Origin: Bythopirellula polymerisocia
Lineage (GTDB): Bacteria > Planctomycetota > Planctomycetia > Pirellulales > Lacipirellulaceae
NCBI RefSeq assembly: GCF_007860015.1
Contig: NZ_SJPS01000001.1
Span: 1,302,001 to 1,366,000 of the forward strand
Length of the DNA stretch: 64,000 nt
Direction of reading: 5' to 3'
In this document: positions 1 to 64,000 of the stretch, in pieces
Layout of the letters: every line of letters starts with the position of its first letter
Numbering within the stretch: the stretch's first letter is position 1
Position numbers and translations under genes: made by a program
The notes under the pieces: generated by a model
Told to the model about the DNA's origin: nothing
The model's input: only the letters and a program-made list of their open reading frames with translations
Database searches by the model: none

Positions 1-948
1 GAATTGGAAGTCGAGGAACGTGTTGCCTTGCGGAGTCGGTACAATCATTTTCTGGCGGTTTCGTCTGCTGAACAATCTCACTTGCGAGACCTGCACGCAT
101 CCATCACGAATGACAATGACAGCGAACAACTCATTGAGACTTTGCTCGCGTATCAGGCGTGGCTCAATACGCTACCAGCCAGCCAACAATTTGAATTGCG
201 AGAAATGCCAGCTGATGAGCGGGTGCGCGAGATCGTCAATGTCCAACGTCGCGAAGCCGCAAACAATTGGATAGATCTTTCTGCGGAGGAAGTGCAGCAA
301 CTCCGACGGGTTCTTCTAGAACTGCGCAAGCAATTCATGGACAGCATGTCCTCACAGCAAAGGGACCGATTTGAGGCTGCTGGTGTGGGGGGCAGATGGA
401 TCGCCATGACGCGCCAGTTTCCTGAGTTGCGCGGGCGGTGGCGGACCTCAGCGGGCGAAGTTCTCTCAGCAGATAAGCTCTCCGAGTTCGAGGCACTCAC
501 TGTCGATGAACAAGAGAAGCAACTCCTCCACTGGATGCGAGATGTCACGATGCGAGATCCGCGCGAACGAGGCCCCGGCAAGCGGCCACGATTCGACCAA
601 GTCTCTCAAGAGGAACTCGAGCGCTTTTTTGCCGAGGAACTCGACGCGACGACCCGAGAGCGTCTGCTAGCTCAGCCGCGTGATCGAATGGAGCAGCAAC
701 TCAAATATCTCTATCTGCGCGGTGAATGGCCAAACTACGGCGAGAATTTTTCCGAACGCGATCGCCTTGGTCCTCCAGGGCGCGAACGCTTGGGGCCAGG
801 ACCTCCGCGCAGAGGCGAGCCAGGGGGATTCGGTCCACCACGGCGGGGAGGTCCTCCCGAGGATCGGCCTGGATTCGGTCGGCCACCGCGCCGTGAAGGG
901 GGGCCCAGACCCGATGGCCCGCCCCCTCGCCCCGACGATGATTTCTGA
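1..948 (+). CDS. Hypothetical protein, 5' end outside window
   Basis: The reading frame is open from the first base, so the true start lies upstream and about 315 residues are visible. The visible N-terminal two thirds are charged and predicted helical, with repeated short helices rich in Glu, Arg and Leu. The last ~60 residues are low-complexity Gly/Pro/Arg (GPPRRG-type units) ending in an acidic DDDF. I do not recognise a family. Planctomycetes often carry such proteins after an ECF sigma gene, which cannot be tested because the upstream gene is cut off. It converges on the oxidoreductase gene with only 21 bases between stops. The opposite strand of the Gly/Pro/Arg tail also gives an open frame, which I regard as a GC-rich shadow. 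Confidence 0.7.
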   Translation, partial: ELEVEERVALRSRYNHFLAVSSAEQSHLRDLHASITNDNDSEQLIETLLAYQAWLNTLPASQQFELREMPADERVREIVNVQRREAANNWIDLSAEEVQQLRRVLLELRKQFMDSMSSQQRDRFEAAGVGGRWIAMTRQFPELRGRWRTSAGEVLSADKLSEFEALTVDEQEKQLLHWMRDVTMRDPRERGPGKRPRFDQVSQEELERFFAEELDATTRERLLAQPRDRMEQQLKYLYLRGEWPNYGENFSERDRLGPPGRERLGPGPPRRGEPGGFGPPRRGGPPEDRPGFGRPPRREGGPRPDGPPPRPDDDF

Positions 949-969
949 TCGAGCCCTGGTCGCAGGGAT

Positions 970-2457
970 CTACAATTTGGCCACGGGATCACGGCCATCG
1001 ACCCAAGGGCCTTCCAGACGCTGATATTCAGGATCGACCAGCGTGCTTCCCTTGTCACCGGCATTCCAACCCGCGATGTGATGGGGCTTGCCCCGCTCGT
1101 GCGAAATCTTTTCCCACTTGTTAGCCCAGTCAGAATTGCCATCGCTGACTGTGTTAGTTTCAGGATCAAAGTGGAACACTTTGCCTTCGCGATAACTGCG
1201 GGCTCCCAAGGAGACCGTCACAATCGCCGCAGCGCCCAAATCAGGAGGGCAATTCACTTTGTCCGGCGTACCAGCCAGGCAGCAATCTACGAAGTTTTTC
1301 TGATGATTGTAGGTTGAGTCCGCTACTTTACCTACTTCGTAATGCTTGTTCTTGATGCTACTGTCGTGCGTTACCTGTGGTCGCTCAGCTTCGAAATCGA
1401 AGCCCGTGAATTCTTCTCCCGTGCCAAACACGATCGAACCGAAGTGACCTCGAATCAGTTGCTTGATGGGAGTATCAGCACACGACATGGTAGCCGTGAT
1501 TAAGCCCTGTACGCCTTCTTCGTAGTCGGCTACTACCGTGGCGACATCTGGCACGTCGCGTCCATCGTATTCTAAGTAGATGCCACCGGCACCGACCACT
1601 CGTCGCGGCATCCGCAGTCCAGTTGCCTTAAGCATCGAAGTCGTCCGATGAACAAACAAGTCAGTGTACATGCCTGAACCAAAGGGCCAGAAACGTCGCC
1701 ACTGAGCATAGATTGCCCGATCAAATGGCATGTCAGGGGCCAAGCCCTCTTCGGTACCCAGCCAGGACTTCCAGTTAATCGTTTGGGGTGTCATCTCCTT
1801 AAACAGCGGATAGTACCGCCACTGCCCCATGTCGGAATTGCGGAAGAATTCCGTCTGAAACATGAGTACCTTGCCAAGCTCGCCACTCGTGAGTAACTCG
1901 TTGGCCTTTCCCCACACCGGGAGTGAAGTCGATTGCACACCTACCTGCATCACCTTGCCGGTGTCTTTCCATGTTTTTACGACATCCATCGCTTCGTCGA
2001 TGGAGTGGGTCATTGGCTTTTCGCAGTAGACATGCTTGCCCGCCTTCAAGGCATCGATGGTCTGCTTGGCATGCCAGTGGTCGGGTGTGCCGATGCAGAC
2101 GGCATCGATGTCTTTGTCGGCCAACAGCTCGCGGTAATCGTCGTAGCGCTTTGGCGCAGTCCCCGTTTGTTCCTTGATTGTACTCGCGACTTTCTCAGAT
2201 TGATGGATGTACACATCATTGACGGCGACCAAGTCGATAGCTGCCCCGTCTTTGCGCAGTTTGCACAGAGGGTTGACATGGCCAGACAAACCACGTCCGC
2301 CAGGACCGATGAACCCGATTCGCAACCGCTCGTTGGCACCGGCTACTTGAGCCGAAGCCTTGGATGCAAAAGTACCAGCAGCAGCACTGAGGGCTGCGGC
2401 ACTTGTTGCGCTCTTGTGGATAAAATCACGACGAGTAACTTGGCTCAGTTTTTCCAT
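970..2457 (-). CDS. Gfo/Idh/MocA family oxidoreductase, Tat-exported
   Basis: A 495-residue NAD(P)-dependent oxidoreductase of the Gfo/Idh/MocA family. The N-terminus has a twin-arginine signal (TRRDFIHKSATSAAALSAAAG), so export to the periplasm in folded form is expected. A Rossmann glycine motif follows (RIGFIGPGGRG, about residues 45-55), and the family EKP motif is present in VYCEKPMTH, whose Lys is normally catalytic. The C-terminal half matches the usual substrate-binding alpha/beta domain. Planctomycetes encode dozens of such exported paralogues, usually linked to sugar or polyol catabolism. The substrate cannot be read from sequence and the gene is not in an operon with catabolic genes here. 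The ATG start is supported by the signal peptide. Confidence 0.93.
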   Translation of the reverse strand: MEKLSQVTRRDFIHKSATSAAALSAAAGTFASKASAQVAGANERLRIGFIGPGGRGLSGHVNPLCKLRKDGAAIDLVAVNDVYIHQSEKVASTIKEQTGTAPKRYDDYRELLADKDIDAVCIGTPDHWHAKQTIDALKAGKHVYCEKPMTHSIDEAMDVVKTWKDTGKVMQVGVQSTSLPVWGKANELLTSGELGKVLMFQTEFFRNSDMGQWRYYPLFKEMTPQTINWKSWLGTEEGLAPDMPFDRAIYAQWRRFWPFGSGMYTDLFVHRTTSMLKATGLRMPRRVVGAGGIYLEYDGRDVPDVATVVADYEEGVQGLITATMSCADTPIKQLIRGHFGSIVFGTGEEFTGFDFEAERPQVTHDSSIKNKHYEVGKVADSTYNHQKNFVDCCLAGTPDKVNCPPDLGAAAIVTVSLGARSYREGKVFHFDPETNTVSDGNSDWANKWEKISHERGKPHHIAGWNAGDKGSTLVDPEYQRLEGPWVDGRDPVAKL

Positions 2458-2740
2458 GGGGGGAGATTCTCTCGCTATGGTTAGTGGAAGGTAAATATCT
2501 CGCTACGAAAGCTGATGATTTACATGCCGAGATAGATGGTCGGGGGGAGCAGAGCCACAATTTTGCCGGGGAGCAAAAAGACGATGGCTTCCCAAGATTC
2601 TACGCGGCGGCCCGAGAGAATTAAAGCCAGCCTAGAAAAAAACTCGAGATTTTCACTATCTTTGGCTCTTCAGCCTGGAAATGTTACTCATTCTTGGACA
2701 AACGGATAGTGATGCCACAAATGCCCAGTAACTTCAAAAC

Positions 2741-3223
2741 TCAGTAGTTTGAGAAGGTAAAACTATAGAACCCTACAGACTTTACGGGGTCCCCCTCGAC
2801 CAATTCATTGACTGCTTCGGTAATGCTGGTCCGGAGAGACTCCAGCGAGGGGTCCGCGATTTCGGTCATTCTCATCTGGCGTACTGCCAGCAGCAACCGA
2901 TGCCGCAGATCGGGGTCAATCTGCTCGAGCTTCTTCTTTGCTTTGGAAAGGTCCTTATGCGCAACTTGCCCGAAGACATGAAAACTGATTTCGGCCCGCT
3001 CCAACTCGGTAAAAGGTTTCGGCAACGTGATCCGATATTCCCCCAGGTCCACTTCTACCAACCGCGCCCGGACGGCAACCGCCCGACGGGCATCCACTAG
3101 GGCCTTGGCGTCGTAGCATCCTGGCAGTGTGCAGCATACACACAAGCAAGCCAGGATTGCTCCGTGTAGGGAGTTTCCAGCGGACTCGGTTGTTCGGGTG
3201 GTCACCTTGGCTGTCTCACTCAT
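2741..3223 (-). CDS. FliL-like lipoprotein (paralogue 1)
   Basis: A 160-residue predicted lipoprotein. The ATG at 3223 puts a hydrophobic stretch and lipobox (LPGC, Cys36) at the N-terminus; the longer upstream frame adds a second unlikely hydrophobic region. The mature part has a FliL-like pattern: a beta-rich start (VDLGEYRITLPKPF), a middle helix with an arginine-rich 'DLRHRLLLAVRQM', the late helix 'LRTSITEAVNELVEGD', then a final strand 'VKSVGFYSFTFSNY'. FliL is normally an inner-membrane protein at the flagellar stator; here the anchor is a lipid and no flagellar gene is nearby. It is divergent from paralogue 2, sharing a ~207-bp intergenic region. Function unknown; the fold assignment is by eye. 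Confidence 0.75.
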   Translation of the reverse strand: MSETAKVTTRTTESAGNSLHGAILACLCVCCTLPGCYDAKALVDARRAVAVRARLVEVDLGEYRITLPKPFTELERAEISFHVFGQVAHKDLSKAKKKLEQIDPDLRHRLLLAVRQMRMTEIADPSLESLRTSITEAVNELVEGDPVKSVGFYSFTFSNY

Positions 3224-3430
3224 GCGAATGCACTGCCTGCAATTCAATACCGGAACGGATGTCACGAACGCTAGAACCGTCAGAATCGGTCCCATCCGGA
3301 TCTGAGACCCTTTTGCAATTATAGGTCGCAAACCGGGGTGCTGTGTGTATGGCCTATGTTTGGGTAGCGAGAATCCTTGTGTTCTCCCAGTCAATCGTCA
3401 CGTTACTTTCAACTGCGCATTCACTGCACA

Positions 3431-3934
3431 ATGTCTAACCCAACATCGAGAAATCCAGAGTGCTTCCGCAAGTCGGGTTTCACTGCCGCTGTGGTGTTGA
3501 TGTGTCTGCTCTTTGCCGGTTGTGGGGGCAGGAAGAAAACGCAGCTTGACGTGTATCTCGATGAGCTGGAGGTTGAGCGGACGCTCGAATCGGTCCAGGA
3601 AGTCCCCGTGGGGACCTACGGAATTGCCAGCGCAATCCCACTGCACGGCACGTCGCGCGAGGAGGACAACACCTTATGGATCCATCTGCGCTTCCAACTG
3701 GTAGTCATTTGTGATCCGTCGGACGAAAAGGCTGTCCTGGCTGCCGCCAAGCGGCATCGAGGGATGCTCGACGACACGATCATCACCGTTTGTCGCAAAG
3801 CAACCAAAGAAGAATTGGAAGACAACCGCTGGGCAACACTCAAGTCCCGCATAATCGACGCCATCCGACCTATCCTGGGCGACGACCGAGTTCGACAACT
3901 CGCGTTCGTCGACTTCAGTTGGGAAGCGATCTAG
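3431..3934 (+). CDS. FliL-like lipoprotein (paralogue 2)
   Basis: A 167-residue predicted lipoprotein: basic N-terminus, hydrophobic core and lipobox LLFAGC (Cys31). The ATG at 3431 gives a proper signal sequence. After a linker, the domain begins 'VPVGTYGIASAIP' and has a long strand 'NTLWIHLRFQLVVIC', a helix with 'RHRGMLDDTIITVCRKAT', a second helix 'LKSRIIDAIRPILGDD', and a terminal strand 'VRQLAFVDFSWEAI'. This order equals that of the neighbours on both sides and resembles the FliL domain. It is followed after 35 bp by paralogue 3 on the same strand. Pairwise identity to the other two is low, so this is an old duplication or independent recruitment. Role unknown. Confidence 0.75.
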   Translation: MSNPTSRNPECFRKSGFTAAVVLMCLLFAGCGGRKKTQLDVYLDELEVERTLESVQEVPVGTYGIASAIPLHGTSREEDNTLWIHLRFQLVVICDPSDEKAVLAAAKRHRGMLDDTIITVCRKATKEELEDNRWATLKSRIIDAIRPILGDDRVRQLAFVDFSWEAI

Positions 3935-3969
3935 GCCCTCCGAAACCCCCGGAAAAACCGAAACCTGCT

Positions 3970-4452
3970 ATGAACACTTCTTTGATGATCAACGACAAGC
4001 GAATTCGCTTCTCAAAGCTGCTGTTGTGCCTGCTCTCAATAGCCTTGGGCACCTCCACCGCGATGGGGCAAGAAGCTCCGGCGGAAGATCAGGGCGCAAG
4101 CGCGTCCCAGGAAGCCACAACTGAAAACGTGGTGCAGCCCAAACTGGACCTGGGCATTATTGAGATCAAGAACCTTGAGCCAACCCGCAATCAAACGTCC
4201 AAAGTGACGTTCGAAATGCATCTGACACTACCTGCTGACACCGATCCCGCGTTGGTGGCCGCCCTCGGTCATTGGCAACATCGCCTACGGGAGCAAGTCA
4301 TCGTAGCAATCCGCGTTGCAGAACTGGGAGACTATCTCGATCCTGAGTTAGTGCGGTTGCGAAAGCAGATCCTCTATCGAGTCAACCGCCTCCTCAAAGG
4401 AACCCAAGCTGAGAACGTCCTCCTGGCAGATTTCACGTTTTCGACAGAGTAG
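3970..4452 (+). CDS. FliL-like exported protein (paralogue 3)
   Basis: A 160-residue protein with a classical signal peptide (hydrophobic KLLLCLLSIALG, cleavage likely after AMG near residue 33) followed by an acidic, Ala/Glu/Gln-rich linker. The domain then shows 'LDLGIIEIKNLEP', the strand 'KVTFEMHLTLPA', the helix 'QHRLREQVIVAIRVAEL', the helix 'RKQILYRVNRLLKG' and the closing strand 'NVLLADFTFSTE', again the FliL-like order seen in the two preceding genes. Unlike them it has no lipobox, so it should be soluble in the periplasm or attached to a partner. It lies 35 bp after paralogue 2 and 58 bp before the DUF2140-like gene, suggesting co-transcription. Confidence 0.75.
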   Translation: MNTSLMINDKRIRFSKLLLCLLSIALGTSTAMGQEAPAEDQGASASQEATTENVVQPKLDLGIIEIKNLEPTRNQTSKVTFEMHLTLPADTDPALVAALGHWQHRLREQVIVAIRVAELGDYLDPELVRLRKQILYRVNRLLKGTQAENVLLADFTFSTE

Positions 4453-4510
4453 CTGTCGGGCCCCCCCTTGGTCCCCCGTTCCTGCAAACGCGTAATATTG
4501 CTCTGATCTC

Positions 4511-5314
4511 ATGATTTTCAATTTCCTCAAACGTTGCTTTTTGGCTTGCGTTCTGGCAACGATGTTCGTGTTTGGAACGGTGGCCGTTTGCTGTGTGCTG
4601 GCCTGCTCGGCACCTGACTTTTACGCATCGGCCATCACGGAGCCCGTGGATGAGGCCGATAACGAAGCCGCGATTAAGGAATTGGAGCAGATTGTCAGTT
4701 CAATGGATCTGTTCCTCAAACTGAACGCATCTGACTTTCAGAAGTTGCAAGCTTTGCCCGAAAATGCGTTTGCCACGTTGGCAGAAGATCAACAGCACGC
4801 GAAGCGCCGTGTGCCATTTGAATTAAAGAGGTTACTCCACTCGCCGAATGTGACACAAGATACTTTTGCGGTTTCATTGACAGAACGGCACATCAACGCG
4901 CTGCTGAGTAAGGAGCTGGGCAAGGATGATGGAGAATTGCGTAGACCGCACGTTTCGCTGGAAGGGGACATGATCCGATTTGCGGTCACCTTGGTTACGC
5001 CTGTGGCCGAAGTTGTGTTGTCTTGTGACTTTGAGCTTGCGAAGACGAACCTGACTGATCTGACATTCGACCTACACGCCGCTCGTGTCGGCAAGCTACC
5101 CCTACCCATCGCGACAGTGCTGAAGCAATACATGCGGACCAATCCAGTTCTGCCACAAGGCATCAAGCTGAATATCGACGGTGAGCGACCAACGCTCTCG
5201 ATCGACGTATTGCCTGACAGTGGCGATCTCCAGCTGGAGGAACTCCACGTAGCAGACGGCAAAATCCACTTCCTGTTCCGCCGCACGATCGACAAAGTTG
5301 TTGTGGCAAAGTAA
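4511..5314 (+). CDS. Membrane-anchored protein resembling YpmS/DUF2140
   Basis: A 267-residue protein with one N-terminal membrane segment (residues ~8-32, 'CVLATMFVFGTVAVCCVLAC') and the rest outside the cytoplasm. The extracytoplasmic part has 'FAVSLTERHINALLSKEL', long alternating strands ('MIRFAVTLVTPVAEVVLSCDFEL'), then 'ARVGKLPLPIATVLKQYM' and 'LPQGIKLNIDGE'. The stretch 'vGKLPLP' followed by an amphipathic helix and a late strand pair is typical of YpmS/DUF2140-type proteins, whose role is poorly known. It is likely the fourth gene of the FliL-like cluster. The family link is moderate; a specific function cannot be given. Confidence 0.7.
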   Translation: MIFNFLKRCFLACVLATMFVFGTVAVCCVLACSAPDFYASAITEPVDEADNEAAIKELEQIVSSMDLFLKLNASDFQKLQALPENAFATLAEDQQHAKRRVPFELKRLLHSPNVTQDTFAVSLTERHINALLSKELGKDDGELRRPHVSLEGDMIRFAVTLVTPVAEVVLSCDFELAKTNLTDLTFDLHAARVGKLPLPIATVLKQYMRTNPVLPQGIKLNIDGERPTLSIDVLPDSGDLQLEELHVADGKIHFLFRRTIDKVVVAK

Positions 5315-5551
5315 GGCAATCTATCGCACATTGAGACTTATAGGGGACGATAACTGCATCGAACTATTTTCAGCTGCTTTTTCAACTGGTTTGTTTTTCG
5401 CTCGCCAAGAACAAGCAGTTTTGCCAACCAGAAGTAGAAAAGGTACAATCCTCATAGGCAGTAACTCATTGGCTATTTCCTACACTTCCTAATATCGACA
5501 AACTAGGCGGCAGTGTTTGCCTAGATAATAATTCGTCGGCGATAACTGACA

Positions 5552-5878
5552 ATGATTCGCACATCCACTTTCGCGATTCTGGCCGTAGTTACCGCACTGG
5601 AACTAGGTCTTTTTATTGCCTCTCCTGGCGGCAACCCAAGCGTGATGCATTATGCTTGTCTGCTTGTTGCGAGGTTGGGGATTTTTGCTGTGTGTGACCG
5701 GGGTCGGTTCGCAAACTACTTGGGGAATGTTGACGAGGAAGCCAAACAGATTGCCTGGCCCAATGATCTTCAGGTGAGGCACAATGCTAAGATCGTCGTG
5801 TTCCTGATGATGGTATTGGTCATAGCATCCTGTTGCATTAACACCCTAATCAATTATCTCCTGGATATCAGCCGCTAA
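5552..5878 (+). CDS. Orphan SecE-like small membrane protein
   Basis: A 108-residue membrane protein with an N-terminal hydrophobic segment (~6-25), a second one (~32-47) and a C-terminal one (~81-103). Between them lies 'RFANYLGNVDEEAKQIAWP', which follows the SecE signature: an amphipathic helix with E-x-x-K-x-[IV]-x-W-P, then a polar turn and the terminal membrane helix that clamps SecY. Planctomycete SecE proteins also have extra N-terminal helices and an aromatic/Arg 'RFA' before this motif. Normal secE sits beside nusG and ribosomal protein genes; none of these is here, so this is probably a diverged paralogue. Start ATG 5552; no strong ribosome-binding site is visible. It could also be a degenerate copy. 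Confidence 0.65.
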   Translation: MIRTSTFAILAVVTALELGLFIASPGGNPSVMHYACLLVARLGIFAVCDRGRFANYLGNVDEEAKQIAWPNDLQVRHNAKIVVFLMMVLVIASCCINTLINYLLDISR

Positions 5879-6003
5879 CAACGCACAGCCATAGTTTCCG
5901 GTATGCCAAATCGACTTGATATCTTAAAGGGTTTCGACTGTCAGATGCACAATAGACTCTCGCCCCCCTTTGGAACAGTCAAAATTGGAAGCCGCGATGG
6001 TAT

Positions 6004-6351
6004 TTGGCAGAGATTCAGGAAACCTATTCGGTTATTCGATATCGGGCTGACGAGAAAGTCCCTGCGTGGGTCCTCGAACAGAAAGACATCTGTTCTATCA
6101 CGCGAACCGAGGACGAACTTTCGGTTCTTTGTCTGACCGAAGTCATACAAGGAGAGCCCAGCAATCGAGAAGACAACTGGAAGTGCTTGAAAGGGAAGGG
6201 TCAACTTGATTTACCGCTGTCAGAATCGTACCTGTGGTTTGATTCATTGGATTGGAACTCGGCGCCAGCTTGCAAGAACCATTGCCGAGCTCGGAGCCAC
6301 TCCGATGCAGTTGATTTGGCGTGCGACCAACCGATAGAAACGGGCTGCTAA
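6004..6351 (+). pseudogene. Decayed ACT-domain (CASTOR-type) protein
   Basis: The first ~70 residues match the small stand-alone ACT proteins of the CASTOR/YkfC-like type: 'ETYSVIRYRADEKVPAWV', 'CSITRTEDELSVLC', then 'NWKCLKGKGQLDLPLS'. In intact members the next segment is a helix and strand ending in 'FAISTFDTDYLLV'; here the frame instead runs into unrelated Cys/His/Ala-rich residues and stops. None of the three frames downstream restores the expected segment. The only starts in frame are weak (TTG at 6004; a stop at 5953 limits extension). I read this as a remnant that lost its C-terminal half, perhaps through a small deletion. Expression of a shortened protein is possible but unlikely to give a working ACT dimer. 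Confidence 0.6.
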
Positions 6352-6412
6352 CTGAAAAAGTTTTGGACTGCTAACAAGTTCTGTGGCCTAACGTAAACAT
6401 GGTGGATACCCA

Positions 6413-7168
6413 ATGATCGGAACTCAGGTGTTTTCCATAACAGATAATGTGTGGTGTGTTCGGCGCCCTTCCTACCTGACCTGTTCCTACCTCGTTCGCA
6501 CTCCACGCGGAACTGTGCTCGTCGACGCGGGAATGGACTCGACTGGCGCAGACATACATCAAGGATTGGAGAAAATGAAAGCCAAGCCTTCGTCCATAAC
6601 GTCGGTACTTCTCACACACTGGCACAACGATCATGCTGCGGGGGCTCGTGCGATTCAGGATGAGACGAATGTTCCAGCATACTGCCATCGCGAAGACGTT
6701 CCGCAATTGACACGTGAGGCGGCAAGGTTAGGTTTGGTTGGCAGAGTCAGTGACATGATTCCAGAATGGGGCCTGTTTGTTCTATTCAAGGGTCTGCTTG
6801 GCGAGGCAACACCACGCGCTGTGCTTGAACCGCAAACGGTCGAAGACGGGAATATCATTGACGAATACTTCGAGGTTGTCGAAACGCCTGGACATACACC
6901 AGGTCATCTCAGCTTCTACTATAAACCTGAAAAAATCTTGTTCGCTGGTGACGCACTCGCCGTCGTAGAGAACGAAGTCCACTTTATGGCCCGCGCTGTC
7001 ACGCCCAACGTTGAACGCGCACGCAAATCTATGAGGCGATGCCTGACAATGGACATTGATGTACTTTGCCCTGGACACCGAACTCCCTTGAAGGACAACG
7101 TTCGTCGCAAGTGTGACCGGATGCTAGACCACATCGACAATGGAGGACGGTGGCCTCTCCTTGGATGA
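6413..7168 (+). CDS. Metallo-beta-lactamase-fold hydrolase
   Basis: A 251-residue MBL-fold enzyme. The metal-binding motif HxHxDH is present as 'THWHNDHAAG' (around residue 68), followed by the later ligands in 'TPGHTPGHLSFY', 'LFAGDAL' and the final His in 'CPGHRTPL'. This set of ligands is typical of two-zinc hydrolases such as glyoxalase II-like, lactonase-like and quinolone-lactonase-like proteins; substrate cannot be assigned. There is no signal peptide, so it is cytoplasmic. The ATG at 6413 has a weak GGTGGA ahead. It stands alone between the ACT remnant and a ~250-bp region before the heme protein. Confidence 0.9.
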   Translation: MIGTQVFSITDNVWCVRRPSYLTCSYLVRTPRGTVLVDAGMDSTGADIHQGLEKMKAKPSSITSVLLTHWHNDHAAGARAIQDETNVPAYCHREDVPQLTREAARLGLVGRVSDMIPEWGLFVLFKGLLGEATPRAVLEPQTVEDGNIIDEYFEVVETPGHTPGHLSFYYKPEKILFAGDALAVVENEVHFMARAVTPNVERARKSMRRCLTMDIDVLCPGHRTPLKDNVRRKCDRMLDHIDNGGRWPLLG

Positions 7169-7420
7169 ACGTAAATTCGCGCCAATAGCCTCAGAACTAA
7201 TAGATGCAGTGGAGCAGCAAAGAGATAGTTTGTTTTGCTTGTAAGTACTCTCATCGCTCACTGGTCGCAGACGATAAGTAGAATCGCCAACTTGCTGCGG
7301 CATCATCGGCCTCAGGCTCGAACTACATTTGGCCAACTAACCCAGGAGTGACTCTCAATAACCACTCAACAAGCAAAACCACACGAATGGAAGCGGTACT
7401 CCGAACAGCCGCTTGCGGGT

Positions 7421-10400
7421 TTATCGATTCTCGTTCCCAGGTCGCTTGGCCAGACTCGTATCGCTCGCGGCTTCCAGATACGCGAACAACTGGCCCACCT
7501 GCTCCAGGGTCAGTTGATTGAGCAGCCCACTGGGCATCGCGGATGTGGGGCTTTCGCGGATTTCGTCGATGTCGGCCTGGGCAATGTCCACCTTCTCGCC
7601 ATCAGACAAGAGTACTGTTACTCCTTCCGTGCCGCGCGGGACGACCAATCCCGCGAAGGTACGCCCCTGCGAGAGGACGATCCGGCTGGCGTATTGGTCG
7701 GAGATGTTGTGCGAGGGATAGACAATCGCTTCCAGGATTTCACGGCGTTGGAATCGGCGTGATACATTCGTGAGGTCGGGCCCCAATGTCTCGCCCACGG
7801 CGTTGCATCGATGGCATTTCACGCATTGGGCCGATTCAAATGCCACGCGTCCTTCGGTTGCATCCGCCGAACGAGCCGAATCGCTTTCCAAATAGTTGAG
7901 CAACTCGGCATAGCTCCACTTATCGCTGGTCGAGTCGACAGGTAGCTCGGCCGAGGGGGCGGCAGGGAAACTGGTGCTGTACCACTGTTGCCACCCGGCA
8001 AGCTGTGTGTTCCACTCGGGGTAACTCGATGCTACTGGATTGCCGGCCCAGTGATCCAGCAGGGCCAGCGCCAGTGATGCCCCTTCTTCGCCTAAACGCA
8101 AACCTTGCAGGATGACTTGGCGATAGGGTTCGGGTTCTTGCGGACGCTGCGGCACCGTGGTCAGCGAGCGCAAGACTTCCTGTGCGACACGACCATCGAC
8201 CGTTTTCAGCGAATCGACCAGGTAGGGCCAATTCTCTCCCACGGGGTGTTGTGTAAGGGCCATCGCCACGGTGTGGCGGTCGTCAGGGGAGTTGCTGTAG
8301 ACAGAGCGCAAATAAGCGGCACTCGCAGGCTCACCACTCTGGCCTAGCACAGCAAAGATACCCACGCGGAGACGGCGGAAGGCATCGCTCTCTGCACACT
8401 TGGGCTGCACCTTGCCGTCGAGCGCCCGCAGTTCCGCTAACAACTCTGCAGGCGGTTCAGCGGGAAGCTTGGCCAAAACGGAAAGTGACGACGTCGGCCA
8501 ACGCTCACCTGCAGCGAGTACCTGTTGCCGTTCGGCCAGCGAAAACTTGGTGAAGAAATCTCGTGAAAAATTTTCCACGTAGGCACTCACACTGTACCCT
8601 CCTTCGACAGCGCGAATCTCTTCGAAGAACTTCATCAACGCCAACTTGGTGTTAATCGACCAGCCAGACTCCAGACGACTTGCACAAGCGGCGATGTGCA
8701 GTTTGTCCTCTTGATTACCATTGCTGGCGATCTGGGCAGCAAACTTGTCTGCCGCACCGGGGACTTGCAAATAAACCAGCAGGCGCACCAGCTCGCGATC
8801 CACGGCGATATTTCCCGAGGGATACTCGCCCAGCAACATTCCGCCCAAGCCGGAACCCTGTTCCGGCGAAAGCTTGCCCAGTGAAAGTGCCAATTGCGAA
8901 ACACGCAAGACATCCACCAATTGCTCAGCCGTTAACGAATTCGCGGATTGCAATGTAGTCTGGCAACGACCCAGGACCGCCTCGGCGACCGCCGGTTCGC
9001 GATTCTCAGAGAGCAGGGCCACCGCACCGCGGCAGAATACTTCCACACTTCCGCTCTCTACGACCTGTCGAGCCCATCCCGCCTGTGGCTGTTGTTGGAG
9101 CGCGCGTTGTGCCGCGAACGCCACAAAATGGTCGGCATCCCCGAGTAGTTGGACGAATTTTTCAGGACGGATGTTGGCGCTCTCTTTCGTGAGTGATTCG
9201 CAAGCCAGCCGGCGCACCAAGGGGTCGCTGTCTGAGAGCATGGCTTCCAGGCGTTCGGCACATGCCGGAGAACTGCCGGCATGCATCAGGCGGGCCGCCT
9301 GAGCGCGAATCTCTCCGGAGGTATCCGACGAAAGTTTCAGGAGCAACTCTTCGGTAGGTCGCGGTCCGAAATACACCATCAAGTTGACCGCACGTTGCCG
9401 TTCGGCGATCGGACGGCTGCTGTCGAGGGCTACCCGTGCGAGATCAGCTGCCCAGCGGTCACCTAATGTCGCCTTGGTCGTAGCGATCGTTGCTCTTGCC
9501 CAGTCGGCATCGAGTTGGGGCTGCACCAGGGCGGCCGCAATGGAATTGGGCGCTGGATCACTAGAGAGCGGAGTCGCACCAGTCCAGCGGACCCGATAAA
9601 TGCCACCGTCTGTACCACGCCCCCCGGTGCAGAAATAGAGTGCCCCGTCGCGTCCGACGGCCAGGTCAGTGGCATTGAGCGGTCTTCCGGCAAGGAAGAC
9701 TTCGCTCGTGGCTCGATAGGTTGATCCGCTCTGCTTGAGCTGGATCGAGTGGATGAGGCCTTTCGCCCAGTCGCAGGCAAACATCGCCCCATGATATTTT
9801 TCCGGGAAGATGTTGTGGTCGTAGAATTCGACACCGGTTGGCGACCCGGCCCCCAATTCCAGCGCAGGGGGAAGACTGTCGAGATAATAACTGGGCCACT
9901 TCGCCCAGCCGCTCCGCCAACCAAGTTCCGCCCCGGCGGTGATGTGATTCACGCGGGTCGGCCGATACCAAGGCGCGCCCATGTCCCATTCCATGTCAGC
10001 ATCGTAAGTGAACAATTCCCCGTCGGGGCTGAACCCAAAGTCATACGAATTGCGCATTCCGCCGGCAACGAGTTCCACGAACGAGCCCTCTGCATCGGTG
10101 CGAAAAATCGTCCCACCGGGAGCAGGGATCCCGACCGCATGGCCGCGAGGATCCTCAAACCGTGGTTGAATCAAATCTCCTTCGTAGGCGCTGCGGTAAG
10201 GACTATGGGGGCCCGGCTTCGCACCGACACGGGCATGGTTCCCCACGACCACATAAATCAAACCATCGGGACCAAGCCGCACGGCATGGGCTCCATGTTC
10301 ACCACGCGAACCTCGAATCGGCACAAGCGATTCAATCTCTTCCGCCGACCCATCGCGATCGGCATCCCGCAAGCGATAAAGGGCTACCCCCTCGGGCCCA

Positions 10401-11251
10401 TCTCCGATGGCAAACACGCGGGTGCCTAGCGGCAAAATGCCTTGCACGTTCTTGATCTTGTCGCAGAATATCTCTACGGAGTCCGGCGTGCCGTTGTCGT
10501 CGCTGTCGGTCAAGAGGAGCAGATTGCCCCCCTCGCGAGAGGCCAAGATGTTTCCTTGCGAGTCAAATGCCATGGCGATCAGCGAACCGACTTCCTCGTC
10601 GCGCATCAAGCGTTCGATGACGAAATCCTTGGCGATGTTGAATCGCGCACCGACCCCAGCGATCACGACTTCATCGCCCCAGGGGAGCGCATTTCCCAAG
10701 GCACCGTAGCTGGTTGCCTTGATCCATTCATTATCGTTGAACCTGGTTGCCGACCAGTCGGCATACTCGCGTACACTTGTGCGCCAGGAATCGTTCGTTG
10801 GTAGATTGGTATAGGTTCCACCCGTTTCCTTCACGAGCACGCGGCCGACTAGTCCCGCCGACCCGCCGTCAGTATTGGTCACACGTACCGCCACACTATT
10901 GCGGCCAGGGACTAGCAGTTTGGTAATTTCAAACACCTTCAGTTGTCGCCAGTCGTTGCCGACGCCAACCTGTTGGCCATTAACGAACACCTCGAACCCA
11001 TTGTCGGCAGTGATTTGCACCTCGCCGAATTCTGGATCACCCAGCATGAAGGACTTGCGGAAATAGCAGACCCCTTTGGGGACTTCATTGCGAGTATGTG
11101 CCGGAGACCAAATCCACTCGGCACTGCCAAGTTCATTGGTAACATTCTCAGCTAGGTCCGCTGCAATGGAAAAACTAGTCAGCAAAGTGGCAGCAAAGAG
11201 CCAAGCTAGAAACAGACCAGAGGCAATTGATTTCTTGGTCACCTTGTTCAT
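7421..11251 (-). CDS. PVC-type heme-binding CxxCH protein (membrane-bound dehydrogenase)
   Basis: A 1276-residue exported protein of a family characteristic of Planctomycetes, Verrucomicrobia and relatives. After a signal peptide (~1-30) there is a jelly-roll-like domain ('SAEWIWSPAHTRN', 'FEVFVNGQQVG'). Then comes a beta-propeller of the glucose/sorbosone dehydrogenase kind ('LIAMAFDSQGNIL', 'GPDGLIYVVVGNHARVG', 'RDGALYFCTGGRG'), a long HEAT-repeat region with alternating Ala/Leu helices, and a C-terminal cytochrome c-like domain with the heme site CVKCH and the later 'GPDLTNVSRRF'. Members are thought to oxidise sugars or related compounds in the periplasm and pass electrons to c-type cytochromes; the substrate here is unknown. 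It is a single gene with no adjacent partner. Confidence 0.93.
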   Translation of the reverse strand: MNKVTKKSIASGLFLAWLFAATLLTSFSIAADLAENVTNELGSAEWIWSPAHTRNEVPKGVCYFRKSFMLGDPEFGEVQITADNGFEVFVNGQQVGVGNDWRQLKVFEITKLLVPGRNSVAVRVTNTDGGSAGLVGRVLVKETGGTYTNLPTNDSWRTSVREYADWSATRFNDNEWIKATSYGALGNALPWGDEVVIAGVGARFNIAKDFVIERLMRDEEVGSLIAMAFDSQGNILASREGGNLLLLTDSDDNGTPDSVEIFCDKIKNVQGILPLGTRVFAIGDGPEGVALYRLRDADRDGSAEEIESLVPIRGSRGEHGAHAVRLGPDGLIYVVVGNHARVGAKPGPHSPYRSAYEGDLIQPRFEDPRGHAVGIPAPGGTIFRTDAEGSFVELVAGGMRNSYDFGFSPDGELFTYDADMEWDMGAPWYRPTRVNHITAGAELGWRSGWAKWPSYYLDSLPPALELGAGSPTGVEFYDHNIFPEKYHGAMFACDWAKGLIHSIQLKQSGSTYRATSEVFLAGRPLNATDLAVGRDGALYFCTGGRGTDGGIYRVRWTGATPLSSDPAPNSIAAALVQPQLDADWARATIATTKATLGDRWAADLARVALDSSRPIAERQRAVNLMVYFGPRPTEELLLKLSSDTSGEIRAQAARLMHAGSSPACAERLEAMLSDSDPLVRRLACESLTKESANIRPEKFVQLLGDADHFVAFAAQRALQQQPQAGWARQVVESGSVEVFCRGAVALLSENREPAVAEAVLGRCQTTLQSANSLTAEQLVDVLRVSQLALSLGKLSPEQGSGLGGMLLGEYPSGNIAVDRELVRLLVYLQVPGAADKFAAQIASNGNQEDKLHIAACASRLESGWSINTKLALMKFFEEIRAVEGGYSVSAYVENFSRDFFTKFSLAERQQVLAAGERWPTSSLSVLAKLPAEPPAELLAELRALDGKVQPKCAESDAFRRLRVGIFAVLGQSGEPASAAYLRSVYSNSPDDRHTVAMALTQHPVGENWPYLVDSLKTVDGRVAQEVLRSLTTVPQRPQEPEPYRQVILQGLRLGEEGASLALALLDHWAGNPVASSYPEWNTQLAGWQQWYSTSFPAAPSAELPVDSTSDKWSYAELLNYLESDSARSADATEGRVAFESAQCVKCHRCNAVGETLGPDLTNVSRRFQRREILEAIVYPSHNISDQYASRIVLSQGRTFAGLVVPRGTEGVTVLLSDGEKVDIAQADIDEIRESPTSAMPSGLLNQLTLEQVGQLFAYLEAASDTSLAKRPGNENR

Positions 11252-11443
11252 GGCGATCTCTCAATCCTTTGAGGTAGAAAATCTTTGTCAAACGTTCGTT
11301 GGTGCAGAGGCGACCTTGCCTCATTGCGCACCCAGGCGTGAAGAAAAACTTAACCTCAAACGCCACCCCCAGGCAACACGAGCTTGTCCCGTGTGCTAGC
11401 ATGTGGGGAATGGTGTCATTTCGATGAGAGCTCCGCGACACAT

Positions 11444-11479
11444 GTCATCCCGAGAGAGTGTAACGAACGAGGGATCTGG
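11444..11479 (+). repeat. 36-bp inverted repeat, left arm
   Basis: Identical over all 36 bases to the reverse complement of 11879-11914. It begins GTCATCCCGAG and ends GAGGGATCTGG, and ATCCC/GGGAT within it can also pair locally. A shorter relative is at 49883-49911. Confidence 0.92.
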
Positions 11480-11536
11480 GTGGCGAAACCAACATTCCTG
11501 CAACATGGGTATGGTGAGCCCTTGTACGCCTTCCCT

Positions 11537-11824
11537 TCACAATTGCCAATTCTCAGCCAAGTCCTCCCATCGTGGATTCTGTTCCTCAATGAGGGTCACT
11601 TTCTTTGACCGTCGCCAGCCCTTGATCTTCTTTTCGCATTCGATGGCCTGGTTGATGTCGCTGAAGCTGTCATACCAAGCAAGCATGGTCAGGTTGTAGC
11701 TGCTTGTGAATCCTTTGATGAGTTTGCTCTTGTGTTCCAGTACTCTTCGTTCCAAGTCGTTGGTAACTCCTATGTAGAGTGTACGAGATTGGTTTGACAT
11801 GATGTATACGAAGTATTCATTCAT
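11537..11824 (-). CDS. GIY-YIG nuclease domain protein
   Basis: A 95-residue protein of the small stand-alone GIY-YIG group (YhbQ/UPF0213-like). The core motif is 'YFVYIMSN' followed by 'TLYIGVTNDLERRVLEHK', which supplies the two aromatic/Gly strands and the conserved Arg of the active site; the downstream 'EKKIKGWRRSKKVTLIEE' is the usual basic helix of this group. The start at 11824 (MNEYFVYIM) is preferred; a longer frame would run into the flanking repeat. The biochemical role of these small proteins is unsettled (DNA nicking or repair is assumed from the fold). It is the only gene inside the inverted repeat and is oriented against the neighbouring ABC gene. Confidence 0.88.
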   Translation of the reverse strand: MNEYFVYIMSNQSRTLYIGVTNDLERRVLEHKSKLIKGFTSSYNLTMLAWYDSFSDINQAIECEKKIKGWRRSKKVTLIEEQNPRWEDLAENWQL

Positions 11825-11878
11825 GGGGACCATTCTAACGCAAGCCTTGACGACGAAAATTAGCGAGTCATGATTTAT

Positions 11879-11914
11879 CCAGATCCCTCGTTCGTTACAC
11901 TCTCTCGGGATGAC
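11879..11914 (-). repeat. 36-bp inverted repeat, right arm
   Basis: Exact reverse complement of 11444-11479. It ends only five bases before the start codon of the ABC ATPase gene at 11920, so the Shine-Dalgarno position of that gene is repeat-derived (CTCTCGGGATGAC). Confidence 0.92.
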
Positions 11915-11919
11915 AGTCC

Positions 11920-13770
11920 ATGCCACTTACCCTCGAAGTCGACAATCTCCGCACTTACTTTCACACCGAGGACGGCATCGTCCGCGCGGTAGATGGAGTC
12001 TCCTTTCAAGTTCCCGTGGGTCACACGCTGGGCATCGTCGGCGAGAGCGGTTCTGGCAAGAGCGTCACTTCGCTTTCGATCATGCGGCTACTGACCTCAT
12101 CGGCGAGGATCGAATCCGGCAAGATCGTCCTCTTAGGCAAAGACCTGGTACGGCTGCCCGAGCCCGCGATGCGATCGATTCGCGGCAAGGAAGTCAGCAT
12201 GATCTTTCAAGAGCCGATGACTTCGCTCAACCCGGTCTACACGGTGGGGAGTCAAGTGGCCGAGGCGATTATCGTGCACCAACGAGTTTCGCGGAAAGAG
12301 GCACGCGAGCGAACGATCGCCCTCTTTCGCGAGGTGGGCATCCCGAATCCCGAACAGCGAGTTGATTCGTATCCCCATCAAATGTCGGGCGGACAAAAAC
12401 AGCGCGTGATGATCGCGATGGCCTTGTCGTGCAATCCACAACTCTTGATCGCCGACGAGCCGACGACTGCGCTCGACGTGACAGTGCAGGCGCAGATTCT
12501 ACAAATCTTACGGCAACTCCGTGACCAGCGGGGCATGTCGATTCTCTTCATCACCCATGACCTGGGGGTGATCGCGGAGATCGCCGACGAAGTCCTCGTC
12601 ATGTATCGCGGCGAGATGGTCGAGCAGGGCCCCGTGCTTGAAATCTTTGCCAATCCGCAGCACCCCTATACCAAAGGGCTGCTGGCCTGTCGGCCCCGGC
12701 TCGATACCAAATATCGCCGCTTGCCGACCGTCGATGATTTCATGGAAGTGAAAACCGTCGATGGTCGAATCGAGATTCTCGAAAAGCCAATGACCGACGT
12801 GCGGTACCGTGAACTGACCGCCGAAGGGCGCGGCGCGGTGTTGCATCCCAAGTCAGAGCTTGCCACGATGGGACACCCCTGGGAAGAAACGCCCCGCGCT
12901 CGAGACACAGTTGCTGTCGAAGAAGAATCGAGACCTTTACTGGAAGTCGTGGACCTCGCCGTGCATTTCCCTGTAAAGAAAGGTCTCTTCTCGCGCGCGC
13001 ACGAGCCTATCCGTGCTGTTGATGGCGTGAGTTTCCGCATCTATCGCGGACAGACGCTCGGCTTGGTGGGAGAAAGTGGCTGCGGCAAAACAACCACTGG
13101 TCGGGCTATTCTGCGGCTCGTCGAACCGACCGCCGGCAAGATCATGCTCGATGGCACCGAGGTCCGTTCCCTCAATAGTCGAGAACTCAGGAGAATCCGC
13201 AGCCGAATGCAGATCGTTTTTCAAGACCCCTATGGTTCGCTTGATCCCCGCATGACCATCGAGTCGGCAATCACCGAGCCGATGGTGATCCAGGGGCTCT
13301 ACGGCACTCGCCGTGAGCGCCGCGACCGAGCCGCGTCGTTGCTCGCGGAGGTCGGCATGTCGGCAGATCACCTGCGGCGTTATCCCCATGAATTCTCCGG
13401 CGGCCAGCGCCAGCGTATCTGCATCGCCCGTGCCTTAGCTGTCGAGCCAGAACTCTTAATCTGCGATGAATCGGTCTCGGCCCTCGACGTGTCGGTGCAG
13501 GCCCAGGTACTCAACCTGCTCAACGACTTGCAACACAGCCGAGGACTCACGTACCTCTTCATCAGTCACGACCTGAGCGTCGTAAAATTCATGGCCGACA
13601 TGATGGCCGTGATGAACGAAGGCAAGATCGTCGAATTCGGCCCGTCGCAAGCCATCTACGCCGCCCCGCGTGAAGAGTACACCCGCCGCCTGATCGACGC
13701 GACTCCACAGGATGATCTAGAGCATATTCGTCAGTTAGTTGCGGAGCGGGAGCGAAGCAGGAGCGGTTGA
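11920..13770 (+). CDS. Fused dipeptide/oligopeptide ABC transporter ATP-binding protein (DppD-DppF type)
   Basis: A 616-residue protein with two complete ABC ATPase domains. Domain 1 (~1-265): Walker A GESGSGKS, signature 'QMSGGQKQR', Walker B '[12 protein letters not shown]', and the C-terminal oligopeptide-type tail '[15 protein letters not shown]'. Domain 2 (~340-600): Walker [10 protein letters not shown], signature 'EFSGGQRQR', Walker B '[12 protein letters not shown]', switch His in 'FISHDLSVV'. The order equals DppD followed by DppF, so one chain energises the membrane pair of a peptide or nickel-type importer. No permease or binding protein gene is next to it, so the other subunits must be encoded elsewhere. 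The start ATG lies 5 bp after the inverted-repeat arm, with no convincing ribosome-binding site. Confidence 0.93.
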
Positions 13771-13798
13771 TGTGGACAATGGCTTTTGAGGAAGTCAA

Positions 13799-14056
13799 TT
13801 AATCCTTGGCAAATGCTTCGGTCATTCTTGGATTGACTTCCGGATTGTCCCGCCAATATTGCTTCCACTGACGTTCCTCAGCAGTATCCTCTTTTTCTTC
13901 AAAGATGCCATTCAACAGACCCCTTGCTACAAACGAAGTAGTAGCCACCGTGGCAGTTTGAATCGCACCACCTACTCGTTGTATCGGTGTGCAACCTATC
14001 GCACTCATGGCAACAATTGTCAGCAAGATTATATTTCGAAGCATACTTGATCGCAT
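13799..14056 (-). CDS. Small predicted lipoprotein
   Basis: An 85-residue protein. Starting at the ATG at 14056 gives a short basic N-terminus, a hydrophobic core (MLRNIILLTIVAM) and Cys22 in 'SAIGC', a plausible lipobox. The mature part is a short small-residue helix ('VGGAIQTATVATTSFVARG') and a charged tail with 'EERQWKQYWRDNPEVNPRMTE'. No family recognised. A longer frame to 14116 exists but would bury the signal. It converges with the ABC gene with 28 bp between stops. Confidence 0.62.
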   Translation of the reverse strand: MRSSMLRNIILLTIVAMSAIGCTPIQRVGGAIQTATVATTSFVARGLLNGIFEEKEDTAEERQWKQYWRDNPEVNPRMTEAFAKD

Positions 14057-14234
14057 GATAGCTGAGGTTGCTAGAACGAAATCATGGCGAGACAATACCA
14101 AGAGGTTTCCTATCAAGTCAACACCAGTAATGTTCGGCCGCCAAAAGTAATGGGTCTATTGATAGTAGGTTGTCTAGATAATTCGAATATGTTTCGCACC
14201 CGACAGATAGCTAGGATTTCTCCATGCCCCCACA

Positions 14235-14369
14235 GACGCAACAAGACCGCGTGAGAAAGCCGGGAGGAAGGGCTCTCTCACACAGTCAAGTGCTTGAAGA
14301 GGAGGTACCGGGATGAATAAGCACATGCCGGGCCAATCGCAGAAACCGCGATAATTCGCGGTGTTTCTG
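14235..14369 (+). repeat. Dispersed ~135-bp repeat, copy A
   Basis: About 85% identical by eye to 15761-15895 in the same orientation. It contains a hairpin (GTGAGAAAGCC ... GGGCTCTCTCAC) followed by a conserved stretch around GCTTGAAGAGGAGGTACCGG and GCACATGCCGGGCC. Short open frames through both copies give similar peptides only because the DNA is repeated. It lies between a lipoprotein gene and the PEP-CTERM gene; copy B lies on the other side of the PEP-CTERM gene. Nothing else was seen between 14057 and 14452. Confidence 0.8.
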
Positions 14370-14451
14370 CGGTAAGCGAAGCAAAATGACAACGGACCGT
14401 TGTCTTCTTTCAACTTGCCGATCGCCGGCACCTGCGAAAACCCTCGCAACG

Positions 14452-14486
14452 AAAAAAGCCCAGGTGGATAGAATTCACCCAGGCTT
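14452..14486 (-). terminator. Rho-independent terminator of the PEP-CTERM gene
   Basis: Read on the minus strand, AAGCCTGGGTG and CACCTGGGCTT form an 11-bp stem (two G-U pairs) with a 9-base loop, followed by a run of six U. It lies 35 bp after the PEP-CTERM stop codon. Confidence 0.85.
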
Positions 14487-14520
14487 ATCAGTTGAATCGG
14501 TACTTAGGCTCAGATGGTTC

Positions 14521-15342
14521 TCAGCCCACTCTTCGTCGAGCGGTACTAAATAGTCCTATCAGACAAACAAGAGCCAAGCTGGATGGCTCAGGAACATTGT
14601 CCGGGATCAGGTCGCCGACAGGAACAAGCTTGAAATCCTTCTTGGCAATTGCCGCCTGGTTACCAGGGGTGGTCGCCGAACTTAATTGATTGTTGATCGC
14701 CACTTCGACTTTCGTTGCCCCGAAGTCGAACGGAAAAGGAATCGCTGCGCCAAGATCGACAAATGTCACCAATGACCAGGGAAGCAATCCTGTTGAAGGC
14801 GCTCCGCCTGTAGTCGGATAGTCTGTCACAAAAATGTCCGAAGCAAAAACTGGGATGGGATTTGGCAAAGTAATGCTATCCACTGCAAGGATGCTCACCG
14901 TAGCACCAGCAGAAGCCGACACAAATGTGCCCGGAGAAGGATTAACCCCGGAGAAGCTGAAGTCTCCACTTTCGACGATGGAAAAGCCGGTTAGACCAGC
15001 GCCTGGCAAAGCCATGATCGTATAATTGAGTTGACCATCGATCAAACCTGAAGCTCCACCTGAAGAGGAAACCCCAAACCCCGTCGGATCAAAATCCAAC
15101 ACATTGCCGGTGATTGAAGGAGGTCCATAAAGGGGTGGAGGTACCGGTTTGGAAAATGAACTCTCAGTTACATCCAGATACATGACCGCCCCAGGAGGGG
15201 TGTCGCTGAAGTCGCCATACATAATCGCTGCTTGGGCAAGAGTTGCTGTGCAGCATAGAGCAGAAAATAAAGTAGCTGAAGCCAGTGTTTTGCAGAGAAA
15301 GCAAGTCAGTGCATTAGTAAGCACTTTGTTTGACCGACACAT
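14521..15342 (-). CDS. PEP-CTERM sorting domain protein
   Basis: A 273-residue exported protein. A signal peptide covers about residues 10-38 (ends ATLAQA). The mature part is Gly/Ser/Pro-rich and beta-type, without a recognised enzyme domain. The C-terminus has the PEP-CTERM signal: 'VPEPSSLALVCLIGLFSTARRRVG', i.e. the VPEP motif, a hydrophobic helix and a basic tail. The family is known to be recognised by an exosortase that cleaves and transfers the protein to the cell surface; no exosortase gene is in this window. It is monocistronic, bounded by a terminator, and has a long upstream region containing no gene. Confidence 0.88.
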   Translation of the reverse strand: MCRSNKVLTNALTCFLCKTLASATLFSALCCTATLAQAAIMYGDFSDTPPGAVMYLDVTESSFSKPVPPPLYGPPSITGNVLDFDPTGFGVSSSGGASGLIDGQLNYTIMALPGAGLTGFSIVESGDFSFSGVNPSPGTFVSASAGATVSILAVDSITLPNPIPVFASDIFVTDYPTTGGAPSTGLLPWSLVTFVDLGAAIPFPFDFGATKVEVAINNQLSSATTPGNQAAIAKKDFKLVPVGDLIPDNVPEPSSLALVCLIGLFSTARRRVG

Positions 15343-15760
15343 TAGCGTCTCCCCAGATGTTTTAAAACTTAGTTGCGAAAGCCAATTAAGAACGATGCCA
15401 GGAGTTCAGAAGAAATATTGATCTCTTCAACCCTTTTGCGATGGAAATCCTAGTAGATACGGTAAAATTACTACTAAACCAGAATCGGCAATATCCCCAA
15501 TCCATGGAAAAGATACAAGGCTGATCTAGTGCTATTTTATCAAGGCACTCTTTACTAAGTCCACTAAATAATTGGGGTTTTCCAGTCCCACCACTCCATC
15601 TCAGGAGTTTTTGTCGATCAACTGGATAGCTTGGGATCAAAGAGGCACATCCGCTAAAGGTTTGTAGGCAAAGAACTTACCAATTATCGAGCCGTTTTAC
15701 TGCAACGCGGAAAAGTTCTATGACAATTGGTCAGCAGGCCCATCAGAAGTAATAAGCCCA
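15343..15760. other. Intergenic region without recognisable gene
   Basis: An AT-richer stretch upstream of the PEP-CTERM gene, presumably carrying its promoter. Short open frames on both strands have no start signal or protein-like composition. No clear -35/-10 pair can be defended by eye. Confidence 0.55.
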
Positions 15761-15895
15761 AACGCAGCAAGACCGCGTGAGAAAGCCTGGAGGGAGGGCT
15801 CTCTCACACGGTCAGGTGCTTGAAGAGGAGGTACCGGAATCAATAAGCACATGCCGGGCCAAACACAGAAACTGCTATAATCCAGCGTTTTTCTG
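15761..15895 (+). repeat. Dispersed ~135-bp repeat, copy B
   Basis: Second copy of the 14235-14369 repeat in direct orientation, with the same hairpin (GTGAGAAAGCC ... GGCTCTCTCAC) and the same GAAGAGGAGGTACCGG core. It ends about 50 bp from the stop codon of the anti-sigma-like gene. Confidence 0.8.
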
Positions 15896-15945
15896 ATTGA
15901 ACAGGTAGCGAAATGGCAACCGCAAGTTGCGTGCAATCAACACGG

Positions 15946-16959
15946 CTACTTCGTACTGACGTCCACAACCGGGGTGGCCTCGCTAGGGGCCAGGACGATG
16001 TCCGTAGCTCGACAGCCAGCAGCGGGCTGACCGTCGTCGTTCAGATACCAGTGATCTTGCTGAGACTTGGCCTGGTAGCACCGAATAAAACGGCAACTTA
16101 AATCCTGAAAGAGCACATACTGCCCACAGCCGCCATGGTTGGTACTTTGATATCCGGCTCCGGCCATGCTCGGTGCATCGGAAAGTAGTGGGAGATGCGA
16201 ACTTCCCTCGAATTGAATCTGCTGGATCTGGCCCGACGGCGTGCGGTAGCCGAGATTGTAGGCATAATCACCTGCCATGAGCTTGCGAAGCACATTGCCG
16301 GCAGCCCCATCGATTGCCAGATACTCCTCGCGATTGGGGATGTAGATGCGGATATGACCGCTGGCTACTTGATCCGCTAGAATCGTAGCAGGACAGACCA
16401 CCAATTCAGCGAGTTCTTCTCGCGTGAGAATGCCATTCTCATAAAGTTCGACGACAAAATAGCCCGCATTCTGATCAGGCTTGATCTGCGGGAGCCGCCG
16501 AAAACGCTCGTTGAATTGCGTGAGAGCCGTACCCACTCGAAATTGATTTGCCTGACACTGGAGTAGTCGCGCCTCATCGCGGTTCTCCCGCAGAGCGGGC
16601 ATCACCAAGGCTCCCAATGCCAAGAGCACACAGATTGCCGCACCTAAGTCGGCATACGTCCACCTGCGGCGAGAAGTGCACCCATCCCGCGACTCGCTCA
16701 GCGATGCAACGTGAGGCGCTGAGATGCAAAAGGACCTTGATCGCTTGATTGCATGCTCGACAAAGGAACAAGTCCGCGAGGCAAGTTTCGTCGGCGGAGT
16801 CGCTGCGGGTTCCGCTTCTTTACTGCTGGTCTCGAGACAGCTACGCAGATGATCCAGCTCTTCGACCAAAGCGGGGTCGTCTGCCAGTGCGTCTTCTACG
16901 GACTGGCGTTCCGCAGGGTCCAAGTCGTTCAGCAAGTAAGCCAGTAGTTGCTCTCTCAT
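15946..16959 (-). CDS. Anti-sigma-like protein with a pseudopilin/DUF1559-like extracytoplasmic domain
   Basis: A 337-residue single-pass membrane protein. Residues ~1-45 ('REQLLAYLLNDLDPAERQSVEDALADDPAL') are the short helical anti-sigma N-terminus common in planctomycetes, lacking the HxxxCxxC zinc motif. A membrane helix ('YADLGAAICVLLALGALVMPAL') is followed by 'RENRDEARLLQCQANQFRVGTAL', resembling the helix after the prepilin segment in DUF1559 proteins ('RESARRMSCTNNLK'). The rest is a soluble beta-rich domain with several Cys. The downstream position to an ECF sigma gene on the same strand fits a sigma/anti-sigma pair, although a terminator lies between them. The start at 16959 is chosen because the longer frame overlaps that terminator. 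Confidence 0.72.
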   Translation of the reverse strand: MREQLLAYLLNDLDPAERQSVEDALADDPALVEELDHLRSCLETSSKEAEPAATPPTKLASRTCSFVEHAIKRSRSFCISAPHVASLSESRDGCTSRRRWTYADLGAAICVLLALGALVMPALRENRDEARLLQCQANQFRVGTALTQFNERFRRLPQIKPDQNAGYFVVELYENGILTREELAELVVCPATILADQVASGHIRIYIPNREEYLAIDGAAGNVLRKLMAGDYAYNLGYRTPSGQIQQIQFEGSSHLPLLSDAPSMAGAGYQSTNHGGCGQYVLFQDLSCRFIRCYQAKSQQDHWYLNDDGQPAAGCRATDIVLAPSEATPVVDVSTK

Positions 16960-16987
16960 CGGACAGACGCTTTCGCACTCACATAAC

Positions 16988-17022
16988 AAAAAACGAGCCC
17001 AGGGTGGTAGACCCTAGGCTCG
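16988..17022 (-). terminator. Terminator between ECF sigma and anti-sigma-like genes
   Basis: On the minus strand, CGAGCCTAGGGT pairs with ACCCTGGGCTCG (12 bp, one G-U) around a 5-base loop, followed by TTTTTT. It lies 88 bp past the sigma stop and 29 bp before the start of the anti-sigma-like gene, so it probably attenuates rather than separates the pair. Confidence 0.85.
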
Positions 17023-17109
17023 TGTGAAAGATTTCTTAAACAGGCAAGGCACACTGCCGAGAGCGCGGCAATGCTCTTCACAATCTGTGCAGACCAACGA
17101 AGTCGACCC

Positions 17110-17760
17110 TTATTGGTGATTGGCGACTTGCAGATCGCGCCACGATTCGCCAAGGCGTTTGATCGCAGCGTGGAGTCGGCTCTTAACCGTTCCCACCGGT
17201 ATCGACATAAGCTTGGCAGCATCACGGTATTTCATCCCCCGGAAATAGACCAGTTGGACGGCGTTTTGCAGCGGTTCGGGCAAGCCGGCCACTTCGTTGC
17301 GGACCCACTCAGCCTGTTCGCCACTCTCGACGGTGTCGTAAGGGTTGGCAGCGCTAGTTGCCACAACTTCCATCAGCGTACCAACTTCCTCTCCTCCAGC
17401 ACTGTGGGATCGATCCAGGCTCAAGCGACGATGCCGCCGATTACGGCGTTGGGCGTCGATCGCCTGGTTCGTAGCGATCGTGTAAAGCCAGGGGCGAAAT
17501 GCACGACCCAACTCAAACCGATCACACTTCATGTGCACTTGGAGGAAAGTGGTTTGAAACACATCCTCAGCCATCGAGGCATCGCCAAGATAGCGCTTCA
17601 GGTAATTGTACAACTCACGTTCATAGCGAGAGACCAACTCAGCAAATACTGAGGAATCTTCCGCCGCTTGGTACGAGGCGATTAGCTGCTCATCACTGAG
17701 ACTAGCTACATCGCTTGTCGCACTTGTTTTCTTTAACTTTTCCTTAGGTTGCCTAACCAT
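17110..17760 (-). CDS. ECF RNA polymerase sigma factor
   Basis: A 216-residue sigma-70 family protein of the ECF kind. Region 2 includes 'LVSRYERELYNYLKRYLGDASMAEDVFQTTFLQVHMKCDRFE' in pieces and the -10-recognising 'FRPWLYTIATNQAIDAQRR'; region 4 includes 'LPEPLQNAVQLVYFRGMKYRDAAKLMSIPVGTVKSRLHAAIKRL', the helix-turn-helix that reads the -35 element. The N-terminal ~25 residues are basic and look unstructured. It is upstream of the anti-sigma-like pseudopilin protein. The regulon is unknown; autoregulation is common for such genes but no matching promoter was identified. Confidence 0.93.
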   Translation of the reverse strand: MVRQPKEKLKKTSATSDVASLSDEQLIASYQAAEDSSVFAELVSRYERELYNYLKRYLGDASMAEDVFQTTFLQVHMKCDRFELGRAFRPWLYTIATNQAIDAQRRNRRHRRLSLDRSHSAGGEEVGTLMEVVATSAANPYDTVESGEQAEWVRNEVAGLPEPLQNAVQLVYFRGMKYRDAAKLMSIPVGTVKSRLHAAIKRLGESWRDLQVANHQ

Positions 17761-18506
17761 CTTTACGAACTCCTCATACCGAGAGTTCGACGCTAATCAG
17801 GAGAAAATCCTTTCTCCCTGCCGTCCAAAATAGGAATCCGCGTACCCTCGCAGCATACATGTGCGATTCCATGGGTGGCGGAACACCGGACTCTGCCGGC
17901 GGCAACTTTCGAACTCAGGTTTCCATTGTAGCCGCTTATTCCTTCTTAGGGGGTTGAAGCGGCATACGATTGGGGGATAGACCTTTGCTCAGCAGTTGCG
18001 TAGTGAATAGTTGCAACTCCTATGCCGAGAGGCCATATTATCGGTATTATGATACCGCTATCAGTTCCCGAAACCCTATGTGGCTAATCTGTTACGTAAA
18101 TTGTGACTCTTGGGTTCGATGCTAGGAATTCACCCCCAGTCTGCCAATCTTGCAGATTTTGCCAGGATTTTGGCAGATTCTACTCTCAAATGTCCCGGGC
18201 AAAAGTGTCTGATTTTGCAACACTGGTCAAAAATCATGCACCTTGCTGGACAATTGAGTGGAAGCAGCCCAATTAGCGAGGATCACATAATATTTCCTGT
18301 TTTCCCGAAGGGTGGGTGGTCTGACGGCTTAATGGGGAAAGTAGCTCCACCGACTTTGCTTCCCACGGGTTCACCCACCTTTTTAATTTCGGCTACCTGA
18401 CTCCTTCAAAACTTAGTGGCAATAGTATTCAAGTGAAAGGTTCAAAAACCCTAATACAAATCTACCATGCCGAGACTCACGTTACTCGTTGAGGCCTACA
18501 AAGTAG
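17761..18506. other. Long intergenic region, no gene recognised
   Basis: About 750 bp between the ECF sigma gene and dprA. A plus-strand open frame (18110-18400) lacks a start signal and has no protein-like pattern. Near 18139 TCTGCCAA and TTGGCAGA form 8-bp inverted arms around a T-rich spacer. Nothing else could be supported. Confidence 0.5.
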
Positions 18507-19622
18507 CTACAACCTTACCACCCGATTGCCGCTCACCTTGCGCACCAGCCCGCGCATCTCCAACACACTCACTGTCGCAAGCACCCTTTGTACAGGAATC
18601 TGAGTGTGAACGGTGATTTCGTCGATCAGTGAGCCTCCTTTTTCAATCGCCTGCAACACCTGCGTTTCGATTTCGTTCAGCGACAATTCCGCTGGATCGC
18701 GGATCGTAGTGCCATCGTCGCGGCGGGTCTCTTGTGACAGTGGGCCTAGCTCCTCAAGTACGTCGTCGATCGAGGTGACCAGCCGCGCGCCGTCGCGGAT
18801 TAACCGGTTTGTGCCAGTCGCGAGTCGATTGTCCACTTGCCCCGGCACGGCAAACACTTGGCGATTCTGCTCCCCTGCATGGCGGGCCGTGATGAGAGCC
18901 CCCGACCGATCCGCGGCCTCCACCACGATGGTCCCCAGGGTGAGTCCGCTGATGATTCGATTTCGCTGCGGGAACATCCCGCTCAGCGGCGGCATCGTCG
19001 GTGCCGCTTCGCTCATGACGCAACCCTGAGCGGCGATCTCTTCCGAGAGTTGTTTGTTCTCAGGAGGGTAGGGGGCCAAAACTCCACTAGCAAGCACGGC
19101 AATCGTGCGTCCACCCGCCTTAAGCGCCCCGCGATGGGCAGCCGTATCAATTCCCCGAGCCATGCCACTGACCACCGTGAATCCCGCGTTGGCCAAGCTG
19201 GCCCCCAAGGTCTCAGCCTGTTTCAATCCATAGCGACTTGCATGGCGCGTGCCCACTATCGCTACCGCGAGACCATCGATTTCCTTGAGATCTCCCTTTA
19301 CGAAAAGCACCGCCGGCGGGTCGGGGATCTCTTTCAAGAGTGCTGGATAGTTGGAACATCCCGGAGTGAGAATCGAGATGCTGTTTTCATCAGCAATGCG
19401 AAGTTGCTCGTCCACATCGATCTCAGCCCGAGCCGCAGCAATTCGTTTCGCAATTGTCGGCCCAATCCCGGGGACGCAAGTTAGCTCTCCCACCGAAGCC
19501 GAAAGCACTCGCCCAGCAGAACTAAAATGCGTGAGCAACCGCTGGATACCAAGTGGCCCCACCCCCGATACCATCGAGAGGCAGAGTTGATCACGAACTT
19601 GGGGGTCGGTATTTTCCACCAA
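18507..19622 (-). CDS. dprA: DNA-processing protein DprA
   Basis: A 371-residue DprA/Smf protein, which loads RecA on incoming single-stranded DNA during natural transformation. Domain order is complete: N-terminal helix-hairpin-helix region ('LTCVPGIGPTIAKRIAAA'), the Rossmann-like core with 'VAIVGTRHASRYGLKQA', 'VSGMARGIDTAAHRGAL', 'FPQRNRIISGLTLGTIVVEA', 'SGALITARHA' and 'VFAVPGQVDN', and a C-terminal winged-helix domain ('IETQVLQAIEKGGSLIDEIT', ending 'VSGNRVVRL'). Length is normal. It is a single gene here; other competence genes are not in the window. The start at 19622 is the longest plausible. Confidence 0.95.
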   Translation of the reverse strand: MVENTDPQVRDQLCLSMVSGVGPLGIQRLLTHFSSAGRVLSASVGELTCVPGIGPTIAKRIAAARAEIDVDEQLRIADENSISILTPGCSNYPALLKEIPDPPAVLFVKGDLKEIDGLAVAIVGTRHASRYGLKQAETLGASLANAGFTVVSGMARGIDTAAHRGALKAGGRTIAVLASGVLAPYPPENKQLSEEIAAQGCVMSEAAPTMPPLSGMFPQRNRIISGLTLGTIVVEAADRSGALITARHAGEQNRQVFAVPGQVDNRLATGTNRLIRDGARLVTSIDDVLEELGPLSQETRRDDGTTIRDPAELSLNEIETQVLQAIEKGGSLIDEITVHTQIPVQRVLATVSVLEMRGLVRKVSGNRVVRL

Positions 19623-19779
19623 CCCATCTTACACACTGCGAATCCAAGTTTGGAGGGCTTTCATTGGTAAGACCTCGACATTCCAAAGGGACGGGCACCG
19701 ACCCTCAGCGTCGGTCGGCGAGGCTGCGGGAATCGAATGAGAATACCGCAGCGGCAGAGTAGGTGATTCACTCTCTCCC

Positions 19780-19977
19780 GTGTCCACATCTCGGCCACGT
19801 ACGGGGGGCGACATCAATCGTCATCTGGTGGCACTGTCACAGACGGAAGACCGCCCGCCAGCGATCGATTTTATCGCCGAGCGATGGCCTCTTCTTCAGC
19901 CACACATTCGCGAAGCAATCATCGCGCTGATTGATTGTGCCCCCACTTCGGACACATCCGATGGGGGTGCAACGTGA
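19780..19977 (+). CDS. Possible small planctomycete hypothetical (remnant)
   Basis: A 65-codon GTG-started frame whose C-terminal half 'FIAERWPLLQPHIREAIIAL' resembles the end of small hypotheticals I associate with planctomycete integrase neighbourhoods. No ribosome-binding site is clear. An inverted repeat (CCCCCA/TGGGGG) overlaps its end at 19942-19970. The rest of the 19623-20196 gap shows no gene. It may be a degraded remnant or noncoding. Confidence 0.3.
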   Translation: MSTSRPRTGGDINRHLVALSQTEDRPPAIDFIAERWPLLQPHIREAIIALIDCAPTSDTSDGGAT

Positions 19978-20196
19978 ATCGTTCTACCGGGCCAACACAC
20001 CCTCCTCCAGTTGTGACAGAACTCGACGAGCTTATCCGTCGAGGGCTCCGGTACCCAACATGGTCAGCTTCATCGACTGTCACCCTCAAGCATTCTCGGG
20101 CGATCGCTTGGTGACTCTTAGCCATCACCTATCAACGCAATCACTCATGAACCTTGAGTTGTGAATGGCGAATGGATAGAAGAAGATTTTGACCTG

Positions 20197-21441
20197 CTAA
20201 TACCGGCGTTTCTGGCCATCGCTCTTGAAGTTGTCGTTTTCACGGTAGATCCCGTCCCAGACTTCGCCGTAGACAGTCCTATCCAGCGTAAAGGAATAAG
20301 ATTTACGACGACCTGTTCTCCCCTTGGACAACTTAGCATAGGTCTCTTCGGCCAATGGGTGACCCGCTGCCGCAAGCTTCCCAAAGAGTTCTACGGCTTC
20401 ATTTCGCTGCTTAAATGTGCCTTCTCCGTTGTATAAGCAGAACGCATATTGAAGACCACAATCGCTGCTTCCAAGGAAATAGCCCTTCATCCACGTCGAA
20501 TATGCCGCCTCTTCCCACCCCAACATTTCGCAATTAAATAGTCGATACGTTGGATCATCTCGACCATCCTCTAAGGTTTTTTGTCTCTCCTCGAACGCTT
20601 CTATTTCTGCGATTATTTTCGACAGATGCTTGTGCTCGTAAAGTCGACATCCGTAGTGAAATGCTGCTTCGGGATGACCTGCTTTCGATGCCAGGGCGAA
20701 CAACCAAGTTGCCTCTTCATGGTCCTCGGGAACTCCTTCTCCATTTTCATAGGCCATTGCCATGGCGAACTGAGCCATCGCGTCGTTCCCATCTGACGCT
20801 TGCCGGAGATACTTCATGCCAAGATCTAAGTCCTTTCGGACTCCTCGACCAGTGAGATAGCACTTTGCTAAGCTCCCGGTAGCGTGTGAGTAATTATTAT
20901 CCGATGCTTGTTTAAACAATTTCCACGCCTCATTTTTATCTTTCGCAACTCCAAGGCCGCCATCGTAACAAAGCCCAAGGAGCCAGATGCTCCGCGGATA
21001 GCCCTTAAAGGCTCCAATTTTAAAATGCTTGAAGCCAGCTTCCATTGCTTCCTTGCATCCATCACCCCATACAAGATACATACCCCAAAGAATTCGACCG
21101 TACTTCTCGTCTTCGTCCGCTCTTTTCTTACACGATGTATGCAGCACATTCTGAAGTCTCTTTTTCGTTTGAAGAGGCGTTTCAATCGCGAATTTGTTCA
21201 AGTAGTGGTCGCACTGGCGTTCGTATGCGAGGGCTTCAAAAATTGCCTCTTGCCGTAAATCCTCCCCAATAATCCAAACGCCCGTGAGTTCGGTTAGCTC
21301 TTTGTCTGTGAGCTTTTCAAAATTCAAACGCTCCGATAAAGCGTCTTGTCCTTCGGATTCTTGTAGCAGCGTACATAATAGGAGCCCGACTAGACCAAGC
21401 ATCGCTAGTGCACGCAAACGATAGAGTGAAGTTCTGATCAT
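20197..21441 (-). CDS. Exported Sel1-repeat protein
   Basis: A 414-residue protein with an N-terminal hydrophobic signal or anchor ('LRALAMLGLVGLLLCTLL') and a run of about five Sel1-type repeats between residues ~115 and ~280. Examples are 'GYPRSIWLLGLCYDGGLGVAKDKNEAWKL' in part, 'SHATGSLAKCYLTGRGVRKD' and 'AMAQFAMAMAYENGEGVPED', with a further pair near 330-370 ('CGLQYAFCLYNGEG'). Sel1 repeats are alpha-helical protein-binding solenoids. The tail is basic and Tyr-rich. It is the last gene of the sigma-kinase-kinase series (62 bp after the second kinase), so it may be an adaptor or target of these kinases; that is inference from position. Confidence 0.87.
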   Translation of the reverse strand: MIRTSLYRLRALAMLGLVGLLLCTLLQESEGQDALSERLNFEKLTDKELTELTGVWIIGEDLRQEAIFEALAYERQCDHYLNKFAIETPLQTKKRLQNVLHTSCKKRADEDEKYGRILWGMYLVWGDGCKEAMEAGFKHFKIGAFKGYPRSIWLLGLCYDGGLGVAKDKNEAWKLFKQASDNNYSHATGSLAKCYLTGRGVRKDLDLGMKYLRQASDGNDAMAQFAMAMAYENGEGVPEDHEEATWLFALASKAGHPEAAFHYGCRLYEHKHLSKIIAEIEAFEERQKTLEDGRDDPTYRLFNCEMLGWEEAAYSTWMKGYFLGSSDCGLQYAFCLYNGEGTFKQRNEAVELFGKLAAAGHPLAEETYAKLSKGRTGRRKSYSFTLDRTVYGEVWDGIYRENDNFKSDGQKRRY

Positions 21442-21503
21442 AGTTTGACTCCAGTACTGAGGGGAAAGGAAGGATCAACGTAAATGTGTTGCAGCAACAT
21501 ATG

Positions 21504-24266
21504 TCACCGCACATGTCGATGCGTACGACCAATCGCATGGCCCTGCGAGCAAACGAAACCGTAAACGGCAATAGCAAGAATGATCGCGACCAAAATCAGA
21601 CCATTGGTGGCATAAAACGCATCGAGGTTTGTTGTGATTACGCCTACGACCAAATGCATCACTGTCGCTGCGGCGATCGCAGCTAAGAGACCGCAGTAGA
21701 CGAGAATCCAAATCTGTAAGGCCATACTTGCCAGGGGGGCGATGATTGCTATCGACACTCCTTGTTGACTGATCACAAAAGCGGAGAGGGCGAAAAGTGC
21801 AAAAGGAGCGATTTTCTTGGTACGAGTGACAATCGTGAACACCACAAGCAGCACGACCAGCCCGAAAGTCCAGAGCATTTCCCGTGTGTGGACCGCAACG
21901 ACAAATCCTAAGAGCGAGCGCACATTACCCATCGTTGCTTCAGGGTCAGTCGGGATTCTACCGAGCCACCAGCCGTTGGCCCGTTCTAGGATCGCGAATC
22001 CTATGCCGAACGAGACTCCGACGAGCAAATCACGACCAACTCGGGGGTCTGTGAATGAACCTCGAAGCAGTCGCGTCCAGGAGATTAGCAGACTGGGCCA
22101 ATAACGTCGGGCAAGCGGCTCAATGCCCATATACACAACCCACGCGATGACCGCAGCGCCGCTACCTACCGCCCCCGCAAACAACAGCAATCCCATTTCA
22201 AACGGTGGTTGTACATGGGTCGCCAGCATGAGATTGGCAATAAAGGTCACGCAGCCGATGTAGATCGCAAAATAGCGAGCGCCGCGTCGATCACCTCGGC
22301 CACGCCGATAGTGATACCAGGCCAACAGAAATGGAACCAAATCAACGACCACGTAAATCCATCCCATGATGACGTGATCCTTGCTCGCCTTGCCGCTGAT
22401 GGACGTATTCGTCGACATCACTTCAAAGAACACAGGCTTCCCTCGATAGGAGGCTACCTGAACTTTGAGCGGGACGTCTGAATTGGGCCAGTTACCTTCC
22501 CACGCTTGATATTGGTCAAATGCATCGGGCGGCCGGCCCTGCCAGGTTGCGGGTTGCAAAGAACTCAGATCAATTCCCGTAATCGACTCATCGAACCACT
22601 CCAACCATTCAGGCGGGCTTTCTAATTCAGCTTCAGCGATCTCAGCCGCTGGGATCGCACGAAACCACCGTAATTGTCCGGTCGGCGTGAGATGCACGCC
22701 GTTCATTTCAGGTACGGTCCAGGGTGGCGACCATTCGTTTGCGCGATTCCAACTAAGCCACATTTCCCTCCAGAACTCGTTCACGAAGAAATCCTCAGGA
22801 CTCTCGCGATACCAGTACGTCAACCCGTGCAGTGGCCCAGTCTGTATGAGATCCGTGCGACTTGACGATGGTGACTCCTCCGCTTGGGATTCAACGGTGC
22901 GGAGTTCGCGTTTTCGGTTAGCGAAGCCATCGACGCTATTGCGTTGTTCCTCAATGCCCAGATGCCGCAAGATTTCCCGAGCTTGATGGCGTAACACCGG
23001 TGCAGGCCAGTCGTCGGCTCCAATCGCCTGAATGTGCGAAGTTCTAGGTATCACAATGAATGCGAGCACGAGCAGAGTGAGTATTCCGATTAGGTAGCTC
23101 GTCGCTACTGTGGGCGAAAGTATGCCAGTGCCCCCCGATGCTGCGACCAACTCTGGCAATGGAGTTTCTCCAGCGGCAATCGCTGCATCTAAAGGTTGGC
23201 CACCTGGCAGAGCTGCAGCAATGGCACTGACTGATTTAGGGCGATTGACTGGATCGGGGTCCAAACAGCGTGAGATGATTCGGTCGACGGACGGATCAAT
23301 ATCTTCGACGATATCTTTGGCGTCGCGTGGCGCGGACGAGTCTTCGTGAAGTTGCTGTAACTCCGCAAGGGAAGATGCTTGATGAGTCGTTTTTCCGGTA
23401 AAGAGTTCAAAGAGGACAAGGCCCAGCGAGTAAATGTCGCTCCCAGCACTCGACTGGCCACGCAGCAACTGTTCGGGAGCCATGTAAGCCGGGGTTCCCG
23501 ACATTCCCGCAACGTTCTCGCCGTCAGTTGTTACTGTTGCCAGTCCAAAGTCTGTAATCCTAACCTGACCCTGCCCATCGATCATGATGTTGGCCGGTTT
23601 CAAGTCTCGATGCAGTACACCCTGGGCATGCGCAGCAGCCAAACCGGCGCACAACTGTTGGGCGATCTGAATCCCCTTATCGTTGGGGAGACGACCAATG
23701 CGATGCAACAATGCCTTAAGATCTTCACCGTCAATGTATTCCATCGAGATGAAGAACTGCCCATCGACTTCGCCGATGTCGTACACCCGACAGACGTTGG
23801 GGTGAGATACTTGCCGAGCTAGCTTGACTTCTTTGTGAAAATAGTCCAATCGCTTTTGGTCTTTGGCGAGTTCCGAAGGCAGAAATTTCAGGGCGACGGG
23901 TTGCCCCAGTCGCAAATCGTCAGCCCGATACACATCGCCCATGCCACCGCTGCCAAGCAGCGACACGATGCGAAATCGGTCAGCTATCTTTGTCCCCGGC
24001 AGAAATCGTCCGTGGTAGGACGACGAGTCGGACAGGCCGGGCCCCGTCGCGTTCCCTGCGAAGGTTGCTGTCACGTCAAACCGGGCTGCGGGTCGATCCA
24101 AGTAGCTCTCTGGATCGTCATGGGCCGCCAAGAGTGCAGCGACACGGCGACGCAGGTTGTGGTCTGCTTGGCAAGCCTGATTCAAAAACGCTTGACGATC
24201 CTCCGAAGACTGGATGTCGATCGCCTGCAAGAAGATGTCTCTGGCTCTATTTGATTGATTTGTCAT
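21504..24266 (-). CDS. Membrane Ser/Thr protein kinase with polytopic C-terminal domain
   Basis: A 920-residue Hanks-type kinase. Residues 1-70 form a helical domain also present in the next kinase ('DIFLQAIDIQSSEDRQAFL', '[16 protein letters not shown]'). The kinase domain spans ~97-355 with the Gly loop 'LLGSGGMGDVYRA', Lys127 in VALKF, catalytic 'HRDLKPAN' (Asp221), 'TDFG' (Asp239) and 'GTPAYMAPEQ'; all key residues are intact. A membrane helix (~385-408, 'LIGILTLLVLAFIVI') leads to an extracytoplasmic region of ~220 residues. After it come about seven further hydrophobic helices (~640-910), an unusual sensory or transport-like module for a bacterial kinase. It sits between the WD40 kinase (54 bp) and the Sel1 gene (62 bp), all on the minus strand. 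Confidence 0.93.
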   Translation of the reverse strand: MTNQSNRARDIFLQAIDIQSSEDRQAFLNQACQADHNLRRRVAALLAAHDDPESYLDRPAARFDVTATFAGNATGPGLSDSSSYHGRFLPGTKIADRFRIVSLLGSGGMGDVYRADDLRLGQPVALKFLPSELAKDQKRLDYFHKEVKLARQVSHPNVCRVYDIGEVDGQFFISMEYIDGEDLKALLHRIGRLPNDKGIQIAQQLCAGLAAAHAQGVLHRDLKPANIMIDGQGQVRITDFGLATVTTDGENVAGMSGTPAYMAPEQLLRGQSSAGSDIYSLGLVLFELFTGKTTHQASSLAELQQLHEDSSAPRDAKDIVEDIDPSVDRIISRCLDPDPVNRPKSVSAIAAALPGGQPLDAAIAAGETPLPELVAASGGTGILSPTVATSYLIGILTLLVLAFIVIPRTSHIQAIGADDWPAPVLRHQAREILRHLGIEEQRNSVDGFANRKRELRTVESQAEESPSSSRTDLIQTGPLHGLTYWYRESPEDFFVNEFWREMWLSWNRANEWSPPWTVPEMNGVHLTPTGQLRWFRAIPAAEIAEAELESPPEWLEWFDESITGIDLSSLQPATWQGRPPDAFDQYQAWEGNWPNSDVPLKVQVASYRGKPVFFEVMSTNTSISGKASKDHVIMGWIYVVVDLVPFLLAWYHYRRGRGDRRGARYFAIYIGCVTFIANLMLATHVQPPFEMGLLLFAGAVGSGAAVIAWVVYMGIEPLARRYWPSLLISWTRLLRGSFTDPRVGRDLLVGVSFGIGFAILERANGWWLGRIPTDPEATMGNVRSLLGFVVAVHTREMLWTFGLVVLLVVFTIVTRTKKIAPFALFALSAFVISQQGVSIAIIAPLASMALQIWILVYCGLLAAIAAATVMHLVVGVITTNLDAFYATNGLILVAIILAIAVYGFVCSQGHAIGRTHRHVR

Positions 24267-24320
24267 AACGCATTTCCAAGGCTGACTCGCTGACTTGCTT
24301 CGAATTGCTGATCGCCACGA

Positions 24321-27300
24321 CTATAGAGGGGCTCTCCAAATCTGGAGTTTCGAGGACTTGGGTGGAGGCGCGAGACCTTGTCCGATCAAGGTAGATCCAT
24401 CTGGCGAAAACTGCATAGAGCCCACATCAACTTTCGGATACAGCGTTGCCAGTTCTCTCCCTGTTGCAACATGCCAAAGCTTAACCATCCTATCGTCCGC
24501 ATAACTTACTAGCGTCTTCCCGTCGGGCGAGAAATCAATGCTGTGAACTCCCCGTCGGTGACCGCGTAGTGTGAACACCAGTGACTTGCTTGCGACATTC
24601 CAAACCTTGATCGTCGCGTCAAAGCTGGCGGTCGCAACGTACCTTTCGTCAGGCGAACACGCTACGCCAACGATCTGCCGAATGTGTTCGCAGTCAAACT
24701 CAGCGAGCAGCCTGCCGGAAAGGTCCCACACTCTTGCGACACCTGAATTAGAGTCAAGTGCGCTTCCAGCGCCGACTACGATGCCACCAGAGCCAACCGC
24801 GAGTGGCAACAGTGGAACGTTCGACTGACGCTTGAGGCCATGCTTCCAAGATGCGACAACTTGATGCGTGGTGAGATCGATCAAGCTCATTTGTGATTCA
24901 TTGGCGATAGCCGCGGTCGTTCCGTTAGCCGCCGCACCGATCTTGGTGTCGTCGGGCAGGCTAATCGTCTTGGCTGGTTGCCAGGTATTTGTGTTCCAAA
25001 AAGTGAATTCGTGCCCAAGACTTGGCCCCTTAAGAGACCAACTGATTTTCGCCGTAATCAATTCGGACTGATCTGGCAATTCGTGAACCGCAACCCCCTT
25101 TATGCTGGAGACAACCTCAAATGTCTCTGGATTCCTAATCGTGGTCGTGAAGAATGGAGTCGGTGTTGCCATCCATTTGCTGCTCTTCGAATAGACAATC
25201 GGCGCAGGCCCCAAGCCCTGATTGATCGTCGTACTGTTAGTGCTGCGATTCGCACTCCAGATGAGAATCGACTTGTCTTGGCTTCCCGACGCCAAATGCT
25301 GCCCGTCTGCCGTTATGGCAACCGAAAATACTTCATCGCCGTGACCATACAGCCTCGCAATTGGTTCAAATTCCGGCACGGACCACATGGAAACGTCGTG
25401 GTTGTAGCTTCCGGTGACCAAGAAATCTCCATCCCGCGACATCATCATTTGATTTGTTCCAACCGCATCTTTTGGAAATGGGCGTTCCCAGTCCGCATTC
25501 TTAGCTCGGTACACTACGGGAGGAATCCCACGCGCCCGAACGACAAGCCCTTTGCCTCCTGCAAACAGCGCCGCAAGGGCCCGAGGGCTCCTAAAGAGGC
25601 CAAAGGTTGACCTTACTTCGGCCGGCAAGTCGACCGTTGTCTGTATCGTTGCATCGGCGACGTTCCACACTCTGACGACATCGCCCTGAATCCATCCAAA
25701 CGCCTCGCCATCTGGTGAAAAGACGACATCGGCTGGCCGTTTGAGTTGATAGAACTCGTGCGCCTCGCTCGTCGCGTGGTTCCAACGAACAAGCTTTCCG
25801 TCAGTCAAGACGAGAATCGAATAGTTCTCCCGAGGTGAGAAAGCAAAGTGCTGGACGCCCTCCTGAACACCCCCGGTCGGCTCAAATGTTTCTGGATCCA
25901 ACAGCTCCAGCCTTGCATCGTCATTCAATAATCCGATGAATCCATCGTAGGAAAAGCCGATGTCCTTGACGTTTTCCCATTGCCGCAGCATCGTCTTGTT
26001 TCGCCAGTCCCACAGAATGGTTTCGTTGTAACCTCTTGACAGTAATAGTCGACCGCTCGGCGAGAACGCGAGCCGATTGATGATGCTGGTATGCCCGACC
26101 AGCTTAAACAGGTGGTCGCCCTTTGCTTTTTGGTTAAAATACCTCCATTCCCAGCCGCGCAAGTCCGACTCGCCTGGTCTTGGCATTTGGTATTGAAGCA
26201 GTGCCCGAGCAGCCCCGAGACTGCCGTCTGCCAGATAGTTGTTCACAGCCTTCATATCAGCCGCGTATAGATTAAGCCGTGCCTTCTCCCTCTCCTCGCT
26301 GACTCGCTGCCGTTCGGTCTCGGCCAATTGACGTTGGCGTTTCTCCTCATCGCGAGCTTGTTCAGCCGAGGCGGTTGCGAATTCGGCCTGCGTGAGGGCC
26401 GACTGCGCATCCCGCTTGGACCGAGTCGCCTGCACTGCCATCACCGAGCAAATCACAGCAGTTGCCAACAGCAAGACGACGATACCGCTGGCTGCTGCAA
26501 TGAAGCTGCGGTGTTTGGACGCGAACTTTTGCAGCAGATACCATGTGCTCGGCGCGACGGCGCTGACCGGTTCATTCCGAAGATGCCGTTGTACGTCCGC
26601 GCGAAGGGCATCGGCCGTATCGTATCGACGCGAGCGGTCCTTTTCGAGGGACTTCATCACGATCCAATCCAGTTCACCTCGTACCAATCGGCCGATCTGG
26701 TGCTCACTCGTGCTCCGCTGCTGACAGACGAGCGGTAGGCGATCGCCAAGTGTGCTCAGCCGGGTACTGGGCTTGGGTGACTCCTGTTCCTGAATGATCC
26801 GCAGCATCTCAGCGTAACCAGCCATCCGTAACGCTTCGGCCTCGATCGGGGTCGTCCCTGTGAGCAATTCATACAGCAATACACCGAGTGAATAAATGTC
26901 GCAGCGAGTATCGACATCCAGACCGCTCATCTCCGCTTGCTCGGGGCTCATGTACTGCGGAGTTCCTACCATTTGCCCATAGCGCGTGAATAAAGTTTTT
27001 TCGGTGAGCCGCTGCGAGATCGCTTTCGAGATACCAAAGTCGATGACCTTCGGGATCGGTATGCCGTCGTGCAGGGTCACCATGACGTTCGAGGGTTTCA
27101 AATCACGGTGGATTACACCCTTATGGTGCGCGTGCTGCACTGCGGAGCAGACAGTCACAAACAACTCCAACCGTTGCCGAGTAGTGAGTCGATTTCCATC
27201 GCAGAACTCCGTAATCGAAACACCCTTGACCAGTTCCATGACAAAGTAAGGTCGACCACTCGAAGTGGCGCCGGCGTCGAGCACTTTGGCAATGTTGGGA

Positions 27301-27746
27301 TGATCCATCAATGCCAGCGCTTGACGCTCCGCCTCAAATCGCGCAATCACCTCCCGCGTATCCATACCAGGCTTGATGATCTTCAACGCCACTTGTCGGC
27401 GCACTGGCTCCTGCTGCTCCGCCATGTAAACCATGCCAAAGCCGCCTTGACCTATTTCCTGCAGCAGCTTGTAGGTGGCAATGAGCGTACCGGGCTTCTC
27501 GGACGAATCAACAACTCTTGCTGCCGGCGTGAGGTGGTCCTCTGTCTCCACGGGGTCGAATTTCACCGCTGGTCGGTCGAGGTAGCTTTCCGGTTCGTCG
27601 TTGGCTGCGAGCAGAGCTTCCACGCGGCGACGGAGATTGGTATCTGCCTCGCAAGAGTCATCTAAGAAAGCTTGACGATCTGTGGCAGACTCGATATCGA
27701 TCGCCTGCCAGAAAATATCTTTCGCATTGTGGGCTTGGTCAGACAT
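24321..27746 (-). CDS. Membrane Ser/Thr protein kinase with WD40 propeller
   Basis: A 1141-residue Hanks-type kinase. Residues 1-70 repeat the N-terminal domain of the neighbouring kinase ('[19 protein letters not shown]', '[16 protein letters not shown]'). The kinase domain (~90-360) has '[15 protein letters not shown]', Lys122 in VALKI, 'HRDLKPSN' (Asp215), 'DFG' (Asp236) and '[10 protein letters not shown]'. A membrane helix ('[17 protein letters not shown]', ~420-440) is followed by a coiled coil rich in Ala, Glu, Gln and Arg ('[18 protein letters not shown]'). Then come ~600 residues of WD40 repeats ('[17 protein letters not shown]', '[17 protein letters not shown]', '[17 protein letters not shown]'). 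This is the common planctomycete 'kinase-WD40' type; the propeller is probably an extracytoplasmic sensor. It follows the ECF sigma gene by 90 bp. Confidence 0.95.
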
Positions 27747-27836
27747 GATGAATATCCAAGTATGATTTGTTGAGAACTTTGTATTTTCTGATCGACACTC
27801 GTCTAGGGCGACAGCAACGGTATCGGTGTCTGCAAG

Positions 27837-28406
27837 TTACTCTGGCTTTTTATCGTCCGACAATTCGCACTGCAACCACGCGCGGGCAAAAGACCAGTGC
27901 CGATAGGAATTGGCGCGTGAAAGATCCAAAGCGTTGCCTGCTTCTTCAACGGACAAGCCAGCGAAGTAGCGTAGTTTTACGATTTCACCTGCCAATTGGT
28001 CTTCTTCGGAAAGCCGGTCAAGCGCTTCGCTAATCGCCAGCACTTCATGGGGCCGAGCGCTCATCGCGATATCACAGTTCTCCAAATCTACGCGATCTCG
28101 CTCGCCACCATGCTTATGTCGAGACTTGCGACGCGCATTCTCGACCAGAATACGCCGCATCGATTCGGCTGCAGCGGCGAAAAAGTGGCCGCGATTGTCC
28201 CAATGGGGGCCGCTGTTGGCTCCTACCAAGCGTAAGTATGCCTCGTGAACTAACGCCGTCGCATCGAGTGTCTGCCCTGGTTTTTCGCGGGCCATTTTCT
28301 GCTTAGCGAGACGTCGCAGCTCGTCATATACCAGCGGCAACAATTGCTGTGATGCACCAGAGTCACCCTTAGCTGCAGCGGACAGGATGTTCGTGATATC
28401 GTTCAT
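27837..28406 (-). CDS. ECF-like sigma factor of the kinase-linked planctomycete type
   Basis: A 189-residue sigma factor. Motifs: 'LLPLVYDELRRLAKQKMARE' and 'TLDATALVHEAYLRLVG' at the N-terminus, 'RGHFFAAAAESMRRILVENARRK' in region 2, and 'EIVKLRYFAGLSVEEAGNALDLS' with 'SYRHWSFARAWLQCEL' in region 4. This pattern is typical of the large planctomycete group of sigma factors encoded next to Ser/Thr kinases. The start ATG at 28406 (MNDITNIL) is preferred over an upstream one that adds a Cys/Pro-rich leader. It directly precedes the WD40 kinase gene on the same strand; control by the kinases through phosphorylation is a reasonable inference from the gene order but not shown by sequence. Confidence 0.93.
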   Translation of the reverse strand: MNDITNILSAAAKGDSGASQQLLPLVYDELRRLAKQKMAREKPGQTLDATALVHEAYLRLVGANSGPHWDNRGHFFAAAAESMRRILVENARRKSRHKHGGERDRVDLENCDIAMSARPHEVLAISEALDRLSEEDQLAGEIVKLRYFAGLSVEEAGNALDLSRANSYRHWSFARAWLQCELSDDKKPE

Positions 28407-28518
28407 GCAATTTGGTGTGAGTGAAAGTTCGATGGGAATCGGCGAGAATCTATTAAACTCCGTAGGACATGGCTTGCAAGTAGTCGCCTTCAGCAAGAAT
28501 ATCCGATTGAGGCGGTGT

Positions 28519-28878
28519 CTAAGGGATGGCGCTGAGCAAGCGAAACAATTCAAACGGGCTCAAGTCTGCAATCGTTTCGAAGGAAGTCCTGAGACGTTCT
28601 CCTGCAGAAACGAGTTGGCCCCACGACAGGAACAAGACTCCAGCAGCTGCTGCAAGAGCGGTTATCGCAGAAATGGCATCAGATGCCGTACTCGTGACTA
28701 CGGCCAGCTTGATGGAAGACAGCTCTGCTTCAGCAGCAACTTGTTCCGGTGTGAATCGGAGCAAATCATCGAGTTTCAGAATGTCGTGAACTACGAGGTC
28801 TACCGTCGCCGGATCCTCCAAGTTTTCCCTGATAGCGAAATCGGCAGTGGGCGAGGCTTGTGCTAGGGTCGCGAGCAT
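28519..28878 (-). CDS. Hypothetical protein with one hydrophobic segment
   Basis: A 119-codon frame upstream of the ECF sigma gene on the same strand (112 bp gap). It has an acidic N-terminal half ('DFAIRENLEDPATVDLVVHD', 'LRFTPEQVAAEAEL') and a small-residue hydrophobic stretch 'SAITALAAAAGVLFLSW' around residues 70-87. The composition looks protein-like, but no family is recognised and no ribosome-binding site stands out. Opposite-strand frames over the same DNA look less convincing. Confidence 0.5.
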   Translation of the reverse strand: MLATLAQASPTADFAIRENLEDPATVDLVVHDILKLDDLLRFTPEQVAAEAELSSIKLAVVTSTASDAISAITALAAAAGVLFLSWGQLVSAGERLRTSFETIADLSPFELFRLLSAIP

Positions 28879-29103
28879 TATGTAATCCCTGAAGGCTGAT
28901 ATTGCAGGATATTAGCGAATACACAGGTCAATGCGACTTCCGAGATCGGTTTGTCTCAAAAAACTTGATTCTTGCTCGCTAAAACTCAGATCTGGAAATC
29001 CCTGCACCAGCTTTCGTCTCGATACGTGCCTAAGGAGGACTCCTTCGGCTGTCTTCTTGCGGAGAAGTTGATCACCCATTGGTCACCGTGACCAAGCAAC
29101 TCG

Positions 29104-30543
29104 TTAGTCGTGACGGTGATGTTCGAAGTGTACGCTTGGTGGCGTCGTGTGGCAGACCGTACATTTTGAGATTGTTCCCGAGTAGCCCTGCAATTCGATC
29201 GCTTGCAAATTGTCTTGCGGTGTGACCGCTGGACCTATTGCATGCGGGCTGCCGTGGCAGGCGGCACAATGGACGCCGCCATGCCCATGGGAATCTTTGA
29301 ACAATTTGCCGGGTTCCTCGAAATCAAACTCCGGTTGACGCGATTTGTGGCAACTACCACAGGTTGGCTCATCTACCCAAGGGATACGATTGAGATCGGC
29401 TACCGCTGTCATGTTGCCATGGCATGACGTACAGTAAATGCCCTTGGCAAAATGGACATCCCGTTGGCAGTTCGTTTGGAAGCCGGGGTGACAAGCATAG
29501 CACTCATTTGTCAGTCCCATGGCAAAGACCGGTTGCATACGGGACGCGTGCGATCCGTGCATTGCCTCTGACAGCGATTTCACACCAGGAATACCAATCG
29601 TTCCCAAAGCGGGGTCGAAATGGCATGAGGCACACAGCACCGCACCGCCGCCAAACAATTGGGTGTTGTGTTTTTGGTCGTGCTTCATGAGAATGTCAGC
29701 GTCTACCATGGGCCCGGGTAATCCTGGAGCGTGGCAGATATTGCAGCTTATTTCCCATGAAACGGGAACCACTGCGTGGGTGAGGGCCAACACCTTCCCT
29801 TCGGACTCTACCGAGATTTCGCCAAGTGGATACGGGTTGAGTACCCCGTTGTCGGTGATCGGAGTGAGCGGAATGCCCGTGGCCGCCCAATCGTTCGCCC
29901 CGGTGGGGGCCATCTTGCCCTGTAGACTATTTCCTGTGAGTCCCACGTCGGGCGTTAAGTTCACTCCGAAGAGCTGAGGAGCGTACTGCCAAAAGTTTGT
30001 CTTCGGAGCCGATGTTGTGTTGTTGGTAATCCGATACTTGACCTCGACGCCGCTGCGAACAATCGTGGGTTCGCGTCCTCTGCGAATCACCTGGGCATGG
30101 AGATTGTTGTAGGGCGGCAGGATGCAAAGTTGCGAAAAGTCCTGATTCATGCAATGCATTCCAAGATCGTTGTAGCCAATTACCACATAGCTGCCATTTT
30201 GAGGGAACCTTGGTCGCCGGGAGGGTCGGTAGGGGGGGCGGTAGGACGGTCGATTGCTTTGAACAGTAACTCTTTGATCATCCTCAGGTGATTGACCAAA
30301 CAAGAGAGCAGAAGTCGTAAGAAGACCGAAGTAACATCCAAGAAGGGAAATGACTAATTGGCGCCAACGCACTTTGCCAGTTCGGTCCAGGCCAAAGACT
30401 GATCTTCGCTTTTTGTACAACTTGTCTTCTCCCGAAAGTCTTGATTCGAACATTTTTACGAGATCTGCAACCATCCGGCCAAAACTGGGTGCTATCGAAT
30501 CTGCATTGGACGAAAAGATTGCTAGAGGTGAGCTGTAGCACAT
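29104..30543 (-). CDS. Multiheme c-type cytochrome, seven CxxCH sites
   Basis: A protein of up to 479 residues with seven heme-binding motifs in order: CNICH, CASCH, CYACH, CTSCH, CGSCH, CAACH and CTVCH, all in the C-terminal half. Before them lies the motif 'GYNDLGMHCMNQDFSQL', which I have seen in exported cytochromes of this general type. A signal or anchor helix lies around residues 62-84 ('LVISLLGCYFGLLTTSALLF'), so the true start may be later (ATG at 30474 or 30453). A Pro/Arg/Tyr-rich linker ('RPSYRPPYRPSRRP') follows. The C-terminus ends His-rich. Probably periplasmic electron transfer; the redox partner is not evident. It stands alone. Confidence 0.9.
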   Translation of the reverse strand: MCYSSPLAIFSSNADSIAPSFGRMVADLVKMFESRLSGEDKLYKKRRSVFGLDRTGKVRWRQLVISLLGCYFGLLTTSALLFGQSPEDDQRVTVQSNRPSYRPPYRPSRRPRFPQNGSYVVIGYNDLGMHCMNQDFSQLCILPPYNNLHAQVIRRGREPTIVRSGVEVKYRITNNTTSAPKTNFWQYAPQLFGVNLTPDVGLTGNSLQGKMAPTGANDWAATGIPLTPITDNGVLNPYPLGEISVESEGKVLALTHAVVPVSWEISCNICHAPGLPGPMVDADILMKHDQKHNTQLFGGGAVLCASCHFDPALGTIGIPGVKSLSEAMHGSHASRMQPVFAMGLTNECYACHPGFQTNCQRDVHFAKGIYCTSCHGNMTAVADLNRIPWVDEPTCGSCHKSRQPEFDFEEPGKLFKDSHGHGGVHCAACHGSPHAIGPAVTPQDNLQAIELQGYSGTISKCTVCHTTPPSVHFEHHRHD

Positions 30544-31449
30544 GGTTGCGAACGCTTATGGGGAAAAGGGCAGCCCTCTGCTTGGGAGGCAGCTCTTCAT
30601 TAATGTGTAGCCGAAAGTGAAATCCGCCTCCGCCACATTTTTCTAGGATTTTTTGAATCCGTTAAAGTGATCGAGCAGTTGATGCCTCAATTCTTCCTAA
30701 ATCAGGAGAACCTAGTTTCTTTGCGCGGCATTGATTTCTTGAGCCCACGCGTTAATCAACAGCACTGCCAACTCAAAAAGACCACGCCTACGGTAGTTAT
30801 TCGCAAGAAACCGCGCCGAAATCAGCCATTTCGGGGTGCCAGAACGCGAGGTGCAGAGACACCAATTGAGTAGACTCAAATTGTAACCCGCGTCCCTGGA
30901 AGCCTTTAGTCGTTGATGCATGACGACTTACAGAAATAGAGAGTCGAGGCGGCGGGAATTGGCCTCGCCGCAGGTGTCGATGCAACCTCGGGGAGATTTA
31001 TTGTCGGAAATCGCGAACTGCGTGTTGCGCCCCAGAGTTTCGAAAGTAGGCGTTTAGACTTACGCTAGCTATTAGTCGTCAGTTGTTAGCCAGTCCTCGA
31101 ATCCTCGTCCCCAGCCAAGTATATTCTAGATGCTATTGATTAGAGTGAAGTGGTCGGTGGACAGTAACATGTTGGCAGGGCAACGCCCGCGAGGCACTCA
31201 TCACTCTCCCCTCTATCTTCCTGCAGTCAGTGCCGTTCGCGGCTTTTCAATCTTCGCTACGGTCTTTCGTAGGATGGCGTGCTTGCACCCATCTTTTGAT
31301 TCGTAAGCTAATGCAGATGAGTGTACCTGCTGGCCGAAATATTTCCGAAGCGTTGAGCATCCTTTAGCCAGCAGAACCACCCATCTTACCCTCAGCGACT
31401 CTGCGGTGAAAATCTTCCCCCAGTCCTCAGATCTTAGTCCCCCCCACAA
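30544..31449. other. Long intergenic region, no gene recognised
   Basis: About 900 bp between the cytochrome and the CoA-binding protein gene. Several open frames shorter than 80 codons are present on both strands, none with a start signal, family motif or sensible composition. It may hold a degraded gene or the promoter of the cytochrome gene; nothing specific can be supported. Confidence 0.5.
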
Positions 31450-31830
31450 TTAGCCCAGCGATCCAGGGCTCACGCCCAAATCGACAATGCTGCATGCCAC
31501 AATCGGATTGAGACCTAACTCTCGTGCAGTCTCAACCAACTCGTCACTTTCGCTACCTGGGTTGAGCCACAACTCATCGCAACCCTTGGCGGCGATCTCG
31601 GGAAGCAGTTTCAAGCCAACCGCAGGGGGAACATACAGGCTGATCCGGTCAAGTCGCTCGGCGGGGACCTCGGCGAGCGATTGATAAGTAGTCAATCCCT
31701 CAATTTCGCCACCTTTGGGATTGATTGGAAACACCTCATATCCTTGGGCCAGGTGTGCCCGCACGGACTTGTTGCCGAATTTGCTGCGGTCGGCACTGGC
31801 ACCGATGATGGCGACGGTAGGGCGAGACAT
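31450..31830 (-). CDS. CoA-binding domain protein (YccU-like)
   Basis: A 126-residue single-domain Rossmann protein: 'TVAIIGASADRSKFGNKSVR' at the N-terminus, 'YEVFPINPKGGEIEG', 'DRISLYVPPAVGLKLLPEI', and 'ELWLNPGSESDELVETA' with the late Cys in 'IVACSIVDLG'. This is the CoA-binding domain family related to the N-terminal domain of succinyl-CoA synthetase alpha (YccU/YneT group). The start is set at 31830 because the family begins immediately before the first strand. The exact cellular role of this family is not known. Single gene. Confidence 0.92.
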   Translation of the reverse strand: MSRPTVAIIGASADRSKFGNKSVRAHLAQGYEVFPINPKGGEIEGLTTYQSLAEVPAERLDRISLYVPPAVGLKLLPEIAAKGCDELWLNPGSESDELVETARELGLNPIVACSIVDLGVSPGSLG

Positions 31831-32117
31831 GGGGTGACCTTCGATATTGGAGGAATGGGATTGGGAAAGAAGCCGCCATTCTAGTTTGAAGGGGATCCAA
31901 GGAGTAGGTATCCTCATCGTTGACCGACTCTCCGAGTCGGAAATATCCAACAAGGAGAGTCGGGCAACATTGGCCGGTATTTCCGCGCAAACCGTCAGCA
32001 ACCGACTAACCGCCGATTCCCGCTAAAATCCCGCAAAAAGTTGCTGCCTGATGGCGCGGCAATTATACTTGTGGTAGGCCTTTTTGTTCCCAACCGTCTA
32101 CGACGAACAGAGAATCT

Positions 32118-33116
32118 ATGTTTGGCGCCTCTACGAATATTCGTTTGTTTTCTGGCTCGCGCTATGTGGCGTTTGCTACGTGCTTGATCGCACAACTGGC
32201 CCTGTGCAATTTCCTCGCTGCGCAAGAGTCAGTCGACGTTGCTGCCGCTGGACCTCAGTTTGCCCCCGGTGTGTTGACGACGATCGCACCTGACCTGGAG
32301 CCTGCTGACACGCTCAATGTGCATGACATGGTAGAAGTGCGGGCCATTAAAGATCTCAAACGTACACCGAACATACTTTCAGAGAGTCGCACGCTGTATG
32401 AGATGACCCGAGACGCGGAGTTTCGCCAAAGCGTTTGGTGTCTAGAATTTTCGTTCAAACCACTACGGATGATGTGGGTAGATGTCCCTCAGCCATCCCT
32501 GAAAATGCAACGCAAACTGATTTGGTACATGGTTTACCGCGTCCGCAATACGGGAGCGGGCCTCGTCCCCCAGCTGGACAAAGACGGTACCTTCACGACG
32601 GTCGAAAAGTCACTAGGACCACAGCGGTTCATCCCACAGTTTTTTCTCACCAGTCTGGATCGCGATTCCACAGGCGAGCCTGTCCGCAAATCCTATATGG
32701 ATCGGATTCTCCCTTCGGCAGTTGAGGCCATCGCCCGCCGCGAACTTCCGCAGGGGCAGCTCCTTAATAACGTGGAGATCTCCGAGCAGCTTTTGGAGCC
32801 TGAACAGGGCCGCTCCGTGGGTGGCTTGTGGGGCGTGGCGACTTGGGAAGATGTGGACCCCGAGATCGATTTTCTAGCGATTTATGTGCGAGGCCTTACC
32901 AATGCCTATCGCTGGGAGGATCAGCCAGATTTCCCCGTCGGAGCCGCCCCCGGTGAGGGCAGAATCTTCGAGCGCAAGGTCTTGCAGTTGAATTTCTGGC
33001 GTCCCGGCGACTCCTACGCCGAGAATGAGACCGAAATCCGGTTCGGATCGGCCCCTGGATTTGCAGGGTATTATGGCACACCGGAAGGCGTTGCCTATCA
33101 GTGGATTTACCGGTAG
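32118..33116 (+). CDS. Exported hypothetical protein conserved in planctomycetes
   Basis: A 332-residue protein with a signal peptide of ~36 residues ('YVAFATCLIAQLALCNFLAAQ'). The mature part is a beta-rich domain with conserved-looking aromatic stretches ('WCLEFSFKPLRMMWVDVPQ', 'LIWYMVYRVRNTG', 'IDFLAIYVRGLTNAYRW', 'FAGYYGTPEGVAYQWIYR'). I recognise this as a type of hypothetical protein seen repeatedly in planctomycete genomes, but I know of no function. It lies 90 bp before rpmA on the same strand and might be co-transcribed. Confidence 0.82.
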   Translation: MFGASTNIRLFSGSRYVAFATCLIAQLALCNFLAAQESVDVAAAGPQFAPGVLTTIAPDLEPADTLNVHDMVEVRAIKDLKRTPNILSESRTLYEMTRDAEFRQSVWCLEFSFKPLRMMWVDVPQPSLKMQRKLIWYMVYRVRNTGAGLVPQLDKDGTFTTVEKSLGPQRFIPQFFLTSLDRDSTGEPVRKSYMDRILPSAVEAIARRELPQGQLLNNVEISEQLLEPEQGRSVGGLWGVATWEDVDPEIDFLAIYVRGLTNAYRWEDQPDFPVGAAPGEGRIFERKVLQLNFWRPGDSYAENETEIRFGSAPGFAGYYGTPEGVAYQWIYR

Positions 33117-33206
33117 AATCGACGGGCTACAGGTCATCAATTGGGCAGCATACAGTCTTGCTGCTGCGAGACCCCGAACCCCTCAATTCAACAATCGTGG
33201 TTTGCC

Positions 33207-33458
33207 ATGGCTCATAAAAAAGGACAAGGTTCCAGTCGCAACGGTCGTGATTCCAACGGTCAGCGTCGTGGAGTAAAGCGTTTCGGCGGCGAAAAGGTTA
33301 TTGCCGGTAACATTCTCGTGCGTCAATTGGGCAACAAGTTTCACCCCGGCAAGGGTGTTGGCCAGGGGAAAGATTACACTCTCTTTGCCATCGTCGATGG
33401 CGAGGTCATGTTCGACCGCGAAGGTCGTCGAATCAACGTCCTCCCCGTCGCCTCCTGA
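33207..33458 (+). CDS. rpmA: 50S ribosomal protein L27
   Basis: An 83-residue L27. It begins '[20 protein letters not shown]' with the canonical HKKG and SSRNGRDS motifs and continues '[19 protein letters not shown]', '[18 protein letters not shown]', typical of the family. L27 sits near the peptidyl-transferase centre, where its N-terminus touches tRNA. The ATG at 33207 is fixed by the family; upstream codons in the same frame are not part of the protein. The usual partner rplU (L21) is not upstream; a planctomycete hypothetical takes that place. A terminator follows and obgE is next. Confidence 0.98.
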
Positions 33459-33523
33459 CTCTTGCAAGCCCCGCCCTGAACGAGCTAAGCGGGACTTGCC
33501 AACAATCGCGACAACCATACTGC

Positions 33524-33555
33524 AAGGGATGCGCCTCGGTGTGCATCCCTTTTTC
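33524..33555 (+). terminator. Rho-independent terminator after rpmA
   Basis: AAGGGATGC pairs with GCATCCCTT around a 10-base loop, followed by a run of five T. It lies 65 bp after the rpmA stop. A second hairpin without a T run (CAAGCCCCGC / GCGGGACTTG) precedes it at 33464-33499. Confidence 0.85.
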
Positions 33556-33600
33556 GTTGTAGATTGAGGTAATATGGAGCCTCTGCATATCCATCACGAC

Positions 33601-33677
33601 GTCATTCCCGCGCAGGTGGGAACCCAGATCGCAGCGGTGAGAGACTAGATTCCCGCCTACGCGGGAAAGACGGAACT
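33601..33677. repeat. REP-type doublet (inverted pair) in the obgE leader
   Basis: Two inverted copies of a small hairpin unit: TTCCCGCGCAGGTGGGAA at 33605-33622 and TTCCCGCCTACGCGGGAA at 33650-33667, flanked by GTCA/CGTC-like ends and CCAG/CTAG-like ends. The units agree at 16 of 18 positions when one is reverse-complemented, with pairing kept in both stems. This resembles the widespread GTCATTCCCGCG...GGGAATCCAG intergenic repeat. It ends 8 bp before the obgE start codon. Confidence 0.85.
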
Positions 33678-33684
33678 GGAATTC

Positions 33685-34686
33685 ATGTTTGTCGATCGAG
33701 TCACTGTTGAAGTAGAAGCTGGCAAGGGAGGTGACGGCTGCGTCAGCTTCCGACGCGAGAAATATATCCCCCGTGGAGGTCCCGATGGGGGAGACGGTGG
33801 TCGGGGGGGCAGTATCATCGTTGTCGCCGAACCAGGAGTCGATAGCCTGCAGATGCTGGTGCATCGCAAGCACTGGCGCGCCCGCAGCGGTACTCCCGGC
33901 GGTGGCAAAAAATGCCACGGGGCCAATGCCGAAGATCTCACGATCCTTGTTCCCCCGGGGACAGTGGTAATCGATGCCGACCACGATTTCGTGCTCAAAG
34001 ATTTGGAAGCCGCCGGCGACCAGGTGATCGCCGCGCGTGGTGGAAATGGTGGAAAGGGAAACACGCGGTTCAAGTCTGCCACCAATCAGGTTCCTCGGGA
34101 GCACACTCGCGGCGGAGCGGGAGAGAATCGCCGCGTCACCTTTGAACTTAAAGTTATCGCCGATGTGGGATTGCTGGGGAAACCCAACGCCGGCAAGAGC
34201 ACCCTCCTGAGTCGGGTGTCGCGTGCCCGGCCCGAGATCGCCGACTATCCGTTCACTACTAAGATTCCCAACCTGGGAATTGTGCAAGTCGATATCGACC
34301 ACGCTCTAGTGATGGCCGACATTCCGGGGTTGATCGAGGGCGCCCACTCCGGCGCTGGCCTGGGCCACGAGTTTCTTCGCCATGTAGAACGCACGCGGGT
34401 GCTGATCCATTTGATCGAGCCAGAACCAATGGATGGAACCAACCCCATCGAGAACTACCACGCCATCCGTGCGGAGGTAGAGAAATACGACATCGATCTA
34501 GGCAACCGCCCGGAGATAGTCGCCGTCAGCAAGGCCGAGCTACCCGGCGCAGAAGAAGTCCGCACCGAGTTGGAACAAGCAATCGGAAAACCCGTCTTGC
34601 TCTTCTCCTCCGTCACCGGCCAGGGCCTGAATGAACTAACTCGAAAAGCCTATTCCCTGTTGAGCGAGCAGCGGCAACCGACATGA
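33685..34686 (+). CDS. obgE: GTPase Obg/CgtA
   Basis: A 333-residue Obg GTPase, involved in late 50S ribosome assembly. The N-terminal glycine-rich Obg domain ('GGDGCVSFRREKYIPRGGPD', 'GGRGGSIIVVAEPG', 'RGGNGGKGNTRFKSATNQ') is followed by the G domain with P-loop 'GKPNAGKST', switch I 'YPFTTKIPNLGIV', 'DIPGLIEGAHSGAGLGHEF' and 'VSKAEL' in the NKxD position. The Asn of NKxD appears as Ser (VSKAE), a common variation in Obg proteins being NKID; this deviation should be noted. No C-terminal OCT domain is present. The stop overlaps the coaX start by 4 bp (ATGA). Confidence 0.97.
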   Translation: MFVDRVTVEVEAGKGGDGCVSFRREKYIPRGGPDGGDGGRGGSIIVVAEPGVDSLQMLVHRKHWRARSGTPGGGKKCHGANAEDLTILVPPGTVVIDADHDFVLKDLEAAGDQVIAARGGNGGKGNTRFKSATNQVPREHTRGGAGENRRVTFELKVIADVGLLGKPNAGKSTLLSRVSRARPEIADYPFTTKIPNLGIVQVDIDHALVMADIPGLIEGAHSGAGLGHEFLRHVERTRVLIHLIEPEPMDGTNPIENYHAIRAEVEKYDIDLGNRPEIVAVSKAELPGAEEVRTELEQAIGKPVLLFSSVTGQGLNELTRKAYSLLSEQRQPT

Positions 34687-35531
34687 GCGAAGTGCTTGAC
34701 TTGTTGGCGGTGGATGTTGGCACGAGCCGGGTGAAGTTCGGTTGGTTTCCCGGCGAGGTTATCTGTGCGACAGAACCTCCCGAGAGTCTCTTGCCGATTG
34801 CTGCTCCAAAACTCGCCGAACCCGCCGAGACCTTTTCCTGCCAACATCGGGGCGTTCCTGTTGGAGAATTCAATGCCCAGATCACAGAGTGGCTCTCTCA
34901 GTGCGAAGATCGGCGACCCCAAGTCGCGCTCGCCTCGGTAAACCCCGCTGCGGCTGGAGTCGTAGAAAAACTGTTTTCACAACTCAGTTATCCTGCCGTG
35001 CGAGTCTTGACCGGCAGCGACTTGCCGATTGTCTTACAGGTCAAAGAACCGCAGCGAGTGGGGATTGACCGGCTGCTCAATGCCGTGGCTGTTAACCGAA
35101 TTCGCAAGACCGAGCAACCTGCCATCGTGATGGATCTCGGGACCGCCGTGACGGTGGATCTCATTGGCAGCAACGGCGATTTTCTGGGGGGAGCAATCCT
35201 GCCCGGCTGGTCACTCTCGGCATCCGCCCTGCACGGGGCCGCCAGTTCGCTTCCCCTATTGTCGCCTGACAACTTGCAGCTACCCGAGCATGGATTGGGG
35301 AAATGCACTACCGAAGCCATGGCTGCGGGACTCACTTGGGGCCTCGTGGGTGCGCTGGAAAAACTCATCGCCATGTACTCCGAATTCTCCCACAGCAAGC
35401 CACAGCTTTTTCTCACCGGTGGCAATGCCCCGCTTCTGCTTGAATCGCTCAACGAAAGCGTGGGACCTGTTCGACATGTGTCCCATCTGGTTCTCGCTGG
35501 AATCGCGCTTGCATGTGAGGGAAGTCGGTGA
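34683..35531 (+). CDS. coaX: Type III pantothenate kinase
   Basis: A 282-residue CoaX, which phosphorylates pantothenate in the first step of CoA synthesis. Motifs: phosphate-binding 'LLAVDVGTSRVKFGWF', the 'GIDRLLNAVAV' segment, 'VMDLGTAVTVDLI' and 'GGAILPGWSLSASALHGAAS', and late 'LFLTGGNAPLLLESL'. The family's Asp in the first motif and in 'GIDR' are intact. The start codon overlaps the obgE stop and its own stop overlaps the trmE-like GTG by 4 bp, so translation is likely coupled across the three genes. Confidence 0.94.
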   Translation: MSEVLDLLAVDVGTSRVKFGWFPGEVICATEPPESLLPIAAPKLAEPAETFSCQHRGVPVGEFNAQITEWLSQCEDRRPQVALASVNPAAAGVVEKLFSQLSYPAVRVLTGSDLPIVLQVKEPQRVGIDRLLNAVAVNRIRKTEQPAIVMDLGTAVTVDLIGSNGDFLGGAILPGWSLSASALHGAASSLPLLSPDNLQLPEHGLGKCTTEAMAAGLTWGLVGALEKLIAMYSEFSHSKPQLFLTGGNAPLLLESLNESVGPVRHVSHLVLAGIALACEGSR

Positions 35532-36694
35532 CTCGCTCCAATGGTGACGACCAGACCAGTGTCTGTGTATTGACTCCCACTGGGCGGGGAGCCGTTGCTG
35601 TGGTCGCCGTGGCCGGTCGCGACGCGGTGAAGTTCGTCGACGGATGCTTTCTGGCGAGCAATGGCCGCTCACTCGATCGACAACCCTTGAGTCGTATCGT
35701 CTACGGTCACTGGGGAACAGTCGAAGGGGAAGACTTGGTTGTCTGTCGCCGCGACGAACATGAGGTCGAAGTCCATTGCCACGGCGGTGTGCAATCAGTC
35801 GCGGCCGTCGTCAGCCAGCTTGTGGCCGCCGGTTGTGACGAAATTCCCTGGCAAGAATGGATCTCGCGTCAGCACGAATGCCCGCTTGAAGCGGAGGCCC
35901 GTATCGCCTTGGCAGAGGCCACGACTTCTCGTACCGCCTTGATTCTGTTGGACCAATTGCAAGGGGCATTGCGGCGCGAAGTCGAGGCGATTCTCGCAGA
36001 GATTCAATCAGGCGAGATTGCTGCAGCCGAAGCCCGCGTAGATTGCCTTCTGGCAAATTTCTCCCTCGGCTTGCATTTGACCAGCCCTTGGCAAGTCGTC
36101 ATCGCTGGCAGACCGAACGTCGGCAAGAGCAGCCTCATCAATGCGTTGGTTGGCTACCAACGAGCGATAGTCTTCGACCAGCCAGGTACCACGCGCGATG
36201 TTGTCACGACACATACGGTCATAGACGGTTGGCCCATCGAACTGAGCGACACCGCAGGCCTCCACGCAACAACCGACTCTTTAGAAGTCGCGGGCATCGA
36301 ACTAGCCCATGCTCAATTGGCCCGCGCCGATCTGGTTCTCTGGGTCGAGGATGCCACGGCTTCGGACTCGATGGAGTTACTCAAACAACAAGCTTCAGAT
36401 TTAGGCCTCGAATTACCTAGCAGGCAAGTCCTGGTTCTCAACAAGATCGATCTTGCTGACCAACCGATTCCCGCCAATGCAATCGCCACCAGTGCACTCA
36501 CAGGCCAGGGGATCGAGCACCTCCTGGCGGCAATCGTCCAGCAGTTAGTCCCTGACGCGCCTGAGCCTGGTTCTGCGGTCCCCTTTAACATGCGGCAGGC
36601 AAGTCTGTTGTTGGCCGCCAAGGAAGCATGTGAGCAAGGCCATCAAGCGAACGCCTCAGCTGCACTCGACGAGTTGCTTGTACGCGGGGAATGA
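35528..36694 (+). CDS. TrmE/MnmE-like GTPase lacking the C-terminal Cys motif
   Basis: A 388-residue GTPase related to MnmE (TrmE), which modifies U34 of tRNA together with MnmG. The N-terminal part ('VLTPTGRGAVAVVAVAGRDA', 'VEVHCHGGVQS') matches the tetrahydrofolate-binding domain of MnmE. The G domain has 'AGRPNVGKSSLINALVG', 'QPGTTRDVVTT', 'LSDTAGLH' and 'VLNKIDLAD'. MnmE proteins of ~450 residues end in C-x-G-K with a catalytic Cys; this one is shorter and ends 'AALDELLVRGE' without it, and lacks part of the helical domain. It is probably a planctomycete-type divergent paralogue and may not perform the usual modification. GTG start, 4-bp overlap with coaX. Confidence 0.88.
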   Translation: MTRSNGDDQTSVCVLTPTGRGAVAVVAVAGRDAVKFVDGCFLASNGRSLDRQPLSRIVYGHWGTVEGEDLVVCRRDEHEVEVHCHGGVQSVAAVVSQLVAAGCDEIPWQEWISRQHECPLEAEARIALAEATTSRTALILLDQLQGALRREVEAILAEIQSGEIAAAEARVDCLLANFSLGLHLTSPWQVVIAGRPNVGKSSLINALVGYQRAIVFDQPGTTRDVVTTHTVIDGWPIELSDTAGLHATTDSLEVAGIELAHAQLARADLVLWVEDATASDSMELLKQQASDLGLELPSRQVLVLNKIDLADQPIPANAIATSALTGQGIEHLLAAIVQQLVPDAPEPGSAVPFNMRQASLLLAAKEACEQGHQANASAALDELLVRGE

Positions 36695-36703
36695 ACTCAG
36701 TCG

Positions 36704-38011
36704 TTACACTCCCGGTCGGCCCACGCTGTAGTACGTAAATCCCCGCGACTGCATTCGTTCGGGCTCGTAGAGATTGCGGCCATCGAAGATTACGGGAGCT
36801 CGAAGCAAGCTCGCCATCTCATCCCAGTCGGGCCGCTTGTAGTCGTTCCACTCGGTCATGATGCAGAGCGCATCGGCTCCGGCGAGTGCCTCCATCTCCA
36901 AGTCGCAAAGCGTAATCTTGTTGCCGTAGATCTTTCGCACATTGTCCATCGCTTCGGGGTCATGGACCTGTACTTTGGCACCCTCCTCCAGGAGATGATC
37001 GATCAACACGAGTGCCGGCGCTTCGCGGATATCGTCGGTCCGGGGCTTGAACGCTAGTCCCCAGATGGCAATTGTCTTGCCGGAGAGCTTGCCACCGAAA
37101 TGCTTGTCAAGCTTCTCGATCATGACCTGCTTTTGGCAAGTGTTGACCTCATCGACGGCCAGCAGAATCCGCGGCTCGACTCCCAAGTCAGTCGCCATCG
37201 CCGAGAGCGCCCGCACGTCCTTGGGAAAACAGCTTCCCCCATAGCCAACACCAGGGAAGAGAAATGCAAACCCAATGCGGCTGTCGTGGCCAATGCCGCG
37301 CCGCACGTCATTGATATCGCCACCCATCCGCTCGCACAGGTTGGCCATCTCGTTGATGAAGCTAATCTTGGTGGCCAGCAGAGCGTTGGCCACGTACTTG
37401 GTCATCTCCGCGCTCTCGGGAGTCATCACCAGAAAGGGATGCTCCGTCCGGAGGAATGGTTCATAAAGTTGCCGCAGCACATCGGCTGCCCGATCGCTGC
37501 GAACCCCCACCACCACGCGATCGGGTTTCACAAAATCGTCAATCGCCGCACCCTCTTTGAGAAACTCCGGATTGCTGGCAACTTCGCAATCCCGACCAGT
37601 GAGTTCCTTGAGCATCCCGTAAATGCGCGCGTTGGTTCCCACGGGCACGGTACTCTTAGTTACCAGAACAGCATCCTTTTGAAGGTGCGGAGCAATCTGT
37701 TCGACCACTTTCCATAGTGCAGACAAGTCGGCCGACCCATCGTCTCCCTGGGGAGTCCCCACGGCCAGATAGACCACCTCCGCAGGTTCCACAGCCGAGG
37801 CGAGGTCGGTCGTAAACATCAACCTGTGGACAGACAGGTTGTGTTTGACCATCTCTTCGAGCCCAGGTTCATAGATGGGAACTTCCCCGCGACAGAGTGC
37901 CTCTACTTTGGCTGCGTCGATATCAACGCACGTCACTCGATTGCCGCTGTCAGCAAAACAAGCCCCCGAAACAAGCCCCACATATCCCGTACCGATAACC
38001 GCTATTTCCAT
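36704..38011 (-). CDS. ugd: UDP-glucose 6-dehydrogenase
   Basis: A 435-residue UDP-glucose/GDP-mannose dehydrogenase family enzyme. N-terminal Rossmann motif '[19 protein letters not shown]' and 'VTCVDID', then 'YEPGLEEMV', '[17 protein letters not shown]', the catalytic Cys in '[12 protein letters not shown]', and C-terminal '[20 protein letters not shown]', all diagnostic. It oxidises UDP-glucose twice to UDP-glucuronate, a precursor of surface polysaccharides. Full length. It converges on the trmE-like gene with 9 bp between the stops. No other polysaccharide genes are adjacent. Confidence 0.96.
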
Positions 38012-38162
38012 GGATAATATCTACGCCTTTTCTTTTGATGCTCTGACCGTAAACCTAACAAAGCTGGTATCTTCCCAGCATAATTGCGCAATTAGAATAA
38101 GAAAACCTACCTCATCAGGCGAGCCGGGCCGTCCTCGGCCCCGACTATCTTAACGCCCGAAT

Positions 38163-39032
38163 TCAAGGGCAACTCGTGCCATAGAAAGCCGCCGTTGGCA
38201 ATCCAACTCGTTCCTGCACCAGCTGGGCGATAGCGTCCACGTCTGTATCCGCTAGCGGGGCGACGAAATCCTCCGCCGGTCGTCGGGCAACCGTGTAGAC
38301 CTGCACAAGACGAATCTCCCCTCCAGCCGCGACGATCTCCCCAAGCCGGTCACAATAGGCTACCAACTCTCTCTGCGAGGGTCCTTCCCCCGCCACCCGC
38401 ATGAACAGCGATTGAATCACCAGCGGTCTCACGCGGGCCGCGGCCGTGATGTTCTTGAGGATCCGCTCAAATGGAATCGAGGTCCGTTCGATCTTGTGAT
38501 AATACTCCGACGTGCCGGCATCCAGCTTGGCCCAGATCTCCCCTTGATTGGCATCGAGGATCGCCAGACCCCGCTCGACGTGTGGCCGATGAAACATACT
38601 CGCATTGGTGATCAGAACCATCTTCACGTCGTCGAGTCCCAGTTCGCGTTTCAGATCCGCGCAAGTCGAGATGATCGTGTCAAAGTTACGGTAGGTCGTC
38701 GGCTCGCCGTCGCCAGAGAAAGCGATGTCGTTAAATCGCCGCAACTCGGCAGGTGTCTCGCGGAACTTGCTCGATTCGTAAATCTCGCCCGACTTCACAA
38801 AGGCAAGCACTTCCCGCAACTCGGCAACCAGGGCATCCAGTTCCACAAACTGGGTTTCACTCTGCGAAGTGCGATCCACCTGGCAGTAAATGCAATCAAA
38901 ATTGCAAACCTTGTCCGGGTTGAGATTCACCCCCACCGATATCCCCCGCGACCGCCGACTCAGCACGGGATAGACAAACCGGTAGTCCTCAAACGACCGT
39001 TCATGTAGCGTGTGGAGTTGGTGCGTAGTCAT
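38163..39032 (-). CDS. Radical SAM protein
   Basis: A ~289-residue radical SAM protein. The cluster-binding motif CxxxCxxC is 'CNFDCIYCQVD' near residue 56, preceded by 'RGISVGVNLNPDKV'. 'AFSGDGEPTTYRNFD' provides the glycine-rich SAM-contacting strand, and 'MVLITNASMF' and 'IWAKLDAGTSEYYHKI' match the same subfamily, which resembles the Wyosine-synthesis/'Fe-S oxidoreductase' group. Substrate unknown. ATG starts at 39050 and 39032 are both possible; longer frames upstream look unrelated. It is divergent from the GH25 gene. Confidence 0.9.
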   Translation of the reverse strand: MTTHQLHTLHERSFEDYRFVYPVLSRRSRGISVGVNLNPDKVCNFDCIYCQVDRTSQSETQFVELDALVAELREVLAFVKSGEIYESSKFRETPAELRRFNDIAFSGDGEPTTYRNFDTIISTCADLKRELGLDDVKMVLITNASMFHRPHVERGLAILDANQGEIWAKLDAGTSEYYHKIERTSIPFERILKNITAAARVRPLVIQSLFMRVAGEGPSQRELVAYCDRLGEIVAAGGEIRLVQVYTVARRPAEDFVAPLADTDVDAIAQLVQERVGLPTAAFYGTSCP

Positions 39033-39050
39033 AACAGCATGATACGCCAT

Positions 39051-39397
39051 CGAAGGCCGTTTGACTAATTCGAGCGACTTAGTCAAAGGCTGGGCGACAT
39101 AGTAAAAGCGTGCCTGAATCAAAGCTGATGGGGTATCAGAAGACCGAGATTCTACTCCTACCTTGGTCGACCCTATTCCTGGCAGATCATTGCAGAGGTA
39201 TGGCCTACCCGCCGTATTTTGCGCATGGACAACTCGTTTTTGCGAAATCCAAGCGAAAATGGCGTTTATTTTCAACCATCAAAGTGGTTAAAAAGTCTCC
39301 GGCTTCTATAATGAAAGACTGGAACAACATCGGGGAGAATACTCTCTCAATTCCTTTTCCAAACAAACTTTGCAAAAAAATCGACTTCTTTACTCTC
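39051..39397. other. Divergent intergenic region between radical SAM and GH25 genes
   Basis: Open frames run through this stretch on both strands, as extensions of both flanking genes, but neither extension carries a recognisable domain. Promoters for both genes are expected here. No defined promoter motif can be supported by eye. Confidence 0.5.
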
Positions 39398-41515
39398 ATG
39401 AGGCTTGGTTTGGTGTTTGATTTGACTCGCAACAACAGGCATTTCTTCAACGGTATTGCATTTATAGCAACCGTGTTTGTCCAACTCTCATTTTCGAACC
39501 TACTGGCGACTGCCCAGGTGCGTTCACTGGGCCTGGATGTCTCGGCCTGGCAAGGCAACTTGTCGACGAACACATGGAATGCACTCCATAACACGAACGA
39601 TAGAGACTTCGTGTTCATTCGTTCCAGCCGCGGGGGCACAACGGGTTTCTACAACCAAAGTGATCCCAATAACAACAACAATCAAAACACTCTCTCTCAG
39701 CGGTATGACGACCCTTACTTCGTGCAAAATATCACTCGGGCCACAGCCGCGGGAATGTTTGCGGGTCCCTATCACTTCGCTCGCCCCGATATTATCTCCA
39801 GCACGCAGAATTCGGGCGGCATTGCCAACACCGGGACTGACGAGGCCAATCACTTTCTTCAAATGGCAGGTGCCTGGATGCGTCCTGGATATTTGCTACC
39901 GGTATTTGATCTTGAAGCGGGCCAATCGCAACGCACGGCTTCGCAGCTCACTCAGTTTTCCATCGATTTTTCGAACCGTATTCAAGAAGTAACGGGCGTT
40001 CGTCCTCAGATGTACATCAATGGCAACTACGCAAGTTACGTCCAATCTTCGATTGTCAATGCGTTTCCTGACCTTTGGATTGCTCGTTGGCCGAATCAGA
40101 GCAATCCCAATTCCATTCCGGTGCAAACAGCCAATCCAAACGATTCTCTCTCTTGGCTCTACGGCCCGTGGGATAATTTCGGCGATCCACAGCCCTGGGC
40201 ATTCTGGCAGTACGCCAGCACTGCGAGGCTAAGTGGATTTAACAATGGCAATAGCAACCTGGATGTTAACGTTGCCAACGGGGGCATTGAGTTCGTAAAG
40301 GACAAATTAGTGCCGGCGCTCTGGACGAATGACTCCGACGGCCAATGGACCTCGCTCACCAACTGGAATAGCGGCCAGACTCCGGTTGCTCCTGTGCAAG
40401 GCCCCGGGCAAGTGGCCCGTGTGGGGGCGTTGACGCTCCCCTCCGTGCGCTTGCCTGGAGCGAATGACACGGTCATTCTCGACCGACCAAACGCCAGCAT
40501 CGATGTCACCCTCAGTTCGGGGACCCACAACATCCGCAAATTGTTTGTCCGGGAATCACTCAACATGACGGGAGGATCACTGAACGTGGGCTATGTGCCT
40601 AGTTCCGATTCCACTCCAGTATCCGCTCAGTTTTCCGCTCCGGTATCAATCACTGGCAACGCCAGTTTGAGTGCCCATACCCTCCTGATTGACCCGTTTC
40701 AAACGCTCACGCTGGCTGGGGCCTCCCTTTCGTTCGAGAGGATGGAACTCATGCCGCATGGCACTGCTCCCGCCATGATTGCCGTGCTGGGTGATGTGAG
40801 TTTCAATCCGTTGACCAGCGGCGGCGGCACCATTGCCAACGTCGCAACCCCGGGGCTTTCGAGTCAGATCGATTTGGGGGGAGAGAATCGCGTCTTCAAT
40901 ATTGCTGATGGCGCTGCTAACGTAGATCTGAGTATCGAAGTGCCGATCTCCAATGGCTCACTCACGAAAACGGGCCTCGGCACACTCTCTCTCTCCGGCA
41001 TCAATAGTTTCAGTGGAGATGCAGTCGTTCAGCAGGGGGTATTGAGCATCAACATTCCATCCCTCGCCGATGACGCAAATGTGTCCCTTTCTACAGGGGG
41101 AATACTCGACCTCAATTTTTCCGGCCCTCCCGACATGGTGAGTAAGTTGTCCATCGACGGGACGACCCTACCCATCGGCACCTGGGGAAGCGTTGGTTCA
41201 GGTGCTCAATTCACAACCCCACTTATCACGGGCACCGGACTCTTGGAGGTGACCAGCACAGTTTCCCCCGGAGATTTCGACGGCGACGGCGATGTCGATG
41301 GCAACGACCTCACTGAATGGCAAGCCGCCTACGGCAACACCGCCGGTGCAGATGCCGATCAGGACGGCGACAGTGACGGCCAAGACTTTCTCACCTGGCA
41401 ACGCAATTACACGGGCTCGAACCTACTGACGACTGCCACAGCCGTTCCTGAACCCAGTGCAATCTGCTTAATCGGGTTTGCGTTGGCATTGATGGCTGGC
41501 TTTCGCCGGTCCTAA
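39398..41515 (+). CDS. GH25 lysozyme-like PEP-CTERM protein with dockerin-like repeats
   Basis: A ~705-residue exported protein. After a signal peptide ('FNGIAFIATVFVQLSFSN') comes a GH25 (lysozyme-like) domain with 'SLGLDVSAWQGNLS', the catalytic 'LPVFDLEAGQ' (D-x-E) and 'PWAFWQYAS', in the usual order. An autotransporter-associated beta-strand region follows ('KTGLGTLSLSGINSFSGDAVVQQGVLSI' in part). Then come two calcium-binding dockerin-like loops ('DFDGDGDVDGNDLTEWQ' and 'DADQDGDSDGQDFLTWQ'), and the PEP-CTERM anchor 'AVPEPSAICLIGFALAL'. It may cleave peptidoglycan-like material or be a diverged carbohydrate-active surface protein. Start 39398 chosen for its signal peptide; an upstream ATG (39311) is possible. 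Confidence 0.88.
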   Translation: MRLGLVFDLTRNNRHFFNGIAFIATVFVQLSFSNLLATAQVRSLGLDVSAWQGNLSTNTWNALHNTNDRDFVFIRSSRGGTTGFYNQSDPNNNNNQNTLSQRYDDPYFVQNITRATAAGMFAGPYHFARPDIISSTQNSGGIANTGTDEANHFLQMAGAWMRPGYLLPVFDLEAGQSQRTASQLTQFSIDFSNRIQEVTGVRPQMYINGNYASYVQSSIVNAFPDLWIARWPNQSNPNSIPVQTANPNDSLSWLYGPWDNFGDPQPWAFWQYASTARLSGFNNGNSNLDVNVANGGIEFVKDKLVPALWTNDSDGQWTSLTNWNSGQTPVAPVQGPGQVARVGALTLPSVRLPGANDTVILDRPNASIDVTLSSGTHNIRKLFVRESLNMTGGSLNVGYVPSSDSTPVSAQFSAPVSITGNASLSAHTLLIDPFQTLTLAGASLSFERMELMPHGTAPAMIAVLGDVSFNPLTSGGGTIANVATPGLSSQIDLGGENRVFNIADGAANVDLSIEVPISNGSLTKTGLGTLSLSGINSFSGDAVVQQGVLSINIPSLADDANVSLSTGGILDLNFSGPPDMVSKLSIDGTTLPIGTWGSVGSGAQFTTPLITGTGLLEVTSTVSPGDFDGDGDVDGNDLTEWQAAYGNTAGADADQDGDSDGQDFLTWQRNYTGSNLLTTATAVPEPSAICLIGFALALMAGFRRS

Positions 41516-41719
41516 TCATTCCAGGGGCTCACGCCACCTAGCTATTAACTGCCGCCACTTCGTGGCTAAATCGCCACACCTAAACTCTTCGCTGCAGAAC
41601 CGCCTATCCCCAACCACGGAGTGGTGATCGTCAATAGCCAGGGGTGCAAACCCCTGGAAATCTGAACCCTCAACAATTCAGCCCCAAAGGGGCGAATGTC
41701 CCTCACTCACGGGACAAAC

Positions 41720-41753
41720 AAAAACCACCCCGAGTTGGCAACTCGGAGCGGTT
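41720..41753 (-). terminator. Terminator of PEP-CTERM gene 41784-42566
   Basis: On the minus strand AAACCGCTCCGAGTT and AACTCGGGGTGGTTT form a strong stem with a tight loop and a T-run after it. It lies about 30 bp after the stop codon. Confidence 0.85.
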
Positions 41754-41783
41754 TGAAGGTTCGAGACTAGTTCAAGCTAACCG

Positions 41784-42566
41784 TTAGCTGCGAGTTCGCA
41801 CACAACCAAGTCCGACGCAAGCAAGACCCATCAGCAACAGGCTGGCAGGTTCAGGAATCTGTCTGATCGAGATGTTATCGAAATTCCCGCCGCTGGGAGA
41901 TGACAAATCCGATGGTCCGCCTAAGCGTGCTACGTTATAAGGTTTGGCGTTTGCAGTCGTGGCGATGTTTCGAATCGCATCTACAGTACCGTCATCGCCC
42001 AAGTCCAGCTCGAAATTGATAAACGTCTCGCCGACCGTTGCTTTGAAGTGGTGCCAACCCTGCTGTATTGCCGGATTACCAACAAATGTGACCCAATTGC
42101 CTGGCGTGCCTCCAACAAACACAGTGCGAATGCCATAGCCAACGAGTGTGACACCACCAGTTTCCGGATCAGCTAGATCATTGTAGCGACCCATTTCGAG
42201 TAAGGCACCCAACGGTGCAGCAGCGCCGTTGTCGCGCAGGCCACCGGTCAAACGCTTGCCTCCAGTATCACCATCGTCGTACAGGTCAAACTCCCAGATA
42301 ATGGGCGCACTATCCGATGGTGTTGTGGCGGCGAAAACCCTCTTTTGCGAAGATCCACCCCCATGGGCCAGAGATTGGCCAGGATTGCCGAACGCTGTGT
42401 CTAGCGTGCCGACACCAGCCGGCGCTTCATTCCAGACTGCGTTGAGAGCCGCAGTGTCAACGTAACTTTCAAAGTCGTCGGACAAGAGGGTGGCTGCCTG
42501 AACCTGTCCAATGCCAGCCAAGGCTACGGCAGCACACACTGCTGCCAATATATTACTTCTCTTCAT
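41784..42566 (-). CDS. PEP-CTERM protein, DFESY paralogue 1
   Basis: A 260-residue exported protein. Signal peptide ~1-24 ('ILAAVCAAVALAGIGQVQA'). The mature start 'TLLSDDFESYVDTAALNAVW' is shared with two other genes nearby, followed by 'GVGTLDTAFGNPGQS', 'WEFDLYDDGDTGGKRLTGGL', 'GWHHFKATVG' and 'FDNISIRQIPEPASLLLMGL'. The fold is probably a concanavalin-like jelly roll, common in PEP-CTERM proteins; ligand unknown. The PEP-CTERM tail is IPEPASLLLMGLACVGLG with a terminal Arg/Ser. The start at 42566 is fixed by the signal and by a leader motif shared with the next gene. Confidence 0.88.
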   Translation of the reverse strand: MKRSNILAAVCAAVALAGIGQVQAATLLSDDFESYVDTAALNAVWNEAPAGVGTLDTAFGNPGQSLAHGGGSSQKRVFAATTPSDSAPIIWEFDLYDDGDTGGKRLTGGLRDNGAAAPLGALLEMGRYNDLADPETGGVTLVGYGIRTVFVGGTPGNWVTFVGNPAIQQGWHHFKATVGETFINFELDLGDDGTVDAIRNIATTANAKPYNVARLGGPSDLSSPSGGNFDNISIRQIPEPASLLLMGLACVGLGCVRTRS

Positions 42567-42605
42567 TATACTAACTCCCCTCGTCGCAATTGATGCGACA
42601 AAAAA
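42567..42605 (-). promoter_or_regulatory. Hairpin-plus-ribosome-site leader, copy 1
   Basis: On the minus strand: TTTTTT, then GTCGC-(7 nt)-GCGAC hairpin, directly followed by GAGGGGAG and the ATG 11 bases later. The same arrangement precedes 43665. The hairpin abuts the purine-rich ribosome-binding sequence. Confidence 0.6.
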
Positions 42606-42842
42606 CAAATCCAAAGGTGCAGAGAAAAGTGATCGTTCAGTTGGCGTAAGGCCACAAAGCCTCTCAACTTCACAGTAGTCAAAATTGGCCAAAATCGCAA
42701 GAATTTCTGCGCAGAAATATGTCTTGTTTGCGCAGGTTAGGCGTTGGAGCATGAACTGTCCAAATGTCACCCAACCGTTCTGTCGGTTCGCCCGAGGAAG
42801 GTCTTTGTGAAGCGTTCCAACGGTTCGCTATAGACTATCAAT

Positions 42843-42880
42843 AAAAAAAACCGCTCCAATCCCAAGGGTTCGGAGCGGTT
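42843..42880 (-). terminator. Terminator of PEP-CTERM gene 42910-43665
   Basis: On the minus strand AACCGCTCC pairs with GGAGCGGTT around a 13-base loop, followed by a long T-run. It lies about 30 bp past the stop codon of the upstream gene. Confidence 0.85.
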
Positions 42881-42909
42881 GAATATTTAAGAGCTAAGTT
42901 AAAAAACCA

Positions 42910-43665
42910 CTAGCTGCGAATTCGCGCGAAACCCAGCCCAACGCAAGCGAGACCCATCAGCAACATGCTGGCGGGTTCGGGGACAACGCTGAGGTTAACA
43001 TTGTCGAAATTGGCACCACCCCCAGCCGAACTTAGACCGACACCCAAGCGAACGGTGTCAATGGGACTGGCACCAATGAATGCAGCAGCGAGGACTTCTG
43101 TTCCGTTGATGTTACCATCCCCATTAAGATCGATCGTGAAGGTGGCACTCGCTCCATCCAAGACCATCTTATATGTGTGCCACCCTGCCACTGGAGCATT
43201 TTGGATTGGTTGATTTGAGTCATCAACCATATTGGAAAAGGCAACCCAACTGGGGCCCGGCAACACTGCGCGGACAGCGTAGTGATTTGGGGAATTATAC
43301 ATACCCATTTCAAAGAGGTTGGCAACTGCGGAGCTACGCAGGCCAGCTGTCATTCGTTTGTTGGCGCTAGTTCCGTCGTCATAGATGTCTACGGTGTAGA
43401 CAACAGGATTAGCAGCCGTGGGAACCAGCCCTGCAATAGTTTGTTGGTTTTGGACGCCACCGTTATTGCGATAAGACTGTCCAGGATTACCAAATGCGGT
43501 ATCGAGAGTGCCGACGCCAGCCGCACCCCACACGGCCTGCATTGCCGTCGTATCTGCATACGATTCAAAATCATCACTGATAATTGTCGTGCCTAGAGCC
43601 ACTGACCCTAAGCTACTGGTGAGAAAGGCGGCAACAAGTGTTGCCAAAAAAACTTGTAATTTCAT
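42910..43665 (-). CDS. PEP-CTERM protein, DFESY paralogue 2
   Basis: A 251-residue exported protein closely related to its neighbour 41784-42566. It shares 'IISDDFESYADTTAMQAVWG', 'GVGTLDTAFGNPGQS', 'DIYDDGTSANKRMTAGLRS', 'LFEMGMYN', 'GWHTYKMVLDG' and a PEP-CTERM tail 'VPEPASMLLMGLACVGLG' followed by a basic end. Signal peptide ~1-25. A dockerin-like loop 'DLNGDGNINGTE' sits near residue 175. Terminators after each copy show that the two genes are transcribed separately. The tandem arrangement and shared leader indicate duplication. Confidence 0.88.
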   Translation of the reverse strand: MKLQVFLATLVAAFLTSSLGSVALGTTIISDDFESYADTTAMQAVWGAAGVGTLDTAFGNPGQSYRNNGGVQNQQTIAGLVPTAANPVVYTVDIYDDGTSANKRMTAGLRSSAVANLFEMGMYNSPNHYAVRAVLPGPSWVAFSNMVDDSNQPIQNAPVAGWHTYKMVLDGASATFTIDLNGDGNINGTEVLAAAFIGASPIDTVRLGVGLSSAGGGANFDNVNLSVVPEPASMLLMGLACVGLGFARIRS

Positions 43666-43704
43666 TAGGACACTCCCCTCGTCGCCGATGAAGGCGACAA
43701 AAAA
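43666..43704 (-). promoter_or_regulatory. Hairpin-plus-ribosome-site leader, copy 2
   Basis: On the minus strand: TTTTTT, GTCGCC-(6 nt)-GGCGAC hairpin, then GAGGGGAG and the ATG. Compared with copy 1 the stem is one pair longer and the loop differs in length and sequence, while the ribosome-binding stretch is identical. Confidence 0.6.
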
Positions 43705-43902
43705 CTAGAAAACAACAGACAGAGAAAGAACATTTAAAAACTGCTTACGGACAAATCGCCCGGCTATCTCCAGAGTAATCAGAAATTACCAAATCAGCAA
43801 GAAAATCTGCGCAATATTTTGTCTGATTTGCGAAGGTTTCTAGATTTTTTGAGCCTAAAAACCATGCTTTGAGATTCCTCCTACCAGATGATCGCGGCCT
43901 TT

Positions 43903-45003
43903 TTATTCATCGACGATATCACTACCATTGCGCGATCCCAATGCCAGATAAACTCTCGGGGCCAGCGATTCCTGCAGAAAGCTGACGCTCCCATCCCCTC
44001 GGGCAAAATTGACTCCCCCTGGGTGGCGACTTCCGAAAGGAAGATCGTTAACGGAAATGACCTTTGGCGTGGTCGCTGGCACCTTAGGTCGGTCGCCTAA
44101 GTCATTGTTATGCAACTGGTAACATCCGTTGAAAGGATCGTGGTTGAGTGCATATAGCTCCGTAAGATTCTTGGTGGCAAAAAGTGCAGTTGATGGTTGG
44201 GGCCCTTCGGGTGCGGGTCTAGCCTGACCACGGGTGGCAGGGATGAACGGGGGGACGGTCGAACCCGTCCAATAAGCACCAATCATCCAAGCCCGGATTT
44301 GATAGGTCCGCTCACCCATCAAAAGTGTGTTACTCGTCCCATCGGTAACTTCCCGCAACTCAACAGGCCAGTCCTGGATTAAGAGTCCGTCGTAATTATT
44401 CGGACCAAACAATCCCGTGGCACTGGAGGTTATACAAAAGTCTTCTCCACCACGATCACTTGGGCATCTCCCAGTACGGGCATAGTAAGTTCCGGCCACA
44501 CCCGCGTAGCTCATGCCTTTACGATCGCTATTGCCAAACTTTTCTTCCTGCTGGGCGAGTTCTGGATCGCTGGGACAGAGATACATAGGAAGCAGAAGTT
44601 TATTTAAATCATCCATGGCTGAGCCATAGGCATCATCAGCATTCGTCTTGGTGGGGTCCGTGTATTTAGCAATAGCGTCTTGGCTCACAGCAGCCTGCTC
44701 AACATAAGGTAGGATCAACACGGGCCAGCCAAGTCCGCTTTGTGTGTCCTTGGATGAATTCAGCGTTGCTGGGGGTAAAGAGTCTTTAGCCGATTCATAG
44801 TTCAGGCACGAGAGCGCGATGTTCTTAAGGTTGTTCGTGCAACTCATCCGCCGCGCCGATTCACGTGCCGCCTGAATTGCCGGTAACAGAAGTGCTACCA
44901 GCACTCCGATGATCGCAATAACGACCAATAGCTCTACAAGGGTAAAACCAGATTGCGGACCTCGAAGGGATCGTCGAGTTAAGGAAAAGTTGCTTCCGGA
45001 CAT
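43903..45003 (-). CDS. DUF1559 pseudopilin-like protein 1
   Basis: A 366-residue protein with a type IV prepilin-like N-terminus: 'SGFTLVELLVVIAIIGVLVA', a hydrophobic helix, then 'LLPAIQAARESARRMSCTNN', the hallmark of planctomycete DUF1559 proteins. A beta-rich C-terminal domain ends with 'GVNFARGDGSVSFLQESL', the typical closing motif. Such proteins are thought to be processed by a prepilin peptidase and assembled or exported through a type II-like system; their role is not settled. It is the last gene of a DUF1559-lipoprotein-DUF1559 group. Confidence 0.93.
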   Translation of the reverse strand: MSGSNFSLTRRSLRGPQSGFTLVELLVVIAIIGVLVALLLPAIQAARESARRMSCTNNLKNIALSCLNYESAKDSLPPATLNSSKDTQSGLGWPVLILPYVEQAAVSQDAIAKYTDPTKTNADDAYGSAMDDLNKLLLPMYLCPSDPELAQQEEKFGNSDRKGMSYAGVAGTYYARTGRCPSDRGGEDFCITSSATGLFGPNNYDGLLIQDWPVELREVTDGTSNTLLMGERTYQIRAWMIGAYWTGSTVPPFIPATRGQARPAPEGPQPSTALFATKNLTELYALNHDPFNGCYQLHNNDLGDRPKVPATTPKVISVNDLPFGSRHPGGVNFARGDGSVSFLQESLAPRVYLALGSRNGSDIVDE

Positions 45004-45053
45004 GATTGAATCCTCGCAAATAAAGGTTTCAGGCGGCGTGTCGACTCTCCTAC

Positions 45054-45449
45054 CTATTCTAATTCAAAATCAACGGTCTGCGTTTCATCTTGCAGACTGA
45101 TCGTCGCAGAAAGTCCCGACGTCTGCTGGCGACTGTATTTGGCGGGCAGAGCATTGGGGTCGTGAGAAGGTAGCGGATCTCCCTCTTTGAAACCAGCGGG
45201 TAACTTCGGGGGAGCATTAACGATCACCTGATATTGACCGGGGGGAAGTTCGATCTCATAACTCCCCTCGGGTGTGATAGCTGCTCCGATCGGTCTACCT
45301 CCAGCAGGGAAGAAACTGACCATGCCATGGTCAAGGGCCTTGGCTTGATAACTGATTTTCCCTGTTACTTGCTGCGTAGGCTCCGACTTAGCACAACCAA
45401 TAGCTATGGCAAGAATGGCCTGAATAAACAGCAAATGAGTTCGTGTCAT
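45054..45449 (-). CDS. Lipoprotein with carboxypeptidase-regulatory-like domain
   Basis: A 131-residue predicted lipoprotein. The ATG at 45449 gives 'MTRTHLLFIQAILAIAIGC' with Cys19 as the lipid site. The mature part is a beta sandwich of the CarboxypepD_reg type: 'QVTGKISYQAKALDHGMVSF', 'GRPIGAAITPEGSYEIELPP', 'GQYQVIVNAPP'. Such small lipoproteins are regularly found beside DUF1559 genes in planctomycetes. It lies 31 bp after one DUF1559 gene and 50 bp before the other, consistent with an operon. Confidence 0.85.
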   Translation of the reverse strand: MTRTHLLFIQAILAIAIGCAKSEPTQQVTGKISYQAKALDHGMVSFFPAGGRPIGAAITPEGSYEIELPPGQYQVIVNAPPKLPAGFKEGDPLPSHDPNALPAKYSRQQTSGLSATISLQDETQTVDFELE

Positions 45450-45480
45450 CTGGCAACTCCGTTGGGAAAGAGTCACGCCA

Positions 45481-46539
45481 TCACGGTTGATCGGCAACTT
45501 CACCTCCATTGCGAGATCCCATCGAGACCCACGTGATAGGATCAATACTGTCGGCGATAAAATGGACACTCCCATCCGCGTAGACGAAGTTGAGACCCCC
45601 CGAATGAAAACTACCCCAGTAGAGGTCGTTCAGCCCGACGATTTCTTGACCTCCGGGTGGCAATGGAGGATCGTTACCGTATTGAACATGACTGACATAG
45701 TATCCTGCAGAAAATGCGCCGTTGGGAGGGTATTTTGCGTCGATGTTCTTAGAAGAATACAACAAATGGCTCGTGTCAGTACTCGCACGACCTCCTGTCA
45801 GCCATGACCGACATTGATACCAGCGCTCTCCTCCCAGAAACGTATTACTAGTTCCGTCGGTCACATCTTTGAACTTCACCTTGCTATCGAAGTACAAGCA
45901 ACCATCCGTGTTTACCGCTCCGGTAAAACCCGAATAGCTTAGAACCTGATCTTGATCGTTGCGGGCATAAGCCGAGCCGGCGACCCCTGCATAGTTCGTC
46001 GCTTCCCACTGTTCTCCCCGAGCGTTCAAAATGAGATCGTCATACCGAACGCCATCACTAGGACATTTATAGACATTCAATTGCAATTTGCTAAACTCAA
46101 GTTCCCCAGGTTGGCGATTCGGGGCATTATCCAACTCATAGACGTCAGGAGCTTCCAATCGCGGGGCACCTCGCCCGCCGGAAACCATCTTGGTATTTTC
46201 CTTGAGTCGATCAGTCATTTCCGTCCCAAGCGACGTGAATTCCGCGTAGGGTAAAATTTCAACTAGCCAAGAAAAACCATTACGATCTTTGGGAGTGTTT
46301 GGAATTATTCCCGGGGGAAGAACTTTACTCGAAGATTCATAGTTTAATATTGATAAGCCGATTTGCTTGAGATTATTGGTACAACTCATCCGTCGCGCAG
46401 ATTCACGCGCAGCTTGGATGGCCGGCAACAACAGCGCCACCAAAACCCCAATGATGGCTATCACGACCAGCAGTTCGACCAGCGTAAAACCGCGTCTTTG
46501 ACGGCAACGAGTGATTTCAGAAGTAATGCCTAAAGACAT
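45481..46539 (-). CDS. DUF1559 pseudopilin-like protein 2
   Basis: A 352-residue paralogue of 43903-45003: prepilin-like 'RRGFTLVELLVVIAIIGVLV', then 'LLPAIQAARESARRMSCTNN', a soluble C-terminal domain and the closing motif 'NFVYADGSVHFIADSI'. Nucleotide identity over the first ~150 bp of the two genes is visibly high, so the region around the prepilin signal may be subject to gene conversion. It is the first gene of the three-gene group. Confidence 0.93.
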   Translation of the reverse strand: MSLGITSEITRCRQRRGFTLVELLVVIAIIGVLVALLLPAIQAARESARRMSCTNNLKQIGLSILNYESSSKVLPPGIIPNTPKDRNGFSWLVEILPYAEFTSLGTEMTDRLKENTKMVSGGRGAPRLEAPDVYELDNAPNRQPGELEFSKLQLNVYKCPSDGVRYDDLILNARGEQWEATNYAGVAGSAYARNDQDQVLSYSGFTGAVNTDGCLYFDSKVKFKDVTDGTSNTFLGGERWYQCRSWLTGGRASTDTSHLLYSSKNIDAKYPPNGAFSAGYYVSHVQYGNDPPLPPGGQEIVGLNDLYWGSFHSGGLNFVYADGSVHFIADSIDPITWVSMGSRNGGEVADQP

Positions 46540-46700
46540 TCTTTGATCCTTAAGTCGAATTAGCAGGGGCTAGAAGTCGCGCAGATAACAACAAGGAGAA
46601 TTTTGCAAGACCTTTTCATTATACGCAGTTTTGCAGAAAAGCCAAAGAGAATCCAGCGCATTAATTTATCGCACTTGCGCACGAAAACTCGCCTGGGTCT

Positions 46701-46835
46701 CCCGTAGGCCGGGCCGAGCAACGCGAGTTCCGGCACAGCAGCGTCTCCCGCGCCGCCAACCCCGTTAGCCGCGCCGCGCCAGGCGAGTCTAACGAGTCAG
46801 AGCGAAGCGAGTCTCCCGCCCCGCAACGCCAACCC
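46701..46835 (+). repeat. Dispersed ~130-bp GC-rich repeat, copy A
   Basis: Matches 48426-48556 in direct orientation at roughly 75-80% by eye. Shared blocks include AGGCCGG.CCGA, ACGCGAGTTCCG, GCGTCTCC, GCCGCGCCGCGCC and GAGTCTAACGAGTCAGA. The two copies flank the PEP-CTERM gene 46934-48121. The related element GTAGGCCGGA...GTTCCGGCA is, to my knowledge, common in planctomycete intergenic DNA. Confidence 0.78.
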
Positions 46836-46868
46836 AGCAACATTGCCAGAACTTCCGGCTTACTTCCC

Positions 46869-46909
46869 AAAAAAACCGCGCCGTGGACTGCCCCAGTACC
46901 ACGACGCGG
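46869..46909 (-). terminator. Terminator of PEP-CTERM gene 46934-48121
   Basis: On the minus strand CCGCGTCGTGG pairs with CCACGGCGCGG (G-U allowed) around a 12-base loop, followed by seven T. Confidence 0.85.
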
Positions 46910-46933
46910 CCTAATAAATCAATGAGACCCAAA

Positions 46934-48121
46934 TTAGACGGCCAGTCTACGACTCCTGCCAGCCAATCCTGCCATGGCCAAAATCAAGAGCGCTGCCGAA
47001 GCGGGCTCAGGCACAGCAGCCAAAGTTGGACTGAGCGGCGTGCCATACTGCGACTGCCAAACGCCCAGGTCGATTCCATCGACATTTTGATCGCCGTTGG
47101 CATCCCCATCCGCCAAGGTTGCCCCACCCATCAGATTCGCGTTCCGCTGCCAAGTAAGGAAATCTTTGCCGTCCACGTCCCCGTCGCCATCGAAGTCGGC
47201 ATCGCCCATTGGTGCAACGACGTCGACCAAGCGGAGGGAGATGTTGTCATAGGCGGCAAACGCGGCTTCTAAGACTGTTCCGCCAGACGAAGGGAGAGCT
47301 GAAGGGGGACCGAAGCGGAGATTAGTATAACCTAGTGCGGAAGTTGTGATAGCGACCGTGTCCATGGCATCTACGCCAGGAGTACCGTTGCCTGGCCCTG
47401 GAGTGAGCGGATCATTAGTGAGGCCATCTCCATAAAGATCCAGACTAAAGACGATCTGATTGACACTGATGACGGCCTTAAAAGTATGGAAACCAGCACC
47501 TACCTCTGACTGTGTATTTAACAAATCATTCAAAGGAACATCCATATTTACAGTGTCGCCAAAATTGACCCAGTTAGGGTTGGGTTCATCGCCCGCCACC
47601 GAGGGAAAGAGAATGGCGCGATAGTTGAACCCAGGAGCTGGATCATTATACAAACCCATCTCGATAATGTTTTCGGTGGTACCCCCTGAAACTCCACGCA
47701 GACCAACAGTCAATCTCTTGTTGGCTGAAAGTGCATCATCACCAAAATCGAATGATAAAACAACATTCTGAGTGGCTGACGGAGTAATCGTACCGAAAGT
47801 CATTTGATTGACCGTACCTCCCCCTGCAACACCTGAAGAGCCGGCCAGATCGCAGTTGCCTTGACCGGTCGCGTCATTCGCCGAGCCACAGAATTGAGCA
47901 AAGTTCGTGAGATTGGTCCCGCCATAAAATGGCACAGTGTCTCCCATCACCAGAGTGGTGGCGTTATCAGGTCTAGCAGGAACACTAGAAGGCCACGCCG
48001 CCAAGAGTTGGGCTGATGTGGTGTAAGATTCAAAATCTTCCACAATGATGTCAGTATCAGCAATCGTCACGTTCGTCATCATCGCACAGAGAAAAGCCGT
48101 CAAAGCAAATCTTTGAAACAT
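46934..48121 (-). CDS. PEP-CTERM protein with dockerin-like repeats, DFESY paralogue 3
   Basis: A 395-residue exported protein. Signal peptide ~1-21 ('FALTAFLCAMMTNVTIA'). The mature start 'DIIVEDFESYTTSAQLLAAW' and the later 'VLSFDFGDDALSANKRLTVG' and 'GAGFHTFKAVI' match the other two DFESY proteins. Unlike them it has two dockerin-like calcium loops ('DFDGDGDVDGKDFLTWQR' and 'DANGDQNVDGIDLGVWQ') before the PEP-CTERM tail 'AVPEPASAALLILAMAGLAG' with Arg-Arg after it. Probably a surface protein of the same jelly-roll type with an added calcium-binding stalk. It is flanked by a ~130-bp direct repeat. Confidence 0.9.
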   Translation of the reverse strand: MFQRFALTAFLCAMMTNVTIADTDIIVEDFESYTTSAQLLAAWPSSVPARPDNATTLVMGDTVPFYGGTNLTNFAQFCGSANDATGQGNCDLAGSSGVAGGGTVNQMTFGTITPSATQNVVLSFDFGDDALSANKRLTVGLRGVSGGTTENIIEMGLYNDPAPGFNYRAILFPSVAGDEPNPNWVNFGDTVNMDVPLNDLLNTQSEVGAGFHTFKAVISVNQIVFSLDLYGDGLTNDPLTPGPGNGTPGVDAMDTVAITTSALGYTNLRFGPPSALPSSGGTVLEAAFAAYDNISLRLVDVVAPMGDADFDGDGDVDGKDFLTWQRNANLMGGATLADGDANGDQNVDGIDLGVWQSQYGTPLSPTLAAVPEPASAALLILAMAGLAGRSRRLAV

Positions 48122-48425
48122 CTAAAAGTCCTCACATAAAAGTAGTCTTGGTGGTCTTTGTCAAAGCGATCGAGGACCCTACCTGGGTACTATCCGAAGG
48201 AGCATAGCCGCCCAGCGGGAAAAGTTGTTCGCCCCTACAGTCGATCATAATGTAAGAGTGTTAAAAAACGAAACATTTTGTGCGCAATTATTTCTCTCCG
48301 AAGCGCAAGTTATGTCCCAAAGTCCAGGAATTAGCGACGATCTTTGAGCTATGGCACTCTGACTTATTTGGTCATTAGTCCTTGGATTTGGTCAAATACG
48401 CCAGTTTGCTACCACGGATGGGGTT

Positions 48426-48556
48426 CCCGGAGGCCGGACCGAACCACGCGAGTTCCGATACAGTGGCGTCTCCACAACCGCGAAACCCGTTTGCCGCGCC
48501 GCGCCCGACGAGTCTAACGAGTCAGACCGAAGCGAGACTCAAACGCCGCCAGCCCA
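48426..48556 (+). repeat. Dispersed ~130-bp GC-rich repeat, copy B
   Basis: Second copy of the 46701-46835 repeat, in the same orientation, with more substitutions. It keeps CACGCGAGTTCCG, GCCGCGCCGCGCC and GAGTCTAACGAGTCAGA. Confidence 0.75.
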
Positions 48557-49225
48557 ACGCAGATACACCCCCGGTACTCGCTCCACGCGTTCGCGGCCTA
48601 CGACCCAGGCCAAGAATTCTTGTAGAAATTGGACACCCGATGTCAGACAATAGGCCTCGCCAACCTCTAGGCGAATTCTTCGACCGTAGGAATTATTCGC
48701 CTACATATCATGGCGGTCAATAAGCTTCGTCATTCAGACTCCTTTGGTCATTGGACATTGCTTTTCCATTGTCTCTCTTTGCTCATGTTCAACCAACCCC
48801 CGGCGAATTATTCAGAAAGTTTTTCCAGAAAGAGATTATGTGGGAGCCGAGAGTATTGTGTTGCAAAACTCCTCTACGCGTGTGGCCTCGCAATCCACAT
48901 AAGTCTTGCCTCGCCAATAAGTTGAAGCGTGGCGGGCCGACGCAATGAGAGGGGGTTTATTTATTAAAAAAAAGAACTCGGCAAAAAAGGGCAAGGCAAC
49001 CAATGGAGATGGGGCTCCTCACATCGGTCTGGCCCAAATTTCATTGTAGCATTTGGCCACCAGATTTCAGAGAATAGTCGTCGCCAACCGTGAGGCGGAT
49101 TCTTTGACAACATGAATATTGTCCCAGCCGCTTGCGGCTTAGGAACGACTCATAAATCACTTCCCTATTTCGCAAGAATTATTCGCCTAGTTTCGGTATC
49201 AATGGGAGCTTTATGAGCCTTGAAT
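48557..49225. other. Repeat-scarred intergenic region
   Basis: No gene recognised. Two stretches look like diverged copies of each other: 48657-48685 against 49081-49109 (TCGCCAACC, then AGGCG.ATTCTT.GAC) and 48688-48703 against 49176-49190 (AATTATTCGCCTA). The rest is AT-rich and featureless. Confidence 0.45.
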
Positions 49226-49238
49226 GAACAGAAGGAAA
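49226..49238 (+). repeat. Inverted repeat around GxxExxY gene, left arm
   Basis: GAACAGAAGGAAA, the reverse complement of 49749-49761 with one mismatch. Similar CTCTGTTTCC-type purine/pyrimidine runs continue on both sides of the gene. Confidence 0.55.
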
Positions 49239-49292
49239 CAGAGACATGAACACTCCGTTTCCTTTGTCTTCGCTGCTGGAAAGTCCTCCACA

Positions 49293-49698
49293 ATGCACCC
49301 CTTGTTTTCGCAAGCCTCTGAAACAACTCATGACGTGATCGGTGCGGCGATTGAGGTACACAAGGACAAGGGACCGGGATTATTGGAATCGATATACGAG
49401 TGGTGCTTGACTCGAGAACTCGAACTGCGAGGCCATTTGGTCCAAAGTCAAGACAAAGTAATTATTCGATATAAGCATTTTGAACGCGAAGATCCGCTGA
49501 AATTCGACTTACTCATTGATAAGTGCTTGTTTGTTGAGGTCAAAGCCGTTGAAACCGTTCACCCAATCCATAAAGCACAGTTGCTCAGCTACATGAAACT
49601 TCTTGATATCCCTTTAGGTTTTGATCATCAACTTCAACGTACCCAAGCTAACCGATGGTCTGTCGAGGTTGATCCTCCCAGGAGCTAACTTGGAGTGA
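49293..49698 (+). pseudogene. GxxExxY protein gene with a +1 frameshift near its end
   Basis: The frame from ATG 49293 encodes the GxxExxY family: 'THDVIGAAIEVHKDKGPGLL' leads into the signature G-L-L-E-S-I-Y, then 'LKFDLLIDKCLFVEVKAVE' and 'HKAQLLSYMKLLDIPLGF', a PD-(D/E)XK-like arrangement. The family then expects a strand like 'LIINFNVPKLTDGLSRLILP'. That sequence is present exactly one frame over: removing one T from the TTTT at 49621-49624 restores it to a stop at 49698. As it stands the protein ends aberrantly at 49688. Either a true indel in a homopolymer or a sequencing error. The function of the family is unknown. Confidence 0.8.
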
Positions 49699-49748
49699 GT
49701 GAGAAGAGTAGACAGAGGAAACAGAGGAATTGGCCTCTGTTGTCTCCC

Positions 49749-49761
49749 TTTCCTCCTGTTC
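49749..49761 (-). repeat. Inverted repeat around GxxExxY gene, right arm
   Basis: TTTCCTCCTGTTC, 12 of 13 matches to the inverse of 49226-49238. A further local hairpin CAGAGGAATTGGCCTCTG is at 49719-49736. Confidence 0.55.
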
Positions 49762-49882
49762 AAACAATTCCAGGATGTACCGAAATAGGTCAAAGTTATT
49801 ATGGAGCAGTTCCTTTACGCTGCAATTGCTAACTAGTATTGCGCACCGATTCTGCATGGCCCGACGCTTCTGAAAAATCTGG

Positions 49883-49911
49883 CCAGATCCCTCGGGGTAC
49901 CTCGGGATGAC
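49883..49911 (-). repeat. Short REP-like unit, relative of the GIY-YIG cassette repeat
   Basis: Read on the minus strand it starts GTCATCCCGAG and ends GAGGGATCTGG, the same ends as the 36-bp repeat at 11444 and 11879, but with a seven-base centre (GTACCCC). ATCCC/GGGAT can pair. It lies just beyond the stop codon of the ABC exporter gene. Confidence 0.75.
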
Positions 49912-49919
49912 ACGAACTC

Positions 49920-51908
49920 TCAAGCACTTGCCCGAATGTCGAGGTGTGCCAACCGACAGAAGAGTTCACACCGCAGGGCGAGTTCGTCGAACGTTCCCAC
50001 GTCGACGATACGACCCGCGTCCATCACCACGATGCGGTCGGCCAGTGTGAGGGTGTTGGGTCGATGGGTAATCATAAAGGCCGTGCGGCCTTGTATGAAT
50101 CGTTCGAGCACTTCGTGAATGAGCCGTTCGCTCTCGACATCGATCTGGCTGGTGGCCTCGTCGAGGATCAGAATCTCCGGATTTCGCAGAATCGCCCGCG
50201 CGAGGGCCAGTCGCTGTCGCTGTCCGCCGGAGAGTCGATTGCCGCTCGGCCCGCAGAGGGTTTGATACCCCTCGGCCAGCGTGCTGGTGACAAACCGATG
50301 GGCGTGGGCCTGCTGGGCAGCTTCGATGATCTGGTCCATCGTTGCCCCGGGGGAACCGTAGCGGATGTTATTCGCCACCGTATCGTCGAACAGCAGCGTT
50401 TCCTGGGTGACCACGCCGATCCGCTCGCGCAGGTCGGGCAGGCGCATGTCTCGCAGGTCGATGCCACCGATGGTGACGTTACCCTCGTTGGGGTCGTAGA
50501 ACCTTGGCAGAAGATTCATGAGCGTCGATTTTCCGCACCCGTTGGGGCCCACGATCGCGATGGTTTCACCCGAGTCAACACTCAGGCTCACATTGTCGAG
50601 GACCAACTCGCTTGGTTGATAGGAGAAGGCGACTTCATTGAAATGAATCGGTCCCAAGCGGGCAGGGAGTTTCTTTGGTTGCAGGGGGAGTTGCAGTTTC
50701 GTCTCGCGGTCCATGAGTTCGTAGATGCGATCGCTGGACGCAGAGGCCCGTTGCAAATAATTGAACACGCTCGAGAGGCGACGACTCGGTTCGATGATTC
50801 CAGCCAGCATGGCATAGAACGCGGTAAGCATTCCATGCGAAAGGGGATGGGAGCTGATGCGAATTCCATACAGGTGGGTCTGTTGATTGAGCACCAGATA
50901 GCCTCCTGCTGCGACCACGCCGACGATGATCATCAGCCCGATCAATTCCGTCGTCGGGCTTACCAGCGAATCGTAGAACGCGATCCGCATCGAGCGCCGA
51001 TAGTATTGCCGCGAGATGCGGTGGAACCGACTCCGCTCGTGGGATTCCATCGTGAAAGCCTTGATCACCTTGATGCCGTCAAAGGTCTCTTCGAGGTGTT
51101 CGTAGACACTCGAGAGTTCCTGCATTGCCCGGCGATTAGCCCGTTTGAGCGACTTGGCCAGCCAGTGAATAGCGTAGATCGCCGGGGGGGCACAGATCGC
51201 GGTGATCAACAATAGTTGCCAGCTAATCATGGCCGCACCGATCAAGCATGCGATCATCTTGAGTGGTTCACGAATCGCCATCCCGTACAGGGCTTGGGTC
51301 CCCAGGCAGATCCATTCCATGTCCGAAGTGAATCGGGTCATCAAGTCGCCATTGGAGGTTTGGCGAAGTGTTCCCAGATCAAGCCGCATGGTTCGTCGAT
51401 AGAACTGCTTGCGGAGTTCCAGCAGCGTGAGGTGCCCGAGCTTCGAGACGAGCAGACTATTGATTACCCGCAGCCAACCCTTGAGAATGGTGCTGATGAC
51501 TATCATGAGGCAGATCCCCATGAGTGTGCCAAACGGCGTCGAGGGAAGCCGCTTTTTCGCAACCGGCAAGGCCCATTGATAGGAAGCGAGCCATTGTTCG
51601 TTCGACTTTTTGTCCTGCAGCAAGCCAGCTAGCTGGGCACGGGTGGCTGGGGAATCGGCGGCCGCAAGATGCTCCTTGCAAGCAGCGATTTCCCTATCTA
51701 ATTCCGCTAGCTGGGCATTGGTGTCATCAATCCAGCTGGAGATCAGCCCCGGAATAGCCTTGCCATGCATCACCCCATCGACGACCGGCATAAGCGCCGA
51801 AAAATTGGCAGCCCACAGCACGGCAATCCCCAGCGAGCAGAAGATCGACGCGATAACTGTCAGTCGATAACGCAGGGCGATGTGGGCCACACGCGCAAAA
51901 TTGTTCAT
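49920..51908 (-). CDS. ABC exporter, fused membrane and ATPase domains (MsbA-like)
   Basis: A 662-residue half-transporter that should act as a homodimer. The membrane domain (~1-370) has six hydrophobic helices with a long extracytoplasmic, coiled-coil-like insertion after the first ('QLAELDREIAACKEHLAAAD'), which is unusual for MsbA-type proteins. The ATPase domain (~415-655) has Walker A 'VGPNGCGKSTLMNLL', Q-loop region 'RIGVVTQETLLF', signature 'RLSGGQRQRLALARA', Walker B 'ILILDEATSQID' and His in 'FMITHRPN'. The substrate could be lipid, lipopolysaccharide or a peptide; nothing adjacent decides it. It has its own upstream region and faces away from the Cys-rich lipoprotein gene. Confidence 0.94.
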   Translation of the reverse strand: MNNFARVAHIALRYRLTVIASIFCSLGIAVLWAANFSALMPVVDGVMHGKAIPGLISSWIDDTNAQLAELDREIAACKEHLAAADSPATRAQLAGLLQDKKSNEQWLASYQWALPVAKKRLPSTPFGTLMGICLMIVISTILKGWLRVINSLLVSKLGHLTLLELRKQFYRRTMRLDLGTLRQTSNGDLMTRFTSDMEWICLGTQALYGMAIREPLKMIACLIGAAMISWQLLLITAICAPPAIYAIHWLAKSLKRANRRAMQELSSVYEHLEETFDGIKVIKAFTMESHERSRFHRISRQYYRRSMRIAFYDSLVSPTTELIGLMIIVGVVAAGGYLVLNQQTHLYGIRISSHPLSHGMLTAFYAMLAGIIEPSRRLSSVFNYLQRASASSDRIYELMDRETKLQLPLQPKKLPARLGPIHFNEVAFSYQPSELVLDNVSLSVDSGETIAIVGPNGCGKSTLMNLLPRFYDPNEGNVTIGGIDLRDMRLPDLRERIGVVTQETLLFDDTVANNIRYGSPGATMDQIIEAAQQAHAHRFVTSTLAEGYQTLCGPSGNRLSGGQRQRLALARAILRNPEILILDEATSQIDVESERLIHEVLERFIQGRTAFMITHRPNTLTLADRIVVMDAGRIVDVGTFDELALRCELFCRLAHLDIRASA

Positions 51909-52193
51909 GGATCGTCCTTGACCACGGGGAGTCGCCGCCGAGCGAGAATTGCGGCAGGCCGATTTTTACCAGATTCGCCCTGGGTAACCAAGATCGCTCA
52001 TTGCTAGCACTGGAAGGCAACTCTATCGATTTGTTGGATTCTACCGATTCTTCCGTCGATACCAATTTTACGAGATTGCTCTCTCCCGGCACGCCCCGTA
52101 GCGCGTCGGTGCGTAGCGGTGCGAAGGATTGGATTCGCCCTGCATTTTAACAAAATTCGAGCAACTCCGTTCTTGCAATCAGGGGGGATTCTG

Positions 52194-52853
52194 ATGAAAC
52201 AATTCTTGGTCTGCGTTGCCATTCTTGCGATGGTGACCACCGGCTGTGCCGGAAATCGTATGCTCGGTGGTGGTTGTGGCGGGCAAGCGTGCGGGGTAAC
52301 GACCTCTCAAAGGGCTCCTCGGCCCGCACTTCGCAGCAATCAATTCTGCGGGACGCAGCAGTGTTCTTATGACGGCTGCTGCGATGCCGGTTGCGGTTGC
52401 GATACCTGCAGTGATGCTTGCTGCGGTTGCGATGCGTCGTGTGGATGCGATGCCTCATGTGGATGCGACATCTGTTGTGAGCCTTCTTGCGGTGGCTGTG
52501 CCTCGTGCACTGACGGCTGCTGCGACCCGTATGGCAATGGCTGCTCAGGTGGCTGCCAAATGGGTGGTGGCCGCTGCGGAATGGGCAATGGTGGCATGTG
52601 CGGCAATGGCGGCATAGGCAATGGTGGCCGCACTATGTGCGGAGCCTGTGGTGGCCGCGGCTGCGGAGCCTGTGGCGGATGTGGGTTCGTAGGAGCCATC
52701 GCTAGTGGATTCTGCCCGCATGCGGGTGGTTATCCCGAGAGCTACAACTTCACCCCAGGACCACCCGTAGGACAAACCGCCTATCCGTACTACACGGTCC
52801 GCGGCCCACGCGACTTCCTGCAGAACAACCCGCCCTCGATCGGGCCCTATTGA
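52194..52853 (+). CDS. Cys/Gly-rich lipoprotein
   Basis: A 219-residue lipoprotein: 'QFLVCVAILAMVTTGC' with lipid site Cys18, started at ATG 52194 with a strong upstream AGGGGGG ribosome-binding sequence. About forty cysteines crowd residues ~50-180 in short units such as CGCDASCGCDASCGCD and CGACGGRGCGACGGCG; Gly and Met-Gly runs follow. The C-terminal ~45 residues are different, Pro/Tyr-rich ('PPVGQTAYPYYTVRGPRD'). The frame is kept intact across the repeats, and the repeats are not exact at DNA level, so selection on the protein is likely. It may bind metal or form a disulfide-linked surface layer; both are guesses. Confidence 0.85.
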   Translation: MKQFLVCVAILAMVTTGCAGNRMLGGGCGGQACGVTTSQRAPRPALRSNQFCGTQQCSYDGCCDAGCGCDTCSDACCGCDASCGCDASCGCDICCEPSCGGCASCTDGCCDPYGNGCSGGCQMGGGRCGMGNGGMCGNGGIGNGGRTMCGACGGRGCGACGGCGFVGAIASGFCPHAGGYPESYNFTPGPPVGQTAYPYYTVRGPRDFLQNNPPSIGPY

Positions 52854-52896
52854 GATCGCGTTGACGAATCAGAGCGTGGAGGGAAACACGCACTCT

Positions 52897-52945
52897 AGCC
52901 AGTCGCCTGTGCAGGGATGCACGATTAAGGCGACTGGCTTTTTTG
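52897..52945 (+). terminator. Terminator of the Cys-rich lipoprotein gene
   Basis: AGCCAGTCGCCT and AGGCGACTGGCT pair perfectly over 12 bp, followed by six T. The loop is 19 bases and contains a smaller hairpin (TGCAGGGATGCA). Confidence 0.92.
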
Positions 52946-52998
52946 ATGCGCGGAGGCATTTGGTGCCATTTCTTTTGGGTCGCGGCTGATCGGTTCTA

Positions 52999-55596
52999 CT
53001 ATCTGACTTGCAACGCTGGACTGAGCAGTTTGTCGATGCGCACGAATTCGTAGCCGCGTTGTTGGAGCACTTCTACCAATTCACCTAGCTTGTCGTACAT
53101 CTTGTCTTTGCGAGTCGTTCCCAGGTGGAGTAACAGTAGGTGGCCATTGAGACCGGTTGTTTCGCTGTTTTCGTAAGCGAGAATCTCTTGCAGGAGTTGG
53201 TCTGAAGTGCGGTAGGCCTGGTGTTCTTCGGGGGCAAAGTCGCGATGCGAACCGCTACCGAGGGTAAAATTGATCATCTGGCATCCCAGTTCTTTGGCCC
53301 AGAGGGTGTGCTGGGCGTTGTGCCACTCAAACGGAGGCACAAAGTAGATTGGCTCACTCCGGTCGGCCCCCAGTTCGCCGAGTTCGGCCAGGTTACGATA
53401 AAGGTCAGCCTGAAAGCGTTCTTTAGAAACGAGAGATTTCTGGCGCTCCTCCCACGGAGCGTAGAGCAGGTGTCCATCCGAATGGGGTCCGACATAGTGG
53501 CCGGCTTCTAAGGCACTCCGTGTCCAATCTCGCATCGACGGTGCATCGAGCGCTTTGCCGGTCAAAAAGAACGCGGCTGGGATGTTGTGTTCGGCCAAGG
53601 TATTGAAAACCGATTCTGCACCGTCGACATGTTCGTCGGCCGTAAACAAGAGAGCCAACTTCTTGTCTGTGGGAGACGCTCTTCGGATCGCACCTGCATC
53701 GAGCTGAAAATCGGCTGCAGGGCTTAGCACTCGACGCGCGACAGCCTGCCTCGCTTCGTTCGGAGCGATGCCGAAGTGTGCCATCATGAAGATTGCATCC
53801 GCAGTACCATCCATCGTGGGTTCGTTGGTTGAGTAGTCGCCGATGTCATCATGATAGACGACATGGGTGTTCTGAAATTCGGCGAATTCATCCTCGTTTT
53901 CGAGGTGCAGTCCTAGGAGGCTCTCGTAGACCTTTGCGTAAACAGGGCCATCCACCAGGCCTCCAGGTACTGCGCGGCGTGTGAGTTTCCAGATCGCGGT
54001 GTGAACGTCCTCTGGGGACTCGCCGTCGTGAGGGATTCCAGTGAACATGGCAGTACCCCACGGGTTGCGGCCAAAGAGCCAGTCACGTTGGGCCAGCATG
54101 TGGTGATGGTATTTCAGGTCGCCGGTCATCCGCTCGTAGAGCAAGATCTGAGTGATGAGCGCCGTGGTCAAATTGTTGGAACACCAAATAAAAGGTACTC
54201 CCACGCCGAACGCATTCTTGTTGGCTCGGGCAATCGTAGCTTCGATGCCTGAGCGATAGTAATCAGCTAACTTAGCCTGCTGCTCGGTGTCGGCATGGGG
54301 GTACAACGCAAAGTGGCCGACGTTCAGGAAGGGATAGTACTGATAATGGCCCGCAGTTTCGAGCGGCATCCAAGAGGTGTCAGCGGCCAGGTGTGCATAG
54401 TGGATCGCTGCCTCGAGAAATGCCTCTTCGCCTGTGGCGGTATAGAGTTCGGCGGCAGCCCATTCCATGTCATCTGCCCAAGTCGTCTCACTGTAGCGAT
54501 AGGGGGCACCATAAGAATTGCCTTGTTGGACTCCTTCTTTCGCCTTTCCCATCGCATAGAATTCTCGTGCGGCTTGGAGGCAACGGGCAGCGAATACGGG
54601 GTCATGTAAGTCCTCCTTCCAAATTTGGTGAGCCAGTGCCATGGCGACTGCACAACGGCCCGCGATGTTTGCCAAACCAGTTGATTCGCTTTTGAACTCG
54701 CGCAAACCCTGAGGCTTACCGTCCGCGCCGTAGACAACGCGGTAACTATTCGGACCCCAACCATAATCTGACGTATCCTGATCGGGCATTTTCCATCCGT
54801 TGTGGTCTCGGTCGTCGGCGACTTGATGGTAGAGTTCGTCGGCGCTTGGATGCAGTTTGAAAAGCCAATCCAATCCCCAGCGGGCTTCATCGAGGACGTC
54901 AGGGATCTGGTTGGGGAGAGGATGCCCCAATCGATCGGTACGATCATCGAATTTGGTAGGTTCAAGACGATAGGCCAGCAGCATTCGTGCAGTGGCATTG
55001 CTGCCCGTAAGTAGATATTTGAGTTGGTCACCCGCGTCGTGCCATCCTCCGCTGGAGTCGACAAACGTGCCTGCAGGGAGTGGGCCAAATGCGGTTCTGC
55101 CATCCCGCTGGTGGCAGACCAGATCAAGCACCGGGTTGTAGCCACAGCGCTGTTGCCGCATAAATCGCAGCAGTGATTCGACGTTATTCCCATAGGCATC
55201 TTCGCCGATGGTAAATGGGCGCGATACTTCTCCCGAGTTGTCGATCTTGAGCCGATAGCGACCCGGTGCGGAAAACTTACTGAAATCGAGTTGATAGTGA
55301 TGGTCAAAAGTTCCCCAACCTGGTGCGGGTGAGGGAGCGATGGTTTCTGAGAAGACGACTTTGCCTGATGGTACCTCCAGGAGAGCAAACTCTCCCTCAA
55401 CGGGATTATGGGAGAAGGCTATCGCGACTTTGACATCCTCGGGTTGATAGCCTACCTGATTGACCCTCAGATGTACGGAGTCGCCAGCAGAGAGATAGCC
55501 GATATTGCTTGTCAGCGAGAGTAGACCCACGAGAGATATCGACACTAGGTGTTGGAAGGAGGGCTGAGATTTCATCTCTTTGGTTCTTCTAGACAA
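52999..55596 (-). CDS. GH9 glycoside hydrolase fused to a polysaccharide deacetylase-like domain
   Basis: An 865-residue exported enzyme. Signal segment ~10-38; an ATG at 55575 is an alternative start. An immunoglobulin-like cellulase N-domain (~40-130, 'LRVNQVGYQPEDVKVAI') precedes a GH9 (alpha/alpha)6 domain with 'GGWHDAGD' (Asp187, Asp190) and, near residue 595, 'DIGDYSTNEPTMDGTADAIF', which carries the acid Glu in 'NE'. The C-terminal ~215 residues form a NodB/CE4-like domain: 'ALLFTADEHVDG' in the position of T-F-D-D-G, 'GPHSDGH' for H-[ST]-x-x-H, 'IYFVPPFEWH' for the R-x-P strand, and 'GHLLLLHLGT' at the end. Both active-site sets look plausible, though motif 1 has Asp-Glu instead of Asp-Asp. 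Probable target: plant or algal polysaccharide carrying ester groups. Confidence 0.9.
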   Translation of the reverse strand: MSRRTKEMKSQPSFQHLVSISLVGLLSLTSNIGYLSAGDSVHLRVNQVGYQPEDVKVAIAFSHNPVEGEFALLEVPSGKVVFSETIAPSPAPGWGTFDHHYQLDFSKFSAPGRYRLKIDNSGEVSRPFTIGEDAYGNNVESLLRFMRQQRCGYNPVLDLVCHQRDGRTAFGPLPAGTFVDSSGGWHDAGDQLKYLLTGSNATARMLLAYRLEPTKFDDRTDRLGHPLPNQIPDVLDEARWGLDWLFKLHPSADELYHQVADDRDHNGWKMPDQDTSDYGWGPNSYRVVYGADGKPQGLREFKSESTGLANIAGRCAVAMALAHQIWKEDLHDPVFAARCLQAAREFYAMGKAKEGVQQGNSYGAPYRYSETTWADDMEWAAAELYTATGEEAFLEAAIHYAHLAADTSWMPLETAGHYQYYPFLNVGHFALYPHADTEQQAKLADYYRSGIEATIARANKNAFGVGVPFIWCSNNLTTALITQILLYERMTGDLKYHHHMLAQRDWLFGRNPWGTAMFTGIPHDGESPEDVHTAIWKLTRRAVPGGLVDGPVYAKVYESLLGLHLENEDEFAEFQNTHVVYHDDIGDYSTNEPTMDGTADAIFMMAHFGIAPNEARQAVARRVLSPAADFQLDAGAIRRASPTDKKLALLFTADEHVDGAESVFNTLAEHNIPAAFFLTGKALDAPSMRDWTRSALEAGHYVGPHSDGHLLYAPWEERQKSLVSKERFQADLYRNLAELGELGADRSEPIYFVPPFEWHNAQHTLWAKELGCQMINFTLGSGSHRDFAPEEHQAYRTSDQLLQEILAYENSETTGLNGHLLLLHLGTTRKDKMYDKLGELVEVLQQRGYEFVRIDKLLSPALQVR

Positions 55597-55840
55597 TTTT
55601 ATTGGCTGTTTGAAATAGATTAGAGTCTAAGCGTGTACGAATCACTTGCACAATGCTTGCAGCTTTTTTGGGCTGATCAGGGTGCGCTCTCGCACAAGTT
55701 TTTTCGGGTCGCGGCTCAATGGTAGCAGGAGTGCCGGGTCGACAAGGTCAACTGATTGACCCTGCTTTGGTGCGGGAGTAGGATCGATGCGTTGATCCGT
55801 TTTAAACAATAACGCTCAGTCGACTAAGGAGGAATCTGAT

Positions 55841-56743
55841 ATGAAGCGAATGGTTTGGGGAATAGTGGCCGTCCTCTTCGCGGTGTGTGGGTCTGAGGCG
55901 GCTATTGCGGCTGATGGTGCGGCGGACAAGGCAGCGATCGAAAAATCGGTTGCATCGTATGTGGCCGCGTTCAATGCGCATGATTCTGCTGCGTTGGCTG
56001 CGCATTGGTCGCCGGAGGCGGTATATACCAATCCGCGAACGGGAGACCAATTGTTCGGCCAAGAGGCGATTAAGCAGGAGTTCGACGCTCTTCTTGCTGA
56101 GGCGAAGGACGCCAAACTAGATGTCGCCGTGACTTCGATCGACTTTGTGTCACCCCAGGTCGCAGTCGAGAATGGTGTGGCGACCGTGACGGGGTCGAAA
56201 GGTGAGGCGGAAGTCACAAGCTATCAGGCAGTGCATATCAAACAGGGGGGCAAGTGGTTGTTGGATCGGGTGAGTGAAGAAGAAGTCGTCGCAACTTCCT
56301 CGCACTACGATCAGCTCAAAGACCTTGAGTGGATGATCGGTACTTGGTTGGACGCTGATGGTGAGAATCAAATCGAGACGACTTGTCAGTGGACACGCAA
56401 CAACAATTTCATGCTGCGAGCTTTCAAAGTAAGCGTCGAAGACCAAATCGATACGTCGGGACTGCAGTTAATCGGCTGGGATCCGGCGCAAGGCAAAATT
56501 CGCTCCTGGGCCTTCGATTCCAATGGTGGCTTTGCCGAGGGGACCTGGACCAGGAAGAAAGACCGTTGGCTCATAGATTCCAATGCTACCTTGCCTGATG
56601 GCCAGATGGCCTCTTCGATGAACATCATGACCAAGATTGATGAGAACACATTTGGGTGGCAAATGACGGGCCGAGAGGTGGATGGCAAGATCTTGCCAAA
56701 TATCAACGAGGTGAAAGTGTCGCGAGTTACTGTGCCGGAGTAG
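55841..56743 (+). CDS. Exported SnoaL/NTF2-like protein
   Basis: A 300-residue exported protein with a signal peptide (~1-24, 'VLFAVCGSEAAIAADG') and a very strong ribosome-binding site (AAGGAGGAA, 8 bases before the ATG). Residues ~30-150 form an NTF2-like domain of the SgcJ/EcaC or DUF4440 type ('SVASYVAAFNAHDSAALAAHW', 'DAKLDVAVTSIDFVSPQVAV', 'AVHIKQGGKWLLDRV'). The C-terminal half ('LEWMIGTWLDADGENQIETT', 'GLQLIGWDPAQGKIRSWAFD') is a lipocalin-like domain resembling DUF1579. Each is a known small-molecule-binding fold; a ligand or reaction cannot be assigned. The same two-domain combination is seen in planctomycetes. Confidence 0.88.
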   Translation: MKRMVWGIVAVLFAVCGSEAAIAADGAADKAAIEKSVASYVAAFNAHDSAALAAHWSPEAVYTNPRTGDQLFGQEAIKQEFDALLAEAKDAKLDVAVTSIDFVSPQVAVENGVATVTGSKGEAEVTSYQAVHIKQGGKWLLDRVSEEEVVATSSHYDQLKDLEWMIGTWLDADGENQIETTCQWTRNNNFMLRAFKVSVEDQIDTSGLQLIGWDPAQGKIRSWAFDSNGGFAEGTWTRKKDRWLIDSNATLPDGQMASSMNIMTKIDENTFGWQMTGREVDGKILPNINEVKVSRVTVPE

Positions 56744-56855
56744 ACAGGCCATTGAGCCACGGATTGGCACGGATGAAACAGGAGAGGATACGTCTCCGTC
56801 AGTGTTATGACTTACGCTTACTCAATTTGATACTCAGTGAAGAATGGATAGATCG

Positions 56856-58331
56856 ATGAACAAAACCTTAAAAATATTGATCGTTGGTTGGGCCATGGTT
56901 GCTTTGCCGCTTAACGATGCCCTCGCTCGTGGTGGTCGCGGAGGAGGGGGCGGCGGACGTGGTGGCGGTGGTGGTGGAAGATCGTTTTCTGGAGGAGGAA
57001 TGGGTGGCGGCATGTCTCGGCCTACTCCCTCTCCTAGTCGATCTCCGACTATGAGTCCGCAATCAAGACCGAGTACTAGTGGATCCAGGTCGCCCGGTGC
57101 AGGACGACCAACCACCGGAGCCGTAGGTCAAGGAGGTCGAGTTGGCACAGGGGCTGGTCAAGCTGGTCGGGGTGGCCAATTTGGCGTTGGCGGTCAAGCT
57201 GGTGCGGGTGGTCGTGCTTCCGGTGGCTTTGGACAGGGGGGCCATGCGACGCAGTCCCAGTTGCAAAGTTTCTTGAATCTCCCTGGTGGTGGAGCACAGG
57301 CGGGCAATCGCGCGGGGGCAGCAGGAGAACGATTTGGTGCCTCGGCGGCAACTCGCCCGGCAGGTGCGAATTCGGCGGTGGCAGACTTCCTGTCAGGCTC
57401 TGGAGCTGGCGCCACATCAAGAGGGACAATTGCCGGTGACCGGGCAGACAACATTGGTCAACGGACCGACGCACGCTCAGATTTTCGAGATAGTCGTGGT
57501 GAAAATCGTGATTTCGCTTCTGACAATCGCCAAGATCGCGTTTCCGATCGCGGAGATCGCCAATCGGTTCGTGTTGATAATCGTGGGGATCTGCGCTCCA
57601 GCATGGCAGACAATCGGGGAGATCGACGGACCGTAAGGCAGCAGCAGCTTGGCGAACATGCCGACCACATTCGCGATGAATTGAATGACCATTATCACGA
57701 CCACTTATTCGATGATTTTTGGGCAAACAATCCTCGTGCCCATTATCGATTCCATCAAAACCCTGTCTTCTGGAGTTGGGCAACCTATGCCACGCTCTCG
57801 GCGTTTATGCCGTGGAACTGGGGATCTGCTGCGACCTACGACTATGGGTCAGGCGGCAACGTCTACTATGAGGGAGATACAGTCTACGCCAACGGCGAAC
57901 AGATTCCCGCCCAGGAATATGCCCAACAGGCCGAACAGATTGCAACGTCTGCTCCAGAAGTTGCGAATCCAGACGACATGGAGTGGCTTCCCTTGGGTGT
58001 GTTTGCAATTACGAAAGACAAGGATTCGAACGCTGTCCCCAATATGTTCTTGCAACTCGCCGTGAGCAAGGAAGGTATCATTGCCGGTACCTACCAGAAC
58101 AAGACAACCGATCAAACGCAGTCGGTGGATGGTATGGTCGATAAAGACAGCCAGCGTGCAGCCTGGGTTATTGGGGATCAGAAGACGCCGATCTTTGAAA
58201 CGGGGATCGCAAACCTCACGCAAAATGAAACGACGATGCTCGTCCACTTTGAGGACGGCAGTACACAACAGTGGCTGATGGTGAGGATTGACAACCCCGA
58301 TGCGGCGAAGGGGGCAACCGGGACGCAGTGA
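56856..58331 (+). CDS. Gly-rich exported hypothetical protein
   Basis: A 491-residue protein with a signal peptide ('LKILIVGWAMVALPLNDALA') and an extended low-complexity region (~27-220) of Gly, Arg, Ser and Gln ('RGGGGGGRGGGGGGRSFSGG', 'GQAGRGGQFGVGGQAG'). Then come about five short repeats based on D-N-R-G-D-R ('DNRQDRVSDRGDRQSVRVDN'), and a globular C-terminal domain (~275-490) with 'WANNPRAHYRFHQNPVFW' and 'FAITKDKDSNAVPNMFLQLAVSK', resembling planctomycete exported proteins of unknown function. The start at 56856 is preferred over the GTG-like longer frame. It precedes the dioxygenase gene; the stop codon lies 77 bp before that gene's ATG. Confidence 0.83.
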   Translation: MNKTLKILIVGWAMVALPLNDALARGGRGGGGGGRGGGGGGRSFSGGGMGGGMSRPTPSPSRSPTMSPQSRPSTSGSRSPGAGRPTTGAVGQGGRVGTGAGQAGRGGQFGVGGQAGAGGRASGGFGQGGHATQSQLQSFLNLPGGGAQAGNRAGAAGERFGASAATRPAGANSAVADFLSGSGAGATSRGTIAGDRADNIGQRTDARSDFRDSRGENRDFASDNRQDRVSDRGDRQSVRVDNRGDLRSSMADNRGDRRTVRQQQLGEHADHIRDELNDHYHDHLFDDFWANNPRAHYRFHQNPVFWSWATYATLSAFMPWNWGSAATYDYGSGGNVYYEGDTVYANGEQIPAQEYAQQAEQIATSAPEVANPDDMEWLPLGVFAITKDKDSNAVPNMFLQLAVSKEGIIAGTYQNKTTDQTQSVDGMVDKDSQRAAWVIGDQKTPIFETGIANLTQNETTMLVHFEDGSTQQWLMVRIDNPDAAKGATGTQ

Positions 58332-58408
58332 AAAAGGGGGGAGTCAAGTTGGATCTATCGACTATTCACAAACCGGTAAGCAATCTGTTTAACAACCAGG
58401 GGACTCAG

Positions 58409-59200
58409 ATGCCTCTAAAGTTGAATGACCAGCAGTTGGCCGATTTTCAGCGAGATGGATTTATCACAAACGTGCCGTTACTGAGCGGCGCTCAATGTGA
58501 TGCGCTCTGTGAGGAACTTGAAGAATTCTTTCAGCCGGGGCACGAGGGCTCGGAGTTGTGGTACGAATACCACTCGAACGAGTCCACAACCCCCGAGACG
58601 GCCTTGTTTCACGCTTTGGGCGCCTGGCGACTGCGGCCGGGATTTCACGATTTATTGTGGAACCTGGCTTTCGTAGAATCGTCGCGGCAACTTCTCAACG
58701 CTGCGCCTCGGTTCTGGCACGACCAACTTTTCTGCAAACCGGCCCATCACGGAGGAGTCGTTGCCTGGCACCAGGACTATTCTTACTGGACCCGCACGGA
58801 GCCGATGCAGCACCTCACGTGCTGGATTCCACTGGACGACTGCGACAAGGATAATGGATCGATTCAATATGTGGCCGGTAGTCATCGCTGGAAGCTGCTA
58901 CCGAGAACCGAGTTGGCTGGCGACATGGAAGGGATTCGCGAAGTGCTAGATGATGAGCAATGGGAAGCACTCTCCAACCCCACTGTGGTCACTGCAAAAC
59001 GGGGTCATGCGACGTTTCACCATCCGCTGATGGTGCATGGCTCGCAGGGCAACAGCAGCGCGCGGCCTCGGCGAGTGACCGTGGTCAATCTGGTCGCGGA
59101 TGGTGTCTGTAGTGTTAGCGACGAACCGCTCTTGGAGGGGGTGCCGGCGATTCCGCTCGGGGAGCCACTCGATGGGCAGTTTTTCCCGTTGTTGGGGTGA
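58409..59200 (+). CDS. Phytanoyl-CoA dioxygenase (PhyH) family protein
   Basis: A 263-residue Fe(II)/2-oxoglutarate dioxygenase. The metal triad is H-x-D in 'VVAWHQDYSYWT' (around residue 118) and the distal His in 'HHPLMVHGSQGN', followed by the 2-oxoglutarate-binding Arg in 'SARPRRVTVVNLV'. Other family hallmarks are 'FQRDGFITNVPLLS' at the N-terminus and 'DDCDKDNGSIQYVAGSHRW'. Substrate unknown; family members hydroxylate fatty acyl-CoA, amino acids or antibiotics. The ATG at 58409 with CAGGGG ahead is preferred over a GTG at 58328 that would overlap the upstream stop and add a non-family N-terminus. Confidence 0.93.
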   Translation: MPLKLNDQQLADFQRDGFITNVPLLSGAQCDALCEELEEFFQPGHEGSELWYEYHSNESTTPETALFHALGAWRLRPGFHDLLWNLAFVESSRQLLNAAPRFWHDQLFCKPAHHGGVVAWHQDYSYWTRTEPMQHLTCWIPLDDCDKDNGSIQYVAGSHRWKLLPRTELAGDMEGIREVLDDEQWEALSNPTVVTAKRGHATFHHPLMVHGSQGNSSARPRRVTVVNLVADGVCSVSDEPLLEGVPAIPLGEPLDGQFFPLLG

Positions 59201-59310
59201 CTCTAGATTGAGCGGGGCGACAGTTATCCGCGCTCTGTTCCGTCGAGCAGGAATCGACAGACGCGTCGCGGCTAACTTAATGACAAAAATCGGGGGAAAA
59301 CTCCGGTCAA

Positions 59311-59937
59311 CTACGTTCCCGGCTCGCCTGGGGTTATCGGCTCGTTCCACTCGGAGAGAAGCTGTGTTCCCATGGACTCCCAGGGGGAGACGAGTGAATC
59401 AATTTGTTGTTTCAGATGGGATTGTGTACGCACTGAGATATCGGCGAGCAAGTTGGCTTCGGGTAGCCGAAGTTGTGTGAGCGGATTGTAACGCGGCAAT
59501 TCGACTTGCGAACGATTCACGGCGAGCGTGAGCATCATTGCCATTTCCTCAGGGACAACGGTTAGTTGCTCTGACAAGAACCGAGCATGCTCGGCGTTGG
59601 CGTGACGTTCAGTGGTGCGCAGCGTGAAGACGGCAATAGCGACCGTGGCCGCAAGTGCGGCGGCGGAGAGCCAGCCGACCTGGGTTCGGGAAACTTTGGG
59701 GTCTGGCAAGGTCGCCAAATTGTGGTGCGACCGCTGCAGTGATTGATCAGCCTCAGGGAAAAGTGCTTCACGTTCAGCAAGGGCACCCGCGCGGAGTTGG
59801 TGGTCGATTTGTCGAGTGTCGTCGGCGAATTGGCGCAGACGCTGGTCAAGTCGCAAGGCCAACTTCAGCCAGCCTGGTAGGGAAGGGGAGTTGTCGTACG
59901 CCCGTTGTAACTGATATTCCAAGAAGGTGCGGATCAT
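59311..59937 (-). CDS. Putative anti-sigma factor, single-pass membrane protein
   Basis: A 208-residue protein. The N-terminal ~100 residues are cytoplasmic and helical ('TFLEYQLQRAYDNSPSLPGW', 'LDQRLRQFADDTRQIDHQLR'), then one membrane helix ('VGWLSAAALAATVAIAVFTL', ~113-132) and a short extracytoplasmic tail. No zinc motif is present. Its start overlaps the stop of the ECF sigma gene by 4 bp (ATGA), the classic arrangement of a sigma/anti-sigma pair with coupled translation, which is the main support for the call. Confidence 0.78.
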   Translation of the reverse strand: MIRTFLEYQLQRAYDNSPSLPGWLKLALRLDQRLRQFADDTRQIDHQLRAGALAEREALFPEADQSLQRSHHNLATLPDPKVSRTQVGWLSAAALAATVAIAVFTLRTTERHANAEHARFLSEQLTVVPEEMAMMLTLAVNRSQVELPRYNPLTQLRLPEANLLADISVRTQSHLKQQIDSLVSPWESMGTQLLSEWNEPITPGEPGT

Positions 59938-60575
59938 GAGTTTGCCTCCACAAGGGCTGAAAAAGTGTCAGGAACCATTTCTGATAAAGGTTCCTGGCAC
60001 TTTTTCTCTTGAAGGTGAGGGAGCAGCGCTTTGCGGGCGCGGAAGAGAAGGACTTTGATGGCGGTTTTGGTTTTGCCGAGGGTTTGGGCGACTTCGGCGA
60101 TCGAAAGCTCTTCGCCGTAATGAAGCCAGAGGGCTGTCCATTGTTCGGGTTTCAACACGCGGCCGGCCAGCGACCAGAGACGATCTCGTTCTTCGCGGTC
60201 ATCGAGTCGCTTCTCCGGAGGAGTCGATTCGTCAGCAATTTCCAGGGGAGCAGCAGATTCGGGCGAGCTTGGGAGTTGCTTCCGACGACCGTGCTCGACG
60301 GAGAGCCGCATGGCAATGGTGAACACCCAAGGGCTGAGTCGTTGATTGGTATCGAAAAGGTGAATTTTCTGGAACACGCGGAGCATAGTTTTTTGGACGA
60401 CATCCTCGGCATCTTCACGGCGAGGGAGTCGTTTGGTGAGTACGAAGAGGAGCCTTCGGCGGAAACGGCGATCCAACTCGGCGAAACTCGATTCGCACCC
60501 AGCCTGCAAACGACGCGCGAGTTCGGCGTCGCCGCAGGAGGAAAGCGGTTCGTAGTTCCAGGGTTGTTGACTCAT
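59934..60575 (-). CDS. ECF sigma factor with repeat-derived C-terminal tail
   Basis: A 213-residue ECF sigma factor. Region 2: 'ELDRRFRRRLLFVLTKRLPR', 'EDAEDVVQKTMLRVFQKIHLF', 'SPWVFTIAMRLSVEHGRRK'. Region 4: 'VLKPEQWTALWLHYGEELSI' and 'EVAQTLGKTKTAIKVLLFRA'. The normal end of the domain is about 'RKALLPHL'; the last ~20 residues ('KKCQEPLSEMVPDTFSAL') are encoded by a near-perfect palindrome (59960-60005), so the tail was most likely added by insertion of a repeat element that left the frame open. The stop overlaps the start of the anti-sigma gene by 4 bp. Confidence 0.92.
   Translation of the reverse strand: MSQQPWNYEPLSSCGDAELARRLQAGCESSFAELDRRFRRRLLFVLTKRLPRREDAEDVVQKTMLRVFQKIHLFDTNQRLSPWVFTIAMRLSVEHGRRKQLPSSPESAAPLEIADESTPPEKRLDDREERDRLWSLAGRVLKPEQWTALWLHYGEELSIAEVAQTLGKTKTAIKVLLFRARKALLPHLQEKKCQEPLSEMVPDTFSALVEANS
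59960..60005. repeat. 46-bp palindromic element inside the sigma gene
   Basis: AAAAAGTGTCAGGAACC (59960-59976) and GGTTCCTGGCACTTTTT (59989-60005) are inverted copies with one mismatch in 17 bases, around a 12-base centre. The motif AGTG[TC]CAGGAACC...GGTTCCTGGCACT is one I associate with dispersed repeats in planctomycete and related genomes. It could also fold as a terminator-like hairpin within the sigma/anti-sigma transcript, since a T-run flanks it on either strand. Confidence 0.85.
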
Positions 60576-60702
60576 CGGAATCGGTAAGTTTTATGCTAAA
60601 TCCAAAGAATTGTTCTCGCAGAGATTCAGGATATATGTAGAGGACTTATCTAATTGTCCCAGTCACTTTGTGTCTCTGTGAGAGATCTGCTGCGAATGAT
60701 AA

Positions 60703-61716
60703 TCAATTCTGCATTTCGTTCTTCAGCGCCACTAAGGCATCATAATCTATCTTGAAATTCGCCGTGAGAGTGGAACTGCCGGTTTGGTGGTCCACGGTGA
60801 GATTGTTCAGTAGTTCGGCGGCTTTCTTGGCACCTTCGTGGTCTCGTTGCTTATTTGCATCAGCATAAGGGGTGTGGTTTGAATCGCGATTGCCCTCTTG
60901 CATGGCAGCGAGTTGGACCATCGCTTTCAATCCATTCAGGAGTTGCTGGAGTTGCTGAGCTCGGGCGGGGCTGTCGGCGGTGAGTTCGCCTTGGGCGATC
61001 AGGGTGTCGGCTTCGGCTGAAGCTCGCAGATTGACCGAGCGAATGGTTTTTACAATCGCTGCACCAGGATCTTTGCTGTCGATTTTCATTGGTGCTTGCG
61101 ATAAATCACTTACCACGAGCGAAAGGAATGTGCCCTCACTTCTAGGTGAACTTAACCATCCGCTCCCTTGCTGATCGATCTTCTTGCTTAGGCTCACGGT
61201 CTGATCACGATTGAATGTGGCGATGAGGGTGTAACTCTTTTCAGCTTGGTTGTAAGGAATCGCACACCACAGGCGTGGGTTGTTCTTCTTCTTTTCGACG
61301 ATGAAGGAATGGAGGATCGTGTTTTTGTCAAGGTCCTCGGACTGGTAGCCCGGAGCGGCGAGGAACCAGCCCTCAAGATTTCCGCTGGTCGCACCGAGTC
61401 GGGCGATCACATTGGCAGAGTTATCATCGAACTTTTCGCCGTAGAGCAGGACTTCTTGCACGTCGGTAAATGGATTGAATCCCAAGGCATCAGAAAATCC
61501 ATCTAGCTTTTCCAAAGCGTCAGGATGTTCGGCAGAGACCATGTCTTCGATGACGCGGCCGAAGTTACTGGAAAAGAGCCTCGCGGGACTGATCTGGATT
61601 CGCCAAACTGCACTGCCTGCAACTGAATCGACGGTGGGGTTCGAGTCGCTTTGGGCCAGTGCTGGCGAAATCATGGAGGCAAGTAGCAGGCTGAGTGTGC
61701 AGAGGTAAGGTTTCAT
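60703..61716 (-). CDS. Exported hypothetical protein
   Basis: A 337-residue exported protein with a signal peptide ('LCTLSLLLASMISPALAQ', cleavage near residue 21). The mature part has 'AVWRIQISPARLFSSNFGR', 'FNPFTDVQEVLLYGEKFDDN', 'SYTLIATFNRDQTVSL', then a helical segment rich in Ala, Gln and Leu ('ARAQQLQQLLNGLKAMVQLA') and a beta end 'STLTANFKIDYDALVALKN'. This pattern recurs in planctomycete exported hypotheticals; no function is known to me. Start 61716 chosen for the signal; the longer frame adds a non-hydrophobic leader. Confidence 0.83.
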   Translation of the reverse strand: MKPYLCTLSLLLASMISPALAQSDSNPTVDSVAGSAVWRIQISPARLFSSNFGRVIEDMVSAEHPDALEKLDGFSDALGFNPFTDVQEVLLYGEKFDDNSANVIARLGATSGNLEGWFLAAPGYQSEDLDKNTILHSFIVEKKKNNPRLWCAIPYNQAEKSYTLIATFNRDQTVSLSKKIDQQGSGWLSSPRSEGTFLSLVVSDLSQAPMKIDSKDPGAAIVKTIRSVNLRASAEADTLIAQGELTADSPARAQQLQQLLNGLKAMVQLAAMQEGNRDSNHTPYADANKQRDHEGAKKAAELLNNLTVDHQTGSSTLTANFKIDYDALVALKNEMQN

Positions 61717-61925
61717 CGGATTGTTCCTGTTCGAGTGAGGATGCAGGGAAAAAAGACCGTGGCGTAGGCTTCCTGTGGGTTGGAATGACAGCCAGGATGG
61801 CTGCCCCACTTGTATATACGCTCTGGTGGCGGAGGGGATTACAGGGGATCTGGAAGGAACTTAGCCGGAGCGTAACACATTTGGGGATTTCCGGAGTAAG
61901 GTGTGCCTCCGACTGAGGGGGCGTC

Positions 61926-63086
61926 TCAATCCAGCCAATCCTGTTCGGCTAGCCGTTCAGGTACGTAGACTTCGGTGACGTAGCTGATGTCCTTGGAGAT
62001 GAGCGATTCGACTTCAAGTTTGAAATCGTTTTTTAGCATGCGCTGAATTTCTGATTGCCAACGGCGTTTTTTCTCGAACCAAGGGTACTTGGCGATCTGC
62101 TTGGCCCGTTTGCGATCGTTCTCGTTGAGTGAGATTTTCACGCTATCGGAAAGCTGACAGCGGTCGAAATCAATGCTTCTCAGGCCGAGATACTTGGCAT
62201 CTGGGATGGCCATGCGTTGGGATTCGAAGGCCAGATTGATCGAGCCTTGCTTGATGACGCTGTAGATGTAATAACCCCAGGGATCGTTGTCGAGTACGCA
62301 ATAGATGGGGAGCTTGAGTTCATTGTGCAAGCGGTGGAGCATCCGGCGCACACCGCGCGGAGGTTGACCACTGCCGTGGGTGAGGATGCAATTGTGTTTT
62401 TCCCAAAATTTATCCTCGTTGAACCGTTGCCATACGGTTCCTTTTTCGACATGGAGGATAAATTTAGCACCGCACTTTTTAGGGTCAAGTTCGATCACTT
62501 CAGGTTCGACGATCGAGGGAATTGCGTAGCCGCCCGATCCCATACGGGCGCAGTCGATGGTGTCTCCCTTGTCAGTGAGGACGATGTTGCCGACCATGGC
62601 CCCGCGGTTCTCGGCATAGAGATGCAGTTCCTCGCGGATGGAATTTAGCAGAACCTCGACGTCCTCGATGATTGTGTCGCACTCGTTCTGGTCGTCGAAC
62701 GTGTTTTCCTTGGCCCCTTCGATAGTGTGTTTGAGCATATAGAACAGACCTCGAAGGCTAGTAGACTTGCCCTGGTCGAGGAGTCGCTTGCAGCCACTAG
62801 CCACCAGCATGGTCCGCATGTAGGCCTTGGCTTGCGAGAGGTCAAACAACTGGCGACGGTTCTTGCTATTGCCCATTTCCAGGATCCCCTTGCGAGGACT
62901 GAAACGGACATTCGACAACGTGCGCGAAGGGATGTCGACGTAGGGGTCCTTACGGGTCTTGGCAGCGCTCACCACCCGATCGGCCAGGTCAGTGATGCTC
63001 GATAGGGTTTTCTTGTCGCGCGGCGTGAGTTTCACGGCGGCGTGACGGGTGACGGGCGTTTTTTTAATGGGGCGTTTCTTGGCCAT
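61926..63086 (-). CDS. top6A: DNA topoisomerase VI subunit A
   Basis: A 386-residue Spo11/Top6A protein, the DNA-cleaving subunit of type IIB topoisomerase. The basic N-terminus leads to a winged-helix region with the catalytic tyrosine in 'STSLRGLFYMLKH' (Tyr116). The TOPRIM domain has the metal Glu in 'ILHVEKGTVWQRF' and the D-x-D-x-x-G motif in 'YCVLDNDPWGYYIYSV'. The remainder ('PDAKYLGLRSIDFD') matches the family and the length is normal. Type IIB enzymes are typical of archaea and plants and patchy in bacteria, including some planctomycetes. It follows the B-subunit gene by 67 bp and is probably translated from the same mRNA. Confidence 0.93.
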   Translation of the reverse strand: MAKKRPIKKTPVTRHAAVKLTPRDKKTLSSITDLADRVVSAAKTRKDPYVDIPSRTLSNVRFSPRKGILEMGNSKNRRQLFDLSQAKAYMRTMLVASGCKRLLDQGKSTSLRGLFYMLKHTIEGAKENTFDDQNECDTIIEDVEVLLNSIREELHLYAENRGAMVGNIVLTDKGDTIDCARMGSGGYAIPSIVEPEVIELDPKKCGAKFILHVEKGTVWQRFNEDKFWEKHNCILTHGSGQPPRGVRRMLHRLHNELKLPIYCVLDNDPWGYYIYSVIKQGSINLAFESQRMAIPDAKYLGLRSIDFDRCQLSDSVKISLNENDRKRAKQIAKYPWFEKKRRWQSEIQRMLKNDFKLEVESLISKDISYVTEVYVPERLAEQDWLD

Positions 63087-63153
63087 GGTAGAATTGCGGC
63101 ATCTGAACGATGACGGCTAAGTGACGTGCGGTGTTAGGGCAATGGCAGATGAG

Positions 63154-64000
63154 TTACTCTTCGTAAGCCTCTTCGGGTTCCTCTTCGATCTCGACGCGGT
63201 TGATCGCAGCTTCATGTTGGGTGGGATCGACGATCAACACATTCTCGCCCAGGTCGAGTTGCGTGGGGTCTTCCTGGATCTTCTTGCCGCGCTCGTCGAG
63301 CTTCATGTCGGCGTCAGCGGTGCGGCGTTTGGCAACGCTTAGGAGTTGCTCGTATAGTTCGGGTTGTTTGACGCCGTTGATCTCGCTCACCGCGGTCGAG
63401 ACTTCTTTCAGATACCGCAGAAAGATTTCGCGGCGGTCAGATTGCTGCTTGACCCGCAGACGCCGACGGAGAAACATTCCCAGCTTACGACCCACGGCTT
63501 GCAGTCCCAGGCGGATCTCTTTTTGAATCTCGGGGTAGTTGGCGATCGCTTCTTTCGACTCGCTGGTGAAGGGGACCCACACGCTGGCGATATGAACCAT
63601 CAGACTCACGGGACCCTTTGGCAAGCCACCGCGGGACTGGCTTAGCCCGTAGCTACGCCAGTTGGTATTCAAGATGGTTTGCGTGATTGCACACGCCGAT
63701 TGTTGGAATTGCAACGGCACCCGGTTGGCGTAGCGGAGCACTTCCATCGATTGGCCTTCGGCGATATTAACGTTTTTCATTGCCGTGAACAGGGCCTCGA
63801 TTTCCTTCGGCTTAAGCTTGCTCGGAGTCTGGCGGGTGCCGATGCTGGCAGTCTTGATGATCTTGTCGGCCCCCTCGCCGCCGAGTCCGTTGAATGTGTG
63901 AACCAGGAATTGTCGCACGGTGCGGGCGTCGGTCTCTTCGAGCAGGTCTAGAAGCAGGTCCTTACTGATGTTTTGTGTAGGAGCTGAGCCGCCGTAGGTA
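63154..64000 (-). CDS. top6B: DNA topoisomerase VI subunit B, 3' part (start beyond window)
   Basis: The frame is open to the window edge, so only the C-terminal ~281 residues are seen. They match the middle and C-terminal parts of Top6B, the ATPase subunit of topoisomerase VI: a helix-rich 'NISKDLLLDLLEETDARTVR' and 'RQFLVHTFNGLGGEGADKII', then the transducer-domain start 'TPSKLKPKEIEALFTAM'. Next come 'RYANRVPLQFQQSACAITQT' and 'PVSLMVHIASVWVPFTSESK', where the Lys after 'TSES' corresponds to the switch lysine region. The end is acidic ('EIEEEPEEAYEE'). The ATP-binding Bergerat domain must lie outside the window. The adjacent A subunit supports the call. Confidence 0.9.
   Translation of the reverse strand, partial: TYGGSAPTQNISKDLLLDLLEETDARTVRQFLVHTFNGLGGEGADKIIKTASIGTRQTPSKLKPKEIEALFTAMKNVNIAEGQSMEVLRYANRVPLQFQQSACAITQTILNTNWRSYGLSQSRGGLPKGPVSLMVHIASVWVPFTSESKEAIANYPEIQKEIRLGLQAVGRKLGMFLRRRLRVKQQSDRREIFLRYLKEVSTAVSEINGVKQPELYEQLLSVAKRRTADADMKLDERGKKIQEDPTQLDLGENVLIVDPTQHEAAINRVEIEEEPEEAYEE

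Follow-up and report, generated by a model that had tools for sequence, protein, structure and literature searches.

FliL is a protein of the inner membrane and forms a ring around each stator of the flagellar motor. FliL domains associate side by side through hydrophobic belts to build rings (PMC6426602), and these rings surround the linker of MotB (PMC10655999). In Vibrio fischeri, a paralogue, FliL2 (VF_2446), is encoded outside the flagellar locus and belongs to the flagellar regulon; its mutant shows reduced motility (PMC3948606). FlgP and MotK/MotE are exported, lineage-specific motor accessories (PMC10954123), to which the proteins described below can be likened by description only. None of FlgP, MotK or MotE was found among the relatives recovered in our searches with these proteins.

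The locus considered here lies in a window of 64,000 nucleotides (the whole stretch of DNA that was analysed) from Bythopirellula polymerisocia, a planctomycete of the family Lacipirellulaceae in the order Pirellulales, and comprises three genes, referred to as A, B and C. Their products have the same domain and fold as FliL (PF03748; structures 6AHP/6AHQ from V. alginolyticus, 7SGN from H. pylori and 9HMF from C. jejuni). FliL has an N-terminal inner-membrane helix and is encoded with flagellar genes. A and B instead carry lipid anchors and C a signal peptide, and the three genes stand away from flagellar genes. In being encoded away from the main flagellar locus they resemble V. fischeri FliL2; the latter, however, is a single monocistronic gene, whereas in A/B/C the paralogue is tripled, with two of the three lipid-anchored. 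A search of the literature found no description of the A/B/C block and no tomographic study of a planctomycete flagellar motor.

Gene Organization, Export Signals, and Distribution

The block and its surroundings contain the following features, with positions counted from the first letter of the window.

Gene A: 2741–3223, minus strand, 160 amino acids; lipoprotein with lipobox LPG↓C and a FliL domain at about residues 45–160.
A–B intergenic region: 3224–3430, no strand assigned; separates A from B, which are transcribed divergently.
Gene B: 3431–3934, plus strand, 167 amino acids; lipoprotein with lipobox FAG↓C and a FliL domain at about residues 43–167.
Gene C: 3970–4452, plus strand, 160 amino acids; secreted protein with a signal peptide and a FliL domain at about residues 56–160.
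Gene D: 4511–5314, plus strand, 267 amino acids; exported or membrane protein with weak similarity to DUF2140/LmeA (TULIP-like).

The coordinates of all four genes agreed with those in a preliminary description of the sequence, which had also recognized two lipoproteins and one secreted protein; the lipoboxes of A and B and the signal peptide of C bear this out. A fixed rule recognized a lipobox in gene A at 44 of 45 loci and in gene B at 43 of 46, and the signal peptide of C was of the cleavable type, with no conserved lipobox. The residue at position +2 after the lipid cysteine was mostly Tyr or Phe in A and Gly in B. Under the proteobacterial +2 rule, which is not established for planctomycetes, such residues send lipoproteins to the outer membrane.

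Searches with A, B and C (phmmer/hmmsearch) found the layout first described, with A divergent and B and C co-directional, intact in all 44 complete loci from this and related genomes; two further loci reach a contig end and were left out of this number. The cluster is conserved in other Pirellulales, the complete loci coming from two families. Because the divergent layout held in every complete locus, the promoters of both A and B presumably lie in the intergenic region. The A–B intergenic regions were scanned for sigma-54-like and sigma-28-like promoters, and none was detected above the shuffled background.

A search of 198 Pirellulales genomes placed the A gene in two families: the organism's own (f1), where 33 of the 34 genomes sampled had it, and a second (f2), where it was present in 12 genomes, all from genera g16 and g18. 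Five of these 12 loci were read and had the same layout; the other seven were assigned from profile score and number of matches. Matches in other Pirellulales families were of the strength of flagellar-operon FliL or belonged to an orphan membrane-anchored paralogue, with no A gene. A scan of named genomes with a narrow alignment gave ten loci.

FliL Domain and Predicted Fold

Against the Pfam FliL profile (PF03748, curated cut-off 24.6 bits), A (28.6 bits) and B (24.8 bits) scored above the cut-off and C (19.9 bits) below it. At E ≤ 10, the profile was matched by 24 of 25 relatives of B (best E 3e-9) and by 14 of 28 relatives of C (best E 4e-6). The same loci were repeatedly found by Pfam FliL across 44 genomes of the family and their layout was constant, so the pattern is not due to chance.

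AlphaFold2 models of the A domain (pLDDT 82, pTM 0.71) and the C domain (pLDDT 92, pTM 0.82) were built on alignments of relatives and compared with the PDB using Foldseek. The 11 best matches were all FliL structures, from Vibrio alginolyticus, Helicobacter pylori and Campylobacter jejuni, at a probability of 1.00 (E 3e-6 to 2e-4, TM about 0.65–0.86), and FliL chains were the sole PDB matches at E ≤ 0.001. As the best PDB matches of the C model were all FliL, C has a FliL fold despite its Pfam score below the cut-off. SPFH/stomatin structures were the second-best fold match of A and C (E about 2e-3 to 1e-2, TM 0.5–0.6), in agreement with the published similarity of FliL and stomatin (PMC6426602); an assignment of A and C to SPFH/stomatin was rejected, all SPFH structures ranking under the FliL structures. 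A sequence search of the PDB with the A/B/C profiles gave weak FliL matches at best.

We conclude that A, B and C are very likely FliL-domain paralogues. The domain had been assigned to all three in the preliminary description, and this was confirmed for A and B by Pfam and for C by its predicted fold, together with profile matches to the organism's own FliL (see below). That description had also held that a FliL-like fold in at least two of the three would support the claim, and the models of both A and C have this fold.

Relation to the Flagellar FliL of B. polymerisocia

The genome of B. polymerisocia (G000) contains flagellar genes, including those for FlhA, rod proteins and FlgI; the flagellar set is on other contigs than A/B/C, which lies on contig C1. 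The organism's own flagellar FliL (G000:C3:698352-698990, equivalent to L081:3552-4190) is a membrane-helix protein encoded directly after MotA-MotB, both identified by Pfam. The A, B and C HMMs matched this protein at 6e-21, 2e-13 and 2e-21, respectively, and profile–profile comparison of A/B/C with its family gave E values of 1e-17 to 2e-14 at a probability of 98–99% (hhalign E for the C profile, 1e-17). Against Pfam FliL, the flagellar protein reached 22.7 bits, below the cut-off that both A and B exceed, which could lead automatic annotation to exchange their roles.

In a tree of 162 FliL domains, A, B and C each formed one clade (support 97/95, 98/98 and 87/96, respectively) with flagellar FliL outside all three; the tree has few columns, and its deeper forks are not resolved. 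Within each of the three clades, family f2 was the sister of the f1 rows. A, B and C are thus three separate ancient paralogues. As each clade spans two families, they either arose before f1 and f2 diverged or moved as a block.

A/B/C are not orthologues of canonical flagellar FliL. They carry lipoboxes or a signal peptide where canonical FliL has an inner-membrane helix at its N terminus and a short end in the cytoplasm, and their genes are neither part of a flagellar operon nor next to motA/motB or fliM/fliN. Nor did they group with flagellar FliL in the tree.

Co-occurrence with Flagellar Genes

FlhA was found in 191 of the 198 Pirellulales genomes, with a strong FlgI match in only 111. Because many FlgI-less genomes keep FlhA, it was rejected as a marker of flagella, and FlgI together with rod proteins was used instead. 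FlhA of Pirellulales may serve another use too; many apparently aflagellate genomes retain it, at least one of them (L190, G242) with FlhF-FlhG-FliA.

FlgI was present in each of the 45 genomes that carry the A gene, and none of the 87 FlgI-less genomes had the A gene, an order-wide association that is strongly clade-structured. One genome without FlhA (G029) was considered as a carrier of the block lacking flagella and was rejected, having a full-length FlgI and three rod proteins; its flagellar cluster is therefore probably missing through an assembly gap. Most flagellated Pirellulales families are without the A/B/C block, which is thus not needed for flagella in general.

In the organism's own family, the A gene was present in 41 of 44 genomes. 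The three genomes without it were G027, which is 58% complete, and G016 and G033, the only two of the 44 without rod proteins (Fisher p = 0.003 for the A gene versus rod genes, kinship not corrected for, the correlation within the family resting on these two losses). Neither G016 nor G033 gave a match to the C profile or to Pfam FliL. G033 had no FlgI match at all; G016 lacked a full FlgI and gave only a partial, weak match like those seen in flagellated relatives. The most informative case is G016, in which a contiguous cluster keeps homologues of FliP, FliN, FliJ, FliI, FliG, FliF, FliE and FlhA-FlhF-FlhG-FliA (FliN, FliJ and FliG named by Pfam, the rest by similarity to the B. polymerisocia cluster and by position). 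Missing from it are FliK through FlgD, FlgE, MotA and MotB to FliL, and FlgB/FlgC. The cluster could be read through without stator, rod or hook genes. The block is thus missing together with these genes, though genes of the export apparatus and rotor persist. Locus L188 (G016:C7:65000-84900), from this genome of the same genus as B. polymerisocia, encodes rotor and export apparatus but neither a stator nor axial components.

Coincidence, whereby an unrelated set of envelope proteins was lost from two reduced or incomplete genomes, would be in line with there being two informative losses only in the family, one of them in a genome (G033) that is 83% complete with 6% contamination. The other loss, however, is in a genome (G016) of 97% completeness whose contiguous flagellar cluster itself is without the stator/hook block, and the A gene was not seen in any FlgI-less genome of the order. 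Coincidence is very unlikely in light of these findings.

Genes beside the Block

No flagellar genes were found beside A/B/C in any locus examined, and the neighbours were housekeeping genes. An early remark that flagellar genes were lacking held for this neighbourhood and failed for the genome as a whole. Gene D scored 25.9 bits against Pfam DUF2140, below the cut-off of 34.3, and among the loci searched it adjoins the block only in B. polymerisocia and its closest relative (G011). With D beside the block in a single relative, membership of a DUF2140-like membrane protein in the cluster, as first suggested, is not supported; gene D is a neighbour and not part of the conserved block. The f1 and f2 loci have only A, B and C in common, the other neighbours differing and, in f2, including ScpB. 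Neighbours restricted to one family (an ECF sigma factor with its downstream gene, a Gfo/Idh/MocA oxidoreductase, an oligopeptide transporter and an LRR protein) look like background synteny and were set aside.

The preliminary description suggested that A/B/C may surround some non-flagellar machine, which is not supported here. A ring or scaffold of lipid-anchored FliL-like proteins at, for example, a pilus, secretion system or transporter of the envelope would accord with the separation of the A/B/C genes from flagellar genes and with the nearness of the FliL fold to SPFH/stomatin scaffolds, and an oligopeptide ABC transporter operon (SBP and permease families) does lie downstream of C in about 20 relatives. 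Transporter genes are, however, absent next to C in the B. polymerisocia window, the block is not accompanied by any non-flagellar system across the two families, and it is not found where rod genes are missing. This reading is unlikely for a flagellated genome with its own FliL after MotA-MotB and a block that is absent where rod and stator genes are.

Proposed Role in the Flagellar Motor

The absence of the block where rod and stator genes have been lost suggests that it is probably an unrecognized accessory of the flagellar motor. On present evidence, A/B/C are likely to be periplasmic accessory FliL paralogues of the motor, acting along with the ordinary FliL of the flagellar operon. By analogy with published FliL ring biology and with the precedent of FliL2, an accessory ring or collar of the FliL type would be their likeliest role. 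The flagellar location, the formation of a ring, its placement towards the outer membrane and its effect on the stator are inferred, as follows. The three FliL domains would assemble side by side, as in FliL, into a ring or collar, each alone or mixed. This collar would sit in the periplasm, at the level of the stator or of the rod/P-ring, with A and B tethered by their N-terminal lipids, probably to the outer membrane, and C carried by its partners. There it would act on MotB within the stator, bracing it against the envelope or gating it. In the fully specified version, the three FliL paralogues, lipid-tethered or soluble, would form one hetero-oligomeric ring on the outer-membrane side of the planctomycete motor; this is possible but less likely than not. 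If true, it would represent a new kind of motor part, in which a stator-ring fold has moved from the inner- to the outer-membrane side. A conserved set of three additional FliL paralogues, two of them lipid-anchored, would show how a motor ring domain is duplicated and re-targeted, and it marks A/B/C as candidates for genes encoding additional components of planctomycete motors.

The same flagellar co-occurrence data could be read as evidence of a scaffold specific to swarmer cells or to the pole, retained only in motile species without being physically part of the motor, for instance in surface sensing or pole organization; FliL has been tied to surface sensing in some bacteria (discussed in PMC6426602). 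Such a scaffold is quite improbable, however, as A, B and C all have the domain of a known motor protein and nothing indicates a separate polar machine.

Apart from the proposed motor accessories, further FliL paralogues were seen in other Pirellulales. Two loci of family f3 (L174:7781-8563 and L175:7385-8116) encode orphan paralogues with an N-terminal membrane helix, no partners and no flagellar genes near. In a genome of another family (G267; L176:6911-8346), the gene for a second FliL paralogue with a membrane anchor comes immediately after a second MotB-like gene. B. polymerisocia has a single FHIPEP protein, whereas g16/g18 genomes (e.g. G132:C10:357603-358631) have a second one, which matches only the C-terminal half of FHIPEP in a frame of about 500 amino acids; both of these genera also have the A/B/C block.
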